Source: Thermoplasmata archaeon
Lineage (GTDB): Archaea; Thermoplasmatota; Thermoplasmata; Thermoplasmatales; Thermoplasmataceae
Direction of reading: 5' to 3'
Length of the DNA stretch: 53,201 nt
Assembly (NCBI GenBank): GCA_021817455.1
Contig: JAKAUW010000085.1
Span: 1 to 53,201 of the forward strand
Under the pieces are notes generated by a model. That model ran no database searches, was not told where the DNA came from, and was given only the letters and a program-made list of their open reading frames with translations. A program made the translations under genes and the position numbers. Position 1 is the first letter of the stretch. The number at the start of each line of letters is the position of its first letter. Shown piece by piece: positions 1 through 53,201 of the stretch.

Positions 1-67
1 GATACCCCCTCACCAATTTACAAAAATAAGGTTGTGAAAATACTCACAGAACCAATCAGAGATGAAG

Positions 68-141
68 CGGGCCAGAAGGGGATCGAACCCCGACCTATTG
101 ATTAAGAGTCGGTTCTTGATTTTAGATAGAAGTTTGCGCCC
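68..141 (-). pseudogene. tRNA-Lys(CUU)-like remnant, degenerate 5' half
   Basis: On the minus strand the 3' half reads as a tRNA: a CTCTTAA anticodon loop (anticodon CTT at 104-106), a T-arm with a GGTTCGATC core, and a CTGGCCC acceptor strand with discriminator G at 68. The 5' half does not fit. The anticodon stem has two mismatches, no D-arm can be drawn, and only GGGC of the acceptor pairs. Total span (74 nt) equals a normal tRNA. It is either a decayed tRNA gene or the 3' fragment left at an attachment site by tRNA-targeted integration. No intact tRNA-Lys occurs in the window. Confidence 0.6.
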
Positions 142-226
142 TCTTCTGTACAAAAACACAGGGGATAACGCAATTAAGTAAAACTAACCTTTAATAAAAT
201 AGCCATATCCGTTAACTGACCTGAAC

Positions 227-1420
227 ATGATGCGTGGCTTTGACACCAACCAGAAAAATATGATCGGGGCTGTTGCAGTTATTGAGGTGATGAGGATGTT
301 TGGGATATTTCTCGTAATTCCTGTCTTCACGCTTTATGGAAGGGAGTTTACAACTTCATCTCTGCTCATTGGAATTGCACTCGGTGCCTATGGGCTCACC
401 ATGGCCCTTTTCCAAGCTCCTTTTGGGATTATTTCCGACAGGTTTGGCAGGAAGAATGTGATAATGCTGGGAATGATTCCTTATATTGTTGGAAACCTCA
501 TTGCATGGCACCCTTTCAACATATATGGCCTAATCATAGGAAGGCTTATAGCAGGGGCAGGCGCCATCACATCATCCGGTATGGCCATGGTTCAGGAAAG
601 CGTTGCACCTGAAAGGAGAAACATCGCAATGGCTATCCTTGGCATACCAATAGGATTCGCTTTCATGGTTGGAATCATCCTTGGGCCCATTATTTCAAGT
701 GAACTGGGCATTGATACCCTTTTCCTGCTGTCGGCTGTTCTAGGCTCGCTGTCACTTATACCGTTTTCAAGAGTCAGGTACAGGAGACCTGCCTACTCAG
801 CCGAGGAACGAAGAAGGGCTGGAAGAATTGAGCCGAAGGCATTCGTCATTGGTGGAGTCGGATTCCTCATTTCCCTCTACATGATGGTTTTCTTCTTTTA
901 TCTCCCTGTTTACGGGACAAGGGCTTACGGTGCAGGGGGCTACGAATTTTTCCTGCTTGTGCCCGTGATTATAGGTGGAATAATAGCTGTAGCAGCTTCC
1001 GGATTTGCTGACAGGAACCACAGCACCCTGTTTTCCATACTTTCACTCGTGGTCATGCTTGCAGCTGTTCCGTTCGTGTTTTTCTTCCCAACATCCAGCG
1101 GAAGCAAGGAATTCTTCGTCGTTGGAACCACGGTATTCTTTGTTGGATACTCTATATATGAGATAGTCTTTACGCCGCTGCTTTCCAAGATGTCCCGGAA
1201 GGACAGCTATGGCGCCAACATTGGCGTATACAATACAATGCAATTTTTCGGGCAATTTGTTGGCGGTGTTGCCGGAGGTGTACTGGTAACCCTCAGTCTG
1301 GACCAGGTTGCAGTACTCAGGACAACAATCTTCCTTACGGCTCTTGTGATCATATCACTGGTGCTGCTATACATACCAACAAAGTTCAGGGAGATAAAGA
1401 ATCAGGTTTCCTCGTACTGA
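227..1420 (+). CDS. MFS transporter
   Basis: A 397-residue integral membrane protein with roughly twelve hydrophobic segments. A major-facilitator motif A is visible between the second and third segments (GIISDRFGRK, about residues 69-78). The substrate cannot be told from sequence; the fold and the short polar N-terminus suggest a proton-driven drug or metabolite exporter. ATG 227 lies about 30 nt after a TATA-like stretch (ctttaataaaa near 189-199), which fits a leaderless transcript; ATG 230 is an alternative. It is convergent with the pantothenate kinase, with only three bases between the genes. Confidence 0.85.
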   Translation: MMRGFDTNQKNMIGAVAVIEVMRMFGIFLVIPVFTLYGREFTTSSLLIGIALGAYGLTMALFQAPFGIISDRFGRKNVIMLGMIPYIVGNLIAWHPFNIYGLIIGRLIAGAGAITSSGMAMVQESVAPERRNIAMAILGIPIGFAFMVGIILGPIISSELGIDTLFLLSAVLGSLSLIPFSRVRYRRPAYSAEERRRAGRIEPKAFVIGGVGFLISLYMMVFFFYLPVYGTRAYGAGGYEFFLLVPVIIGGIIAVAASGFADRNHSTLFSILSLVVMLAAVPFVFFFPTSSGSKEFFVVGTTVFFVGYSIYEIVFTPLLSKMSRKDSYGANIGVYNTMQFFGQFVGGVAGGVLVTLSLDQVAVLRTTIFLTALVIISLVLLYIPTKFREIKNQVSSY

Positions 1421-1423
1421 CCG

Positions 1424-2383
1424 TCATATTTTTCTCATGTAGATTTCCTTGACTGCATGATCTCTGGCCTTGCTCAGTATAAGATGTGCATGGAATTTAG
1501 AAGGCTCTATGTTCTGCTTCAGGTTTGGGCCGTTTATCTCATCCCATATTCTTGCGGCAGTTTCAACAGCTTTGTCCACAGGGAGTTCGCCAAACTTCCT
1601 GAAGAAAGACCTGTTGTCCCTGAAAGCGGTCTCCCTGAATATGAGAAAACGGTCGATGTACCACTGCATGATATCCTTTTCCAGAGCATCAACGTATATT
1701 GAAAAATCAAAAAAATCTGACACTAGCAGTTCACCAGTTGGTGGCAGTGTATCCATCCTCCTGGTCTGGAGCACATTCAGCCCCTCCAGTATCAGGACAT
1801 CAGGATTCTCTATGGTCTGGCGACGATTTGGCACTATATCATAGATGAGATGTGAATAAATGGGGATATCAATGCTCTTCTTTCCGGACTTAAGTTCGTA
1901 AAGGAATCTTATGAGGGCCTTCAGGTCGTAACTCTCCGGGAAGCCTTTCCTGTTCATGAGGTTCCTTTCCTCCAGCATCTTGTTGGGATACAGGAATCCG
2001 TCTGTGGCAATGAGCTCGACCCTAGGATTTTCCGGCCACCTTGATATGAGTGTCTTCAGAACCCTAGCTGTTGTGCTTTTCCCAACTGCAACACTGCCTG
2101 CAATGCCAATGACGTATGGAACCTTGTTCCCCCTGGCACCCAGGAAAGTCCTCCTGGCATCATACAAACCTTTAGAAGCTGAGTAATATAGGTTCAGGAG
2201 CCTTGAAAGCGGCAGATATACCTCTTCTATCTCCTGTATGGAGACTTTCTCATTGATTCCCCGGATGGTTGCGAGATCCTCCTCATTGATTGTCATGGGT
2301 GTGGAATTTCTCAGCTTGCTCCACTCTTCCCTCTTGAAAGAGATGTAAGGCGAAACTGAACTGTCATCCAGTGCTTTCAGCAA
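1424..2383 (-). CDS. coaA: Pantothenate kinase, bacterial type I (CoaA)
   Basis: Phosphorylates pantothenate, the first committed step of the bacterial-style CoA pathway. The 319-residue length matches bacterial CoaA. The P-loop GIAGSVAVGKST is at residues 93-104, followed by DGFLYPN, GFPESYD, YSHLIYD and LEGLNVLQ blocks that closely follow the Escherichia coli enzyme throughout. Most archaea instead use pantoate kinase plus phosphopantothenate synthetase; a CoaA-like pantothenate kinase has been reported from Picrophilus, so this is probably a lineage trait acquired from bacteria. It stands alone on the minus strand, so CoA feedback (known in bacterial CoaA) would be the likely control. Confidence 0.93.
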   Translation of the reverse strand: MLKALDDSSVSPYISFKREEWSKLRNSTPMTINEEDLATIRGINEKVSIQEIEEVYLPLSRLLNLYYSASKGLYDARRTFLGARGNKVPYVIGIAGSVAVGKSTTARVLKTLISRWPENPRVELIATDGFLYPNKMLEERNLMNRKGFPESYDLKALIRFLYELKSGKKSIDIPIYSHLIYDIVPNRRQTIENPDVLILEGLNVLQTRRMDTLPPTGELLVSDFFDFSIYVDALEKDIMQWYIDRFLIFRETAFRDNRSFFRKFGELPVDKAVETAARIWDEINGPNLKQNIEPSKFHAHLILSKARDHAVKEIYMRKI

Positions 2384-2552
2384 ATTGTATCACTTCATTG
2401 TGCGGCATTCAGGCAGACTTTTCGCCGCTTTGGCGCTCAATTGCAATATTTGTTATAACTCTTTTTGTGTTCAGGGATGAGGCGGCTTATCGCTTGCCTC
2501 CTATTAGCCATCACGTTAATAGACCCAGTTAAACTATTTTAATCTGGGGATA

Positions 2553-3299
2553 ATTCTGTTTTCAAACAATCGATTTCTTTCTGGGGAAAACAACTGCATC
2601 GACCTTGAGGAAATCCACAAGAGGTTCGGGACAACTGAAGCATTAAGAGGCCTGACCTTCCAGATTAAGTGTGGAGAAAAGGTATCCCTGCTTGGCCCGA
2701 ACGGTGCCGGCAAATCAACTACCCTTAAGATCCTTGCGGGCCTTCTGAAGCCGGACCTTGGTGATGCGCTCATTAGGGGATACCACCCCAACAGCATTGA
2801 CGCTAAGCGCCTCATAGGATACCTTCCGGAAGACCCGAGCCCGTATATCAGCCTTTCAGTTCAGGAGAATCTTGAATACATTGGCAGTATAAGGGGAACT
2901 CCCAACCTTGAGGACAGGGTTGAATACCTTATGGGACTTCTCGAGCTCGACAAATACAGGAAATTCAGGACAAACAACCTTTCAAGGGGAAACAGGCAAA
3001 AACTTGCCCTGGCGTTGGCACTAATACATTCCCCCAAGATACTTATCATGGATGAGCCCCTGAACTATCTTGACATACCGTCCCAGGAGAAAATCATGGA
3101 ACTTCTGGACGAGATGCAGGCAACATTCCTGGTCTCCACCCACATAATGTCAATCGCGGAACGCCTCACACACAGAGTGGTGATGATATCAAACGGCCGT
3201 CATATCTGGGAGGGGACAATAGAGGAACTGAGGGAGAGGGGTACGCAGAGGGAGTCCATTGAGTCAATTGTCTCGAGGCTGATGAAGAGTGCACCGTAG
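2553..3299 (+). CDS. ABC transporter ATP-binding protein, start codon unresolved
   Basis: ATPase of a two-gene ABC system. The conserved domain starts at about 2598 ([11 protein letters not shown]), with Walker [10 protein letters not shown] near 2694-2720, an LSRGNRQK signature at about 2979-3002 and Walker B ILIMDEP near 3040-3060. The reading frame opens at 2523 after a TAG, but there is no ATG, GTG or TTG in frame until ATG 2931, which lies downstream of Walker A. The start given (ATT 2553) is a placeholder. Either a rare start codon is used, or a frameshift or sequence error hides the true start. It overlaps the permease start, so the two are one transcript. Confidence 0.8.
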
Positions 3300-4707
3300 C
3301 CTGCAGATGCTATTGGTCCGCACCAGGTTCACCCGGTATTACTTGCTTATAATCATCCTCATAGCAGTATACTCACTGTATGCAGTGCCATACCAGATTT
3401 CAGGGGCAGCTTACAATTATGGCACAATTTATTTCAGTGGAATTGTGGGAGGTTATTCCATCATCTCTTCCCTTGCGGGTGGGATATCAGTCTCCAAGTC
3501 AGACCAGGAATTCCTCCTGGTTTCGCCAATAAATCGGAAGCAGCTCATAATTGCACTCCTCATTGTACAGGCCATAGGCGCAGGCCTGATTCTAATTGCG
3601 GTCAGTGTCTTTGTCCTCGCGCTGGTGCATTACGGGCCACTGGAAATGTCCCTGGTGATTGTCAACCTTATCCTGCTTGATATATTCCTTATCACCATTG
3701 GCATTGGCACTTTCCACCTCAAGCGGAACTACAGGTTGATCATAGCGGTCGCAATCGGTCTGTGGGTCATCTCTTACTTCATTGGATTTCCATATTCACC
3801 TCAAGCCTTCATGGAAGGATACCCGCTTAATTCCCTGATTATGACTGCCCCAATAGCGGGAGCATCACTTCTTGGTGCAATAAGCTCCTTAACCAGCGAG
3901 GAGCTGCCCATAAGGATATCTAGCCAGCGTGAGAGAAAGAAAGAATACAACTCCATCTTGAGATATGTAAAGTACAGTCCAGTACAGGCTGTTTTCCTCA
4001 ACGGCTTCACCAACCTTTCATACAGCACTAATTCAATGATGGCCGGCGGCATTAAGACCATGACTTCCAGGATTAGGCTTAGAACCTATTATGCCTTGAT
4101 AGTGGCTATTGCGGCAGTGTATGGTTTCCTGGCTTACTACCTCATAGATTTTGGCGCTCAGTCGGAAGGATTCAACTTAGTTGTGCTCCTGGGCTCCGTA
4201 TATGTTGGTGTGATGCCACAGTATATTTTCAATTCGGGAGTGATGACATACGAAAGGGCATGGCTCTCCTTCACTTCCATGGAGCCCTGGAAATACATAT
4301 CTATAATAATTGGATCAAAAGTTGCCCAGTCCGTAATAACCAGCATACCTTTTGTGGCTGTGAGCATTATTGACTCGTATCTAGGCGTTAAAAATTCCAT
4401 GGAGGCCGTACTGGTATTTCTTGTGCTGGATCCACTTCTTATTGGGTTATACCTGTTGATTGTATTTTCCGTAAGTGCGTACCAGATTACTGATGAGGGG
4501 TTCCTCAGCACAAGGATGAGCGCCATGCAGTTTGTGCCAGCGCTTCCACTGATGCTCTTCATGATCATCGTAATGCTCTCAATCATTGTGCCACTGATCG
4601 TGGTCTTTGCCTCTATTGGCACAGCACTGCTCCTGGGTCTGCTCTCCACAAGGAGGGAATACTGGGAGAGGAGAATCAACAAGCTGGTACAGAAAGGATA
4701 TGTCTGA
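3289..4707 (+). CDS. ABC transporter permease
   Basis: A 472-residue polytopic membrane protein with about ten to twelve hydrophobic segments, forming the membrane part of the ABC exporter coded with the ATPase just upstream. GTG 3289 overlaps the ATPase end by 11 nt; ATG 3307 (seven codons into the frame) is an equally good start. The SPINRKQLI segment near residue 80 resembles the cytoplasmic coupling region of ABC-2 type permeases such as those that move drugs, lipids or antibiotics, but no substrate can be inferred. The two halves look alike in hydropathy, so an internal duplication is possible. Confidence 0.8.
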
Positions 4708-4778
4708 CCAAAATTTCCAGTGGCCCACCATACCATAGCAATAAGTTAAGTCTTTGCCCAATAAGAGCCTGAGGCAAC

Positions 4779-5939
4779 ATGGAGAAATTTCATAGGGACC
4801 CCCTGAACCCGTTCCCATGGTATGAAGTAATGAGGCAACACCAGCCCGTGTTTTATAGTGAAGGTAGCGGAATATGGCATGTGTTCAGGTATGCCGAGGT
4901 GAAAAAGGTACTTTCAGATCATTCTCATTTTTCCTCTTCTGAGGGGAGATATGAATCTGCAAGCAACCCAATAGGTGCAAGCATTATTTCCACAGATCCG
5001 CCAAGGCATACCCATCTCAGGGCGCTTGTGAACAAAGCGTTCACCCCGAAGCGGGTACAGGAAATGGCTCCGAGGATCAGGGCAATCGCTGAGGAACTGT
5101 TGGATAACATAATGGCAAAGGGCGAATGCGATCTTGTTGAGGATTATTCCGGCCCTCTTCCTGTAATAGTTATTGCAGAACTTCTGGGGATACCTCCTGA
5201 AGACCGGATGAAGTTCAAGAAGTGGTCTGATGCGCTCGTTTCAGGCACAAGTGAGGGCATGAATGAGACCAGCAACGAGTATTTTGACCCTCAGGTGGCA
5301 ATGGCAAAGTATTTCAGTGAAATAATCAGGATGAAGAGGGAAAAGCCGGGCGACGATTTAATAAGTTCACTGATGCGGGCCGAAGTTGATGGAGAGAAGC
5401 TGTCTGAAATAGACCTGTTGGGGTTCTGTGTTCTCCTCCTCGTGGCTGGAAACGAGACCACTACAAATCTCATAACTAATGCTGTGCTCACACTCTCAAA
5501 CAATGCTGACCAGTACAGGAGGGTAATCGCGGACAGAACACTGATCCCGGATATGCTAGAGGAAGTTCTGAGATACAGGTCCCCTGTGCAGTCCATGTTC
5601 AGAACCTGCAGGAAAGACATAGAGCTGGGCGGCAAACTCATTCAGAAAGGGCAGGTTGTTCTTGCGTGGATAGGTTCTGCCAACCATGATGCTGCAGAAT
5701 TCCAGAAGCCTGAAGAATTCCTTATGGATAGGAGACCAAACAGACACATTGCCTTTGGAGAAGGAGTGCATTTCTGCCTGGGAGCGCCGCTCGCAAGGCT
5801 GGAATCTAAGATTGCCATGGAAACTTTGCTTGAAAGGGCTGGAAAAGCAACTCTCAAAGAGGGGACACAGCTTGAACCCCTGAGTGGAATCATCGTCTTC
5901 GGCGTGAAGCATCTTCCTGTCTCTTTTTCCAGTGAATAG
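4779..5939 (+). CDS. Cytochrome P450
   Basis: Soluble 386-residue haem-thiolate monooxygenase, about the size of thermoacidophile P450s of the CYP119/CYP231 kind. Visible motifs are the oxygen-binding I-helix AGNETT (223-228), the ExxR pair E262/R265, and the haem loop FGEGVHFC with ligand Cys333. The start ATG 4779 gives the usual short N-terminus without a membrane anchor. No ferredoxin or reductase gene adjoins it, so the electron donor is elsewhere. It follows the ABC exporter on the same strand after 71 nt; a link in processing or exporting a small molecule is possible but unproven. Confidence 0.95.
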   Translation: MEKFHRDPLNPFPWYEVMRQHQPVFYSEGSGIWHVFRYAEVKKVLSDHSHFSSSEGRYESASNPIGASIISTDPPRHTHLRALVNKAFTPKRVQEMAPRIRAIAEELLDNIMAKGECDLVEDYSGPLPVIVIAELLGIPPEDRMKFKKWSDALVSGTSEGMNETSNEYFDPQVAMAKYFSEIIRMKREKPGDDLISSLMRAEVDGEKLSEIDLLGFCVLLLVAGNETTTNLITNAVLTLSNNADQYRRVIADRTLIPDMLEEVLRYRSPVQSMFRTCRKDIELGGKLIQKGQVVLAWIGSANHDAAEFQKPEEFLMDRRPNRHIAFGEGVHFCLGAPLARLESKIAMETLLERAGKATLKEGTQLEPLSGIIVFGVKHLPVSFSSE

Positions 5940-6030
5940 CCATCACTTTTTTCACATAGAAATGGGGATCAATTTGAAAAAAGAAATGGAAGTTAAAAAA
6001 TAATAAATGAGAAGATAGAGTGAACTGTAT

Positions 6031-7659
6031 TTATTCCCCGAGTACCACAGACCTGTATAGTTTGAGGTTTGCCGCTGCAATGAGTATTACAATGCCCAGG
6101 CCAATGCCAAACAACGATTCCTGGAATGTTGAAGTTGCGCTGAATGGCTGAATCACTGTAATCAGTACAAATGCACCAAGTGTGAAAGCCCCGCCAAGCA
6201 TGTTCTTCATTCTTCTGGAAAGAGGCTTATAATGCTTCTTTTCCACTGAATGCCTTGAATCCCAGATGGTGTAGGCGACCATGGTAACAAGGAGGGCAAC
6301 AACCATGGCCATTAGAATGCTAGGCACATAATATACTGGATTCCTGTACCTTATGAGGGCATCTATGAGCATCCCCAGGCCAAATCCCGAAACACCAAGC
6401 AGGCTCATTGAAATGGCCAGCTGTGAAAAATGCCCTGCGTCCATGCCAGTCCTCTGGTAATTCTTAGAAAGATAATGTACCAGAGGTATAACAATCAGGA
6501 TGGGGAGCAGGAAGAATGCCAGCACTTGTGAAGTTGGTATGGAAACACCAGGTGTCAGGGCACCCCATGTGGAAAGCCCCACAAAGAATATGATGCCGAG
6601 AATTGCTAGGCCGAAGGTTATTGGCCTGTCTGTGAGCTTAAGGCTTGGTGACCTGTCTATGTATGGCAGCAGAAGAAGGTAGAAGACCGGGATGCCTGCA
6701 AATATGAGAGTCGCGTAGAATGGACCCGGGCCAGCCATAAAGCTAAAATCCACGGCTTTGTAGACGAAGAGCAGGAACCATGGTGGATATGCAGGCACAT
6801 TCTGGGCCAGAGGGCTATTGGGGGAAACCTGCGGGAATGGGGAAAACAATGCTGGGACGGTGGAACCCAGGGCTGCCACAACAGATGTAATGATCAGAAT
6901 GGCTGCTATTGTTATCATGCTTATCTGCAGCATATAGAACAGGTTGTTTGGATACCATGGCTTGTACTCAGGCTTTTCCTCATCTATGGCCGGCACCTTG
7001 TAGTTTGCATCCTTGTGCGAAGGCATAATTGAATTGTACTCAGCCAAAATGAAATGGCCCATGAAAAGAAGGCCTATTCCAGCAGCCAATACAATATGCC
7101 ATCCCAGCATCCTGTGGAAAAGGGAGACTGGTGTGCCATCACCAAAGAATATCAGTGAAAGATAATTCCCTATTATGGGTATCCCACGTGCAATGCCAGT
7201 TCCAACATCAGTTGCATCCGCAGAAAGCACATCCCCACTCATAGAATATCCAAAGAAACCGATGCCAACAGTAAGTGCAAGAAGAATTACTCCTGTGAGC
7301 CACTGCATCATCCTTGGCTTCTTGTAGGCAGCCACAAACAGATTCCTGAGAAGGTGAACATAAACGAGTACAATCATCATGTACGCACCATACAGATGAG
7401 TTGTCAGTATGATGGAACCAAATGGCACGCTGTTAACAAAGTTCTCAGTGCTGGTATAGGCCTGAGAAGGCTGGTAATACATTAAAATTATCAGGCCAGT
7501 TATGACCTCGTAAAGGAATGCCGTGGTTACCATGGCGCCTGTCCAGTACCATGCGCCACCTTTTTTCCTCATGTAATCTGGTACCTTTCTTGGAATGGGC
7601 CGGGGTTCATTGAGCATCTTGATCATTATGGGGGTTTCCTTAGGTTTTTCATTGTTCAT
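6031..7659 (-). CDS. Cytochrome b of a Rieske/cytochrome b complex
   Basis: Membrane quinol oxidase subunit that carries two b haems. The four haem ligands are plain: H88 and H102 in one helix, H188 and H202 in another, each pair 14 apart. The quinol-oxidation (Qo) motif, PEWY in most bc1 complexes, reads PPWF at residues 292-295, so the usual catalytic Glu is absent. At 542 residues it contains the b6-like N-terminal part plus a long C-terminal part with several extra helices. It starts 12 nt after the Rieske gene with a GAGGTG ribosome-binding site and is the last gene of the operon. Confidence 0.93.
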   Translation of the reverse strand: MNNEKPKETPIMIKMLNEPRPIPRKVPDYMRKKGGAWYWTGAMVTTAFLYEVITGLIILMYYQPSQAYTSTENFVNSVPFGSIILTTHLYGAYMMIVLVYVHLLRNLFVAAYKKPRMMQWLTGVILLALTVGIGFFGYSMSGDVLSADATDVGTGIARGIPIIGNYLSLIFFGDGTPVSLFHRMLGWHIVLAAGIGLLFMGHFILAEYNSIMPSHKDANYKVPAIDEEKPEYKPWYPNNLFYMLQISMITIAAILIITSVVAALGSTVPALFSPFPQVSPNSPLAQNVPAYPPWFLLFVYKAVDFSFMAGPGPFYATLIFAGIPVFYLLLLPYIDRSPSLKLTDRPITFGLAILGIIFFVGLSTWGALTPGVSIPTSQVLAFFLLPILIVIPLVHYLSKNYQRTGMDAGHFSQLAISMSLLGVSGFGLGMLIDALIRYRNPVYYVPSILMAMVVALLVTMVAYTIWDSRHSVEKKHYKPLSRRMKNMLGGAFTLGAFVLITVIQPFSATSTFQESLFGIGLGIVILIAAANLKLYRSVVLGE

Positions 7660-7671
7660 GTTTCATTCACC

Positions 7672-8418
7672 TCATGCTGACTGGGTAGACACCCCTGTCT
7701 GGGAGCTTGAAGGTAGAGGGTTGCCTCCTGACAGATCACTGCTGTGGCCGTATACTGTGGGCCCGACCATTGAAACTGCATAGTACTGGTCGCTGGTTTT
7801 ATCATATTTGAGGGAAACATTGGGCAATGGGTTCTGAGTTGGGCCAGTAACGATGCCAAATCCTTTCCCCGGATCATAGGTGCTTCCGTGGCAGTTGCAG
7901 TGAATAAGCCCTGTGTTTTGTGAGCCTGAAGGGCCATTTGGTATGCTAGTGCCCGGTTTGTAGAACTTTATAATGGGCGGGACGCAGCCCAGATGTTCGC
8001 AAATGGCACTTGAAGCAACCACTGAACCATAAGGGCCGACACCGGCCGGAGATTGGAAAGTGCCTCCAGAAGCTGGTATGCTTACCTTAACTGATTTCAC
8101 ATTTACATCGTTTCCGCTGGCATCTCCAAGCCTCAAAAGAAAATTTGGCTCGCCTTGAAGCGGATAATCGAATGTAACCACAGCACTGCTGTTAACCGTT
8201 AGGTCAGTAGTGTTTATGGGTTTCCCAGAAGCTGAATCAACCAGCAGCAGTTGCGGGAACCCTGTTATTCCAGCACTCTTCGGTATGATATTCTGCAGGG
8301 CAACCCTGAGTGCGCCAGCAGATGCAGCTGCAAAGGCAGCCACGGTCATGTATTTCAGGAAGCTTCTCCTGGACGGGTCTTCCACTCCTTCCATTTCAAT
8401 ACTTGTCTCTTCAGTCAT
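7672..8418 (-). CDS. Rieske iron-sulfur protein, Tat-exported
   Basis: Carries the [2Fe-2S] cluster that takes electrons from quinol at cytochrome b. With ATG 8418 as start it has 248 residues. A Tat signal SRRSFLKYM lies at 16-24, followed by a hydrophobic anchor, placing the domain outside the membrane. The cluster boxes are CEHLGC (140-145) and CNCHGS (174-179); C140, H142, C174 and H177 would be ligands and C145-C176 the disulfide. ATG 8418 is preferred over TTG 8424 because GAGG sits 7 nt upstream. The Ser/Gly/Pro-rich C-terminal tail is typical of acid-exposed proteins. Confidence 0.95.
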   Translation of the reverse strand: MTEETSIEMEGVEDPSRRSFLKYMTVAAFAAASAGALRVALQNIIPKSAGITGFPQLLLVDSASGKPINTTDLTVNSSAVVTFDYPLQGEPNFLLRLGDASGNDVNVKSVKVSIPASGGTFQSPAGVGPYGSVVASSAICEHLGCVPPIIKFYKPGTSIPNGPSGSQNTGLIHCNCHGSTYDPGKGFGIVTGPTQNPLPNVSLKYDKTSDQYYAVSMVGPTVYGHSSDLSGGNPLPSSSQTGVSTQSA

Positions 8419-8441
8419 TTTCAAACCTCAATGAATGGGGC

Positions 8442-8460
8442 TACTGATCAGTGATCAGTA
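8442..8460. promoter_or_regulatory. 19-bp perfect inverted repeat between cupredoxin and Rieske genes
   Basis: TACTGATCA (8442-8450), one central base, then TGATCAGTA (8452-8460). It overlaps the stop codon of the cupredoxin gene (8455-8457) and sits 24 nt before the Rieske start. It could be an operator, an intercistronic RNA hairpin that sets the ratio of the two proteins, or a processing site. The arms are seen directly; the role is inference. Confidence 0.45.
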
Positions 8461-9720
8461 GACGTAAACAGAGCCCATCATCCATCCGGGAGTCATCATG
8501 GCTCCTTCCATTCCATTGGCACCAAATCCACAGGCGTCCCAGCATGCCCAGCTGTAGGTGCCCGTCTGGTTGATGTAGAATGATGCTGAAACTGTTGCGC
8601 TATCGGCCACGGGTATGTTGATGGTCGAGCCTGCTCCAAGTGAAATTGTGAAAGTGTGCGAGGCCTCCGATGCTGATATGTTGGATGCCCATGAGCCACC
8701 ACTTACTGAAATTCCGGTGGGGCTTCCAGGACTTCCTGTGATTGTTGAGTTGACTGTGCTGTCATTGAGATAGAAGATCTTCCCCCCAACCGTTCCAGTT
8801 ACATTTGCGTAAGAATCCTGGTATAGAGGACCTGCTGTGTCAAAGTTAAAGATGTTCACGTTGATCCTGGTGTCTGCCGGTATTGAGATATTGGAGCTTG
8901 AATACAGGGCTCCATTTGAGAGGACGATGAATGCAGGCTGGTGTGCTGTGGAGTTCCAGGGCTGGTGGGGCACCGCGAGAAGGTTGAGGCCGTATGGCTG
9001 GTTTGCAACACTCATGTTTGCTACGGTGACATAGCCCGTCATCCATCCTGGTGTTGACATTGCACCAGTGAATTCTGATGGGGCGCCGCAGCCGGCTTCA
9101 CATTGCCAGTAGTATCCACCAGGCTGGCTTAGCATGAATGTGGTTTGTTCTACCGTTGAGGGCAGAATTGGGATATTGACTGCTACCTTGTGGGTTGCGT
9201 TGCTGAAAATTGTAAAGGTGTGAGATATGGAGTTGTTGTCTACGTAGGTTGTTACAATGCCGCCGGTTATTGCTATCCCGGATGCCGCAGTTGATGTTGG
9301 GTCTATTGCGTAGGACTGGATCAGGGTCTCATTGTAAACAGAAACCTGGTCATTGTATGTTCCAACTACTGCGCTGTAATTGCTGTCCGTGCTCGCGGCA
9401 CCGCCATCATAATTCCTGATCGTAAGCTGGATTGGCACACTTGCAGGCAGCTTGATATTTTCCGAAGACTGGAGGGTATTGTTCTGCAGCACGAAAAAAG
9501 CAGGCTGCTGTCCGGCTGTTGCGTTGAAGTAATTCTGTGTGGTCACAACCAGTGTAAGCTGGTATGGCTGCACAGCAGTTGCCTGGGCATTAATTGCCCC
9601 TGGCCCCGTGGTACTCTCCGGAGATGCACCTAGTGATGCGTGATAGGCAACCCCGATTCCTATCCCTCCCAATACAATAATTGCAGTAACAACTGAATAG
9701 AAAATTCTCTCGCTCACCAT
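8455..9720 (-). CDS. Tandem CuA-like cupredoxin protein, membrane-anchored
   Basis: A 421-residue protein with an N-terminal membrane anchor (about 7-26) and two homologous extracytoplasmic beta-rich domains. Each domain has SHTFTI (H167, H355), a W-x-C-x3-C-G loop (C207/C211 and C393/C397) and an ending PGWM-x-G-x-V-x-V. This matches the CuA loop of cytochrome oxidase subunit II (C-x3-C-x3-H-x2-M-x-G), except that the second His is Pro (P224, P411) and about nine residues are inserted. ATG 9720 is chosen because GGGAGG lies 6 nt upstream; an upstream in-frame start at 9816 would put residues before the anchor. First gene of the operon with Rieske and cytochrome b; probably an electron carrier or copper site. 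Confidence 0.75.
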   Translation of the reverse strand: MVSERIFYSVVTAIIVLGGIGIGVAYHASLGASPESTTGPGAINAQATAVQPYQLTLVVTTQNYFNATAGQQPAFFVLQNNTLQSSENIKLPASVPIQLTIRNYDGGAASTDSNYSAVVGTYNDQVSVYNETLIQSYAIDPTSTAASGIAITGGIVTTYVDNNSISHTFTIFSNATHKVAVNIPILPSTVEQTTFMLSQPGGYYWQCEAGCGAPSEFTGAMSTPGWMTGYVTVANMSVANQPYGLNLLAVPHQPWNSTAHQPAFIVLSNGALYSSSNISIPADTRINVNIFNFDTAGPLYQDSYANVTGTVGGKIFYLNDSTVNSTITGSPGSPTGISVSGGSWASNISASEASHTFTISLGAGSTINIPVADSATVSASFYINQTGTYSWACWDACGFGANGMEGAMMTPGWMMGSVYVY

Positions 9721-10147
9721 AACTGTCCTCCCAGATATAGGTCGTTCATTTGTAAGGTAAAAAATGTGGTTTAACAAATAGGACATACCTAAAATATTAA
9801 GGTAGAAATCCGGCAATCGGATGGCAGGACATAATTTTCATCTTGATATGGACCTGCTGGAGCAGTTTGAATATATTAGAGAATTTTTGATATAAAAATT
9901 AGTTCATATATCTACGAAGCACCTAACATAATATGGAAAAAATATAAATTGAACCGGGAGGGCGCACCAGGTCAAACAATTCTGTGTGAATCAAATAAAC
10001 ATATGGCATGTATTACTGCTTAATGCGTGCATCAAGAAAACTCATATACAGTACCATTTTACTAAATTATACAGGTAAAACCAGTGGGACAGTGTACCTT
10101 GAGATGCACTATAAAGAGTTCCCATTGGTGCTGTTATTTTTCTTGTA
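9721..10147. promoter_or_regulatory. Intergenic region with promoter of the respiratory operon
   Basis: About 430 nt with no convincing gene. On the minus strand a TATA-like CCTTAATATTTT near 9795-9806 could drive the cupredoxin-Rieske-cytochrome b operon, giving a leader of some 50 nt that carries a Shine-Dalgarno site. An A/T-rich inverted repeat AATTTTT (9882-9888) and AAAAATT (9894-9900) lies further upstream. A 77-codon frame at 10042-10275 overlaps the DUF3800 remnant in another frame and is not credited. Confidence 0.5.
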
Positions 10148-10803
10148 CTATTTGAAAAATCTTTCATATCTAATACGGAAATCGTAGAACTTGCTTTCAA
10201 ACCCAAAGAGATATACAAATTCTGAATCATATCTTTCTTCTTTTTGGAAAAGGCTCCAGGATAAGAGATCTGCAAATTGTAAACCAGAGAGGGAAGGAGA
10301 ATAGCTATGGTGGATATTCAATTTACCTGTCTTTGAATCCATTCTTAGCAATTATCCAAAAATACTGATTGAAGTCATCTCTCAGAAGCTGTTTTCCCTT
10401 TGATTTATCTATCCTCTTCTCTAAATCACAGTCCTATAGGCTTACGTTTACTGCAAGTTTCACGGCAACAAAGTTGTAAAGTTTATCTTTGTGATTTAGA
10501 AGGTATTCGCTCGTAAGACGTTTTTTATAAGAGTTACATAAAATTGGTGGCCCCTGGTGAACTGTTTATTTTGTAGATCATATGCTTTCGAAGATCTGGA
10601 CACGAATTATTAGCCTTAATTTCTGCAGTGGTTTGCAGTTCCCTTTTGAATTTGCTTCTCCTCATGTTCCTGGTAATTCTGTCCAGGTCCTTTGAATCTT
10701 CTAAGAGTTGCGCTGAGATGACAGGTACCTTTGAACTTCCTTTGGAGAAAACTAAATCTCCACTTTCGTCAATGTGAACATATATTTCAGCACCACCCAA
10801 CAC
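10148..10803 (-). pseudogene. DUF3800-family protein, broken
   Basis: Reading down the minus strand, the N-terminal part (10803 to 10534) carries the family hallmark YVHIDESGD at its start. It stops at a TAA near 10534. A second frame continues with KLYNFVAVKLAV, a TAG stop, then DKSKGKQLLRDDF and another stop. A third frame (10351 to 10148) supplies the C-terminal part with LQFADLLSWSLFQKEER. Together they cover a normal length of about 220 residues but need two frameshifts and one stop readthrough, so the gene is dead. DUF3800 proteins often sit in mobile or defence-linked DNA; this copy lies just downstream of tRNA-Ser(GGA). Confidence 0.8.
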
Positions 10804-10886
10804 CAGTCCTTAGGTAAGGTAATAAAAATTCGCCAGAAAGAATACAGTGGGCATTAGAAAGGTGGAGACTTGGAACTGTTGCGTGA

Positions 10887-10970
10887 CGCTGGGAGGGAGA
10901 TTTGAACTCCCGATCTACTAAGAGAACAGGTTTTCCAGACCTGCGCCCTACCAGGCTAGGCTATCCCAGC
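10887..10970 (-). tRNA. tRNA-Ser(GGA)
   Basis: Cloverleaf on the minus strand: acceptor GCTGGGA/TCCCAGC with discriminator G, anticodon stem CAGGT/ACCTG around loop CTGGAAA (anticodon GGA), a long class-II variable arm and a T-arm GGGAGTTCAAATCTCCC. No intron and no encoded CCA. All stems pair well, so it looks functional. Confidence 0.96.
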
Positions 10971-11017
10971 TCTGAACCTCAATCAGTCCGAATTATATAA
11001 GAGTTTGATGGTGGACT

Positions 11018-11461
11018 TTACTTCATATGATCGAATACAGGCACGGAGAGAGTCTTGGCAATTCCTTCCATGCCCTTAAGCTTTCCAAGAACCAGATCGG
11101 AAAGTTCCTTCATATTCTTAGTTACTGAGAGTACAATAACATCCCAATCCCCGGCTATTATGGACGCGGAAAGTATGTTGTCCATCTTGCAGAGATTCTG
11201 GCAAAGTTCCCTCTGGCTTACCATGGACTTGTAATCGTAGGCGATCAATATGTAAGCCATGATGGAGTATCCCAACTTCTCGTAATCAAGATCCACTGTG
11301 TATTTCTGGATATACCCTTCTTTCTTCAGCCGTTCCATTCTCTCAAAGACTGTTGCCCTGGGAATGCCCAGCTTTGAAGAGATTTCAGATATTTTGTCCC
11401 TGCCATTTTCCTGCAGGTAAGTCAAAATCTGTAAGTCTTTGTTATCCAATTTTCCTTGCAC
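11018..11461 (-). CDS. Lrp/AsnC family transcription regulator
   Basis: A 147-residue feast/famine regulator. An N-terminal winged helix-turn-helix (about 8-55; ISSKLGIPRATVFERMERL is the recognition part) is followed by a RAM effector-binding domain (about 65-140) that usually binds amino acids and builds octamers. The start is GTG 11461; TTTATATA at about 11480-11487 lies the right distance upstream for a leaderless transcript, and the protein would then begin two codons before KLDNKDL. It stands alone between two tRNA-Ser genes, so its targets cannot be read from context, though self-regulation is usual. Confidence 0.93.
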   Translation of the reverse strand: MQGKLDNKDLQILTYLQENGRDKISEISSKLGIPRATVFERMERLKKEGYIQKYTVDLDYEKLGYSIMAYILIAYDYKSMVSQRELCQNLCKMDNILSASIIAGDWDVIVLSVTKNMKELSDLVLGKLKGMEGIAKTLSVPVFDHMK

Positions 11462-11796
11462 TAATGTTAAAAAAATTCGGAGTATATAAATTAATGTTTA
11501 CAAAATGGCACAGATTGAAAAGAATGCTTAAATAGGGTATGAAAAAAGTCCGAAACCGAGCAATCATATATAGCAAGAATGTTAACTTGTGAACAATAAT
11601 GTAGAATACTTTACTCTATTGTTCAATTTATTACAATGAGAACAACGAATGATATTAGTTAAAAATATATTGAATGGTTTGTTTCCGCTTAAGATTTTAA
11701 GTCCAAATGCCAATTTTGGGAAATGCTTCATTCCATCCTGAAACTCCAGTTTCAACATTTTTTATTCTCAATAGATTAGACTGCACATTGACAAAG
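11462..11796. other. Intergenic stretch with inverted repeat
   Basis: A/T-rich and without a credible gene. It holds the TATA element of the Lrp gene near 11480 and a 9-bp perfect inverted repeat, TGAACAATA (11590-11598) and TATTGTTCA (11617-11625), separated by 18 nt, that could be a site for a dimeric regulator. The rest looks featureless. Confidence 0.4.
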
Positions 11797-11880
11797 CGCC
11801 GGGGGGGAGATTTGAACTCCCGAGCTACTAAGAGCAATAGATCTCGAGTCTATCGCCATACCGGGCTAGGCTACCCCGGC
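11797..11880 (-). tRNA. tRNA-Ser(CGA)
   Basis: Minus-strand cloverleaf: acceptor GCCGGGG/CCCCGGC with discriminator G, anticodon stem ATAGA/TCTAT around CTCGAGA (anticodon CGA), long variable arm, T-arm GGGAGTTCAAATCTCCC. Intronless, no encoded CCA. The variable arm and T-arm are nearly identical to those of tRNA-Ser(GGA) about 0.9 kb away, so the two genes form a short direct repeat. Confidence 0.96.
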
Positions 11881-11915
11881 CCTTTTCCAAATTATCTTTG
11901 GACACATTAAACTTC

Positions 11916-12350
11916 TCAGGAAGTGATAAGCCTGGCATGCTCTTTCATCATGCACCTGTCCATCACCACAAGGAGAGAATTTTTTTTCGCAAGTCTGGCG
12001 GCCTCATCGTTTACTACGCCCTCCTGCATCCACACTGTCCTGGGATGAATATTTAGAGCTTCCTGTACAATGGGCAGCACGGCATCTGATTTCCTGAAGA
12101 TATCAACAATGTCCACTTTCTTGTCTGCGGGAATTTCCAGAAGGCTCTTGTATGATCTGATCCCCTCCCACTTCTCAATGGCCGGATTTACTGGCAGTAT
12201 TTCATAACCCTTCTCTTTCAGGTATTTTGCGACCCTGTAGCTATCCCTGTCGGGCTTGTCTGATATTCCAACAACCGCTATAGTCCTGCTTTCCCTGAGT
12301 ATGGATTTTATCTGTCCCTCGTCATATGATGCCATACCCAAAAATCCCAT
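11916..12350 (-). CDS. CoA-binding domain protein (YccU family)
   Basis: A 144-residue single Rossmann-type domain. The N-terminal IAVVGISDKPDRDSYRVAKYL is the CoA-binding turn of the family, followed by YEILPVNP and the late TVWMQEGVVND block; proteins of this size are stand-alone versions of the CoA-binding domain of succinyl-CoA and acyl-CoA synthetases. The biochemical role is unknown; a CoA-dependent sensor is possible. Starts at 12350 or at a second ATG (MASYDEG, 12335). It is divergent from TFS and the two share the TATA-containing spacer. Confidence 0.85.
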   Translation of the reverse strand: MGFLGMASYDEGQIKSILRESRTIAVVGISDKPDRDSYRVAKYLKEKGYEILPVNPAIEKWEGIRSYKSLLEIPADKKVDIVDIFRKSDAVLPIVQEALNIHPRTVWMQEGVVNDEAARLAKKNSLLVVMDRCMMKEHARLITS

Positions 12351-12415
12351 CGCCCATAATAAGGTTCATTGATGTTAGTCAATGTATTTATACGTAGTAA
12401 AATTACTCACCTTCC
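12351..12415. promoter_or_regulatory. Divergent promoter of the CoA-binding protein and TFS
   Basis: The element tgtatttatacg at 12384-12395 reads as a TATA box on both strands. It lies about 26 nt before the TFS start codon at 12416, which implies a leaderless TFS mRNA, and about 40 nt before the start at 12350 of the minus-strand gene. Both genes would therefore compete for or share one TBP site. Confidence 0.55.
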
Positions 12416-12730
12416 ATGGTGATGATGTTTTGCCCTAAGTGCGGTTCTCTTATGTCACCTTCTGGAGGAAAGTTGGTATGTGGCAGTTGCCATTATACAA
12501 TGAGTGCATCAGAAAGCGGAACAGGCCAGATCGTCAGCAAGAGCACCCAGAAAGAGATAATTATGATCAAGGAAGAGAAGGCTGTAGAACCACTGGATTC
12601 AGATGCGGTTTGCCCCAAATGCAAGCATATGGGCGCATATTACCTTCTGAAACAGACCAGATCAGCAGATGAGCCCGAGACTAAATTCTACACATGTGAG
12701 TCATGCGGGCATAGATGGAGGGAATACTGA
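12416..12730 (+). CDS. Transcription factor S (TFS)
   Basis: RNA cleavage factor that rescues backtracked archaeal RNA polymerase, homologous to TFIIS and to Rpb9. The 104-residue protein has an N-terminal zinc ribbon (FCPKCGSLM ... VCGSCHY) and a C-terminal ribbon (CPKCKHMGAYY ... CESCGHRW). The C-terminal ribbon normally carries an acidic D/E pair in its loop; here the loop reads RSADEPETKFYTC, so the DE pair needed for cleavage is present. Three in-frame ATGs (12416, 12422, 12425) precede the first Cys. It is followed on the same strand by SRP54. Confidence 0.95.
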   Translation: MVMMFCPKCGSLMSPSGGKLVCGSCHYTMSASESGTGQIVSKSTQKEIIMIKEEKAVEPLDSDAVCPKCKHMGAYYLLKQTRSADEPETKFYTCESCGHRWREY

Positions 12731-12793
12731 TCCTTTTAGCAGGTTTTCTGCTTACGCAATAGGTTAAAATTAAATGATTTACTTGGTGTCATA

Positions 12794-14164
12794 ATGGTTC
12801 TGGAAAGTCTTGCCGGATCGCTCAGGGAGACCCTGAGAAAGATTTCCCGTTCAAGTTTCATCGACAGGGAGACAATAAAGGAGATTGCCAAGGACGTGCA
12901 GAGGGCACTCTTGAAAGCAGATGTGAATGTGAAGCTTGTCCTTGAACTCTCAGCCACTCTTGAACAGAGGGCAAATGAGGAAAAGCCCCCGGCTGGCATG
13001 ACTGCACAGGATTATCTTGTAAAGATCGTATACGAGGAACTTCTGAAGATACTTGGTGAGGATTCCAGGCTTACACTGAAAGAACAGACCATAATGCTTG
13101 TTGGGCTGTATGGACAGGGAAAGACCACCTCAGCGGGAAAACTCTCCAGGTTCTTCCACAGGAAGGGTCTCAGTGTTGGTGTGATAGCAGCAGACGTCCA
13201 TAGGCCCGGCGCCTATGACCAGCTCGAACAGCTTGCCAAGAAGCTCAATGTTCCCTTTTATGGGGAAAAGGGTGAAAAGAACCCTGTAAAGATCATAAAG
13301 AATGGCCTCAAGGCACACAGCGAACTCAAGGTTAAGATCATTGATACCAGCGGCAGGGACTCCCTGAACGACGACCTCATCAACGAAATCAGGGAGATTA
13401 AGGCAGCCTTCAATCCAGACGAGGTGCTCCTTGTGATTGATGCTACGGTGGGCCAGCAGGCTGGACCTCAGGCCCATGCCATTAACGAAGCCGTCGGCAT
13501 AACTGGTGTCATCCTTACCAAAATGGACGGAACAGGAAAAGGAGGCGGTGCCTTAAGCGCTGTGTCTCAAATCCATGCTCCAGTTTACTTCATTGGCACA
13601 GGGGAGCACCCTGAAGACCTTGAAATCTTCCAGTCAAAGAAATTCCTTTCCAGGCTCCTTGGGCTTGGGGATCTGGAGACACTGCTTGAGGCATTCAAGG
13701 AAACTAACATTTCCGAAGAAGAGGCGGAAGAATCCATGAACAAGCTCATGTCCGGGAAATTCAATCTGAAGGACATGTATGAAATATGGGAAAAATTTGC
13801 CCAGCCCGGCTTGATTTCAAAAATGTTTGACTCGCTTCCGCTTGCAAAGATGCCCGGAGGCAACAAGATTGATTCCAATGCCATAGAAACCGCCCAGGAA
13901 AAACTCAGGAATTACAGGGTGATAATGGATTCAATGACTTACTTTGAGCTTGAAAATCCTGATGAGATAAATGCAAAGAGGATCTCCAGGATATCTAAAG
14001 GTTCAGGTCGAACAGAGGCTGATATCCGATCACTTTTGAGGGAATTCAAGGCCATGAAGAACAACATGAAGGCCATGAAAGGCAACCGTGGATTCAAGAA
14101 GATGATGAGGGCCCAGATAAAGTCGGGCAACTTCGGCCTGGAAGATACAGAAGCCCTGAACTAA
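12794..14164 (+). CDS. srp54: Signal recognition particle GTPase SRP54 (Ffh)
   Basis: Targets ribosomes making membrane or secreted proteins to the translocon together with 7S RNA and FtsY. N domain about 1-90, GTPase domain about 95-295, M domain about 300-456. GTPase motifs seen: GLYGQGKTT (104-112), DVHRPGAYDQL, DTSGRDSL and TKMDGTGKGGGAL. The M domain is rich in Met and basic residues, for signal peptide and RNA binding. The P-loop has Tyr-Gly-Gln where many homologues have Gln-Gly-Ser. Its stop codon shares bases with the convergent flavoprotein gene. Confidence 0.97.
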   Translation: MVLESLAGSLRETLRKISRSSFIDRETIKEIAKDVQRALLKADVNVKLVLELSATLEQRANEEKPPAGMTAQDYLVKIVYEELLKILGEDSRLTLKEQTIMLVGLYGQGKTTSAGKLSRFFHRKGLSVGVIAADVHRPGAYDQLEQLAKKLNVPFYGEKGEKNPVKIIKNGLKAHSELKVKIIDTSGRDSLNDDLINEIREIKAAFNPDEVLLVIDATVGQQAGPQAHAINEAVGITGVILTKMDGTGKGGGALSAVSQIHAPVYFIGTGEHPEDLEIFQSKKFLSRLLGLGDLETLLEAFKETNISEEEAEESMNKLMSGKFNLKDMYEIWEKFAQPGLISKMFDSLPLAKMPGGNKIDSNAIETAQEKLRNYRVIMDSMTYFELENPDEINAKRISRISKGSGRTEADIRSLLREFKAMKNNMKAMKGNRGFKKMMRAQIKSGNFGLEDTEALN

Positions 14165-15294
14165 GGTCCTATTCCTAGCATTTCATGAATTTTCCTAATG
14201 GTCAAACCTGACCTGGACAGGATTTCTTCCACCGAAACCTCATTGTAATCATATTGGGAAAGTTCTGAAAATAAAGCAGTCAGTTGAATTGAGCTGGCTC
14301 TGGCTAATGTCTCCCTGAACTGTAACTGTGTCTTCATCCCTTTCAAAAGAATCTCCCCAATCTTTCTGGAATATGATCCCGACGCATCCTCTCCGGAACT
14401 TCCGGATTCAATTATTGCCTGGGCTGCGAGCCTTCCGGAAATTACGGATTCCCTGAAACCAGTCAGGAAGAACCCGTCATAGAGCCCTGCGCCCATGCCA
14501 GCGTTGATGACACTGCCTTCCCCAGGGTATGGCTCCATCGCCAGAATAACTTCCCTGTTCCCTGAAATGATCTCCCTGCCATGGCCTTTTTGATCATATG
14601 CAGTCTCAAAAGGACCGGGCGAGTCCTTAATGCTGACGCAGTTGAACTGGTTATTGCCTCTTGGAACCACGTAATTCATGTTTGAGCCGGCGATAAGATC
14701 AACAATGGGGGTCAGTGAGCCTTCACTTTTAATTAAGCGGCGGTAATTGAATCTGAACCTCCTTCCATCCGCGTTCTCACCCTTCACTCCTAAGTATGGG
14801 GAGCCCATTGCCAATATTACATGCCTGGCTTCTACTGATGCCATTCTGCCCCCTTCCTTGTATTTTACAGTTAAGTTCCCATCTATCTGGGCCGCATCAA
14901 TAAATTCTGATCTTATCCTTAACCTTGCTCCTGCCAGCACAGCCCCTGAAATTAATTCCTTGTCAAGGCGATCCCTTTCAACCACCGTATTGAATGCATC
15001 GCCCTCCCCCATATCCGGGCGGATGAAAAATGACTTGTTGCCTGCCCTCATTTCGATATTTTCAGGCTCATTGAGCTTGATCCGAGTGTCTTCCCAAAAT
15101 CCTTCCAATTCCGGCAGTCTCAGGTTTACCAGATCTGCACAGACAACTGGGGCGCCAATTTCCATCTTGGAATCAAGGACAAGTGTGCTGAAACCTTCCT
15201 CTGAGAGTTTAAGTGCAGCGGTTGATCCTGCCGGTCCTGCTCCGACAACCACGACGTCGGCATAGTTTCTGGAAGTTTTTTTATGGCTCATCAT
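14161..15294 (-). CDS. Geranylgeranyl-reductase-like FAD protein, divergent
   Basis: A 377-residue flavoprotein with the FAD-binding VVVVGAGPAGSTAALKL start and the GAPVVCADLVN block of the geranylgeranyl reductase family, which saturate archaeal ether lipid chains or bacteriochlorophyll side chains. Two family marks are altered: the Y-x-W-x-F-P substrate motif is replaced by YVVPRG, and the GD-x-A/S FAD motif near the C-terminal third reads NAGMGAGLYDG. It may act on a different isoprenoid or have lost strict reductase function. It is divergent from the more canonical paralogue across a 199-nt palindrome-rich promoter. Confidence 0.75.
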   Translation of the reverse strand: MMSHKKTSRNYADVVVVGAGPAGSTAALKLSEEGFSTLVLDSKMEIGAPVVCADLVNLRLPELEGFWEDTRIKLNEPENIEMRAGNKSFFIRPDMGEGDAFNTVVERDRLDKELISGAVLAGARLRIRSEFIDAAQIDGNLTVKYKEGGRMASVEARHVILAMGSPYLGVKGENADGRRFRFNYRRLIKSEGSLTPIVDLIAGSNMNYVVPRGNNQFNCVSIKDSPGPFETAYDQKGHGREIISGNREVILAMEPYPGEGSVINAGMGAGLYDGFFLTGFRESVISGRLAAQAIIESGSSGEDASGSYSRKIGEILLKGMKTQLQFRETLARASSIQLTALFSELSQYDYNEVSVEEILSRSGLTIRKIHEMLGIGP

Positions 15295-15493
15295 GGCGAT
15301 TACCGCTCATCCACATGATGTGGTATTCGCTTAATTTTTTTGCACTTCAGAGAAAAAGTTCTGCAGGTCAGGTTATATGGGTTGCCAACGCAGTATGGCG
15401 AAATGGTTGTGCAATGCACAGAACTGTGCAAATTTGGTTCCGCTAAACAAGGTTTAAATATCGTCGAATATACAGAGAACCTAGTAGGTTCCC
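15295..15493. promoter_or_regulatory. Palindrome-rich divergent promoter between two GGR-family genes
   Basis: Three TGTGCA half-sites lie close together: 15408-15413 (+), 15415-15420 (inverted) and 15425-15430 (+), so that two overlapping palindromes form, one being TGCACAG-AA-CTGTGCA. A TATA-like ggtttaaata follows at 15451-15460, and GAACCTA-G-TAGGTTC (15477-15491) falls at the expected transcription start, two bases before ATG 15494. CCACAT-G-ATGTGG (15311-15323) lies by the other gene. The repeats are directly visible; calling them operators is inference. Confidence 0.55.
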
Positions 15494-16939
15494 ATGAAAA
15501 GTGGTGGAGAATACGATATAATTGTTGCCGGTGCAGGTTTGGCAGGAACCCTGGCCGCGGCTGCCGCGGCTAGAAAAGGCAAAAATGTTCTATTGCTTGA
15601 TAGAAACCCCGAAGCAGAGGTCGGAAAGAAGACCGTATGGGGATGGACCTGCGGCGATGCAGTTGCAGGATCTCACATTGATTTCGTTCAGAGAAAAATG
15701 GGCGTGCAGTTCGGGCAGCCTGAACTTGACAGGAGAGTTGACGGGGTGTACGCACTCTCTCCTGATCTCAAGACCAAGTTCATGTTCGAAGGTGTCGGCT
15801 ATACCCTTGACAGGCCAGAATTTGAAGCGAAACTCCTCCAGATCTCAAAGACCTCCGGCGCCCACTACAGAAGCCAGTTTGAGGTCCAGGGACCAATTAT
15901 TGAAGACAAGAAAGTGGTTGGCATATATGGCAGGGATAAGAACAAGGAAGAATTCACCTTCAGATCCAAGGTAGTAATAGATGCCCTTGGAATCTCCACT
16001 GTCATAAGGAGGAATCTTCCCGAAAACCCTTATGTGGACCGGGTAGTAGATATAGATGACGTGGAATCCACTGGAAGATACATTTACGAGTTTGAGCTGA
16101 ACGGTGAGGACCTCGCTTACTATGACAGGGACAATGCCCTCATCCACCTGAACAACGTGATGGCCCCTGGTGGTTACGGATGGGTATTCCCCAAGAGCGG
16201 AAACAGGGTCAATATAGGCCTCGGAGTTCAGAAAAAGAGCCTTGACCTAAGAAACGCAAAACTTGGAAAGAAGGACAACCTCCAGACACTCATTGATGAA
16301 TACGTGAAATGGAACCCGCTCTTAAAGAACCTAAAGCTCTGGAACAAGAACAACAATGGAAAGGGTTCCTGGTCCGTCGCAGTTAGGAGGAATATGGAGA
16401 GCCTTGTTTATGATGGTTACATGGGCGCAGGCGACAGCATGGTAATGCCAAACCCAATCAGCGCAGGAGGAATAGGCCCTGCCCTTATATCAGGCATACT
16501 GGCTGGAGAGAATGCAGCAAAGGCCATAGAGGCAAATGATACTTCAGTCAAAGGCCTCTGGCAATACAATGTTGACTATAACCAGGCATACGGCAAGAAG
16601 ATGGCAGGAATGGAAGTCTTCAGGATTTACCTGCAGTCATTGAATAACGATATCCTGAATTATGGCATGAGATCTTTCCTTACCACAAAAGAAGCTTCAG
16701 ACATTACCCTCGGGCTCATTCCGGAACTCAGCGTTGGAGCGAAGTTCAAGATGGTGCTTAAGGGGGCAAGAAACATCAGTGCATTTACAAACCTCGTCTG
16801 GGCAGTGGGCAGGATGAAGACCATGAATGAAATGTATGAGAAGTACCCGGAAACCCCGGAGACATTCACACCATTCAAGCAGAAAGTGGTTCATATGATT
16901 GAAGAGGCAAAGGAAAGGTTCCCCTCTTCCCCGATCTGA
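15494..16939 (+). CDS. Geranylgeranyl reductase family protein (probable digeranylgeranylglycerophospholipid reductase)
   Basis: FAD enzyme expected to saturate the isoprenoid chains of archaeal membrane lipids. In 481 residues one sees the dinucleotide-binding IIVAGAGLAGTLAAAAAA (9-26), a conserved TCGDAV block (52-57), the substrate-site motif YGWVFP (228-233), and the second FAD motif GDSMVMPNPISAGGIGPA with a following membrane-surface helix. It is longer than the roughly 400-residue Thermoplasma acidophilum enzyme because of a C-terminal helical extension. Saturated tetraether lipids are central to acid tolerance, so its promoter palindromes suggest regulated lipid saturation. Confidence 0.88.
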   Translation: MKSGGEYDIIVAGAGLAGTLAAAAAARKGKNVLLLDRNPEAEVGKKTVWGWTCGDAVAGSHIDFVQRKMGVQFGQPELDRRVDGVYALSPDLKTKFMFEGVGYTLDRPEFEAKLLQISKTSGAHYRSQFEVQGPIIEDKKVVGIYGRDKNKEEFTFRSKVVIDALGISTVIRRNLPENPYVDRVVDIDDVESTGRYIYEFELNGEDLAYYDRDNALIHLNNVMAPGGYGWVFPKSGNRVNIGLGVQKKSLDLRNAKLGKKDNLQTLIDEYVKWNPLLKNLKLWNKNNNGKGSWSVAVRRNMESLVYDGYMGAGDSMVMPNPISAGGIGPALISGILAGENAAKAIEANDTSVKGLWQYNVDYNQAYGKKMAGMEVFRIYLQSLNNDILNYGMRSFLTTKEASDITLGLIPELSVGAKFKMVLKGARNISAFTNLVWAVGRMKTMNEMYEKYPETPETFTPFKQKVVHMIEEAKERFPSSPI

Positions 16940-16966
16940 AAATTTAAATTATTTTATTGAGGAGCT

Positions 16967-17656
16967 TCACTTTTTAGCTCTTTTTATTGTTTTGTCAGCT
17001 GGTTTCACGTTTTGCTTTTCCTGTGATTCTCTGAAGTACCTGCAGTAACTTGAAACCAAGCATTCACTGCATTTTGGCCCTATTGGCCTGCATATTTTCT
17101 TACCGAATTCGACGAGAATTGGGTTGAAACCAAGCCAGTATTCCACCGGTACTATCTTCCTGAGATCTTGCTCAGTTTCATCAGGATTTTTAGAGTTTGA
17201 CCATCCTATCCTGTTGCTTATCCTGTGGACATGTGTATCTACGGCTATGGCAGGCTTGCCAAGTGCATCTGCAAGCACAACGTTAGCGGTCTTCCTTCCT
17301 ACACCAGGTATGACTGTCAGTTCCTCAACTGTATCCGGGACCTTGCCACCGTACCTGTCCCTGATTATTGCAGCTGCATCTATGACTCTCCTTGCCTTTA
17401 CTGTTGCAAACCCCACCCGGGATATCAACCCGTACACATCCTCATACTTTGCCTGCGATAACCCCGTTGCATCAGCATACCTGTTGTAAAGATTCCTGGC
17501 TGCCACATCAGTGACCTCATCCTTGGTCCTGTGTGACATTATGGTAGTTATTAGGACCCAGAAAGGATCCTTGAATTCAAAATGGTGCGGAGGAGACTGG
17601 CTCTTGATTCCGGCATAAATGGCAGGGAATGTCTCCCTTGCAGTTTTGAGGTTCAT
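16967..17656 (-). CDS. nth: Endonuclease III (DNA glycosylase/AP lyase)
   Basis: Removes oxidised pyrimidines and nicks the abasic site. With ATG 17656 it has 229 residues. The helix-hairpin-helix LTVIPGVGRKTA (113-124) holds catalytic Lys122; the catalytic Asp is D140 in AVDTHVHR. The [4Fe-4S] ligands C189, C196, C199 and C205 have the exact C-x6-C-x2-C-x5-C spacing. The ATG overlaps the carB stop as ATGA, which fixes the start and shows that nth is the last gene of the carA-carB-nth operon. The C-terminal tail is Lys-rich. Confidence 0.96.
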   Translation of the reverse strand: MNLKTARETFPAIYAGIKSQSPPHHFEFKDPFWVLITTIMSHRTKDEVTDVAARNLYNRYADATGLSQAKYEDVYGLISRVGFATVKARRVIDAAAIIRDRYGGKVPDTVEELTVIPGVGRKTANVVLADALGKPAIAVDTHVHRISNRIGWSNSKNPDETEQDLRKIVPVEYWLGFNPILVEFGKKICRPIGPKCSECLVSSYCRYFRESQEKQNVKPADKTIKRAKK

Positions 17657-20600
17657 TGTGCATCCCAGTATTCCCGTATTTCCCTGAAATCCCATTTCTC
17701 CCCTGCCTTAAGCGTCTGGACAAATGCCTCCGCGAGTTTCAGGTTGGTGATCAGTGGTATGTTCTTCCTGATTGCAAGTTTTCTTATCTGGTAACCATCC
17801 TTGATTGAACCAGACCTGGAGTTCGGCGTGTTGATGATCAGGTCAGGCCTGTTTTCACTGATGTACTGGTCAATTCTGGGCTCTCTCACATCCTCCATTT
17901 TGTATATGACTTCCGCCTCCAGGCCATTCTCCCTGAGAAAATGCCTGGTGCCCGGTGTGGCAACCAGTTTGTGTCCAAGCTTCGAGAAATACCTTGCAAT
18001 CTCTAACAACTGATCCTTATCCTTGTCGCTTATGGATACCACCACAGAACCCTTGCTCGGCATCCTGACGTTCATCATTTTCAAGGCTTTTCCAAGAGCC
18101 TCTTCCAGGGTCCGGCCTGCTGTCATGCCTTCTCCAGTGGATTTCATCTCAGGCCCAAGTATTGCATCAAGGTCCAGGAACCTGTTGAACGGGAATGCAG
18201 GTATTTTCACGAAGTAACTTTTCGGCTCGGCCTCCTTCCGTGCTTTGAGGGTGCCTGTAAGCATTGCATCGATACCTGCTGAAATCCAATCCAAGCCTGT
18301 GGCCTTGCTGACGAAGGGCAGAGATCTGCTCGCCCTGGAGTTGAGCTCTATTACGAAAATGTCATTGCCCTTCACAGCAAGCTGAAGATTGGAAAAACCG
18401 ATGAGTTTGTATTTTGCAACAAATGAAGAAACGAGTTCCCGGATCCTTTCCCTGGTCTTCCTGTCAGGTGAGTCAGGGGAAAGTGTCATCGTGGCATCAC
18501 CAGAATGAGTCCCTGCCTCCTCTATGTGTACACATATGCCTGATATCACGAAGTTCTTGCCATCTGATACAAAATCAACATCAATTTCAATGGCATCTTC
18601 CACATACCTGCTCAGGAGAACAGGGAAACCAGGCCTTTCCTGGAGAAGCGCTGCAACCCTTCCATATACCTCCTCCTTCTCGTTGATAATATCCATGGCC
18701 CTTCCCCCTATTATGAAACTGCTCCTCACAATGACCGGGAGAGGAGTCCTCTCAATGGCATCCACTGCTTCCTGCATGTTTGTGACAGTCACGAATTCAG
18801 GCTGCTTTATGCCATATTCCATTAGTGCCTCTGCGAATTTCTTTCTGTCTTCTATAGCCTCAATGCTCTGTGGAGAAGTCCCCAGGATCACCTCATCCCC
18901 AAAGATTTCCCTGATCTGCATTGCAAGGTTCTGGCCAGTCTGGCCGGAGAACTGTATTATGATCCTGCAGGGGGATTCCCTCTTAATTATGTTGCAGATA
19001 TGTTCCAGTGACAGCGGTTCGAAATACAGGACATCAGAAACGTCAAAGTCTGTTGAAACCGTCTCTGGGTTGCTGTTGACCATCACTGTCCTGTAGCCGC
19101 TTTCCCTCAATTTCAGAACTGCCTTGACCGAACCATAGTCGAATTCAAGCCCCTGTGAAATCCTGTTGGGACCCGATCCAAGGACAACCACCGTCTCTTT
19201 TTTCCTGTCCATATTAAGAAATTCGTTTTCCTGGTCATAGGTGGAATAAAGGTACGGAGTTTCGGCAAAGAACTCGCCTGAACATGTGTCTATGGCCTTG
19301 TATGCAGGGAATACATCTTGCCTCTCCCTCTCCCTGTAAATTTCTGTTTCCCTGATCCCGGTAAATGCAGAAATCAGTGAATCCGGGATGCCGGTGTACT
19401 TGAGTTCCCTGAGATTTTCCGGCATTACTCCGGTACTAAGTTCTGCAAGCCTGTCGGTGACATTCTTCAACTTCTCCGTAAAGTAAATTGCATATCGGGA
19501 CAGGTTGCTTACCTCTTCAGGGCTCCATTTCCTGAGCAGTGCTTCCATTATTGCATAAATTCTCAAGTCGGACGGAGTTCTGATGAGTTCCCTTAGTTTC
19601 TCATCGGAAACCGTAAGTCTAAGAGCCTGGGACTCCTTGGTTTCCAGAGAGGCTATTGCCTTGAAGAAAGCCTCTTCAAATGTCCTCCCAATGCCCATGA
19701 CTTCTCCGATGGATTTCATCTGGACCCCGATTTTCCTCTCCACCTCGAATTTGTCAAACGGCCATCTGGGAATCTTAACGGTTATGTAGTCCAGGGAAGG
19801 CTCAAAAGCTGCATAAGTGTTCTTTGTTATCGGGTTGATTATCTCTGTGAGGTTATATCCAACAGCAATCTTGCTGGAAGTTCTGGCAATGGGGTATCCG
19901 CTTGCTTTAGAAGCCAGTGCCGAAGACCTGGAGGTCCTTGGATTCACCTCAACAATGTAATATTCTTCTGTCTCCTGATTTAGAGCAAACTGGATGTTAC
20001 AGGCCCCCCGTATTCCAAGGGAAGAAATGACCTTGATTGCGGAATCCCTCAGGTTGTGGTATTCCTGGTCGCTCATCGTCTGTGATGGTGTTACAACAAT
20101 ACTTTCACCTGTATGGACTCCCATTGGGTCCAGGTTTTCCATATTGCATATGGTAATGCAGTTTCCAGCATTGTCCCTTATGACTTCATACTCGATTTCC
20201 ATTATCCCTTCAAGGGATTTTTCCAGTTCAAGCACCTCTTCGGGATAGACCCTGAAAAACTCATTGGCGAGAACCGAAAGTTCTTCCCTGGTCCTTAGGA
20301 TTTTGCCTCCGGAGCCTCCCAGTGAGAATGATGTTCTTACAATCAACGGATAAATGTCAAGCTTCGGAATCTCCTCCTCAAAGTTGCTTCGCGTAAGCCT
20401 TGCTGACGGGGCAACTGGCTCGTTTATATCCAGCATTAGCTTGTGGAATTTCTCCCTGTCCTCCGCAGTGTCAATTGTTTCAATGGATGTTCCGATGACT
20501 CTCACGGGATACTTCTCAAAAATGCCTTCCCTCTTCATTTTTAGGGCAAGATTAAGTGCTGTCTGCCCACCCATTGTGGGGAGGATGGAATCGACCTTCT

Positions 20601-20841
20601 CCTTAACAATGATGCGTTCCACTGCCTCAACGCTGATTGGCTCTATGTATATCCTGTCGGCAACACTGTGGTCAGTCTGGATTGTTGCAGGGTTTGAGTT
20701 CAGGAGCACTACCTCTATTCCCTCCTCCCTCAGCGAAAGGCATGCCTGTGATCCTGCATAATCAAACTCAGCAGCCTGGCCTATTACAACAGGTCCTGAT
20801 CCAATGACCAGCACCTTTTTGATTGATTTGTCAAGAGGCAT
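17653..20841 (-). CDS. carB: Carbamoyl-phosphate synthase large subunit
   Basis: Makes carbamoyl phosphate from bicarbonate, ammonia and two ATP for pyrimidine and arginine synthesis. At 1062 residues it is a full, unsplit subunit: two homologous ATP-grasp halves (about 1-400 and 545-930), a linking oligomerisation domain, and a C-terminal methylglyoxal-synthase-like allosteric domain (about 930-1040, with ATPGTRHFLRENG). Each half begins with a recognisable VLVIGSGP / VVVLGSGPNRISQG block. Its start overlaps the carA stop by one base (TGATG), so the two subunits are translationally coupled. Confidence 0.98.
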   Translation of the reverse strand: MPLDKSIKKVLVIGSGPVVIGQAAEFDYAGSQACLSLREEGIEVVLLNSNPATIQTDHSVADRIYIEPISVEAVERIIVKEKVDSILPTMGGQTALNLALKMKREGIFEKYPVRVIGTSIETIDTAEDREKFHKLMLDINEPVAPSARLTRSNFEEEIPKLDIYPLIVRTSFSLGGSGGKILRTREELSVLANEFFRVYPEEVLELEKSLEGIMEIEYEVIRDNAGNCITICNMENLDPMGVHTGESIVVTPSQTMSDQEYHNLRDSAIKVISSLGIRGACNIQFALNQETEEYYIVEVNPRTSRSSALASKASGYPIARTSSKIAVGYNLTEIINPITKNTYAAFEPSLDYITVKIPRWPFDKFEVERKIGVQMKSIGEVMGIGRTFEEAFFKAIASLETKESQALRLTVSDEKLRELIRTPSDLRIYAIMEALLRKWSPEEVSNLSRYAIYFTEKLKNVTDRLAELSTGVMPENLRELKYTGIPDSLISAFTGIRETEIYRERERQDVFPAYKAIDTCSGEFFAETPYLYSTYDQENEFLNMDRKKETVVVLGSGPNRISQGLEFDYGSVKAVLKLRESGYRTVMVNSNPETVSTDFDVSDVLYFEPLSLEHICNIIKRESPCRIIIQFSGQTGQNLAMQIREIFGDEVILGTSPQSIEAIEDRKKFAEALMEYGIKQPEFVTVTNMQEAVDAIERTPLPVIVRSSFIIGGRAMDIINEKEEVYGRVAALLQERPGFPVLLSRYVEDAIEIDVDFVSDGKNFVISGICVHIEEAGTHSGDATMTLSPDSPDRKTRERIRELVSSFVAKYKLIGFSNLQLAVKGNDIFVIELNSRASRSLPFVSKATGLDWISAGIDAMLTGTLKARKEAEPKSYFVKIPAFPFNRFLDLDAILGPEMKSTGEGMTAGRTLEEALGKALKMMNVRMPSKGSVVVSISDKDKDQLLEIARYFSKLGHKLVATPGTRHFLRENGLEAEVIYKMEDVREPRIDQYISENRPDLIINTPNSRSGSIKDGYQIRKLAIRKNIPLITNLKLAEAFVQTLKAGEKWDFREIREYWDAQ

Positions 20842-21890
20842 CAGCGCGCCTCCAGGTCTTTTTTTATGTCTTCAAAAAACCATCTCGCATCCCTTGGGCC
20901 TGGCGATGCCTCAGGGTGGTACTGGACACTGAAAATTGGCTTATCGTTGTGCCTGACCATTTCAACACTTCTGTCATTGATATCCCACTGGGTTACAATG
21001 AGCCCAGTGTTCTCCAAAGAATCACCGTTCACCGCATAGCCATGGTTGTGGGTGGTGATGAATATCCTATTACTGTCGGTCACAGCATGGTTTGAACCCC
21101 TGTGGCCGAACTTCATCTTCACTGTCCTACCTCCAAGGGCTAATGAAATTATCTGGTGGCCCAGGCATACCCCATAAATGTGTGAATCATCAGAGCGTTT
21201 TCTGATAAATTCAGTTACCTTAGACAATGAACTGTGGGAAGGGTCGCCAGGACCGTTTGAGATAAAGATTGAATCATAATCATAGTCTATCTTTTCAAAA
21301 TTGAAGTTGTATGGAACCACGTAAAGGTCTGCTAGCTTGGAAAGTTCCCTAAGCAAGCTCTTCTTGGCCCCCACATCTATGAAGAGAACTTTGTGTTTGC
21401 TGTCTCCCTTGACATGGTATGGTTCCCTGCAGCTGACCTTCGAAACCACATCCTGATCCATCGGATCAGGGAATGATGTTGGCACTTCTGGTGATGATGC
21501 AATATAAGCACGCATCACGCCCTTCTCTCTGATCTTCCTCACAAGGAACCTTGTATCAACCACATCAATGCCTGGAACCTTCTGTTCCTCCATAAGATTG
21601 TTGAAGTACAACCAGCTCGGATCTATCAAGAGTTTGGCGTGCGCGTCTCTCGCCACAACTCCGGAAACCTGGATCGAATCGCTTTCAAACAACCCCATTT
21701 TGAGTGGGTAATTTGCAACTGTGGGGCTGGCAAAAGTAAGTATCTGGTTCTTGTAGGATGGGTCGGTGATGGATTCCAGGTATCCAGTCATTGATGTTGT
21801 AAAGACTATTTCACCATAGGAATCCCCGATGTAACCAAAAGCAATCCCCTTGAGAACCGTTCCATCCTCAAGGATAAGGTACCTGTTCAT
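20841..21890 (-). CDS. carA: Carbamoyl-phosphate synthase small subunit
   Basis: Glutaminase subunit that feeds ammonia to CarB. The 349-residue protein has the N-terminal CarA domain (LILEDGTVLKGIAFG at 5-19) and a C-terminal class I amidotransferase domain with nucleophile Cys in GVCLGHQI and the His-Glu pair in YHPEASPGP. A GGGTGAAGCGG purine-rich stretch precedes ATG 21890. The 252-nt region upstream of it (to sfsA) should hold the operon promoter. Regulation by uridine nucleotides or arginine is usual in the family but no site is evident here. Confidence 0.97.
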   Translation of the reverse strand: MNRYLILEDGTVLKGIAFGYIGDSYGEIVFTTSMTGYLESITDPSYKNQILTFASPTVANYPLKMGLFESDSIQVSGVVARDAHAKLLIDPSWLYFNNLMEEQKVPGIDVVDTRFLVRKIREKGVMRAYIASSPEVPTSFPDPMDQDVVSKVSCREPYHVKGDSKHKVLFIDVGAKKSLLRELSKLADLYVVPYNFNFEKIDYDYDSIFISNGPGDPSHSSLSKVTEFIRKRSDDSHIYGVCLGHQIISLALGGRTVKMKFGHRGSNHAVTDSNRIFITTHNHGYAVNGDSLENTGLIVTQWDINDRSVEMVRHNDKPIFSVQYHPEASPGPRDARWFFEDIKKDLEAR

Positions 21891-22142
21891 TCCGCTTCAC
21901 CCTTCCCTCTTTCTCCATTTATTCCTTCCCATTTCAAAATCATGAGGATCAACTTGATTGGTTTCCCGCCTGGTAAGAAAACAAATAAACCGGATGGAAA
22001 AGCGGCGTTCCTGACTTCCTTTCCGGCTGCGTATTCCAAGACTGTTCGGGCTTGAAGATACAAGAGTTAGATAAAACCATTTTGTTTTGATTGCCTTTAA
22101 TGAACGATACATTTGGAAGAATTTGCAGGAAAGCTTTATGAT

Positions 22143-22838
22143 TCAGGTTCCGCAGACATCTATGAAATTCTGGAACAGGATGTTACCATTCTCAAAAGAC
22201 AGCTTGGGTATGAACACCTCCACACCATCATTCAGGGCTTTGTAAAATTCCTTTGAGAATTCAGGGTCAGTATTACTGTTTGGGATAAAGCACCTGGCGG
22301 ATTTCCTGAAAGTAAGGATGAAAAGTGCAGAACGCCCCCCGCCGGAAACATGCTGCCTCAGAATTTCAATGTGTTCCCTCCCTCTCTTTGTGGGGGCATC
22401 CGGGAATGTTGCAGTTTCCCCCACCATCATAGTGCATCCCTTAACCTCAATCAGCGTATCCTCCCACTGGAAGTCTATTCTGTGATTGCCAATTTTAACC
22501 TCTTTCCTTGAATCGGCAGGAAGGAATTGTGAGGCCAATTCTGAGTGAACACGTGAATCAGTAAGGACCCATTCATCATTGCACTGTGATGCAGTTACAG
22601 AATAGGATGTTTTAATTCCGTTCGTCTTTCTTACGAGAACATTGTTTCCCGGGAATATGAGCTCAAGGAGCCTTCCGGGGTCATGAAGATGGCAGGGTAT
22701 GTTCTTTCCTTCCACACTAACGTTGACAAGAAACCTGTTTGGCCTGTCAATGACCGTTCCCTGTAAAAGATCTGTGGCAAAGCTGTAAAGTCTCGCACCG
22801 GATTCCGGAATTCTGAGAATATCCCATAGACCTGCCAT
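22143..22838 (-). CDS. sfsA: SfsA family protein (DNA-binding / nuclease-like)
   Basis: A 231-residue protein with ATG 22838 as start (TTG 22844 is two codons upstream). SfsA proteins have an N-terminal OB-like domain and a C-terminal nuclease-like fold; here the latter shows IDFQWEDTLIEVKGCT followed by ATFPDAPTKRGREHI, the conserved D...E-x-K catalytic pattern. The name comes from sugar fermentation stimulation in E. coli; the archaeal role is unknown. A 41-codon Cys-rich gene ends 16 nt upstream on the same strand and is probably co-transcribed. Confidence 0.93.
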   Translation of the reverse strand: MAGLWDILRIPESGARLYSFATDLLQGTVIDRPNRFLVNVSVEGKNIPCHLHDPGRLLELIFPGNNVLVRKTNGIKTSYSVTASQCNDEWVLTDSRVHSELASQFLPADSRKEVKIGNHRIDFQWEDTLIEVKGCTMMVGETATFPDAPTKRGREHIEILRQHVSGGGRSALFILTFRKSARCFIPNSNTDPEFSKEFYKALNDGVEVFIPKLSFENGNILFQNFIDVCGT

Positions 22839-22854
22839 CTTCAATCTTTTAAAC

Positions 22855-22980
22855 TCATGACTTTGAAGGTGATGACATCAACGTGTGCCCGCATTCAGAG
22901 CAGTATTTCTGACCCTCTTCTGTTTCGCATTCGCATTCACACGTTGGGCTCCCGATTTCCAGCTTGCAAAAAACACACAT
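22855..22980 (-). CDS. Small Cys-rich zinc-ribbon-like protein
   Basis: A 41-residue frame that starts at ATG 22980 and begins MCVFCKLEIG. It carries a C-x2-C pair, a C-x-C block (CECEC) and a C-terminal C-x2-C-G-H (YCSECGHTL), seven Cys in all, the layout of a small zinc ribbon. The codon pattern and strict C-x2-C spacing make chance unlikely. It precedes sfsA by 16 nt, so it may work with SfsA or simply share its transcript. The bound metal and partner are not known. Confidence 0.65.
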   Translation of the reverse strand: MCVFCKLEIGSPTCECECETEEGQKYCSECGHTLMSSPSKS

Positions 22981-23093
22981 GCTTCAGAGGATGGGTTCTT
23001 TGTATTTATGATTTGAATCTTAACCATTAACTGGTTAGGTCAGCAGCGTGATAGATAAATATGAGAAGCATAAATCATGGAAGCATGATGAGT

Positions 23094-24287
23094 TTACCTG
23101 ATAATTCCAAGCTTCCTCCCGACCTTTTGGAATGCTTCTACTGTGTAGATGATATCATCCCTGGAATGTACAGCTGAAGGCATCAACCTGATCCTTGCCG
23201 CACCAAGGGCGACAGTTGGATACACAATTGGCGATGCGAAGACCTTTTCTTCCTTGTACAGAAGGCCACTGAGTTCAAGCGTCTTCTTCTCGTCGCCCAC
23301 CATGACCGGCGTTATTGGAGTCTTTGTGCTCCCTGTGTTAAAACCTATTTCATTGAGCTTCTCCCTGAGAAGTTTTGCATTGTCCCACAGTTTCCTCAGA
23401 AGTGAGTCGTCCCCTTCCATTATCTCAATAGATTTCAGAACTGCAGCGGTATCTCCAGGATTTAGGCCGCTGCTGAAAAGGAATGGCCTTGCCTTTCTCT
23501 TGAGATATTCAACGAGGTCTTCAGAGCCTGCTACAAATCCTCCCATAGAACCAATGGCTTTCGAGAATGTTCCCATCTCGACATCTATCCTGTGAGAAAC
23601 ACCGAAATGGTCACAAATTCCCCTTCCGTGATCGCCAAGCACACCTTCCCCATGTGCATCGTCCACGTAGCTCATTGCACCATATTTCTCCGCAAGTTCC
23701 ACAATATCAGGAAGTGGCGCAATGTCACCGTCCATTGAAAAGACCCCATCTGATATGACCAGAGAACGCCTGAACTTTTTCACATTCTCTTTTAACTTCA
23801 TCTCAAGGTCAGTCATATTGAGGTGCCTGTACACACCCCGCTGGGCACCGCTAAGCCTTACTCCGTCAATGATACTTGCATGGTTTAGTTCCTCACTGAG
23901 AACGTAATCCTCCTTGCTAACAAGTGATGGTATGGTTCCTGAATTAGCCAGGAGCCCACCCTGGTACACCAGGGCCGCTTCCATGTGCTTGAACTTTGCA
24001 ACCTTCTCCTCCAGCTTGAAATGAATTTCGTTCGTGCCTGCAATTGACCTAACTGCACCGGCTCCCACTCCAAACTCCTCAATGGCCTCAATTGCTGCCT
24101 TCTTTACTTCCGGATGGTTGGCGAGACCGAGATAATTGTTGGAGCACATGTTGAGCACCCGGTTGCCTTCAATCTTGACCCAGGCGCCCTGTGGGGACTG
24201 GAGAACCTTGATAGGGACAAACCTTCCTGCATCTTTCATTTCCTGTATTTCATCCTTGATCCACTGTAAAGAAGTCACATTTATCAT
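23094..24287 (-). CDS. kbl: 2-amino-3-ketobutyrate CoA ligase / 8-amino-7-oxononanoate synthase family enzyme
   Basis: PLP-dependent alpha-oxoamine synthase of 397 residues. The best fit is glycine C-acetyltransferase (KBL), which splits 2-amino-3-oxobutyrate from threonine into glycine and acetyl-CoA. Active-site pieces: LNHASI with H136, DGVFSMDGD (180-188), VDDAHGEG (208-215, Asp and His to the cofactor) and TFSKAIG with the Schiff-base K243. BioF and serine palmitoyltransferase share these motifs, so the exact substrate is not certain, but no biotin genes adjoin. A TTTAAA element centred at 24310 lies about 23 nt before ATG 24287, consistent with a leaderless mRNA. Confidence 0.88.
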   Translation of the reverse strand: MINVTSLQWIKDEIQEMKDAGRFVPIKVLQSPQGAWVKIEGNRVLNMCSNNYLGLANHPEVKKAAIEAIEEFGVGAGAVRSIAGTNEIHFKLEEKVAKFKHMEAALVYQGGLLANSGTIPSLVSKEDYVLSEELNHASIIDGVRLSGAQRGVYRHLNMTDLEMKLKENVKKFRRSLVISDGVFSMDGDIAPLPDIVELAEKYGAMSYVDDAHGEGVLGDHGRGICDHFGVSHRIDVEMGTFSKAIGSMGGFVAGSEDLVEYLKRKARPFLFSSGLNPGDTAAVLKSIEIMEGDDSLLRKLWDNAKLLREKLNEIGFNTGSTKTPITPVMVGDEKKTLELSGLLYKEEKVFASPIVYPTVALGAARIRLMPSAVHSRDDIIYTVEAFQKVGRKLGIIR

Positions 24288-24398
24288 TGGTTTAATGCCG
24301 GAAAAGTTTTAAACTTCACTCTTACGGCTCAAGACTAATATTTGTTTAAAAGGAAACAGGAAAATCCATATTTTTATAATAGCTGCTTATTTACGCTG

Positions 24399-24986
24399 AT
24401 GAGCCCGTACATCCTGCTCCTTCTTGTTGCCCTATCCGTGTCCTCACTGCATATGATCGCACCTGACCACTGGCTGCCCCTGACAGTAATATCAACTGCG
24501 AAGTCCTATTCCCCGACAAAAAAATACGGCGTGGCAGCTGCGCTAGGCTTCACGCACGCAGGAACCTCCATTGTTGTGGCTGTGGCAATATTCTATGCTG
24601 GCCTGGTGCTTATCCACAGCTATATCAGTTATCTGCTCCTTTCTGGCGAAGTGCTCCTGGTAATTATTGGGCTCTACTTCATAATAAACGGGTACAGGGA
24701 GTCAGGGGGAGAAACCTCCATTTCGGAGACCTCTGCACTTTCTGTAAGTGCATTGCCTGACCTTGCTCTCCTCCCCATAGTAATATCGGGGGCCACACTG
24801 AGCAGCATGCAGATTGGAACGATATTGCTCGTCTTCTTCCTGTCTAGCGGCATCGCGCTCACAGCTATGGTGTTCATTGCAGGAAAAGGGCTTGGAAAAG
24901 CTATTTCCAGGGTACCCCCAAAATATATGGACTACCTCATTGGAGGTGTCCTGATTGCCACTGCGGTCCTTATACGCTTTATTTAG
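24399..24986 (+). CDS. Membrane protein with NiCoT/UreH-like H-x4-DH motif
   Basis: A 195-residue protein with about six hydrophobic segments. An N-terminal helix carries LHMIAPDHWLPL (His-x4-Asp-His), and the next one LGFTHAGTS. Nickel/cobalt permeases and UreH/NicO proteins carry a similar His-x4-Asp-His motif in a transmembrane helix, so metal transport is a fair but unproven guess. ATG 24399 is preferred because tttttataat (24371-24380) gives a TATA box about 25 nt upstream; the longer frame (24342) starts before that element. Its stop shares bases with convergent mqnD. Confidence 0.6.
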   Translation: MSPYILLLLVALSVSSLHMIAPDHWLPLTVISTAKSYSPTKKYGVAAALGFTHAGTSIVVAVAIFYAGLVLIHSYISYLLLSGEVLLVIIGLYFIINGYRESGGETSISETSALSVSALPDLALLPIVISGATLSSMQIGTILLVFFLSSGIALTAMVFIAGKGLGKAISRVPPKYMDYLIGGVLIATAVLIRFI

Positions 24987-25798
24987 ATTATTTCCAGGTT
25001 GAAGGGTTCGATAAGCTTCATTGACACCGCTCTTCTGTAATAGAGTTCCAGTGCCTTCCTCCCCTTTTCGCCGAAGTCGATGGACAACGGGTTCACATAC
25101 ATCCGGATAAATTTCCTCTCAAGTTCCATGTCCGCGTACCTGGCATATTTAAGGGAATATTTTACCGCATCATCCTCATTCTTCATGGAGTACTTGATGG
25201 AATCCTCGAAGTCTTTCTTGTACTTCATTGCAACATCTTTTCCCAGAGACTTCTTTATTGCGTTGAACCCGAGGGGAATCGGGAGATCACCGGCATACTC
25301 CTTCCACTTTCCATAAAGGTCAAGGACTTTAATCAGACCCTTGTCCTGAAAAGTAAGCTGCTCATCATGGATCAGGATGCCTGCATCAACTTCGCCTGAA
25401 ATTACTGCTTCAGGAATCTGGTCAAACCTGACTTCCTTGAATTCCTTTGGCTCTGGGCCGAACATCTTGTAAAGCAGATAGGCGGAGGTGAATTTCCCCG
25501 GTATCGCAACCACAGACTTGGAAAGGTCGACCTTCTCCTTTGCTACCACTGCAGGGCCGTAACTCAAACCAAAACTTGCACCGGATGTTGTGAGGTAGTA
25601 CTTGTCATGCACCTTTGCATATCCGTTGGCAGAAATTGCAGTTACATCATACAGTTCCCCGGGAGCTTCTTTGTTCAGGGTCTCGATGTCCTTTACCACC
25701 TGGTCATAATCAAATGCGCAGGGGATCTTCTTTTCGAACATAGCATAAAACATGAATGAATCATCCGGGTCTGGCGTATGGGCTATAACTAGTTTCAT
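24983..25798 (-). CDS. mqnD: 1,4-dihydroxy-6-naphthoate synthase (MqnD), futalosine pathway
   Basis: Last specific ring-forming step of menaquinone synthesis by the futalosine route, converting cyclic de-hypoxanthine futalosine to dihydroxynaphthoate. The 271 residues have a periplasmic-binding-protein fold; family marks include the start IAHTPDPDDSFMFYAM (4-19) with its D-x2-D, the TTSGASFG block, GILIHDEQLTF and LPIPLGFNAI. MqnA is the related dehydratase; the N-terminal DPDD segment and LPIPLG favour MqnD. It links to the quinol-oxidising Rieske/cytochrome b complex, which needs a menaquinone-type quinone. No other mqn gene is in the window. Confidence 0.85.
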   Translation of the reverse strand: MKLVIAHTPDPDDSFMFYAMFEKKIPCAFDYDQVVKDIETLNKEAPGELYDVTAISANGYAKVHDKYYLTTSGASFGLSYGPAVVAKEKVDLSKSVVAIPGKFTSAYLLYKMFGPEPKEFKEVRFDQIPEAVISGEVDAGILIHDEQLTFQDKGLIKVLDLYGKWKEYAGDLPIPLGFNAIKKSLGKDVAMKYKKDFEDSIKYSMKNEDDAVKYSLKYARYADMELERKFIRMYVNPLSIDFGEKGRKALELYYRRAVSMKLIEPFNLEII

Positions 25799-25900
25799 GA
25801 AAAGGAAAGCACTTCATGTAAGAATTGCTTTTCGCTTTACAGATAAATTGTCAGGGAATGAAATATTTCGAGATGCTGGTCCTCAAAATGTTCTGCAATC

Positions 25901-26143
25901 TTATGCATAACCTTTGTTCGGAGCGTATGCCGTCTCAGTCGAACCTGTTTCAGAAAGCTCAGGTTGCTTTCTCAGGTACAGGTATTCATCCATCATGGAT
26001 GGCAAAGAGGTAACCGCACTCTCGGGGAACGGATCTCCGCACAGATCAATGGGAGTGGGGTCTTCCCCCTTGATCCTTCTCAGTTCTTCCGCTTTCAGCA
26101 TTCCGTGGTGAACGGCATGCCGCATGTCCTTAAGGTATTTCAT
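25901..26143 (-). CDS. Small hypothetical protein
   Basis: An 80-codon frame with a charged, soluble-looking composition: a basic N-terminus (MKYLKDMRHAVHHGMLKAEELRRIKG), then a Pro/Glu-rich second half ending in a polar tail. No motif recognised. It fills a gap between mqnD and arcC on the minus strand and no ribosome-binding site or clear TATA box precedes it. The opposite strand also has overlapping frames, so this could be a chance frame. Confidence 0.35.
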   Translation of the reverse strand: MKYLKDMRHAVHHGMLKAEELRRIKGEDPTPIDLCGDPFPESAVTSLPSMMDEYLYLRKQPELSETGSTETAYAPNKGYA

Positions 26144-26420
26144 GACTAGATCAAAAGGTTCATGATACCACCATATGGATCTGTTTTCACCAGACGATTT
26201 CCAGGGATGCGGGGAAGGTGGCGCATCACTGTTTACTGCATATTTTTGAAAAACTATTCCATCAGGCTGAATAAATTAGTAAATGGGATATGGCGGGCAT
26301 CCCATGACATTTCATATTTTCAATCAATATTTTCCATTAACTGTTAAAGCCCTCAAAATAACAGGCACTGGAATTAAATATTGAATCAGAATGGCATACA
26401 CCTGAAATTCTGGTGATTTC

Positions 26421-27350
26421 ATGAAGAAGATACTCATTGCCTTCGGCGGTAACGCCCTTCTGAGAAACGGAGATGACAGTACTTTTGATTCGCAGCTAAA
26501 CAGGGCTACTGAGGCATTTGAGAGGATTGCTGACATAATACTGGAAAATAATGTTATAATAACCCATGGAAATGGCCCGCAGGTCGGAAATATACTTCTT
26601 CAGAACGAGTCCTCGCGTAAGGTTACCAAGGCTATGCCCCTTCATGCTTGCGGAGCCATGTCTCAGGGCCTCATCGGTGAGATTCTTGCTGAAGCCTATG
26701 ACAGCGTGAAACTTAAGAAAGGCATAATGAAAGAGGCTTCAGTCATCGTGACTAGAACAGTGGTAGACAGGGATGACCCCGCATTCCTGAACCCGACAAA
26801 ACCCATTGGCCCATATTATGACAGGGAAACTGCTGAAGACCTTATGAAAACAAGGAAATGGCAGATGAAAGAGGAGGGAAACAAGGGTTACAGGAGGCTT
26901 GTTCCCTCTCCCGTTCCTAAGGATATATTGGAACGTTCTGCAATATTCAACTGCCTCAATGATGGCTTCATGCCTATATGCACAGGTGGAGGGGGAATCC
27001 CGGTGGTGAAATCTGAACGGGGATATATGGGTGTAGACGCTGTCATCGACAAAGATCTTGCCTCCTCACTGCTTGCAAGAATACTGGAAGTTGACAAATT
27101 TGTAATCCTCACCGACGTCAAGGGAGTCTACAGGAACTACGGCGGTTCAGACGAGGAGTTTATCCCGGATATCAGTGCCATTGATTTAGAGAAAGATTTG
27201 AAATCTGGCATTTTCCCTAAGGGAAGCATGGGGCCGAAAGTCTTGGCAGCCCTTGAATTTGCAAGAGTAACCGGTAAACATGCGGTTATAGGTTCACTGG
27301 ATGAAGCTGGAAGAGTTATTAGTGGAAAGGCAGGGACAATAATCCACTGA
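26421..27350 (+). CDS. arcC: Carbamate kinase
   Basis: Transfers phosphate between carbamoyl phosphate and ADP; usually runs toward ATP in arginine or agmatine fermentation, and can also make carbamoyl phosphate. The 309 residues show the amino-acid kinase start MKKILIAFGGNALL, ITHGNGPQVGN (about 47-57), IPVVKSERG and ILTDVKGVY blocks, all family-typical. A GGTGAT purine tract 4 nt before ATG 26421 can act as ribosome-binding site. No arginine deiminase or ornithine transcarbamylase gene adjoins, and a full CarAB is coded 5 kb away, so its direction in vivo is open. Confidence 0.95.
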   Translation: MKKILIAFGGNALLRNGDDSTFDSQLNRATEAFERIADIILENNVIITHGNGPQVGNILLQNESSRKVTKAMPLHACGAMSQGLIGEILAEAYDSVKLKKGIMKEASVIVTRTVVDRDDPAFLNPTKPIGPYYDRETAEDLMKTRKWQMKEEGNKGYRRLVPSPVPKDILERSAIFNCLNDGFMPICTGGGGIPVVKSERGYMGVDAVIDKDLASSLLARILEVDKFVILTDVKGVYRNYGGSDEEFIPDISAIDLEKDLKSGIFPKGSMGPKVLAALEFARVTGKHAVIGSLDEAGRVISGKAGTIIH

Positions 27351-27355
27351 TATAT

Positions 27356-28006
27356 CTATTTCTCCACCTTCACATAATTCTGGGATTCTTCACGGAGTTT
27401 GCCGGATCTTACAAAATCATTGAGCACCCTATCCAGGTGGTGGCTAGAAATGTCAAGGTCATACTGTTCCCTGAGAAGCGCCTTGATGCCAGCCAGATTC
27501 AGCTTGCCTTTCATCGCTTTCATGAGGAGATTGTCCAGATCTTCGTACACATTCCATGGAAAAATAAACCAGGTCCACTGCTTCTGGTCAACAAGTTCAC
27601 CATAAAAATCCGGGACAAATTCTGATCTGGTTATATGAAGCATGGTTGCAGACCTGATGTCGGCTGGTTCCTGGCTTTTGACAAAATCGTACGCCAGCTT
27701 CATGCTCTGGCCAGTGTCCGTGATGTCATCGACAATGAGCACCTTTTTCCCTTTGAGGTTCAGCTTCCCGGGATCGTTGAGGACTGCCTGCCCGCTCTTG
27801 GTCGCAGTAATGCCCCAGTGTTCTGTCTTGATAGAAAGTAAGTCCTTGATCCAAAGCGAGTCTGAGAGGATCCTGGACGGAACGAGTCCCCCGCGTGACA
27901 ATCCAATGATAACCTCAGGTGAAAAGTTGTCCACTACCTGTGCCCTGATGGCACTGCACCATTTTTCAATGTCTGACCAAGATACTAAATGTGCTCTGAA
28001 CTCCAT
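27356..28006 (-). CDS. Phosphoribosyltransferase with C-terminal helical domain
   Basis: Type I PRTase: the PRPP loop VLIVDDITDTGQS (about 91-103) and the EVIIGLSRGGLVPSR block (about 31-45) are typical of purine (xanthine/hypoxanthine-guanine) phosphoribosyltransferases of archaea. After the core ends near residue 150, about 65 residues follow that look like a winged helix (LAGIKALLREQYDLDISSHH ... VRSGKL). Such an extra domain could let the protein sense PRPP or a base and bind DNA, as PurR-type regulators do. Otherwise it is a salvage enzyme. It is convergent with arcC, five bases apart. Confidence 0.8.
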   Translation of the reverse strand: MEFRAHLVSWSDIEKWCSAIRAQVVDNFSPEVIIGLSRGGLVPSRILSDSLWIKDLLSIKTEHWGITATKSGQAVLNDPGKLNLKGKKVLIVDDITDTGQSMKLAYDFVKSQEPADIRSATMLHITRSEFVPDFYGELVDQKQWTWFIFPWNVYEDLDNLLMKAMKGKLNLAGIKALLREQYDLDISSHHLDRVLNDFVRSGKLREESQNYVKVEK

Positions 28007-28198
28007 TGAATACCAAAACAGTATCAGAACACCCTTTAAACATATTTCATGGATTTTGGTCCCCGAAAATTGCGCGCAGGATTGGAATTTGTCCTAATGC
28101 AAATTTTTAGATTTTCCATAATTATATGGTCTCAGATATTTTTATAACTTCATTTCTATTTTACAAATATTTTTATATTGATTTGCGGTAATCATAGA

Positions 28199-29017
28199 AT
28201 GAGCAGTTTAGATATAGCCCTTATAATTATATTCTTGATAATTGTCTTTATCCTGCTCTCCGGCCTCCATATCCTGAAGGAATGGGAGAGGGGAGCTGTG
28301 TTCACGCTAGGGAGATTTTCCCAGATAAAGGGCCCCGGTGTCATTTACGTGTGGCCCATAGTCAGCAAGGTATCAACACTATTATCAACAAGGATACAGG
28401 TAGTTTCTTTCAAAACAGAAAGTACATTTACAAAGGATAACGTCCCAATCAATGTTGACGCAGTCATGTACTTCCAAATCATTGATCCACAGAAAGCAAT
28501 ACTCAATGTGGAAAACTTTGGAGCGGCGACTAACTTTTCCGCACAGACAACCCTCAGGGAGGTTTTGGGGAAGAGTTCCTTTGATGAAGTTCTATCAGAA
28601 AGGGAGAAAATAGGCGAAGCAGCCAGGGAAATCATAGATGAAAAGACAGAGAATTGGGGAATCAAAGTTTCATCCGTTGAAATAAGAGATGTGATTGTAC
28701 CACAGAACCTCCAGGAAGCCATGTCCAGGCAGGCATCTGCTGAGAGGGAAAGGAGATCCAGGGTTACGCTTGCAATTGCTGAGGTTGAAGCCGCACAGAA
28801 AATGGTGGAGGCTGCAAACCAGTATACAAACAACCCCACTGCTTTCCAGCTAAGGTGGAGGAATATCCTTTATGAAATAGGCCTTGAAGGAAAGGGTACA
28901 CTAATGATGATCCCTGCGAATACTCCGCCAGTAGGAGTGTATAATCCGCTTTCAGCTGTTGCCCTTGATGAACTTTCAAGGAGAGCAAAGGAAGATAAGG
29001 GGAAAACTAACCCATAA
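28199..29017 (+). CDS. SPFH/Band 7 (stomatin/slipin) membrane protein
   Basis: A 272-residue slipin. A single N-terminal membrane segment (about 5-23), then the SPFH domain (IYVWPIVSKVSTLLSTRIQV ...) and a coiled-coil region rich in Glu/Ala/Arg (RQASAERERRSRVTLAIAE). These scaffold proteins organise membrane microdomains and often partner with an NfeD protease-like protein, but no nfeD gene lies next to it. TATA-like atatttttatat (28166-28177) about 27 nt upstream supports ATG 28199 over the upstream TTG 28178. The 3' end overlaps convergent ksgA by 11 nt. Confidence 0.92.
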   Translation: MSSLDIALIIIFLIIVFILLSGLHILKEWERGAVFTLGRFSQIKGPGVIYVWPIVSKVSTLLSTRIQVVSFKTESTFTKDNVPINVDAVMYFQIIDPQKAILNVENFGAATNFSAQTTLREVLGKSSFDEVLSEREKIGEAAREIIDEKTENWGIKVSSVEIRDVIVPQNLQEAMSRQASAERERRSRVTLAIAEVEAAQKMVEAANQYTNNPTAFQLRWRNILYEIGLEGKGTLMMIPANTPPVGVYNPLSAVALDELSRRAKEDKGKTNP

Positions 29018-29756
29018 TTTCTTTGCAAGCTATCTCCATTAATTTTTCTGGAGATAGTTCATTGACCCTTTTATTACAGAGATCCTCCGGCAGCCCGCTT
29101 AAAGACGATGAAAGTTTCTTCCTCCTGTTTGAGAAGAGCTTTCTGAGGACTAAATCTGCTTTTCTAATATCGACTTCCAGGTATTCCCCCCTGGGCATGA
29201 TCTCTATGACAGAAGAGTCCACTTCCGGGACAGGACTGAATGAATTTCTGGAAACTTTAGCAATTACCTTAATTCTGAATCGTAGCTGCGCATTTACGGA
29301 AAGTCTTGAATAATCCTTGGAACCCACCGGTGAAACCAGCCTGTTGCAAAACTCTCTCTGCAGCATAAGTATTGCACGCTTGAACTGGAAGTTTCCAAGA
29401 TGAAATAATATTTCTGAAGAAATGTGGTAAGGCACATTGCCGATGATCCCATCGAACTGATTTCCGCGAAGATCGAGAAAGCTGCCTTTCGCCAGCCTTA
29501 GTGCACCGGATTCCACAGACTGATTAAACTTTCCGAGAAGTTCCTCATAAAACCTGTGGTCAGGTTCAATGGCTTCCACATTGTATCCCTTTTCAAGGAG
29601 GATTGCCGTAAGAGTTCCCGGGCCAGGGCCTATTTCCATTATCCTGGAACCGGGGGGCAACTTCAACGCCTCAACTTCGAAACGCGCAACTTTAGGATTG
29701 CGCAAGAGAACCTGCCCATATTTTTTTGTGTAAAGCTCCCCGGGTCTTGGACTCAT
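29007..29756 (-). CDS. ksgA: 16S rRNA adenine dimethyltransferase (KsgA/Dim1)
   Basis: Dimethylates the two adenines of the last helix of 16S rRNA and checks late small-subunit assembly. The 249 residues hold the SAM site IMEIGPGPGTLT (39-50), an acidic ribose-binding residue at the end of the second strand (AIEPDHRF) and the catalytic NVPYHIS (motif IV), with a C-terminal helical domain for RNA. Its start overlaps the end of the DUF655 gene by 4 nt, so it is translated from the same mRNA as the upstream L21e-RpoF-DUF655 genes. Confidence 0.96.
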   Translation of the reverse strand: MSPRPGELYTKKYGQVLLRNPKVARFEVEALKLPPGSRIMEIGPGPGTLTAILLEKGYNVEAIEPDHRFYEELLGKFNQSVESGALRLAKGSFLDLRGNQFDGIIGNVPYHISSEILFHLGNFQFKRAILMLQREFCNRLVSPVGSKDYSRLSVNAQLRFRIKVIAKVSRNSFSPVPEVDSSVIEIMPRGEYLEVDIRKADLVLRKLFSNRRKKLSSSLSGLPEDLCNKRVNELSPEKLMEIACKEIMG

Positions 29757-30301
29757 CTTGCCACGAAAAGCTTGTGCTTCTCAAATCTTTCCTGGAGCTC
29801 CACCACGATTCTTCCGGCAATCATCTTCTGGGGATTGTGGACAGTTTTTACCCTCTCAGTGAGTTCATGGAATGATTCGAAAAGCTTCTTTTTCCTCTCG
29901 TCAAGTATGTTCCACATGGTCTTGTTTCCAAGTCCCGGCAGGAGCTCAAGGGAGTGGAGCCTGGTGGATATTGATTCCGCCTGGTTGAAGAACTTGATGA
30001 AATCCTTCTCCCGTGAATTGATGATGTTTTCGAGCGTGAAGGGAAGTTCGTTCATCGCGGCATTTGTAAGGTCTGCGTAGGAGATTCTCCTCTTCACTGA
30101 CATTACCTTATCCCTTTTTTCCTGCTCCTTACCAATGTATACCCTTTCGCCTATGGTGATGACAGCATTGGTCTTGGGGATAAGCTCCAGAAGTTTGAAT
30201 TCAGTTTCGCCGACTGCTATGGCCAGTGGGGTTTTATGGTAACTCTTGTCATCTGCCCGGCCCTGCGGCAGATAGTCTAACACATATGCAAATTCTTCCA
30301 A
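29753..30301 (-). CDS. DUF655 family protein
   Basis: An archaea-wide 182-residue protein, usually found between rpoF and ksgA, as here. The N-terminal half (VLDYLPQGRADDKSYHKTPLA start) looks like an OB-type beta barrel that may bind RNA; the C-terminal half is helical with a helix-hairpin-helix-like LELLPGLGNKTMWNILDERKK. The conserved position next to KsgA and RNA polymerase subunit F points to a role in RNA or ribosome biology, but no activity is established. It follows rpoF by 20 nt. Confidence 0.92.
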   Translation of the reverse strand: MEEFAYVLDYLPQGRADDKSYHKTPLAIAVGETEFKLLELIPKTNAVITIGERVYIGKEQEKRDKVMSVKRRISYADLTNAAMNELPFTLENIINSREKDFIKFFNQAESISTRLHSLELLPGLGNKTMWNILDERKKKLFESFHELTERVKTVHNPQKMIAGRIVVELQERFEKHKLFVAR

Positions 30302-30321
30302 AAATCAAAGCCTCCCCTGCC

Positions 30322-30627
30322 TTACTCGCCTGTAAAATAACTAACGAGGCTATTTAAATCTTTTTCGGAGAGCATAATACTGTATCCTGAAACAATGCTG
30401 GTTATTTCTTCCTTGCTTTTTGGCACCAGGTCAACCAGTTTCACCGCCACCTTCTCAGGAAACTTGAAATCTTTTACCAGATCTGCAACGGCCTTCTTGG
30501 CATCCTTTCCTTTCATCTTCAAAAATGCCTCACAGTAGCCAAGATTCTCAGCTTCAGTAGGATCATGTTCCTTCTTCTTGGAGAGAACGTCAAACACTTC
30601 TGGTATAGTGATAAACTTGCTTTTCAT
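30322..30627 (-). CDS. rpoF: DNA-directed RNA polymerase subunit F (Rpo4/RpoF)
   Basis: Forms the stalk of archaeal RNA polymerase with subunit E (Rpo7), homologous to eukaryotic Rpb4. The 101-residue length and all-helical HRDC-like content (ITSIVSGYSIMLSEKDLNSLV C-terminal region) are typical. Its start codon overlaps the L21e stop by one base, showing tight coupling in the ribosomal/transcription superoperon. Confidence 0.92.
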   Translation of the reverse strand: MKSKFITIPEVFDVLSKKKEHDPTEAENLGYCEAFLKMKGKDAKKAVADLVKDFKFPEKVAVKLVDLVPKSKEEITSIVSGYSIMLSEKDLNSLVSYFTGE

Positions 30628-30926
30628 TATCTTCCTTCTATCTTCTTGAGGTGCACAGGCGCAGCAAGGATCTCTTTCCTAACGCTTCCGATCGTTACAG
30701 CGAGCAAATAACATTCACCCTGCTTCCGGGTTATTCTTCCAGTAAGTCCCTGGAATCCATGATAGGGCATTCCGTTGTGTATGGATGGCTCAATATTTAC
30801 TGCTGCAAGGTCTCCAACTTCAAAATTCTTAAAGAATCTTGAAACTGGAGGCAGGCCTCTATCCTTGACACGCTTTGTCATTTTCATTCTGGAGCCCGCT
30901 CTTGGGCCATGAGACATCTTTACCAT
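30627..30926 (-). CDS. rpl21e: Large-subunit ribosomal protein L21e
   Basis: A 99-residue ribosomal protein of the archaeal/eukaryotic set that binds 23S rRNA near 5S rRNA. It shows the basic start SHGPRAGSRMKMTKRVKDRG, the SH3-like barrel with GDLAAVNIEPSIHNGMPYHG (about 37-56) and the end core FQGLTGRI. An SD-free start ATG 30926 leaves three codons before the conserved MSHG; ATG 30917 would give the usual N-terminus. It abuts Pus10 upstream with no spacer. Confidence 0.96.
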   Translation of the reverse strand: MVKMSHGPRAGSRMKMTKRVKDRGLPPVSRFFKNFEVGDLAAVNIEPSIHNGMPYHGFQGLTGRITRKQGECYLLAVTIGSVRKEILAAPVHLKKIEGR

Positions 30927-32108
30927 TTATTCACCGTTCCTGTGTATCCAAACCACATCAAGGCTTTCAACCGTCAGAGGTTCACCGTAAATTTCAGACA
31001 AACTCGGCTTTGTTCTGCCTTCATCGCCATGTATTAGTTCTTTGATATAGGTCCCGGCCTCAGCCCGCACCTTTATCACGGCGATGTTGCCAAGAGTATC
31101 TTCCACAGTGACATCCTGCAACGTCTTATCCCTTATGAGATCAGATCTTCTGGTAGATACCCTTAATGGTGTCCTTTGATAAATATGTTTTCCAGTCAAT
31201 TTTCCCGCAGCTTCCTCTATTCTTTCCCTTTCAATGTCTGCATTAGCCTTTACCCTGATAAGATAGGTTTTATCATTTGCAGCACCCTTGAGCCTTGCGA
31301 CTTCTTCCTTCTTTGAAATCCTTAATTGAAAAATCTCAACTCCTTCCCCTGAATTGCTGACCCTCTTCTCTAGATCTTCTAAAGAGAATGTGCGAATCCT
31401 AGGCTCTGATACTTCCATGATGAACTCTCTTCCATTGCCCAGCATCTGGACATCAACGTCCTCCCTTCCTGCGCCGTGGAGGAAATAGTTCCTTCCCTGA
31501 ACCATTGGCATAAGAATGTCCCCGATCAAGGTCTCTATGGATGTGCTCATGTCCTTTCTGTGTATCCATCTTGTCTGAGGGATGTCCCTTCTCATTTTCC
31601 TGTAGAGGCCATAGACGAAGATACTCCTTGTAATTAGTTGAAAAGAGTCATAATTGATGTCTACAACAATGTTAAGATCAGGTTCTGAAAACTCTGCTTC
31701 CTTGCCTGTTCTGGCCCATATGACCTTTCCAAACTCGCGGTTGAATTCTCTCTTAATGGGCTCTCCTTGTCCGCTGCCAAGCTCCTTCTGAAAGGACTCG
31801 TCCATTTCAATCGTCTTCTTCGGGAACCTTGAGCCTACGAGATAAGTGTTAAATTCAATACCACGTGCCTGCTCAATGAATTCCTGGAAATAAGCATCCA
31901 GCCTCTGGAAAACACCCTGGCATATCTGGCACGACTCTTCTCCCACCACTTCTATATGTGAGAGCTTCGGCTCATTTTCTATGTTTTGTAAAAAATTGCG
32001 TCCCCTCTCAGGGTTTGCAATACCAGTGCCAACATTGGCAAAAGCACGGCCTATGCAGCGCTCGCACACCTTAGAGGCGTGCGGTGCCTGAGGGGTCTCT
32101 GCGTTCAT
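30927..32108 (-). CDS. pus10: tRNA pseudouridine synthase Pus10
   Basis: Makes pseudouridine 54 and 55 in archaeal tRNA T-loops. The 393 residues begin with a four-Cys zinc module (CERC about 14-17, then CQIC near 61-64) followed by a THUMP-like domain and a C-terminal catalytic domain; the catalytic Asp lies in the LGNGREFIMEV/VDVQMLGNG stretch (VDVQ with D), and the late YIKELIHGDEGRTKPS block is a family mark. ATG 32108 overlaps the rpoP stop (TAATG), giving translational coupling. The enzyme stands in for TruB at position 55. Confidence 0.92.
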   Translation of the reverse strand: MNAETPQAPHASKVCERCIGRAFANVGTGIANPERGRNFLQNIENEPKLSHIEVVGEESCQICQGVFQRLDAYFQEFIEQARGIEFNTYLVGSRFPKKTIEMDESFQKELGSGQGEPIKREFNREFGKVIWARTGKEAEFSEPDLNIVVDINYDSFQLITRSIFVYGLYRKMRRDIPQTRWIHRKDMSTSIETLIGDILMPMVQGRNYFLHGAGREDVDVQMLGNGREFIMEVSEPRIRTFSLEDLEKRVSNSGEGVEIFQLRISKKEEVARLKGAANDKTYLIRVKANADIERERIEEAAGKLTGKHIYQRTPLRVSTRRSDLIRDKTLQDVTVEDTLGNIAVIKVRAEAGTYIKELIHGDEGRTKPSLSEIYGEPLTVESLDVVWIHRNGE

Positions 32109-32239
32109 TATCTTGCGAGAATTACTTTTTCAATTCCGGGTCTTTCCTTGATGAAAACCCTGGAGCCGCATTCACATTCAATTTCTGCTGTTCCAAAGGA
32201 TTTTTCAAGAGGCCTTCCGCATCTTATGCACTTATACAT
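32108..32239 (-). CDS. rpoP: DNA-directed RNA polymerase subunit P (Rpo12/RpoP)
   Basis: A 43-residue zinc protein, homologous to eukaryotic Rpb12 (ABC10-alpha), part of the assembly platform of RNA polymerase. The start [11 protein letters not shown] gives C-x2-C, a later CECG gives the second pair, and the protein ends in a basic KVILAR. Its start overlaps the 3' end of L37Ae by 8 nt and its TAA shares a base with the Pus10 ATG. The length and motif order are exactly those of the family. Confidence 0.94.
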
Positions 32240-32492
32240 TTTGCGCTTCCTCTGCCTGTACCACTACCCTGCTAAGCTCAGGAGTGTATGACCCGCCTGC
32301 AAACTTGTGCTGGCAGTGCCTGCATTCCCAGATTCCCGCGGCAACTCTCTTGACTTTCTTCTTCTTGCAAGAAGGGCAGGTATAGTATGCAATCTTCTGT
32401 TTGTAAATTTCATTCCATGTCTTCCTGACAGTGACCCCGTACCTTGGTCCGAACCTGCCAGCGGCGCCTACCTTAACTGTTCTCTTGGACAT
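32232..32492 (-). CDS. rpl37ae: Large-subunit ribosomal protein L37Ae
   Basis: Zinc ribbon ribosomal protein of the archaeal/eukaryotic set. From ATG 32492 it has 86 residues with the start [19 protein letters not shown] and one zinc finger, [14 protein letters not shown] ... [13 protein letters not shown] (C-x2-C and C-x2-C). An upstream in-frame start (32501) would add three residues. It sits between rrp42 (5 nt away) and rpoP (8-nt overlap), the standard order of the archaeal superoperon. Confidence 0.96.
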
Positions 32493-32497
32493 ATTAA

Positions 32498-33280
32498 TCA
32501 CTGAAGATATTTTTCGCGGATTAGTTTCCCTGTATCGCTTGATATCTTTATAGCTTTTCGGATTTCATCGAGAGTGAAGGAACCTGAATCTCCCTTCTGC
32601 ATTGCCCTGATGTGGCCTTCCTCGCTCATGGATACTGTGATCCTGGCTGAGGAAAGCTGTTCCTCTTCCACAGATGGATCTACTATGATCTCATCGCCGA
32701 TCTTTACCATTGTAACGGAGACTGGGAAGTTCCTGATGGGAAGTGCGAAATCTTTTCCGCCCTCCTTGGAACCTGGCACAATTGCTGTCTTAAGTGCAGA
32801 AAGTACACCCATTGTGCAGGCGTCGATGAGGTTGCCATCATAATCTATGACATTGATGTCAACGAAAACAATGTATACCTTCTTTGCCGGTTCTATGACC
32901 AGCTTCTCGAGCTCAATCATCTTGCTTTCCCTGATCCCCCTGTCAACTACTCTTGCAATCTCGATTGAAGTTTCATTTGGGGGGCCGGCTTCAAATGTGG
33001 GAAAAGCCATTGGGAGAAGTTCCACATTCGTGGTGAGGACCCCCTGGTTTGGAGTGTCCGGGAACGGCTCTCCAGACTCAATCTTAATGCCAGCAACTAT
33101 TTTGGTTCTGCCAAGTTTTACAAATGCTGATCCCGCTGCCCTTGGGATATAATTTGTCTGGATTGTAATTTCCCTGAACTCATTGAGACCTCTTCCGTCA
33201 TCCCTCTTTCCTTCCTTTAGCTTCCTTATTATGTAATCTCTCTTTATTTCTGACAGTACGCCTGCCTCATCTCTCGGCAT
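32498..33280 (-). CDS. rrp42: Archaeal exosome subunit Rrp42
   Basis: Inactive RNase PH-fold partner of Rrp41 in the hexameric ring of the archaeal exosome, which degrades and tails RNA 3' ends. The 260 residues have an N-terminal helix ([24 protein letters not shown]), two RNase PH domains and the [14 protein letters not shown] block. The phosphate-coordinating residues of the active subunit are not preserved, as is usual in Rrp42, so it contributes RNA binding and structure. Its start overlaps the rrp41 stop by one base. Confidence 0.96.
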
Positions 33281-34023
33281 TACTCACCACCCCTTTCAAG
33301 TGCTAGTGAAATAAATTTGCCGGCAAGGGCCTGCCTCTGAATTTCGTTGATCCTCTTTATCGCGTCAAGTATCATCTCAGTAGCCTTGTCAAATTCTTCC
33401 AGAGAAAGGTCTCCATCCATCTGAATGAGGACTACCTTTCCTGATTTAGCAAGTATTCCCATTGGGAGATCTGCCTGCCCAAAGTTATCTTCTTCCTTGC
33501 CCAGGTCCAGGACTATCTGGCCGTCAATTTTCCCTGCGGTGCATCCCACAACAAGATCCCTCATTGGGATTCCAGCTGATGCAAGTGCAACTGAAGCTGC
33601 GGTGAGGCCTGCAATTCTAGTTCCCGCATCGGCCTGGAGCACCTCTATGAAGACATCAATCTGCGCCCTTGGGAACTGCTCCACCATCACTGCGTTGGAC
33701 AGTGCTTCTGAAATAACCTTGGAAATCTCCACTGATCTTCTGTCAGGTCCCGGCCTCTTCCTCTCATCAACTGAGAAGGCAGCCATGTTGTACCTTGCCT
33801 TGATTATGGCTTTCTCAATATCCTGCGTGTGTTTCGGGTAAGCTTCCCTCGGTCCGTAAACTGCAACCAATATTTTGTTGCCGCCCCATTCAATGTAAGC
33901 TGATCCGTCTGCCCTGTCCAGCACATCTGTTTCAATCTTTATTGGTCTGAGCTCTGTTGGCGACCTGCCGTCAATTCTCAGCCCGTTCTCGTCGATTAAC
34001 TTAATATCGCTAGCTGTTCCCAA
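33280..34023 (-). CDS. rrp41: Archaeal exosome catalytic subunit Rrp41
   Basis: Phosphorolytic 3'-5' exoribonuclease of the exosome ring. The 247 residues show the RNase PH start [20 protein letters not shown], the RNA-binding [21 protein letters not shown] (arginine-rich) and the phosphate/catalytic region [17 protein letters not shown] with [19 protein letters not shown], whose Asp residues hold the metal. All the active-site blocks needed for activity are visible, unlike in the neighbouring Rrp42. Confidence 0.96.
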
Positions 34024-34025
34024 TT

Positions 34026-34697
34026 TTATTCACCTTTTAATTCCTTAAGATAACTCTGTATCCTGTCTGTCAACCCAGTTGTATGGGCTTCCATCTCCAC
34101 CATCTTGACTGCCTTGATGGCAATCATTACATTCTCCGGGGTGCCGTCGATCCATATGAGCCCGTTCTGGCCCACAACGATCCTGGTTTCTGTAGCGTCC
34201 TTGATCATGTTGACCATAGAACCGCCTTTGCCAATGATTCTCGGGACTTTGGGCGCCGGGACGGATGTGATGTGCCCTCCCTCTAGCTTCCTCAGCCCTA
34301 CATCCTTCAAAGTGATCCAGCTTTCCTTGATCTCGTTGAGTGACATCACTTTGGCGTAAACGTAATCTCCAGGCCCAAGATATTTCTTAATGTCCCCAGA
34401 CTGTGTCCTCCACGGTGTGTCATTCATGTGGAGCAATGTGCTGTAAGGAGAGTTTATGTCAACTACCCACATCGACGGCCCTACTTCAATAACCTTTCCA
34501 ATAACCTTGTCTCCCCTTCTCGGATAATATGGCCCTGTAAACGGGACTACGTCTAGGAACTGGTCGCTTACCTGTACTATGCCGAAATATGATGAGCAGA
34601 ACTGGTTTTCACCGCACTTGTATGTTCCGTTCCTGGGTTTGCCCTGGCTAGTGTCCAGGAGGTCTCCCGGCATAACTATCTGTTTTGTTTCTGCCAT
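34026..34697 (-). CDS. rrp4: Archaeal exosome RNA-binding cap subunit Rrp4
   Basis: Caps the Rrp41/Rrp42 ring and feeds poly(A)-rich RNA into it. In 223 residues one sees an N-terminal domain with VMPGDLLD, a central S1 domain (about 60-135, [20 protein letters not shown]), and a KH domain with [15 protein letters not shown] (about 152-166). The gene ends two bases before rrp41 begins. Preceded by a 283-nt spacer after SBDS, so it may be the first gene of its own transcript. Confidence 0.95.
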
Positions 34698-34980
34698 TTC
34701 TTCACCTTTGAAATCTCAAGCATCAATTCCCCTGTCGCTATTTGAACAGTGTTTCAATGTTCGGAGTTATACAAGATTTCTCCGGTAACCACTTCCCTCT
34801 TGCTGTTTGAGGAATCTGGCTTGATATACTTTCTCTTCTCGCCATTCCATATTTAAGCAATATTTAGTCTTTCCGTATACCCTGAAGTGCCTTGGCAGAG
34901 ATAAGGGAACATACAATATGAATGGCATTTTCCAAAAGAGAGGGGAGAAATAAAAATCTAGATGGAAAACTGTGGAGCTG
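34698..34980. promoter_or_regulatory. Spacer inside the superoperon, probable internal promoter
   Basis: On the minus strand a T-tract (complement of 34948-34957) follows the SBDS stop and could terminate its mRNA. A TATA-like CTAAATATTGCTTAAATATGG lies near 34850-34870, and an inverted repeat GAACATTGAAACACTGTTC near 34749-34767. No gene is convincing here; a 27-codon frame is too short. The layout suggests separate transcription of the exosome genes. Confidence 0.4.
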
Positions 34981-35682
34981 TTACTTTCCTTTCACCACTT
35001 TAATTTCAATATTGTCCTGGCCTCTCCTGCTCAAAGCGCCCATTATGTCGCTGGCCATGCCAGCAGGAACCTCCAGGAGACCTATCCATGAACCGTCCTT
35101 GGACCATTCTTCCTTCATGAGGTATCCCTCCCTTACAATTTCGCCATAGACTTTCCCGTATGCATCTCCTGTCAGTCTCACGGCAAGTTTTGTTTTCTCC
35201 ATCCTGATTGGAAGGAGCGGCTTGATTGCCTTGAGAACAATCTGGACCTGCTCGCTGACGCTCTTGAATGGGTCTATGTGCACTTTTGCCTCATCGATTG
35301 CCTGTGAAATCCTTGCAGGCGGGTGCGGAGTATTGGTCTGGGGATTGATTGATTCCCTTGCAATTGTGTCGATAACCTGCTTCCTCTTCCGTTCTGTCAT
35401 CTGGTGGCGCTGATCTGTGGTAAGCTGAATCTGGCCCTTTCTAACAATTTCAACAATGATTTCAGAGATGTCCGTGGTCTTGAATACTTCCTTGAGAGAG
35501 TCTTCCCCTGCCTTCTCCCCTTTCCTGGCGTCCTTATAAATTTCGTCAAGGGCCACATCGTTTACCAGATCAACAGTTCCCTTTTCCTTTATGCGGTCTG
35601 CCGCTTCCGGATCAAGGAAAATCTCAAACTTGTGTCCATGGGATTCCAGCCTGGCAACTATGGCGTCTTCAACTCGGACCAT
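34981..35682 (-). CDS. Ribosome maturation protein SDO1 (SBDS)
   Basis: Helps remove eIF6 from the new large ribosomal subunit. The 233-residue protein has the three family domains: FYSH-like N-terminal domain (1-90, with VRVEDAIVARLESHGHKFEIFLDP), central helical domain with MTERKRKQVIDTIARESINP (about 113-132), and a C-terminal ferredoxin-like domain. In archaea it lies with the exosome and proteasome genes, as here. It starts 57 nt after the proteasome alpha gene. Confidence 0.95.
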   Translation of the reverse strand: MVRVEDAIVARLESHGHKFEIFLDPEAADRIKEKGTVDLVNDVALDEIYKDARKGEKAGEDSLKEVFKTTDISEIIVEIVRKGQIQLTTDQRHQMTERKRKQVIDTIARESINPQTNTPHPPARISQAIDEAKVHIDPFKSVSEQVQIVLKAIKPLLPIRMEKTKLAVRLTGDAYGKVYGEIVREGYLMKEEWSKDGSWIGLLEVPAGMASDIMGALSRRGQDNIEIKVVKGK

Positions 35683-35739
35683 ATAACGGAAATAAACACT
35701 ATTGATAAAAAAATATTGGATTCGCTGATTCAGCGAAAT

Positions 35740-36444
35740 TTACTGCATCAGCTTTTCGGTTTCTTCTTTTGTAAGAACTTTGAATTTGTTTCCCTCGACT
35801 ATTGAAGCAACTTCTGGTACCTTGAATTCTGAGGGGTCTTCATAGGCGTGTTTCAACGCCTTGATTCCAAGTGCAATTGCATCTTTTTCTGACAGGTCTT
35901 CCTTATATTCTTTCTCAAGGGTCTCAAGAACCTGGTTCCTGAATTCCCCGATCACAACTGCCTTGTATTCATTAATGGTTCCAGCGGGATCGCAATCAAA
36001 GAGCCTGGGACCGATGCTGTCGAACCCTGCGATTATCATGGCAACACCATAAGGCCTGACACCGCCATACTGGGTATACTGCTGCATCTGGTCTGCGACC
36101 TTCTTGACAAGATTCTCTATGTTCACAAGTGACCCATAGGTAATCTTTTCCTGCTGAACAGAAATTCTCGCCAGATCGATTAGAATTCTGGCATCGGCCA
36201 CAAGGCCAGATGTCACCGTAGCAACGTAGTCGTCGATAAGCTGGATCTTTTCCATTGAGTTCTGCTCTACCAACCTGCTTCTTACTTTCTTGTCAGAAAT
36301 GAGTACAACGCCATTTTTGAATCGTATGCCGAGGGCTGTTGATCCTTTCTTTATAGCCTCTCTTGCATATTCAACCTGAAAGAGCCTTCCGTCTGGAGAA
36401 AAAACGGTTATAGCCCTATCGTAAGCCATTTGGCCCTGCTGCAT
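35740..36444 (-). CDS. psmA: Proteasome subunit alpha
   Basis: Forms the outer rings and gate of the 20S proteasome, which degrades unfolded proteins. The 234 residues begin with [20 protein letters not shown], the alpha-type N-terminal gate and YDR motif, followed by [19 protein letters not shown]; there is no catalytic N-terminal Thr. The C-terminal end is acidic ([13 protein letters not shown]). No beta subunit is in the window. First gene of the superoperon, with a promoter in the 160-nt gap before the MFS transporter (minus strand). Confidence 0.97.
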
Positions 36445-36604
36445 CTAATTCACCTTGGCTTCCATAAGCTACACCAATTATAAAGGTTTTCTCAATTTTA
36501 AATTCGGGAGATATTTCGTTGGAGTGGCATTTAGAGCCATCAGCACTTAAGGATTTCCAAGACTTAATATCATCTTCCGAGAGTATTCCCGTTAAAAATC
36601 ATTT

Positions 36605-37876
36605 TCAGGAGATGGTATTTGGCACCTTCCCGGTCTCTTCAACCATTAGATTGTAATAATCCCTGAAGAACAGTGGTATGAACGAGACTGCTCCCAGAAT
36701 TACGCTGATAAGAACAAATGCCCCTCGCATTGTAAGCAATTGGATAAGGGCACCTCCTATTGCACCTGATACAAATGTTATGCTGATTCCAAAAGTGTTG
36801 AATGCGCCTGATATCCTTCCCATCATTTCCTGGCCTACAATCCTCATCACAGCGGTGTTCACAACCACATTTACAATGCCCACGAGAATACCTATGACCA
36901 GTATGGCAGCATAGTCTGGATAAATGGAATTGAGGTTTCCTATGGCAAAGATAAGCAGCGCAATTGGGAAGATGGTTCCAATGGAATAATGCCCAACCTT
37001 TCCCTTGGCTTTAGCTCCAAGTATAGAACCGGCAATTATCCCTATGGTGACACTGAGCGCCATGGAAGTGTAATATATTGCAGATAGCCTGAAATGCACT
37101 TCTACTAGATAAACGACAAAGATACCTACGGTTCCAATTGTGAGGTTGGTGGCCATAATAATAATGACCATAGCCCTCATTCTTGAGTCTCCGAAAATAA
37201 ACTTCATGCCTTCACTTACAGACGTTTTAATATCCTTTTCCCGCGCAGTATTTTGAGTTTTTTCACCTTTTATGAGAAATAAGGGTGCCATGGAGACAGC
37301 GAATATAAGTGAAAAACTGTAAATTGCGAACTGCAGGCCCATGAGTATGAGCAAACCGGATATGGCATAGCCAGCACCCTCGGCAACTGCGGTTATGCTC
37401 TGCAACAACGACACTCCTGACTGGTATTGCGACTCTTCCATGAACTGCTTCGTCCAGCTTGACCTGATTGAATTCAGCACATCGGTTGACATTCCTATGA
37501 CAAAGGCAACAAAATAGATTGAAAGAACTTCCAGAATAAGGCTGCTGTATGAGATGGCGACAAACAGGGCGAGAATTGAAAGAGCCCTGAGAGTCGATAT
37601 TACAATTGCAAGGGCCCGCTTGCTGACTAACCTGTCTACAATGGCGCCAAAAACAAAACTCAACATCAGGGGAAGCGCGGACATGCCATCCGCTAAGCCG
37701 GCAAGAACAGGAGACTTGGTCAATAAGAGCGCGATCCAGAGTATGGCAAGCTGGAACCCAGAAGTTCCTGCCCTTGAAATAGCGCTGTTGTAAACGATGA
37801 GCCTGTAATTTCTTGAGAAAGGGCTCTTAACGACTTTAGGTTTTTCTACATCGGCCGCCAGTTCATTGACCCCCAA
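36605..37876 (-). CDS. MFS transporter (drug/siderophore exporter type)
   Basis: A 423-residue protein with about twelve hydrophobic segments. The FVFGAIVDRLVSKR stretch between helices 2 and 3 is a variant motif A; the SIRSSWTKQFM region matches MFS_3-type exporters (enterobactin or macrolide efflux). The start is TTG 37876, since no ATG or GTG exists in the right place. A divergent winged-helix regulator gene begins 215 nt away and likely controls this exporter. No gene for a substrate pathway adjoins. Confidence 0.85.
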   Translation of the reverse strand: MGVNELAADVEKPKVVKSPFSRNYRLIVYNSAISRAGTSGFQLAILWIALLLTKSPVLAGLADGMSALPLMLSFVFGAIVDRLVSKRALAIVISTLRALSILALFVAISYSSLILEVLSIYFVAFVIGMSTDVLNSIRSSWTKQFMEESQYQSGVSLLQSITAVAEGAGYAISGLLILMGLQFAIYSFSLIFAVSMAPLFLIKGEKTQNTAREKDIKTSVSEGMKFIFGDSRMRAMVIIIMATNLTIGTVGIFVVYLVEVHFRLSAIYYTSMALSVTIGIIAGSILGAKAKGKVGHYSIGTIFPIALLIFAIGNLNSIYPDYAAILVIGILVGIVNVVVNTAVMRIVGQEMMGRISGAFNTFGISITFVSGAIGGALIQLLTMRGAFVLISVILGAVSFIPLFFRDYYNLMVEETGKVPNTIS

Positions 37877-38091
37877 TTGATGTGCTGTTGTTAAAAAGGG
37901 AATTTGATAAATCAGACCTTTTCTGCGCCTGGATATCCTTCCCTTTCAGTGTCCTGGCATCTGAACCTGAATTCCATGGATTGGAATTCAGAAAGCAAAG
38001 CCTTAATCCTATGATTAACGCATAAGTAATATTCATTCGTATAAATTTCATTGATACGTAAAAACTAAATTACTATATTAACTTCACTGTC

Positions 38092-38700
38092 ATGGAACAG
38101 GACAATAAGTTTGAGGCTCTGGCCAATTCTTACCGCAATCCCACAAAATTCAGCATTATAGTCCTCCTGGCTGAACAAGGAAAAATGACTGTTACCCAGA
38201 TGTCCCAATATATCAGTGTAAGCCGATCAAACTTGTACCATTTTGTTTCACAACTTCTTGAGGATGGCATACTCAATGAACCGGAAGTAATCCCAAAAAA
38301 GAACTACGTGGAGAAATTCTACTCGCTTAACGAAGAACTATTCAAGGCTACTGATTATGAGCAGTGGGGAGAAGTCCTCAAAAGCAAGTCCCATGATGAA
38401 ATAAGGAGCCTGCTAAGTTCTGTTCTGCTGGGCTATTCTATGATGCTGAATATGGCTGCAAACAGGTTTGCCCATTCCAGTGATGATGAAGCCGCTAAAC
38501 TGAAGGATTGGCTTACAAAAGAAATGCCGTGGTGCACAACATATTCCCTCCTCAGCAGAAAAGGCACTGAATCCGTTGCACCTGCAGTAAAAGCACTGGA
38601 TCATTCCCTATCGACAATCCCGGTAGACACTGAAGACAGACAGCATTTCAGCAGGCTCCTCATTGTATTCCTTCCATTCCTTGGGGAGCGGGTGAATTGA
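38092..38700 (+). CDS. Winged-helix transcription regulator (ArsR/TrmB-like)
   Basis: A 202-residue DNA-binding protein. The N-terminal 80 residues form a winged helix: NPTKFSIIVLLAEQGKMTV, QMSQYISVSRSNLYHFVSQL (recognition helix) and the wing EVIPKKNYVEKFYSL. The rest is helical and may bind a ligand or dimerise. The TATA-like aattactatatta at about 38068-38080 lies about 20 nt before ATG 38092. It is divergent from the MFS exporter, a layout common for a repressor of an efflux pump and its own gene. Confidence 0.8.
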   Translation: MEQDNKFEALANSYRNPTKFSIIVLLAEQGKMTVTQMSQYISVSRSNLYHFVSQLLEDGILNEPEVIPKKNYVEKFYSLNEELFKATDYEQWGEVLKSKSHDEIRSLLSSVLLGYSMMLNMAANRFAHSSDDEAAKLKDWLTKEMPWCTTYSLLSRKGTESVAPAVKALDHSLSTIPVDTEDRQHFSRLLIVFLPFLGERVN

Positions 38701-38715
38701 ATCCAGTACCCAGTT

Positions 38716-39603
38716 TTGGATACTTGTCAAAAGGGGTGGACTGATTTGCCATTGAAAGACGCAGGGCATGAATACATAATTTTTGACAACCACATGCACT
38801 TGAACCCAAAAGGGAGATTTCTTGAAGCGGTGGACATGTTCCTTAAGGCAGGGGGAGACACATTCAATCTAGTTAACCTGCCGGACAACAGCCTCGGAAC
38901 AGAACATTATTATGAGACCCTGTACGAAAGGACTGTTTCTATGTCCAGGATAATAAGAGAGGAGAAGGAGTTTGACCTTCCTGTAACCCTTGGTCCCTAC
39001 CCGCTAGACTACTTCAGGTTTGAGGAAAGTGGCAAAGATCCCGTTGAGGAGATGAAGAGAGCGATCGAGCTTGCCTGCAGATACATTTCAGAAGGCGAAG
39101 CCAATGCAATTGGAGAAGTAGGAAGGCCGCATTTTCCTGTTCCGGAGAAGGTATTGGCTGACAGCAATTCAATAACCCTATACGCCATGGAGAAGGCCGC
39201 CGACCTCCATTGCCCTGTGGTCCTCCATACAGACGACCTCGATGAGAACGGATACAGGCTCCTGGAAAGGTTGGCTGACCAGGCAGGGCTGGATCGAGGA
39301 ATGGTCGTAAAACACCACGCTATGCCCCAGGATCTATCCATCGAAACACAAATTCGCAGATCAATCCTTGCCTCAAAGTCAAATGCCCGAATTGCCAGTC
39401 TCTCGGGAAAACCTTTTCTGTTGGAGACAGACTATGTGGACGACCCAGCACTTGGATGGAAAGTCATTCCTCCGGATTCAGTCCCCAGGAGGGCCATAAT
39501 GCTGAAATCTGAACTTGAGAACTGGCAGGCAGTTTTCAGCCAGGCTTTCAGGGTGATTCCCATAGAGCTTTTTGGAGAGGAGAAGTTTCAGGCATTCCTG
39601 TAG
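38716..39603 (+). CDS. TatD-related metal-dependent hydrolase
   Basis: A 295-residue TIM-barrel hydrolase. Metal ligands visible in order are the N-terminal H-x-H of IFDNHMHLNP (about 25-34), a Glu in AIGEVGRPHF, a His in VVLHTDDL and an Asp near the C-terminal barrel end (ETDYVDD). Related proteins include TatD DNases, but this archaeal branch has no assigned substrate. There is no ATG start: TTG 38716 is the longest, and TTG 38746 is preferred because GGGGTGG lies 6-12 nt upstream. It follows the regulator gene by 15 nt. Confidence 0.8.
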   Translation: MDTCQKGWTDLPLKDAGHEYIIFDNHMHLNPKGRFLEAVDMFLKAGGDTFNLVNLPDNSLGTEHYYETLYERTVSMSRIIREEKEFDLPVTLGPYPLDYFRFEESGKDPVEEMKRAIELACRYISEGEANAIGEVGRPHFPVPEKVLADSNSITLYAMEKAADLHCPVVLHTDDLDENGYRLLERLADQAGLDRGMVVKHHAMPQDLSIETQIRRSILASKSNARIASLSGKPFLLETDYVDDPALGWKVIPPDSVPRRAIMLKSELENWQAVFSQAFRVIPIELFGEEKFQAFL

Positions 39604-39651
39604 GATGCAATGGAGCAATAATAAAAAATACACAGAAGCTATTTAAAAGCA

Positions 39652-40335
39652 ATGACCCTTGATCCTACCCAGATAGACAAAGTAGCCAACGATCTCAGGT
39701 CTTTCTTCAGGGCAGAGTTCAGGTCAAAAAAGATCAAGAAGCTTGATCCCGCATTCTACAAGAACCTAACAAGTGCACTTAATTCATTGAACGAGGAAGC
39801 AGAGAAGAGCCTCAAAGCACAGGACATAACCTCATACATGGACCTAAAGAAAAAGGTCAGCGATCTTGAGAAGGACTTTAAGGCCCTTTTTCAGAGAAGG
39901 TTCGAAAAAATTGCAACCCTGTCCATTTATCCCCTGGACAGTGAGTTGATGAATTCCCTTACGCCAGAGGAGAAAGAATTCATAGTTCAGCTGCACAACA
40001 TGATGCAGGACCAGCAGAATCTCCTCATAAACAAACTTGCTGCACCACAGGAGGCTAAAGGGGAAGTTGTGGTTCAACCCGGGAAACCACTGGCTGCTGA
40101 GAAAGAGCCAGAACCAGTGGAAGAAGAGGCAGAAGAGACTTTGGATGAATCTCCTGGGCAAAAAGAGCCTGAATATGTCCTTGTTCGCATTTTCGGGGAC
40201 CAACCTCCCATTGCGCAGCCAGACAGGGATTACTACCTTCATGACAATGACTTAGTATATCTGCCGGAACCTTTTGCAGATATTCTCATCAATAGAAAGG
40301 CTGCACAGCTTGTTAGCCTTCCGGATATTTCTTAG
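39652..40335 (+). CDS. GINS51-type replication protein (Gins15/Gins51)
   Basis: Subunit of the GINS complex, which joins MCM helicase and the primase/Cdc45-like proteins at the fork. The 227 residues have an N-terminal A domain that is helical (DPTQIDKVANDLRSFFRAEF ... LMNSLTPEEKEFIVQL), a Glu/Pro-rich linker (about 135-175) and a C-terminal B domain VLVRIFGDQPP ... YLHDNDLVYLPEPFADILI. Placing the B domain last defines the Gins51 type. Thermoplasma is known to use a homotetramer of this subunit alone, and only this type is seen here. Upstream aaaaatac/ctatttaaaagc gives a TATA-like element. Confidence 0.85.
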   Translation: MTLDPTQIDKVANDLRSFFRAEFRSKKIKKLDPAFYKNLTSALNSLNEEAEKSLKAQDITSYMDLKKKVSDLEKDFKALFQRRFEKIATLSIYPLDSELMNSLTPEEKEFIVQLHNMMQDQQNLLINKLAAPQEAKGEVVVQPGKPLAAEKEPEPVEEEAEETLDESPGQKEPEYVLVRIFGDQPPIAQPDRDYYLHDNDLVYLPEPFADILINRKAAQLVSLPDIS

Positions 40336-40372
40336 AGGAAAATTTAAGGCTAATCTGCAATGTTTCCCCTGT

Positions 40373-40684
40373 GGAAAAGCCCGAGGGCAACTTACGCTCG
40401 TTAGAGTGAGGAAAGTCCCCTCTCCCCGGTGGGGTCCAATCTGCCCAAGCAGGTACCCTGGGAGGGGTGGTTCAGGGAAAAGAAAAATAACGGCCCCCTG
40501 CGCAGGATGATTCCGGCGGATGACGTTTCAGGGATGTCGATGGAAACTCTTCCTGGACGGAGAAAGTCTAAACAGGCCCTGTGATGCCACCGAGAGGGCC
40601 GGGTAAGACGCAGCACATAGTGCAGAAGTCGAATGTTGCCAACCCGAAAGGGCGAACAGAAAGGGGCTTACTCCGGGCATTTCC
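40373..40684 (+). ncRNA. rnpB: RNase P RNA
   Basis: Catalytic RNA that trims tRNA 5' ends. The ends pair as P1: GGAAA-A-GCCCG at 40373-40383 with CGGGC-A-TTTCC at 40674-40684. Conserved regions are present: GAGGAAAGTCC (CR-I, near 40408-40419) and ACAGAAAGGGGCTTACT (CR-V region, near 40656-40672), plus a central GGAGAAAGTCTAAACAGG block. Length of about 312 nt fits archaeal type A. It is flanked by gins51 and a small zinc-finger-like gene on the same strand. Confidence 0.95.
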
Positions 40685-40747
40685 ACCATTTAAAACAAGC
40701 GATATGGATAAATACGCCCTTATGCTCTAAATCCATCGGTGAAGAAC

Positions 40748-40939
40748 ATGTCAGAAAAGAACTGCGAAGTGCCTGGATGCACAAACGAAAGCTTCAAGAC
40801 CGTACCGGGAGACCTTGCCAAGAAAGTTTTCACATTGGATGAAAAGTTGACAAAAGTCCACCTCTGCAAGGAGCATTACAAAGAATACAAGAAAGGGACC
40901 AAGAAAGAACGGGCCATGAACAGGATGGACTGGGATTAG
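40748..40939 (+). CDS. Small Cys/His zinc-finger-like protein
   Basis: A 63-residue basic protein starting at ATG 40748 (GTG 40739 is three codons upstream). It has CEVPGC near the start and VHLCKEHYKEY in the second half, so C-x4-C and C-x2-H pairs could bind one zinc ion; the tail is rich in Lys (KEYKKGTKKERAMNRMDWD). No named family recognised. It lies 63 nt after the RNase P RNA and five bases before a glycosyltransferase gene. A role in RNA binding is only a guess from charge and position. Confidence 0.7.
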   Translation: MSEKNCEVPGCTNESFKTVPGDLAKKVFTLDEKLTKVHLCKEHYKEYKKGTKKERAMNRMDWD

Positions 40940-40944
40940 TAAAT

Positions 40945-41721
40945 ATGGCTGTCCCTGGAGACGGTATATCCATTGTCATCACCGTGAGGAATGAGGCTTC
41001 AAACCTCATAGAACTCTTTTCCGGGCTTTCAGGGCAGGAGGGGCCATTTGAAGTCATCCTGGTAGATTCGGAAAGTACCGACAATACCGCCGAAATTGTA
41101 AGACAATTTCAGGATAGGCTGCACATAAACCACATTATGAAGAAATCTACACGTGGCGAAGGCAGGAACATCGGAGTAAAGCATGCCTCCTATGATCAGA
41201 TTATATTCATAGACGGTGACGTCACCGTTTCCCCAAACCTTGTTTCAGCCTACAGGAAACTTTTCAGAGAAGGGTACGAACTCATCGCAGGTGAAGTAGA
41301 ATCAACAGGGGTTGAAAAATTCCGGCTGGGCAGGGTCGAACTTATTTACAGGGATTTCGAGATCACAAGGCCCTCAGCGAATCTTGGCTACAGAAAGGAA
41401 CTTTTCCTGAAGGTTGGCGGCTTCGATCCGATTTTCATCACGGCTGAAGACATTGACCTAAATCTGAGGGCAATAAAAGCGGGAGCATTGCACGCAGTTT
41501 GCAGTGAATGCATCGTATATAACAAGACACGAAGCAATTATGGCCAGTTCTCCCGCCAGGCGTTCTGGAATGGTTATGGGCGCAGGCAACTGAAAAGAAA
41601 GAACACGGATGTCTGGGACTCCATTGTGAAAGGGCCAAAGGTTAGTTCAGGTCCTCTCTTTCCACACCTTATAAGGCTGGCATTCGGCGGATTGGGGTAC
41701 TTCTACGCTTACTTCCAATGA
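40945..41721 (+). CDS. Family 2 glycosyltransferase
   Basis: A 258-residue GT-A fold enzyme that transfers a sugar from a nucleotide or dolichol carrier. Seen are the start SIVITVRNEASNLIELF (about 9-25), VILVDSESTDNT (37-48), the metal-binding FIDGDVTVS (DxD, about 91-99) and the acceptor region ITAEDIDLNLRA with the general-base Asp (ED). There is no C-terminal membrane segment, so it is cytoplasmic or peripheral. The acceptor is unknown; glycolipid or S-layer decoration is usual for such enzymes. Confidence 0.9.
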   Translation: MAVPGDGISIVITVRNEASNLIELFSGLSGQEGPFEVILVDSESTDNTAEIVRQFQDRLHINHIMKKSTRGEGRNIGVKHASYDQIIFIDGDVTVSPNLVSAYRKLFREGYELIAGEVESTGVEKFRLGRVELIYRDFEITRPSANLGYRKELFLKVGGFDPIFITAEDIDLNLRAIKAGALHAVCSECIVYNKTRSNYGQFSRQAFWNGYGRRQLKRKNTDVWDSIVKGPKVSSGPLFPHLIRLAFGGLGYFYAYFQ

Positions 41722-41778
41722 AAGTTTCAAATGTAACCGCACCCAAAAGAATGTGAAATGTTATAATTAATACAGGCA

Positions 41779-43353
41779 ATGAGGTCTGGCATGGCTGAAG
41801 TTGACGATCTCTTCAAGGGCATCAGAAGAGCTGAGTTGCGGGTATTCTTCAGGCTCTTCCCGGTTTTCAGGCGGTACCTGAAGGACCGGGAGAGTGCCAA
41901 GAAGGATGACGAGGGCGTCTGGAGCTATGACCGGGAGAAACACGGAGAGAAGGCGCTCAATGCCTTTATTTCGCTTGGCCCGACATTTATCAAGCTTGGG
42001 CAGGTTCTTTCTGCGAGGCCCGATCTCCTGCCCAGGGAATACCTTTCATCTTTCCAGAAACTTCAGGATGAGGTCCCAGCTGCACCATTTGAGGAAGTTC
42101 TTCCCACACTTCAGAAAAACCTTGGCAATGTTGATGAAGTTTTTGAGGAGTTCAACAGGGAAGCAATATCTGGAGCTTCCCTGGGACAGGTGTATCGTGC
42201 AAAATACAAGGGAAAGGAAGTTGCTGTCAAGGTCAACCGGCCAAATATTGAGAAAGTCCTCAAGAGAGACCTGATCGTCATAAACAGGCTTCTAAAGCTT
42301 GTCAAGGGCAGGGTTGAAAACTTCCTTTACATCAGCGTATTCAACGTTATTTCTGATTTCAATTCAAGGATTTACGATGAAATTGACTACAGGAAAGAGG
42401 CTCAAAATTCTAGGAGAATTGCAAAGAACCTCAGGGGAAAGGAGGATGTCATAATACCTGAGGTAATAGATGAAGTCAGCGGAAAGGAGGTTCTGGTGCT
42501 GGAATACAGGAAAGGCATCAAGATCACAGACCTTGAATCCCTCAAGAAAACTGAAATAGACCTAAAGAGGCTTGCATTCAGGGTCGACCTTCTATTCATG
42601 AGGATGCTGCTCAGGGACGACATTTTCCATGCAGATCCACACCCGGGAAATATTTCCGTGACCCCGGAAGGTGCAATAATCCTTTATGATTTTGGCATGG
42701 TTGGGAACCTTGACAAGAGGACTAGATTCTCCCTGCTTTCCCTTTACGACGGCCTTGTAAACACGGATCCTGATGCCATAATGGACGCTCTGATCTCCAT
42801 GGGGGCGCTTTCCCCCGCCGCAAACAGGGCTGTAATGAGGCGAAGCATGGAGATGGCTATTTCCAGCTTTCAGGGAAAAAATCCCGAGGAAGCGGAAATC
42901 TCAGAACTTTTCGAAATAGCAAACAACGTGATCTTTGAGTTTCCTTTCAGGCTCCCAAGATCTCTGGTACTCTACATGAGGATGTCTTCCCTTCTGGAAG
43001 GCGTCTGCATGAGCCTGGATCCGGATTTCAAGTTCGTAAGGGTCCTCAGGCAACTTCTTTACAGTGAGGGCATGCTTGACGAACTCTACAGGCAGCAACT
43101 CAGTGAGTTTGCCAGGAAAGCTGTGGTCTCAATTGAGAAAGGGCTGGATGTACTTCCGTTGCTGAAGAAAAAACTTGAGGATGACCTCAACCGCATGCCT
43201 GAGAAAAAGGACATGAAAGTCCCTGCCTCAATATTCCTGGGTACAGTATTGCTTGGAAGTGTTATAATGCTAACCCATAGGCCACTGCTTTCACTCGTGG
43301 TAATGGCCATTGACCTTGCAGGTTTTGCCTATTTGTTGTTAAAAAAGAGTTGA
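41779..43353 (+). CDS. ABC1/AarF/UbiB family kinase-like protein
   Basis: A 524-residue atypical kinase of the UbiB family, which supports quinone or isoprenoid lipid metabolism in bacteria and eukaryotes. Marks include the KxGQ motif IKLGQVLSARPDLLP (about 73-87), an Ala-rich loop GASLGQVYRAKY, AVKVNRP with the kinase Lys, HADPHPGN and DFGMVG. Two C-terminal hydrophobic segments anchor it. ATG 41791 (MAEVDDL) sits about 27 nt after a TATA-like tataattaata, so it may be the true start of a leaderless mRNA; ATG 41779 is the longer choice. No quinone genes adjoin. Confidence 0.93.
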   Translation: MRSGMAEVDDLFKGIRRAELRVFFRLFPVFRRYLKDRESAKKDDEGVWSYDREKHGEKALNAFISLGPTFIKLGQVLSARPDLLPREYLSSFQKLQDEVPAAPFEEVLPTLQKNLGNVDEVFEEFNREAISGASLGQVYRAKYKGKEVAVKVNRPNIEKVLKRDLIVINRLLKLVKGRVENFLYISVFNVISDFNSRIYDEIDYRKEAQNSRRIAKNLRGKEDVIIPEVIDEVSGKEVLVLEYRKGIKITDLESLKKTEIDLKRLAFRVDLLFMRMLLRDDIFHADPHPGNISVTPEGAIILYDFGMVGNLDKRTRFSLLSLYDGLVNTDPDAIMDALISMGALSPAANRAVMRRSMEMAISSFQGKNPEEAEISELFEIANNVIFEFPFRLPRSLVLYMRMSSLLEGVCMSLDPDFKFVRVLRQLLYSEGMLDELYRQQLSEFARKAVVSIEKGLDVLPLLKKKLEDDLNRMPEKKDMKVPASIFLGTVLLGSVIMLTHRPLLSLVVMAIDLAGFAYLLLKKS

Positions 43354-43354
43354 T

Positions 43355-43735
43355 TTACTCAACTTCTATTGTTTTAACGCCCTTTGAGGGAAACCTCACC
43401 GTGAGGACTCCATTGAGGAGTTTTGCCTTGAAGTTCACATCCTGGTCAACTTCCATTGGAAGCCTGATCCTCTTCGTGAATTTCTCTGGCCTCTGATCAA
43501 GATATACTACCCCCTTTGCCTCAAGCTTCCTCTCTGCAGATATGGTGAGCGCATTCTTTTCAAGCCTCACTGTAACATCTTTCTTGCTGAATCCCGGGAG
43601 ATCAGCCTCGATGACCATTTCACCTGCATCCTCGTACATTGTGACCGGCGGGTACAGGAAAGTCAGTATCTCCTTTGCTCTGTCACCAAGGTTCTTTGCA
43701 ACTTCATCTGTGAAATATTTCAGTGGATTGTACAT
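43355..43735 (-). CDS. Hsp20 small heat-shock protein
   Basis: ATP-independent chaperone that holds unfolding proteins. From ATG 43735 it has 126 residues with the alpha-crystallin domain from about 35 to 115 (YEDAGEMVIEADLPGFSKKDV, then LDQRPEKFTKRIRLP and GVLTVRFPSKG), ending in a short C-terminal tail with the I-x-V-like TIEVE. A TATA box (TTTATATAAT, 43761-43770) is 26-35 nt upstream of ATG 43735, whereas the longer frame start at 43762 lies inside the box, so the short start is right. Convergent with the kinase gene, one base apart. Confidence 0.93.
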   Translation of the reverse strand: MYNPLKYFTDEVAKNLGDRAKEILTFLYPPVTMYEDAGEMVIEADLPGFSKKDVTVRLEKNALTISAERKLEAKGVVYLDQRPEKFTKRIRLPMEVDQDVNFKAKLLNGVLTVRFPSKGVKTIEVE

Positions 43736-43796
43736 CTCTATCAGGTAAAAATGAAACCTCATTATATAAAGCTTAACTAGATGGAAAAGAGAAAAA

Positions 43797-44744
43797 CTAC
43801 GCTAAGCTGTTGATGAGGTTTTCAGCCGCGGAATATGGATCAGTTTTCTTTTCCATCAGATTCCTTATCTTCTCATTATCAGAAAGGAAAGCCCTGATCT
43901 CCTCGTAGAACCTGCTCCTGAGTTCCTCGTCGATGGTAATTTCAAGTTCGGCCCTGAATTTTCTGAATGCCAGATCGGAACTCTTCTTCACGAATTTTCC
44001 ATGCCTGTCTATTTCCCTAATGAGGTCTTCATAACCTTCCCTAGTAAGCGAATTGACCCCCACAACTGGAGGTTTCCACACTCCTTTTGGTGACATTGCA
44101 AGGGTCTCCTCGATATCCTTCTGGGCAATGAAAGCGCCCGGGAGGTCCATCTTGTTGATTACAAAGAGGTTGCCTATCTCCATTATTCCTGCCTTGATTG
44201 CCTGGATTTCGTCGCCAAGGCCTGGCCCAAGGACCATGACTATGGTTTCTGCCAGATTTACAACGTCCAGGTCTGCCTGTCCCGCACCAACTGTTTCAAC
44301 AATTATTATGTCTGAGCCCGATGCATCCAGTATCTTAACTGTGTCCCATATTGATCTGGACAAACCACCCTTCAGGCCACGGTTGGCAAGGCTCCTCATA
44401 AATACTCCATGGCGGGTAAGGGAGTCCTGCATCCTGATCCTGTTGCCAAGGAGTGAACCGCCGGAAAAAGGGCTCGATGCATCTATTGCGACCACTGATA
44501 CCTTTCTCCCGGTTCCGCTGAGCATTGCAGAGAGATTCCCGATCATGGTGCTCTTTCCAATGCCAGGCGGGCCGGTTATGCCCACTATGTGTGCTCTGCC
44601 CGTATTGGCGAAAATTTCCTTCACGATCTTCTTTGCGTTGATTGAAACCTGTTCGTTTTCTACTATGGAAATAGCCCTGGATACACTGCGCCTGTCACCA
44701 TTTATAATGCCCTGAATGAGTTCATCCAATTTCAGCAGGATCAC
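43797..44744 (-). CDS. MeaB/ArgK GTPase, methylmalonyl-CoA mutase chaperone
   Basis: Protects and reloads B12-dependent methylmalonyl-CoA mutase. The 315 residues have the P-loop GITGPPGIGKST (about 55-66), an AIDASSPFSGGSLLGNR switch block, ETVGAGQAD (switch II-like) and NKMDLPG for guanine recognition, plus a C-terminal dimerisation helix. It overlaps the B12-binding subunit by 4 nt, so the mutase and its chaperone come from one mRNA in the order large subunit, small subunit, MeaB. Confidence 0.96.
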   Translation of the reverse strand: MILLKLDELIQGIINGDRRSVSRAISIVENEQVSINAKKIVKEIFANTGRAHIVGITGPPGIGKSTMIGNLSAMLSGTGRKVSVVAIDASSPFSGGSLLGNRIRMQDSLTRHGVFMRSLANRGLKGGLSRSIWDTVKILDASGSDIIIVETVGAGQADLDVVNLAETIVMVLGPGLGDEIQAIKAGIMEIGNLFVINKMDLPGAFIAQKDIEETLAMSPKGVWKPPVVGVNSLTREGYEDLIREIDRHGKFVKKSSDLAFRKFRAELEITIDEELRSRFYEEIRAFLSDNEKIRNLMEKKTDPYSAAENLINSLA

Positions 44745-45169
44745 TCTTCCATGGACTTGAGCTTCCTCATCTCTGCAGCCCTTTCAGTGATATGCTCCAC
44801 GATCTTGGATATTGGGGTCCCCGGGCCATAGTTGCCAGATATGCCCATCTTTTCAAGTTTGGGCTTGTCCGCTTCTGGAATGGTCCCACCACCTACAACA
44901 GCGATATCGTTTATGTTCCTGGCTTTCATAAGGTCAGCAACTTTTTTGAACACTGTCATGTGGGCACCATTGAGGAGGCTTAGTGCTATGACATCCACAT
45001 CTTCGTTCACAGCTGTATCAACAACTTCCTCGGGTGTGGGGAGCAAACCCACGTATATTACTTCCATTCCCGCATCCCTGAAAGCCTTCGCAAGCACCAG
45101 GATCCCGCGGTCATGCCCATCGATGCCTGGCTTTGCAAGCAGAATCTTGATAGGCCTGCCATTAAACAA
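44741..45169 (-). CDS. Methylmalonyl-CoA mutase, B12-binding small subunit
   Basis: Carries the adenosylcobalamin-binding domain of the split mutase. From TTG 45169 it has 142 residues. The start FNGRPIKILLAKPGIDGHDRG includes the D-x-H-x2-G motif whose His is the cobalt ligand, followed by Gly-rich strands (VVGGGTIPE, YGPGTPISKIVEHI). An in-frame Met at 45235 lies deep in the large-subunit gene and would add residues not seen in homologues, so TTG at an 8-nt overlap is preferred. This overlap implies translational coupling that fixes the subunit ratio. Confidence 0.9.
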   Translation of the reverse strand: MFNGRPIKILLAKPGIDGHDRGILVLAKAFRDAGMEVIYVGLLPTPEEVVDTAVNEDVDVIALSLLNGAHMTVFKKVADLMKARNINDIAVVGGGTIPEADKPKLEKMGISGNYGPGTPISKIVEHITERAAEMRKLKSMEE

Positions 45170-46880
45170 TGACTGGTTCTTTCCAGTTTCCAAATACCTT
45201 CCTCCCCACGTTTGAAATTTCTTCCAGAGTTGCATACTCCTCTACTGCCCTGAGTATGAACGGCATTGTGTTCACATCTTCCTTGCGCATTGCTGTTTCA
45301 AGGTCTTCGAGGGTTTTCCTTACCTTTTCTTCGTCTCTTGAGCTTTTGACTTCATTGAGCCTGTCAAGTTGGTTTTTCTGCGCTTTCTTGCTAATCCTAA
45401 GAATGTTGATGGGCTCTTCGCCCTCTTCATTGTGCTTGTTCACTCCAACCATGATTTCCTTGCCCTCTTCCAGGCGTATCTGCCTTCTGTATGAAGTTGC
45501 TGCAATTTCCTTCTGAAGGTAGCCAGCCTTTACCGCTTCTAGGATGCCCCCCATTTTTTCGATCTGGTCGAAATACCTGAAAGCCTCCTCTTCCATTTTG
45601 TTTGTGAGCCATTCAACATAGTAAGAACCGCCAAGTGGATCTGCGGTATCTATGACTCCGGTTTCCTCAGCGATAATCTGCTGTGTCCTCAGGGCAATCT
45701 TCACTGCTTCTTCTGAAGGAAGGGCCCATGCCTCGTCATATGAATTTGTATGCAGGCTCTGAGTTCCACCAAGAACAGCCGCAAGGGCCTCAATTGTTGT
45801 CCTGATCACATTGTTCAGTGGCTGCTGCCAGGTAAGGGTATACCCGGATGTCTGTGTGTGGAACCTGAGAAGCAAAGTCCTGTCCTTTTTTGCCCCGTAT
45901 TTCTCCTTCAGCACCCTTGCCCAGATTCTTCTTGCTGCCCTTAGCTTTGCAATCTCCTCAAAGAAGTTGATTGAGGAGTTGAAGAAAAATGATAGCCGTG
46001 GGGCGAAATCATCCACGTCAAGGCCAGCTTTAATTCCCATTTCAACATAATAGAATCCGTCAGCGAGAGTAAAGGCAAGTTCCTGGACCGCGCTGGCCCC
46101 TGCTTCCCTGATGTGGTAGCCTGAAATGCTGATGTAATTCCACTTCGGGGTGTTTTCCGTACAGTACACCATCATGTCCCTGATAATCCTCAGATGTGCC
46201 TCCGGAGGGTATATCCATTCCTTCTGCGCAATGTACTCCTTCAGGATGTCTGCCTGCACCGTTCCAGCAAGCTGGTCTAACGGCACGCCCTGTTTCTTTC
46301 CTATAGCTATGTACATTGCGGTGAGTATTGCCGCAGGGGCATTGATGGTCATTGAAGTGCTGACCTTGCTCAGATCTATGCCTTTGAAAATTACTTCCAT
46401 GTCCTTCAGTGAGGAAACGTTCACACCGCACTTCCCTATCTCCCCGTCAGCCCTAGGGTTATCGCAGTCGTAAGCGTACAGGGTGGGCATGTCGAATGCT
46501 ATGCTTAACCCGGATTCTCCATGCTTTATGAGATACTTGAGCCGCTTGTTTGTGTCTTCAGGTGTCCCGAAACCTGAGAACATCCTCATGGTCCACAGCC
46601 TTCCCCTGTACATATTGGGGTAGATACCTCTGGTGAACGGATACCTGCCGGGTAGCCCAAGAAGTTGCTCTTCCGTATTTTCCGGGATGTCCTTTGAATT
46701 ATAAACTTCCTTTATGGGAATATTGGATGAATTAGTAAACTCCTTCTCCTTAAATCCCGTCTTCCTATTCCATGGGATAAGGGTGTTTTCAGCCCATTCG
46801 TCATAATCGCTATTGGGGCTGTGGTTCTGGTCCTTCAGTTGCCTGTACTTGAGAGACCAGTAAGACTCCATTTTCTCCAT
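45162..46880 (-). CDS. Methylmalonyl-CoA mutase, large (catalytic) subunit
   Basis: Interconverts methylmalonyl-CoA and succinyl-CoA by radical chemistry. The 572-residue TIM-barrel subunit lacks the B12 domain, which is coded separately. Motifs: RGIYPNMYRGRLWTMRMFSG (about 83-102), the FDMPTLYAYDCDNPRADGE block, TMTINAPA, SGYHIREAGASAVQELAF and RFHTQTSGYTLT. Methionine 4 (46871) is an alternative start. Without a methylmalonyl-CoA epimerase gene in the window, the pathway (propionate, branched-chain amino acid or fatty acid use) is incomplete here. Confidence 0.96.
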   Translation of the reverse strand: MEKMESYWSLKYRQLKDQNHSPNSDYDEWAENTLIPWNRKTGFKEKEFTNSSNIPIKEVYNSKDIPENTEEQLLGLPGRYPFTRGIYPNMYRGRLWTMRMFSGFGTPEDTNKRLKYLIKHGESGLSIAFDMPTLYAYDCDNPRADGEIGKCGVNVSSLKDMEVIFKGIDLSKVSTSMTINAPAAILTAMYIAIGKKQGVPLDQLAGTVQADILKEYIAQKEWIYPPEAHLRIIRDMMVYCTENTPKWNYISISGYHIREAGASAVQELAFTLADGFYYVEMGIKAGLDVDDFAPRLSFFFNSSINFFEEIAKLRAARRIWARVLKEKYGAKKDRTLLLRFHTQTSGYTLTWQQPLNNVIRTTIEALAAVLGGTQSLHTNSYDEAWALPSEEAVKIALRTQQIIAEETGVIDTADPLGGSYYVEWLTNKMEEEAFRYFDQIEKMGGILEAVKAGYLQKEIAATSYRRQIRLEEGKEIMVGVNKHNEEGEEPINILRISKKAQKNQLDRLNEVKSSRDEEKVRKTLEDLETAMRKEDVNTMPFILRAVEEYATLEEISNVGRKVFGNWKEPVIV

Positions 46881-47020
46881 GAGTTCATAAAGGCAACCTG
46901 AAATTAATATTTTGTCGATCGGAAACTTATATTTTCAAGCGGCAAAGCATTGAATGGCTCTTTATTGATAGCTTCAGGTAATAAGGCAAATGGATTGTCG
47001 CGAAGGTGGAAAAGAGAAGT

Positions 47021-47509
47021 TTACCAGTAGTCCTTGTTTATGAGTTCGTCGTATACGTCCACCAGCCGGTTCTTGTTCTCCATCTCGTGTTCGGCCAGCG
47101 TCTTCAGGAATTTGCTTATACCTGCCATCTTGTATTCCTCTGACATTATTAGCAGTACCTTGTGCAGGTCATTGGACATCTTCATCGCTGATAGCAGTAC
47201 ACTCTGGAGGTCATTTGGATCTGGGTCCTCCAAGTCTTCTGAAATTATGTGGTCCAGTAGTTCATAGTTCCCCGATGACTTGTCATAATCACCGGAATTG
47301 ATTATGCCTGTCTCTATGGTTTTCTGGATCAGATGGGTGTCCTCTTCCTCTTTTATCTTCAATTCCACCAGTAAAGATTTGACGTGATCTAGATTCGACT
47401 GCTGCGAGAGAGCGTCATACCTCTGGCTGATTCTCTCCTTAAGGCGCACTGTCCTCCTCAGCAGCTGGTTCCTTACCTCGTCAAAGGATTTACCTGAAAT
47501 TGTGTTCAT
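47021..47509 (-). CDS. Ferritin-like helical protein (rubrerythrin-like), unassigned
   Basis: A 162-residue, all-helical, acidic protein with ATG 47509 (an earlier in-frame Met at 47545 is less likely). Two candidate metal-binding helices are visible: IKEEEDTHLIQKTIE (E-x3-H type) and SEEYKMAGISKFLKTLAEHEMENKN, in which Glu and His are spaced as in ferritin-like di-iron proteins. No C-terminal rubredoxin domain is present. A storage, peroxidase or sensor role is only suggested. A 26-bp inverted repeat lies 51 nt upstream of the start. Confidence 0.6.
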   Translation of the reverse strand: MNTISGKSFDEVRNQLLRRTVRLKERISQRYDALSQQSNLDHVKSLLVELKIKEEEDTHLIQKTIETGIINSGDYDKSSGNYELLDHIISEDLEDPDPNDLQSVLLSAMKMSNDLHKVLLIMSEEYKMAGISKFLKTLAEHEMENKNRLVDVYDELINKDYW

Positions 47510-47559
47510 ATTATTCTTGTGTCCAGGCATGTTAATTATAATCATGCTGATACTCGTTT

Positions 47560-47585
47560 ATAACCATTTCGAATCAAATGGTTAT
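47560..47585. promoter_or_regulatory. 10-bp inverted repeat upstream of the ferritin-like gene
   Basis: ATAACCATTT (47560-47569), a six-base spacer, then AAATGGTTAT (47576-47585), both arms perfect. It lies 51 nt upstream of the minus-strand ferritin-like start and 194 nt before rpe on the other strand. Likely an operator for a dimeric regulator such as an iron or redox sensor. The arm-6-arm layout recalls Xer recombination sites but the inner ends do not match known archaeal dif. Confidence 0.5.
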
Positions 47586-47778
47586 TTAAAATTATCAGGA
47601 GTAATTACGATTCCTTTCCGGCCTTTTATTTCTTGGGATTTTTGCATAAAATCTACAACGATGAAAAAATCTAGAGCAATGGACTTGAATTACTACAATT
47701 TTATTCCATTCCCCTGCACCAACAATATGTTTTGCCTTCATTGCAAAAATAACAAATACGATTCAAAAATGATGTTAT

Positions 47779-48423
47779 GTGATTAAAGTCTCTCCGTCAT
47801 TGATTTCATGCAAGCTTGAGATCCTTGGCAAGGAAATTGCAGCATGCGATGAATCTGGCGTCTTCTCATACCATATTGACATAATGGATGGCCATTTTGT
47901 GCCGAACCTGACAGGCGGACCTGATCTGGTTAAGGCTGTAAACAGGAGCACCGACAAACCCCTGGAATCTCACCTGATGATTGAGAGGCCGGATCGTTAT
48001 TACAAGAATTTCATTGAAGCTGGTTCAGATATACTTCTTGTCCACCAGGAGTGCCTGGTAGATTTCAAGAAACTTATCGCTGACATCAGGGCAGATGGAG
48101 CCGGTTTTGGCATAGTCATCAATCCTGAGACGCCTTTCTCAAAGGCAGAGAAGTTCCTGGAGGATTCAGATATCTTACTGGTGATGTCAGTGCACCCTGG
48201 GTTTTCAGGACAGAAATTCATAGACTATGTCGTCCCGAAGATCGCAGAGGCAAGAAGATACATTGATGAACAGGGGCTTAAAACAAGGATAGAGGTCGAC
48301 GGCGGCGTTACTGATGTAACAGGCAAGAAAGCGCTGGAAGCAGGTGCCGACATACTTGTTTCTGCTTCTTACATATTCTCAGGCAATATTGGGGAAAGGA
48401 TAAGGACTCTTCAGTCCCTATGA
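47779..48423 (+). CDS. rpe: Ribulose-phosphate 3-epimerase
   Basis: Interconverts ribulose 5-phosphate and xylulose 5-phosphate in the non-oxidative pentose phosphate pathway. The 214-residue TIM barrel shows VSPSLISCK (start), the metal/catalytic YHIDIMDGHFVPNL (His and Asp), ESHLMIERP, VMSVHPGFSGQKF and EVDGGVTD with the second catalytic Asp. GTG 47779 is the only start near the conserved N-terminus. Convergent with the MDR dehydrogenase and overlapping it by 6 nt. Confidence 0.96.
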   Translation: MIKVSPSLISCKLEILGKEIAACDESGVFSYHIDIMDGHFVPNLTGGPDLVKAVNRSTDKPLESHLMIERPDRYYKNFIEAGSDILLVHQECLVDFKKLIADIRADGAGFGIVINPETPFSKAEKFLEDSDILLVMSVHPGFSGQKFIDYVVPKIAEARRYIDEQGLKTRIEVDGGVTDVTGKKALEAGADILVSASYIFSGNIGERIRTLQSL

Positions 48424-49398
48424 AATCTCCAGGATGATCCTTCCGTCCCTTATCTTTTCAAATTCATCAAGGGCCCTTCCCAATTGCATAAGTTTCATTC
48501 TCGTGGCCACTGGAGCCTTTAATTCATGTTTGTCAGTGAGCCTCAGAAGCCTAGAAAGATCTTCAAGGGAGCCACCGGTTGAACCAATTATCCCGATTTC
48601 GTTTGTGTAAAGGTGTGCTATATCCAGGGATGCCTCCCTACCGGTTAGCACACCAAACGTCACAATCTTCCCTCCAGATGCAACATGGGAAACAGACTCT
48701 TTCCAGAAATCTGCTCCAAGCGAATTGATGACAATATCTGCCTTGAAGTCCTTGGGTACCTCACCTGTGCTGAAAACTGTACTGCAGCCAAATTCCTTAA
48801 CCCACGGCTTCCTTGATACCCCGTAAACATCGAGGCCCATTATGGAGGCTAGCTGCGACGCAAAAATCCCGGTGTTTCCCGATGCGCCGTATATCAGGAT
48901 AGAGTCCCCCGGCCTAACGCCTGCCCTGGAGAGGGCCCTGTACGAGGTGAGCCCACCGACTGGCAATGATACGGCAACCTCCTCACTGAGGCCTTCGGGA
49001 ATCCTGAAAAGGTTCCTCTCGGAAATGGAAACAAATTCTGTGTAAGCACCATTAGATACTACGCCCCAGATGCCTCCATTCCTGCAGAGATGTTCACTGT
49101 GGGACCTGCACATATCGCAGGTTCCGTCAAAGATCCTGTTGTATATCAGTACCCGATCCCCCTTTTTGAAGATTGTACCATCAGATTCCACAACACCTAT
49201 TGCCTCGGAACCTGGTATATGGGGCACAGGCGACAGGTTGTATACGATCTTCCCATGAATAAGGTTATAGTCAATGGGGTTCAGCCCTGCCTTTGTAATC
49301 CTCACAAGAACCTCGCCGGACTTTGCCTGTGGTTTCTCTATGTTTACAAACTTCAGGTTTTCCTTGCCAAATTCCGGACCAATGTTTGCTGCGTGCAT
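48418..49398 (-). CDS. Zinc-type alcohol dehydrogenase / MDR family oxidoreductase
   Basis: A 326-residue NAD(P)-dependent oxidoreductase of the medium-chain family. It has the GroES-like catalytic domain, a probable structural zinc site GTCDMCRSHSEHLC (three Cys), an IPGSEAIGVV block, and the Rossmann turn ILIYGASGNTGIFASQLA (about 165-182). The catalytic zinc ligands (Cys at ~45, His ~65) are replaced by NPIDY and PHIPG, so it may act as a quinone-reductase-like enzyme rather than as a zinc alcohol dehydrogenase. No operon partner. Confidence 0.85.
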   Translation of the reverse strand: MHAANIGPEFGKENLKFVNIEKPQAKSGEVLVRITKAGLNPIDYNLIHGKIVYNLSPVPHIPGSEAIGVVESDGTIFKKGDRVLIYNRIFDGTCDMCRSHSEHLCRNGGIWGVVSNGAYTEFVSISERNLFRIPEGLSEEVAVSLPVGGLTSYRALSRAGVRPGDSILIYGASGNTGIFASQLASIMGLDVYGVSRKPWVKEFGCSTVFSTGEVPKDFKADIVINSLGADFWKESVSHVASGGKIVTFGVLTGREASLDIAHLYTNEIGIIGSTGGSLEDLSRLLRLTDKHELKAPVATRMKLMQLGRALDEFEKIRDGRIILEIS

Positions 49399-49456
49399 GA
49401 ATTAATCATGGCATACTTGATTATAGGGATTTCCAAGGCGCGATTCTTATACTCAT

Positions 49457-50344
49457 ATGAAGGAATTAATTAATAGGAATAAGCGTTATTTTACTGAAAT
49501 GGAGGCAGAAAAGGAACTGGAGAAATTTTCCTCTTACATGCTTGGTGAGAGGAAGAGCCCCCACACTATAAAGGAATACAGTTTCCTGGTGTCAGTATTC
49601 CTTAATTTCCTCAAGAAACCTCTGGAAAAGTGCACTGTGGAAGATATTGAGGCGTACAAGCATTACCTGGCATCAGTCAGGAAATATTCGAAGGCTACAC
49701 AGTACCTCGCAATTAAAGCCTTGAAGCATTTCTACAAATTCAAGAAGGCAAACGTCCCCATGAACCTCACGGTGCCTAAGAGGCCCAGGAAAATGCCCAA
49801 CTACCTTTCGGAGAAAGAGGCATCCATGCTGATATCAGAATCCAGCGAAAACACCAGAACACACCTTGTGGTGTCACTGCTCGCACACACAGGAATGCGG
49901 GTAGGTGAATTGTGCAACCTCAAAATAAATGATATTGATCTTGACGAGAACGTTATTAAAATCCATTCGGGAAAGGGAGACAAGGACCGAATTGTGATTA
50001 TCCCGGACTACTGCAGTGACATCATCGCGAAATACCTTCCTGAAAGATACAAAATGGGCGCAGTCAATGATTTTTTGCTGGTGAGCCGGAAGGGGACAAG
50101 GTTTGATTCGTCAACCATACAGAGAATGGTAAGGGAAATTGCCCGCCAAGCAGGAATAACAAAGAAAGTAACGCCACATGTGCTAAGGCATACTTTCGCG
50201 ACTGCGATCCTCAGAAACGGAGGGGACATAAGGTTCATTCAGCAGCTGCTGGGACATTCCAGTGTCGCCACTACACAGATTTACACGCACGTTGACGACA
50301 GTGCTCTCAAGGAGATGTACCAGAAGCACAGGCCGAACTACTAG
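49457..50344 (+). CDS. xerA: XerA tyrosine recombinase
   Basis: Site-specific recombinase that resolves chromosome dimers in archaea at a dif site. The 295 residues have a SAM-like core-binding domain (16-100) and a catalytic domain with the complete set R148 (GMRVGEL), K173 (SGKGDKDR), H241 and R244 (HVLRHTFAT), H267 (LLGHSSV) and nucleophile Y276 (TQIYTHV). Size and sequence type fit the chromosomal XerA rather than a virus or plasmid integrase. It overlaps the polyprenyl synthase gene at the stop codons (CTAG). Confidence 0.95.
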   Translation: MKELINRNKRYFTEMEAEKELEKFSSYMLGERKSPHTIKEYSFLVSVFLNFLKKPLEKCTVEDIEAYKHYLASVRKYSKATQYLAIKALKHFYKFKKANVPMNLTVPKRPRKMPNYLSEKEASMLISESSENTRTHLVVSLLAHTGMRVGELCNLKINDIDLDENVIKIHSGKGDKDRIVIIPDYCSDIIAKYLPERYKMGAVNDFLLVSRKGTRFDSSTIQRMVREIARQAGITKKVTPHVLRHTFATAILRNGGDIRFIQQLLGHSSVATTQIYTHVDDSALKEMYQKHRPNY

Positions 50345-51399
50345 CTCTTTCTTTCTATGATATAGTGGGCAAGCCACTTAAGGAATTCCTTGATTTCTGC
50401 ATCCCCCTTGACCTGTGAAAGGTATTCCTTGGACTTTTCTATCATGGACTCCATCATTTTCCTTGAATAGTCATAGGAACCGGAATCCTTGACGATCTGC
50501 CTTAGCTTGTGGAAATCGTTGTCCGAAACATCACCGCATGCAAGGCATTTCTTTATGAATTCCCTGTTCTCCGGGCTCGTGTTTTCCATGGCCTTGAGCA
50601 TCAGCAGAGTCTTCTTCCCCTCATTAACATCACTCTTTATGGATTTGCCCGTTTCCGCTTCATCGCCAAACAGGCCCAGAATGTCATCGTGAAGCTGGAA
50701 TGCAGTGCCCAACAGTGTCCCATAATAACTAAGGGGCTTCACGTCTTCCTTTGTTCCGCTGAGCATTGCCCCAAGGATTAATGGACCTTCTATTGTGTAT
50801 TTAGCAGTCTTGAGGATATGCAACCTCAGAAGGTCCCTCTGGCCAAATGAATCGTTTGTCGCTGAGTCTATGTCAATCAACTGCCCATAACCTGTCATCT
50901 CTATTATCCTAGAAAGCTCTACATTAGCCCTGAGCACATCAGATGGGTCCATGCCGCATTGGAGGAGCGCCTGGTGGGCGAGCGAATCAGCGAGGTCCCC
51001 TGCCACGATTGCAATGTTCTCAGAAATCCTCTTAGCATCACTCACCTGGCCTGGCATCTGGTTTCTCACGGCAACATGCAGGCTTGGTTTTCCCCTCCTG
51101 ATTTCGCTCTGGTCCATTATGTCATCGTGGATAAGCAGGTAAGTCTGAGTCAGTTCCATTGAAATGGCAGCCCTGAAAACCTTGTCATCGTGGGGGGCAA
51201 ACAGATTGTGTCCCAGCACTATGAGCATTGGCCTAAGCCTTTTGCCTCCATTCATGGTAAAGGCCTTGATGTGCTCGCTCACGGTTCTGCATACAGGGTC
51301 AAGGGAATCTTTTTCCCGCTCCCTGAAGAATTGCTCAAGTTCTTGGTCAATTCTTGCCTTCAATTCTTTCATATAACTGCTGTGATCTGTGCTGTGCAT
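50341..51399 (-). CDS. idsA: Polyprenyl diphosphate synthase (geranylgeranyl diphosphate synthase type)
   Basis: Builds the C20 chain for ether lipids from IPP and DMAPP/GPP. From ATG 51399 it has 352 residues; ATG 51372 would also do. First Asp-rich motif HDDIMD at 91-96, with RRGKPSLH after it, and second motif HDDILGLFGD. Tyr at the fifth place before the first motif fits archaeal GGPP synthases. The promoter is shared with divergent rnhB (A/T-rich centre near 51430). It complements the geranylgeranyl reductases elsewhere in the window. Confidence 0.92.
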   Translation of the reverse strand: MHSTDHSSYMKELKARIDQELEQFFREREKDSLDPVCRTVSEHIKAFTMNGGKRLRPMLIVLGHNLFAPHDDKVFRAAISMELTQTYLLIHDDIMDQSEIRRGKPSLHVAVRNQMPGQVSDAKRISENIAIVAGDLADSLAHQALLQCGMDPSDVLRANVELSRIIEMTGYGQLIDIDSATNDSFGQRDLLRLHILKTAKYTIEGPLILGAMLSGTKEDVKPLSYYGTLLGTAFQLHDDILGLFGDEAETGKSIKSDVNEGKKTLLMLKAMENTSPENREFIKKCLACGDVSDNDFHKLRQIVKDSGSYDYSRKMMESMIEKSKEYLSQVKGDAEIKEFLKWLAHYIIERKS

Positions 51400-51462
51400 G
51401 ATTTGGGGCCCTGGTGATAATGCACAGGGAAAATTTAACATTTTTTCACGCTTACCAGTTTC

Positions 51463-52116
51463 ATGACAACCGACCATGGGAAATTGATGACCTGTGGAGT
51501 CGACGAGGCTGGAAGAGGGCCTGTTATAGGTCCAATGGTGGTCTCCATTGTATGCGGGAACCCCGACGAACTAAGAACTATTGGGGCAAGGGATTCAAAG
51601 GCCCTCTCCCCGCAATCCAGGGAAAAACTTTACGAGAAGATCATTGACATTTCCCAGTTCCACTCCATCAGGATTATCACAGCCTCTGAACTTAATTCAT
51701 TAATGGACAGGATCAACCTTAACCGCATTGAAGAGGAAGCTTATTCTGGCTTGATAGCCAAATCTCCAATGGACTGTGATTACTATGTGGACTCATTTGA
51801 TGTTGACGAGAACAGGCTTTCAGAACTACTAAGTGAAAATACGGGAAAGAGGGTTATCTGCAGGCATAAGGCAGATGCACTGTTCCCCGCAGTATCTGCT
51901 GCCTCAATCCTTTCAAAGGTTACAAGAGACAGGGAGATCGAGAAGCTGCAAAAAGCGTACGGAGACCTTGGCTCAGGTTACCCGGCTGATCCAGTTACAA
52001 GGGAATTTATTATAACGGCCCTCAGACAGGGGAAGGATATAACCGGCATTATCAGGACTCACTGGAAAACATACAGAGACCTGCTCAGCGAGAGCAGAAA
52101 AACCACCCTTTTCTAA
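51463..52116 (+). CDS. rnhB: Ribonuclease HII
   Basis: Removes ribonucleotides and RNA primers from DNA. The 217-residue enzyme has the start CGVDEAGRGPVIGPMVVS with catalytic Asp-Glu (14-15), ARDSKALSP, the second Asp in the DYYVDSFDVDE segment and KADALFPAVSAASILSKVTRDREI, holding the remaining acidic and Lys/Asp residues. ATG 51463 gives the standard N-terminus; A/T-rich aaaatttaacatttttt upstream is shared with divergent idsA. Confidence 0.97.
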   Translation: MTTDHGKLMTCGVDEAGRGPVIGPMVVSIVCGNPDELRTIGARDSKALSPQSREKLYEKIIDISQFHSIRIITASELNSLMDRINLNRIEEEAYSGLIAKSPMDCDYYVDSFDVDENRLSELLSENTGKRVICRHKADALFPAVSAASILSKVTRDREIEKLQKAYGDLGSGYPADPVTREFIITALRQGKDITGIIRTHWKTYRDLLSESRKTTLF

Positions 52117-52182
52117 TCAGGTTTTACATTTTAGCCGCATCCTGTCGTTAATCTTAATATATCAAACCTGACTTTAGGCATT

Positions 52183-52881
52183 GTGTCCACATTCATACCA
52201 ACAGGAAAATCAGAGCAGGCAGACGATTATAACGAGAGGGGTATTTCGTACTTCAACCTGAAGAAGTATCCAGAGGCCATAAAAGAGTTCACCAAGGCTA
52301 TCAAGCTCATAGACAACGAACCGGATTTCCATTTCAACAGGGCTCTCACCTATTATTCAATGAAAATGCTCGAGCAGGCTGTGAAGGATTACCAGAAAAG
52401 CATAGAGCTCTACCCAAACCATGCAGATTACTATAATGCCATTGGGGCCGCATACGATGACCTTGGCCAGACAGATAAGGCCATAGAGGCATTCTCAAAA
52501 GCTATACAGCTGGAGAATGACATTCCAGATTATTACTACAACCGGGGAAATGTCAACTTCAGGAAGAAGAACTATGATGAAGCGCTGAAGGATTTCAACA
52601 AGGCCGTGGAACTCAACGCCACAGACCAGATTTTCACTTACAGGAGATACGAGGTCCTCATGGAGATGGGCAAATACGAGGATGCCATCAGGGACATGGA
52701 CAGCGCCCTAAGAATGGTCCCTGATAATTACCAGTACCATCTGGCAAAATCAGAGGCTTTTGAGAAGCTGGGAAAATTCAAGGAAGCCCTGGCTTGTGTC
52801 GATGATGCTGGAAAATTGCTCCCCGATCCAACGGTTCTTGAACAGAGGAAAAAAGAAATCCAGTCTAAATTGCCCTCCTAG
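52183..52881 (+). CDS. TPR-repeat protein
   Basis: A 232-residue solenoid of about six tetratricopeptide repeats (for example YNERGISYFNLKKYPEAIKEFTKAI at its start and DYYYNRGNVNFRKKNYDEALKDFNKAVEL in the middle). The repeat pattern W/Y-x2-L/G-Y-A/F-x2-G...A...P-like is regular from residue 14 onward. Such proteins hold partners together; none is named here. The start is GTG 52183. It is followed 23 nt later by XPD helicase on the same strand and may be co-transcribed. Confidence 0.9.
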   Translation: MSTFIPTGKSEQADDYNERGISYFNLKKYPEAIKEFTKAIKLIDNEPDFHFNRALTYYSMKMLEQAVKDYQKSIELYPNHADYYNAIGAAYDDLGQTDKAIEAFSKAIQLENDIPDYYYNRGNVNFRKKNYDEALKDFNKAVELNATDQIFTYRRYEVLMEMGKYEDAIRDMDSALRMVPDNYQYHLAKSEAFEKLGKFKEALACVDDAGKLLPDPTVLEQRKKEIQSKLPS

Positions 52882-52904
52882 TGCATTGGAAAGGAGGGTA
52901 CATC

Positions 52905-53201
52905 TTGCGTGAATCCTGGGAACTGAGGGAATACCAGAACAGCCTGGTGGACTACATTGTTTCCAGGCTCCAGGGGCATGAAGGAGTTGCTGTGGAAGCA
53001 CCTACCGGCTCCGGCAAGACCATAACCGGCCTGTGCGCCGCTGTTGAATTTGCCTCCAAAACAAAAAAGAAAGTTTTATACCTCACGCGCACAAATTCCC
53101 AGCAGGAGCAGGTTCTAAAGGAACTGCGAAAGATCAACCAGAAGGAAAAGATCAAGGCTGTCCCACTGCAAGGGAGGCATAACCTCTGCCCCCTTTACAT
53201 G
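52905..53201 (+). CDS. XPD/Rad3-like DNA helicase, 5' part (runs off the window)
   Basis: The first 99 codons of a superfamily 2 iron-sulfur helicase used in nucleotide excision repair. Starting at TTG 52905, one sees the Q-motif-like LREYQNSLVDYI, Walker A EAPTGSGKT, YLTRTNSQQ and GRHNLCPLY, whose Cys is the first ligand of the [4Fe-4S] cluster. GGAGGG six bases upstream of TTG supports this start strongly. The rest of the gene lies beyond 53201. Confidence 0.92.
   Translation, partial: MRESWELREYQNSLVDYIVSRLQGHEGVAVEAPTGSGKTITGLCAAVEFASKTKKKVLYLTRTNSQQEQVLKELRKINQKEKIKAVPLQGRHNLCPLYM

Follow-up and report, generated by a model that had tools for sequence, protein, structure and literature searches.

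A CuA-related tandem cupredoxin with a putative one-His, two-Cys, two-Met site, encoded with Rieske and cytochrome b proteins in Thermoplasmata

The window (the whole stretch of 53,201 nt that was analysed, from a Thermoplasmata archaeon) carries on its minus strand a cupredoxin-Rieske-cytochrome b operon, of which the cupredoxin is the first gene:

8455..9720, minus strand: tandem CuA-like cupredoxin, 421 aa (open reading frame, Pfam COX2 and same-genus homologues)
7672..8424, minus strand: Rieske [2Fe-2S] protein with a Tat signal and the motifs CEHLGC and CNCHG (Pfam Rieske)
6031..7659, minus strand: cytochrome b, 542 aa, with two H-x13-H pairs read from the translation (Pfam Cytochrom_B_N_2, E = 1.4e-43)

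The gap between the cupredoxin and Rieske genes is about 30 nt, and that between the Rieske and cytochrome b genes 12 nt. The cupredoxin reading frame starts at an ATG at 9720, with a GGAGG-like stretch just upstream, and stops at a TGA (8455-8457); full-length homologues in the same genus are 77-80% identical. The Rieske protein scores 211 bits against the NCBIfam SoxL2-like model, which is below that model's cut-off. Around the operon, a cytochrome P450 gene at 4779-5939 on the plus strand is convergent with it, a neighbour kept in the two closest relatives (L033 and L034), and several short open reading frames in differing frames at 10042-10803 on the minus strand (e.g., MLGGAEIYVHIDESGDLVFSKGSS) look like one gene broken by frameshifts.

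The cupredoxin consists of a membrane anchor and two domains, in which we recognize the following elements (the codon of residue n ends at position 9720 - 3(n - 1)):

9640..9705, minus strand: single N-terminal transmembrane anchor, approximately residues 6-27 (read from the sequence)
9013..9570, minus strand: cupredoxin domain 1, 186 aa (alignment A1, AlphaFold2, and Foldseek), with putative ligands H167, C207, C211, M221, and M227
9220..9222, minus strand: codon of His167 in SHTFT, domain 1, invariant across the family
9088..9102, minus strand: C207-x3-C211, domain 1, invariant and aligned with the two CuA Cys of Thermus thermophilus
9058..9060, minus strand: Met221 in GAM, domain 1, proposed stand-in for the second CuA His (from Met-x(4-6)-Met conservation)
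9040..9042, minus strand: Met227 in PGWM, domain 1, invariant, counterpart of the axial CuA Met
8458..8994, minus strand: cupredoxin domain 2, 179 aa (alignments A1 and A4), with putative ligands H355, C393, C397, M408, and M414

Both domains (∼180 aa each) end in the pattern SHTFT ... C-x3-C ... GAM-x-TPGWM-x-G-x-V (domain 1, SHTFT...WQCEAGCGAPSEFTGAMSTPGWMTGYVTV; domain 2, SHTFT...WACWDACGFGANGMEGAMMTPGWMMGSVYVY). The translation thus bears out what a sequence-only reading of this DNA had claimed for each domain: a His in SHTFT, a Cys-x3-Cys pair, and a terminal Met in PGWM. Its estimate of about nine inserted residues also holds, since the distance from the second Cys to the Met is 16-17 residues compared with seven in CuA, i.e., 9-10 extra; the spacing from H167 to C207 is x39, compared with approximately x34 between the His and the C-x3-C pair of Cox2-type CuA. 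That reading overlooked a second Met, located in GAM six residues ahead of the PGWM Met in both domains. A hydrophobic N-terminus similar to that of the window protein is found in nearly all homologues listed. As for the origin of the tandem, a quick tree hints at fusion of two different paralogues; a single clade for both tandem domains is not rejected (AU P = 0.28), and we therefore do not claim such a fusion.

Several comparisons place these domains near CuA. Domain 1 matches Pfam COX2 with 25.3 bits (cut-off 22), and among solved structures the family profile fits best to the ba3 oxidase CuA domain from T. thermophilus (2cua, E = 9.4e-8), with which the His and both Cys align; N2O reductase stands lower in the match list, and the profile favors CuA over blue copper proteins. 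Given the COX2 score and the 2cua match, the resemblance to CuA noticed earlier is not due to chance. The profile comparison with Cox2 that had been proposed as a check gives the same picture: against Thermoplasmatota Cox2, hhalign returns a probability of 95.8% for the long-loop and 93.6% for the short-loop domains, the final Met of the latter aligning with the axial CuA Met. For domain 1, AlphaFold2 (53 sequences) predicts a cupredoxin fold with pLDDT 90.1 and pTM 0.86; a model of the full tandem built from seven sequences reached pLDDT 45 and was left out of the fold reading. Foldseek matches the domain 1 model to rusticyanin and to laccase and nitrite reductase domains, and also to the CuA domains of ba3 and caa3 oxidases and of N2O reductase, with rusticyanin and other blue copper folds ranked above the CuA domains. 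On these profiles and the predicted structure, both domains are CuA-related cupredoxins.

To assemble homologues, we drew on 61 related genomes, GTDB contigs, and 390 genomes of the phylum. In alignment A1 (53 rows), the invariant residues are P42, D55, G70, H117, T118, C157, C161, G162, M171, G175, M177, and G179. The axial Met that precedes the last strand (M227 and M414 in the window protein) is present in 53 of 53 rows; a Pro at the CuA His position is absent from the invariant set. We scored motifs in 112 unique domains found by the family profile with no motif requirement. The six Cox2-type matches all carry the canonical Cys-x3-Cys-x3-His-x2-Met, and one further match is a multicopper-oxidase-like domain without the Cys pair. 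Among the 105 non-Cox2 family domains, 104 combine the His with Cys-x3-Cys and Met-x(4-6)-Met, with an inter-Met gap of exactly five residues in at least 101 of the 104; the sole exception (L130) has lost the first Met. The Cys pair, whose loss in relatives had been named as a possible refutation, is retained in 105 of 105, and a second His at C-x3-H-x2-M occurs in none of them. An earlier set of 58 domains was assembled in which His and Cys were required by construction and the Mets were not.

The suggestion that Pro in place of the second CuA His marks this protein stands only in part. Both window copies do have Pro at that position, three residues before the PGWM Met (P224 and P411), but among 104 family domains the position holds P in 66, A in 15 (as in domain 2 of a congener, L005), S in seven, V in five (as in Thermoplasma acidophilum), D in four, Q and L in two each, and N, T, and M in one each; with the position this variable, Pro is rejected as a hallmark. 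On the alignments, the fixed feature of the family is the second Met, not Pro. Between 2 and 12 residues separate the second Cys from the first Met, with four in 22 domains and 9-12 in 78; a four-residue loop puts the first Met one residue past the canonical His position in the short-loop relatives. The simplest reading of these patterns would be replacement of a His ligand by Met together with growth of the loop. Nor is the missing His supplied elsewhere: A compensating residue that could complete a normal CuA or blue copper site was looked for among the homologues, none is conserved, and the other His of the window protein (e.g., in VPHQPWNSTAHQPAF) vary. Strong conservation across many genera upholds the view that this is a fixed variant rather than decay. 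The domains therefore belong to an archaeal family of CuA relatives that is widespread, occurring also in Thermoplasma, and whose probable site consists of one His, two Cys, and two Met. Six A1 residues in the N-terminal half (N16, Q22, P23, P42, D55, and G70) are also strongly conserved at a distance in sequence from the proposed ligands, and could be a docking surface.

The family has further branches. A group of more distant relatives (family f7, L102-L134) has the loop form C-x3-C-x4-M-x5-M and up to five short-loop or mixed paralogues per genome; a Rieske gene adjoins some of its members (L108 and L134), and some (L119 and L125) have long additional N-terminal membrane segments. One bacterial member with a GAMSTPGWM loop (L062, Bacillota MAG JA4.bin15) is probably the result of horizontal transfer or a binning error. 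A paralogue subfamily has Cys-x-Cys-x-Cys instead of C-x3-C (e.g., WGCMCDCGAPSM, on G000 contig C16, L066:5771-6376:-; further members in L026, L032, L133, L142, and L145). In the window genome this paralogue adjoins NnrS (Pfam E = 3e-9), and its other neighbors are a DUF2249/cupin protein, hemerythrin-like proteins, and an NDH-2-like protein, which suggests a role in nitric oxide or nitrosative stress.

The clustering of cupredoxin, Rieske, and cytochrome b genes is a pointer to function. This order recurs in many genomes, both in Thermoplasmatota and in Nitrososphaerota (L045 and L050, labelled Thaumarchaeota). Of the 67 unique homologues with enough flanking sequence, 19 have a Rieske gene directly next to them, among them all seven tandem proteins; in L024 and L089 the Rieske gene is divergent relative to the cupredoxin. 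In L143 and L144, which we take to be Thermoplasma volcanium and T. acidophilum, the members have a single domain and share their strand with a Rieske gene at a distance of a few kb. The other 48 of the 67 have no adjoining Rieske gene and many genomes hold several cupredoxin paralogues, so other roles must exist. In a set of 35 relatives with a completeness of 90% or more, the cupredoxin is accompanied by a strong cytochrome b match (E < 1e-100) in 20, and both are absent in 15, with no discordant genome, a co-occurrence that is phylogenetically clustered; five of the 15 have a distant cytochrome b only. A second Rieske-cytochrome b pair in the window genome (G000:C7:46726-49162; L148:4727-7163) is without an adjoining cupredoxin and is followed by an enoyl-CoA hydratase-like gene, a similar gene being present in Thermoplasma between the cupredoxin and the Rieske-cytochrome b pair.

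The rest of the respiratory chain defines the place such a protein might occupy. Searches of the genome for cytochrome c (PF00034) and c1 (PF02167) gave no match, while control genomes did; cytochrome c is missing from all Thermoplasmatota genomes surveyed (PMC9287336). A separate contig encodes a canonical CuA Cox2 (CVEYCGQDHYLM) beside Cox1, together with a cupredoxin that reads as type 1 (sulfocyanin-like). With a canonical Cox2 adjoining Cox1 on that contig, the window protein is ruled out as the oxidase's own subunit II.

Four features taken together suggest that the window protein is an electron acceptor for the Rieske head: where its gene lies, the lack of a cytochrome c1, its membrane anchor, and its relationship to CuA. 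We put at slightly better than even (a probability of roughly 0.55) the reading that it is a copper subunit of the archaeal Rieske/cytochrome b complex, in the role of cytochrome c1 or f, with a CuA-like site of one His, two Cys, and two Met. Each domain would form such a site, in which a Met carried on a longer loop takes the place of the C-terminal CuA His. Quinol oxidized at cytochrome b would pass one electron to the Rieske [2Fe-2S] cluster, and the Rieske head would hand it to the nearer copper domain; in the tandem forms it would hop on through the second domain, the two in series making a longer wire. From there it would pass to a soluble blue-copper protein or to the terminal oxidase, at its CuA. 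We infer here the binding of copper, a binuclear, Cys-bridged CuA-like site rather than a mononuclear one, direct contact with the Rieske protein, and the order of electron transfer. In its fuller form, the proposal is of a natural binuclear CuA whose C-terminal His has become Met and which substitutes for cytochrome c1 in archaeal complex III, a change that may have been favored because acid cannot protonate a Met off the copper; this we hold tentatively, at somewhat under even odds. The acid-stability reason is itself speculation, since a normal CuA with both His is retained in this genome and presumably faces that side of the membrane too; the pH argument for losing the His reportedly goes back to engineered CuA azurin.

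With Met in place of His, a mononuclear or Cu(I)-only site would be an equally possible outcome. A mononuclear centre, in which the His, the Met, and either one Cys or both bind a single copper, would be a new type-1 or thiolate centre and still an electron carrier for Rieske and cytochrome b. Each domain has a single conserved His, the loop ahead of the first Met varies in length in a way that a tight binuclear core might not tolerate, and the Foldseek ranking leans the same way. Type-1 sites, however, take two His and a single Cys as ligands; Cys-x3-Cys, invariant here, is the bridging motif of CuA, and by sequence profile the family is closer to CuA than to blue copper proteins. We consider this reading unlikely, if worth keeping in view. 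A more doubtful proposal is that the protein delivers Cu(I), loading it into an oxidase or another cuproprotein. Sco delivers copper with Cys-x3-Cys and a His, and Cys-x3-Cys, His, and two Met make a soft, sulfur-rich set for Cu(I); the number of paralogues per genome and the many members outside the Rieske operon would also fit. Yet the operon partner, the Rieske/cytochrome b complex, contains no copper, the Cox1 and Cox2 genes are located elsewhere, and the presence of the cupredoxin tracks that of cytochrome b.

Least credible is the copper-free redox disulfide on a cupredoxin fold that the sequence-only reading had offered as one possibility. It would account for a Cys pair accompanied by only one clear His, but a disulfide needs neither an invariant His nor two invariant Met, and more than 100 domains from several phyla preserve the His and both Met along with the CuA-like arrangement. 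We regard it as very improbable.

Comparison with known systems shows both likeness and departure. CuA of cytochrome oxidase subunit II and N2O reductase shares with the window domains the cupredoxin fold, the N-terminal His, Cys-x3-Cys, detectable homology, and the terminal Met followed by x-G-x-hydrophobic; the window domains differ in lacking a His four residues after the second Cys and in having a conserved Met on a longer loop. Unlike CuA of the oxidase, the gene adjoins no oxidase subunit I and is paired with Rieske and cytochrome b. Sulfocyanin and rusticyanin resemble the window protein in fold and as membrane-associated or periplasmic copper electron carriers of acidophiles (copper being putative here), but they use one Cys, two His, and one Met; the A1 domains have one conserved His, two Cys, and two Met in place of this type-1 blue copper set, and the NCBIfam sulfocyanin model gives no significant match to the window protein. 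PmoD forms a CuA-type centre from noncanonical ligands including Met (PMC6189053), and PmoD/AmoD is likewise a cupredoxin with a noncanonical CuA-type set (putative in the window protein). In PmoD, however, the motif Cx7MxH belongs to a different region of the fold and sits where the two chains of a homodimer meet, whereas the window domains use the canonical CuA loops; the PmoD/AmoD motif Cx7MxHxnC near the N-terminus is absent from them, their only conserved Cys being C-x3-C near the C-terminal end of the domain.

A further parallel concerns the cytochrome c1 slot. Of 30 complex III loci in Angelarchaeales, 23 have a plastocyanin-like gene upstream of the Rieske gene (PMC9038741), so this slot is already known to take copper proteins. 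As in the window, a copper-type protein there occupies the position of cytochrome c1 in Thermoplasmatota lacking cytochrome c; the Angelarchaeales protein is described as plastocyanin-like (type 1), whereas the window domain is related to CuA, with two Cys and one His. A CuA-derived protein in the cytochrome c1 slot is not described in the complex III papers cited here, and searches of the open literature, which took in a minority of subscription journals, turned up no report of a Cox2-type CuA loop in which Met stands for His.

Cox2-type CuA centres have been described with two His ligands. More than 100 domains that keep all CuA ligands but one His, with a Met fixed instead, are a natural experiment on what CuA requires. 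How electrons leave complex III in Thermoplasmata without cytochrome c is an open question (PMC5155288), on which this family of CuA-like cupredoxins bears. Members in the cultured T. acidophilum and T. volcanium make the family open to experiment.
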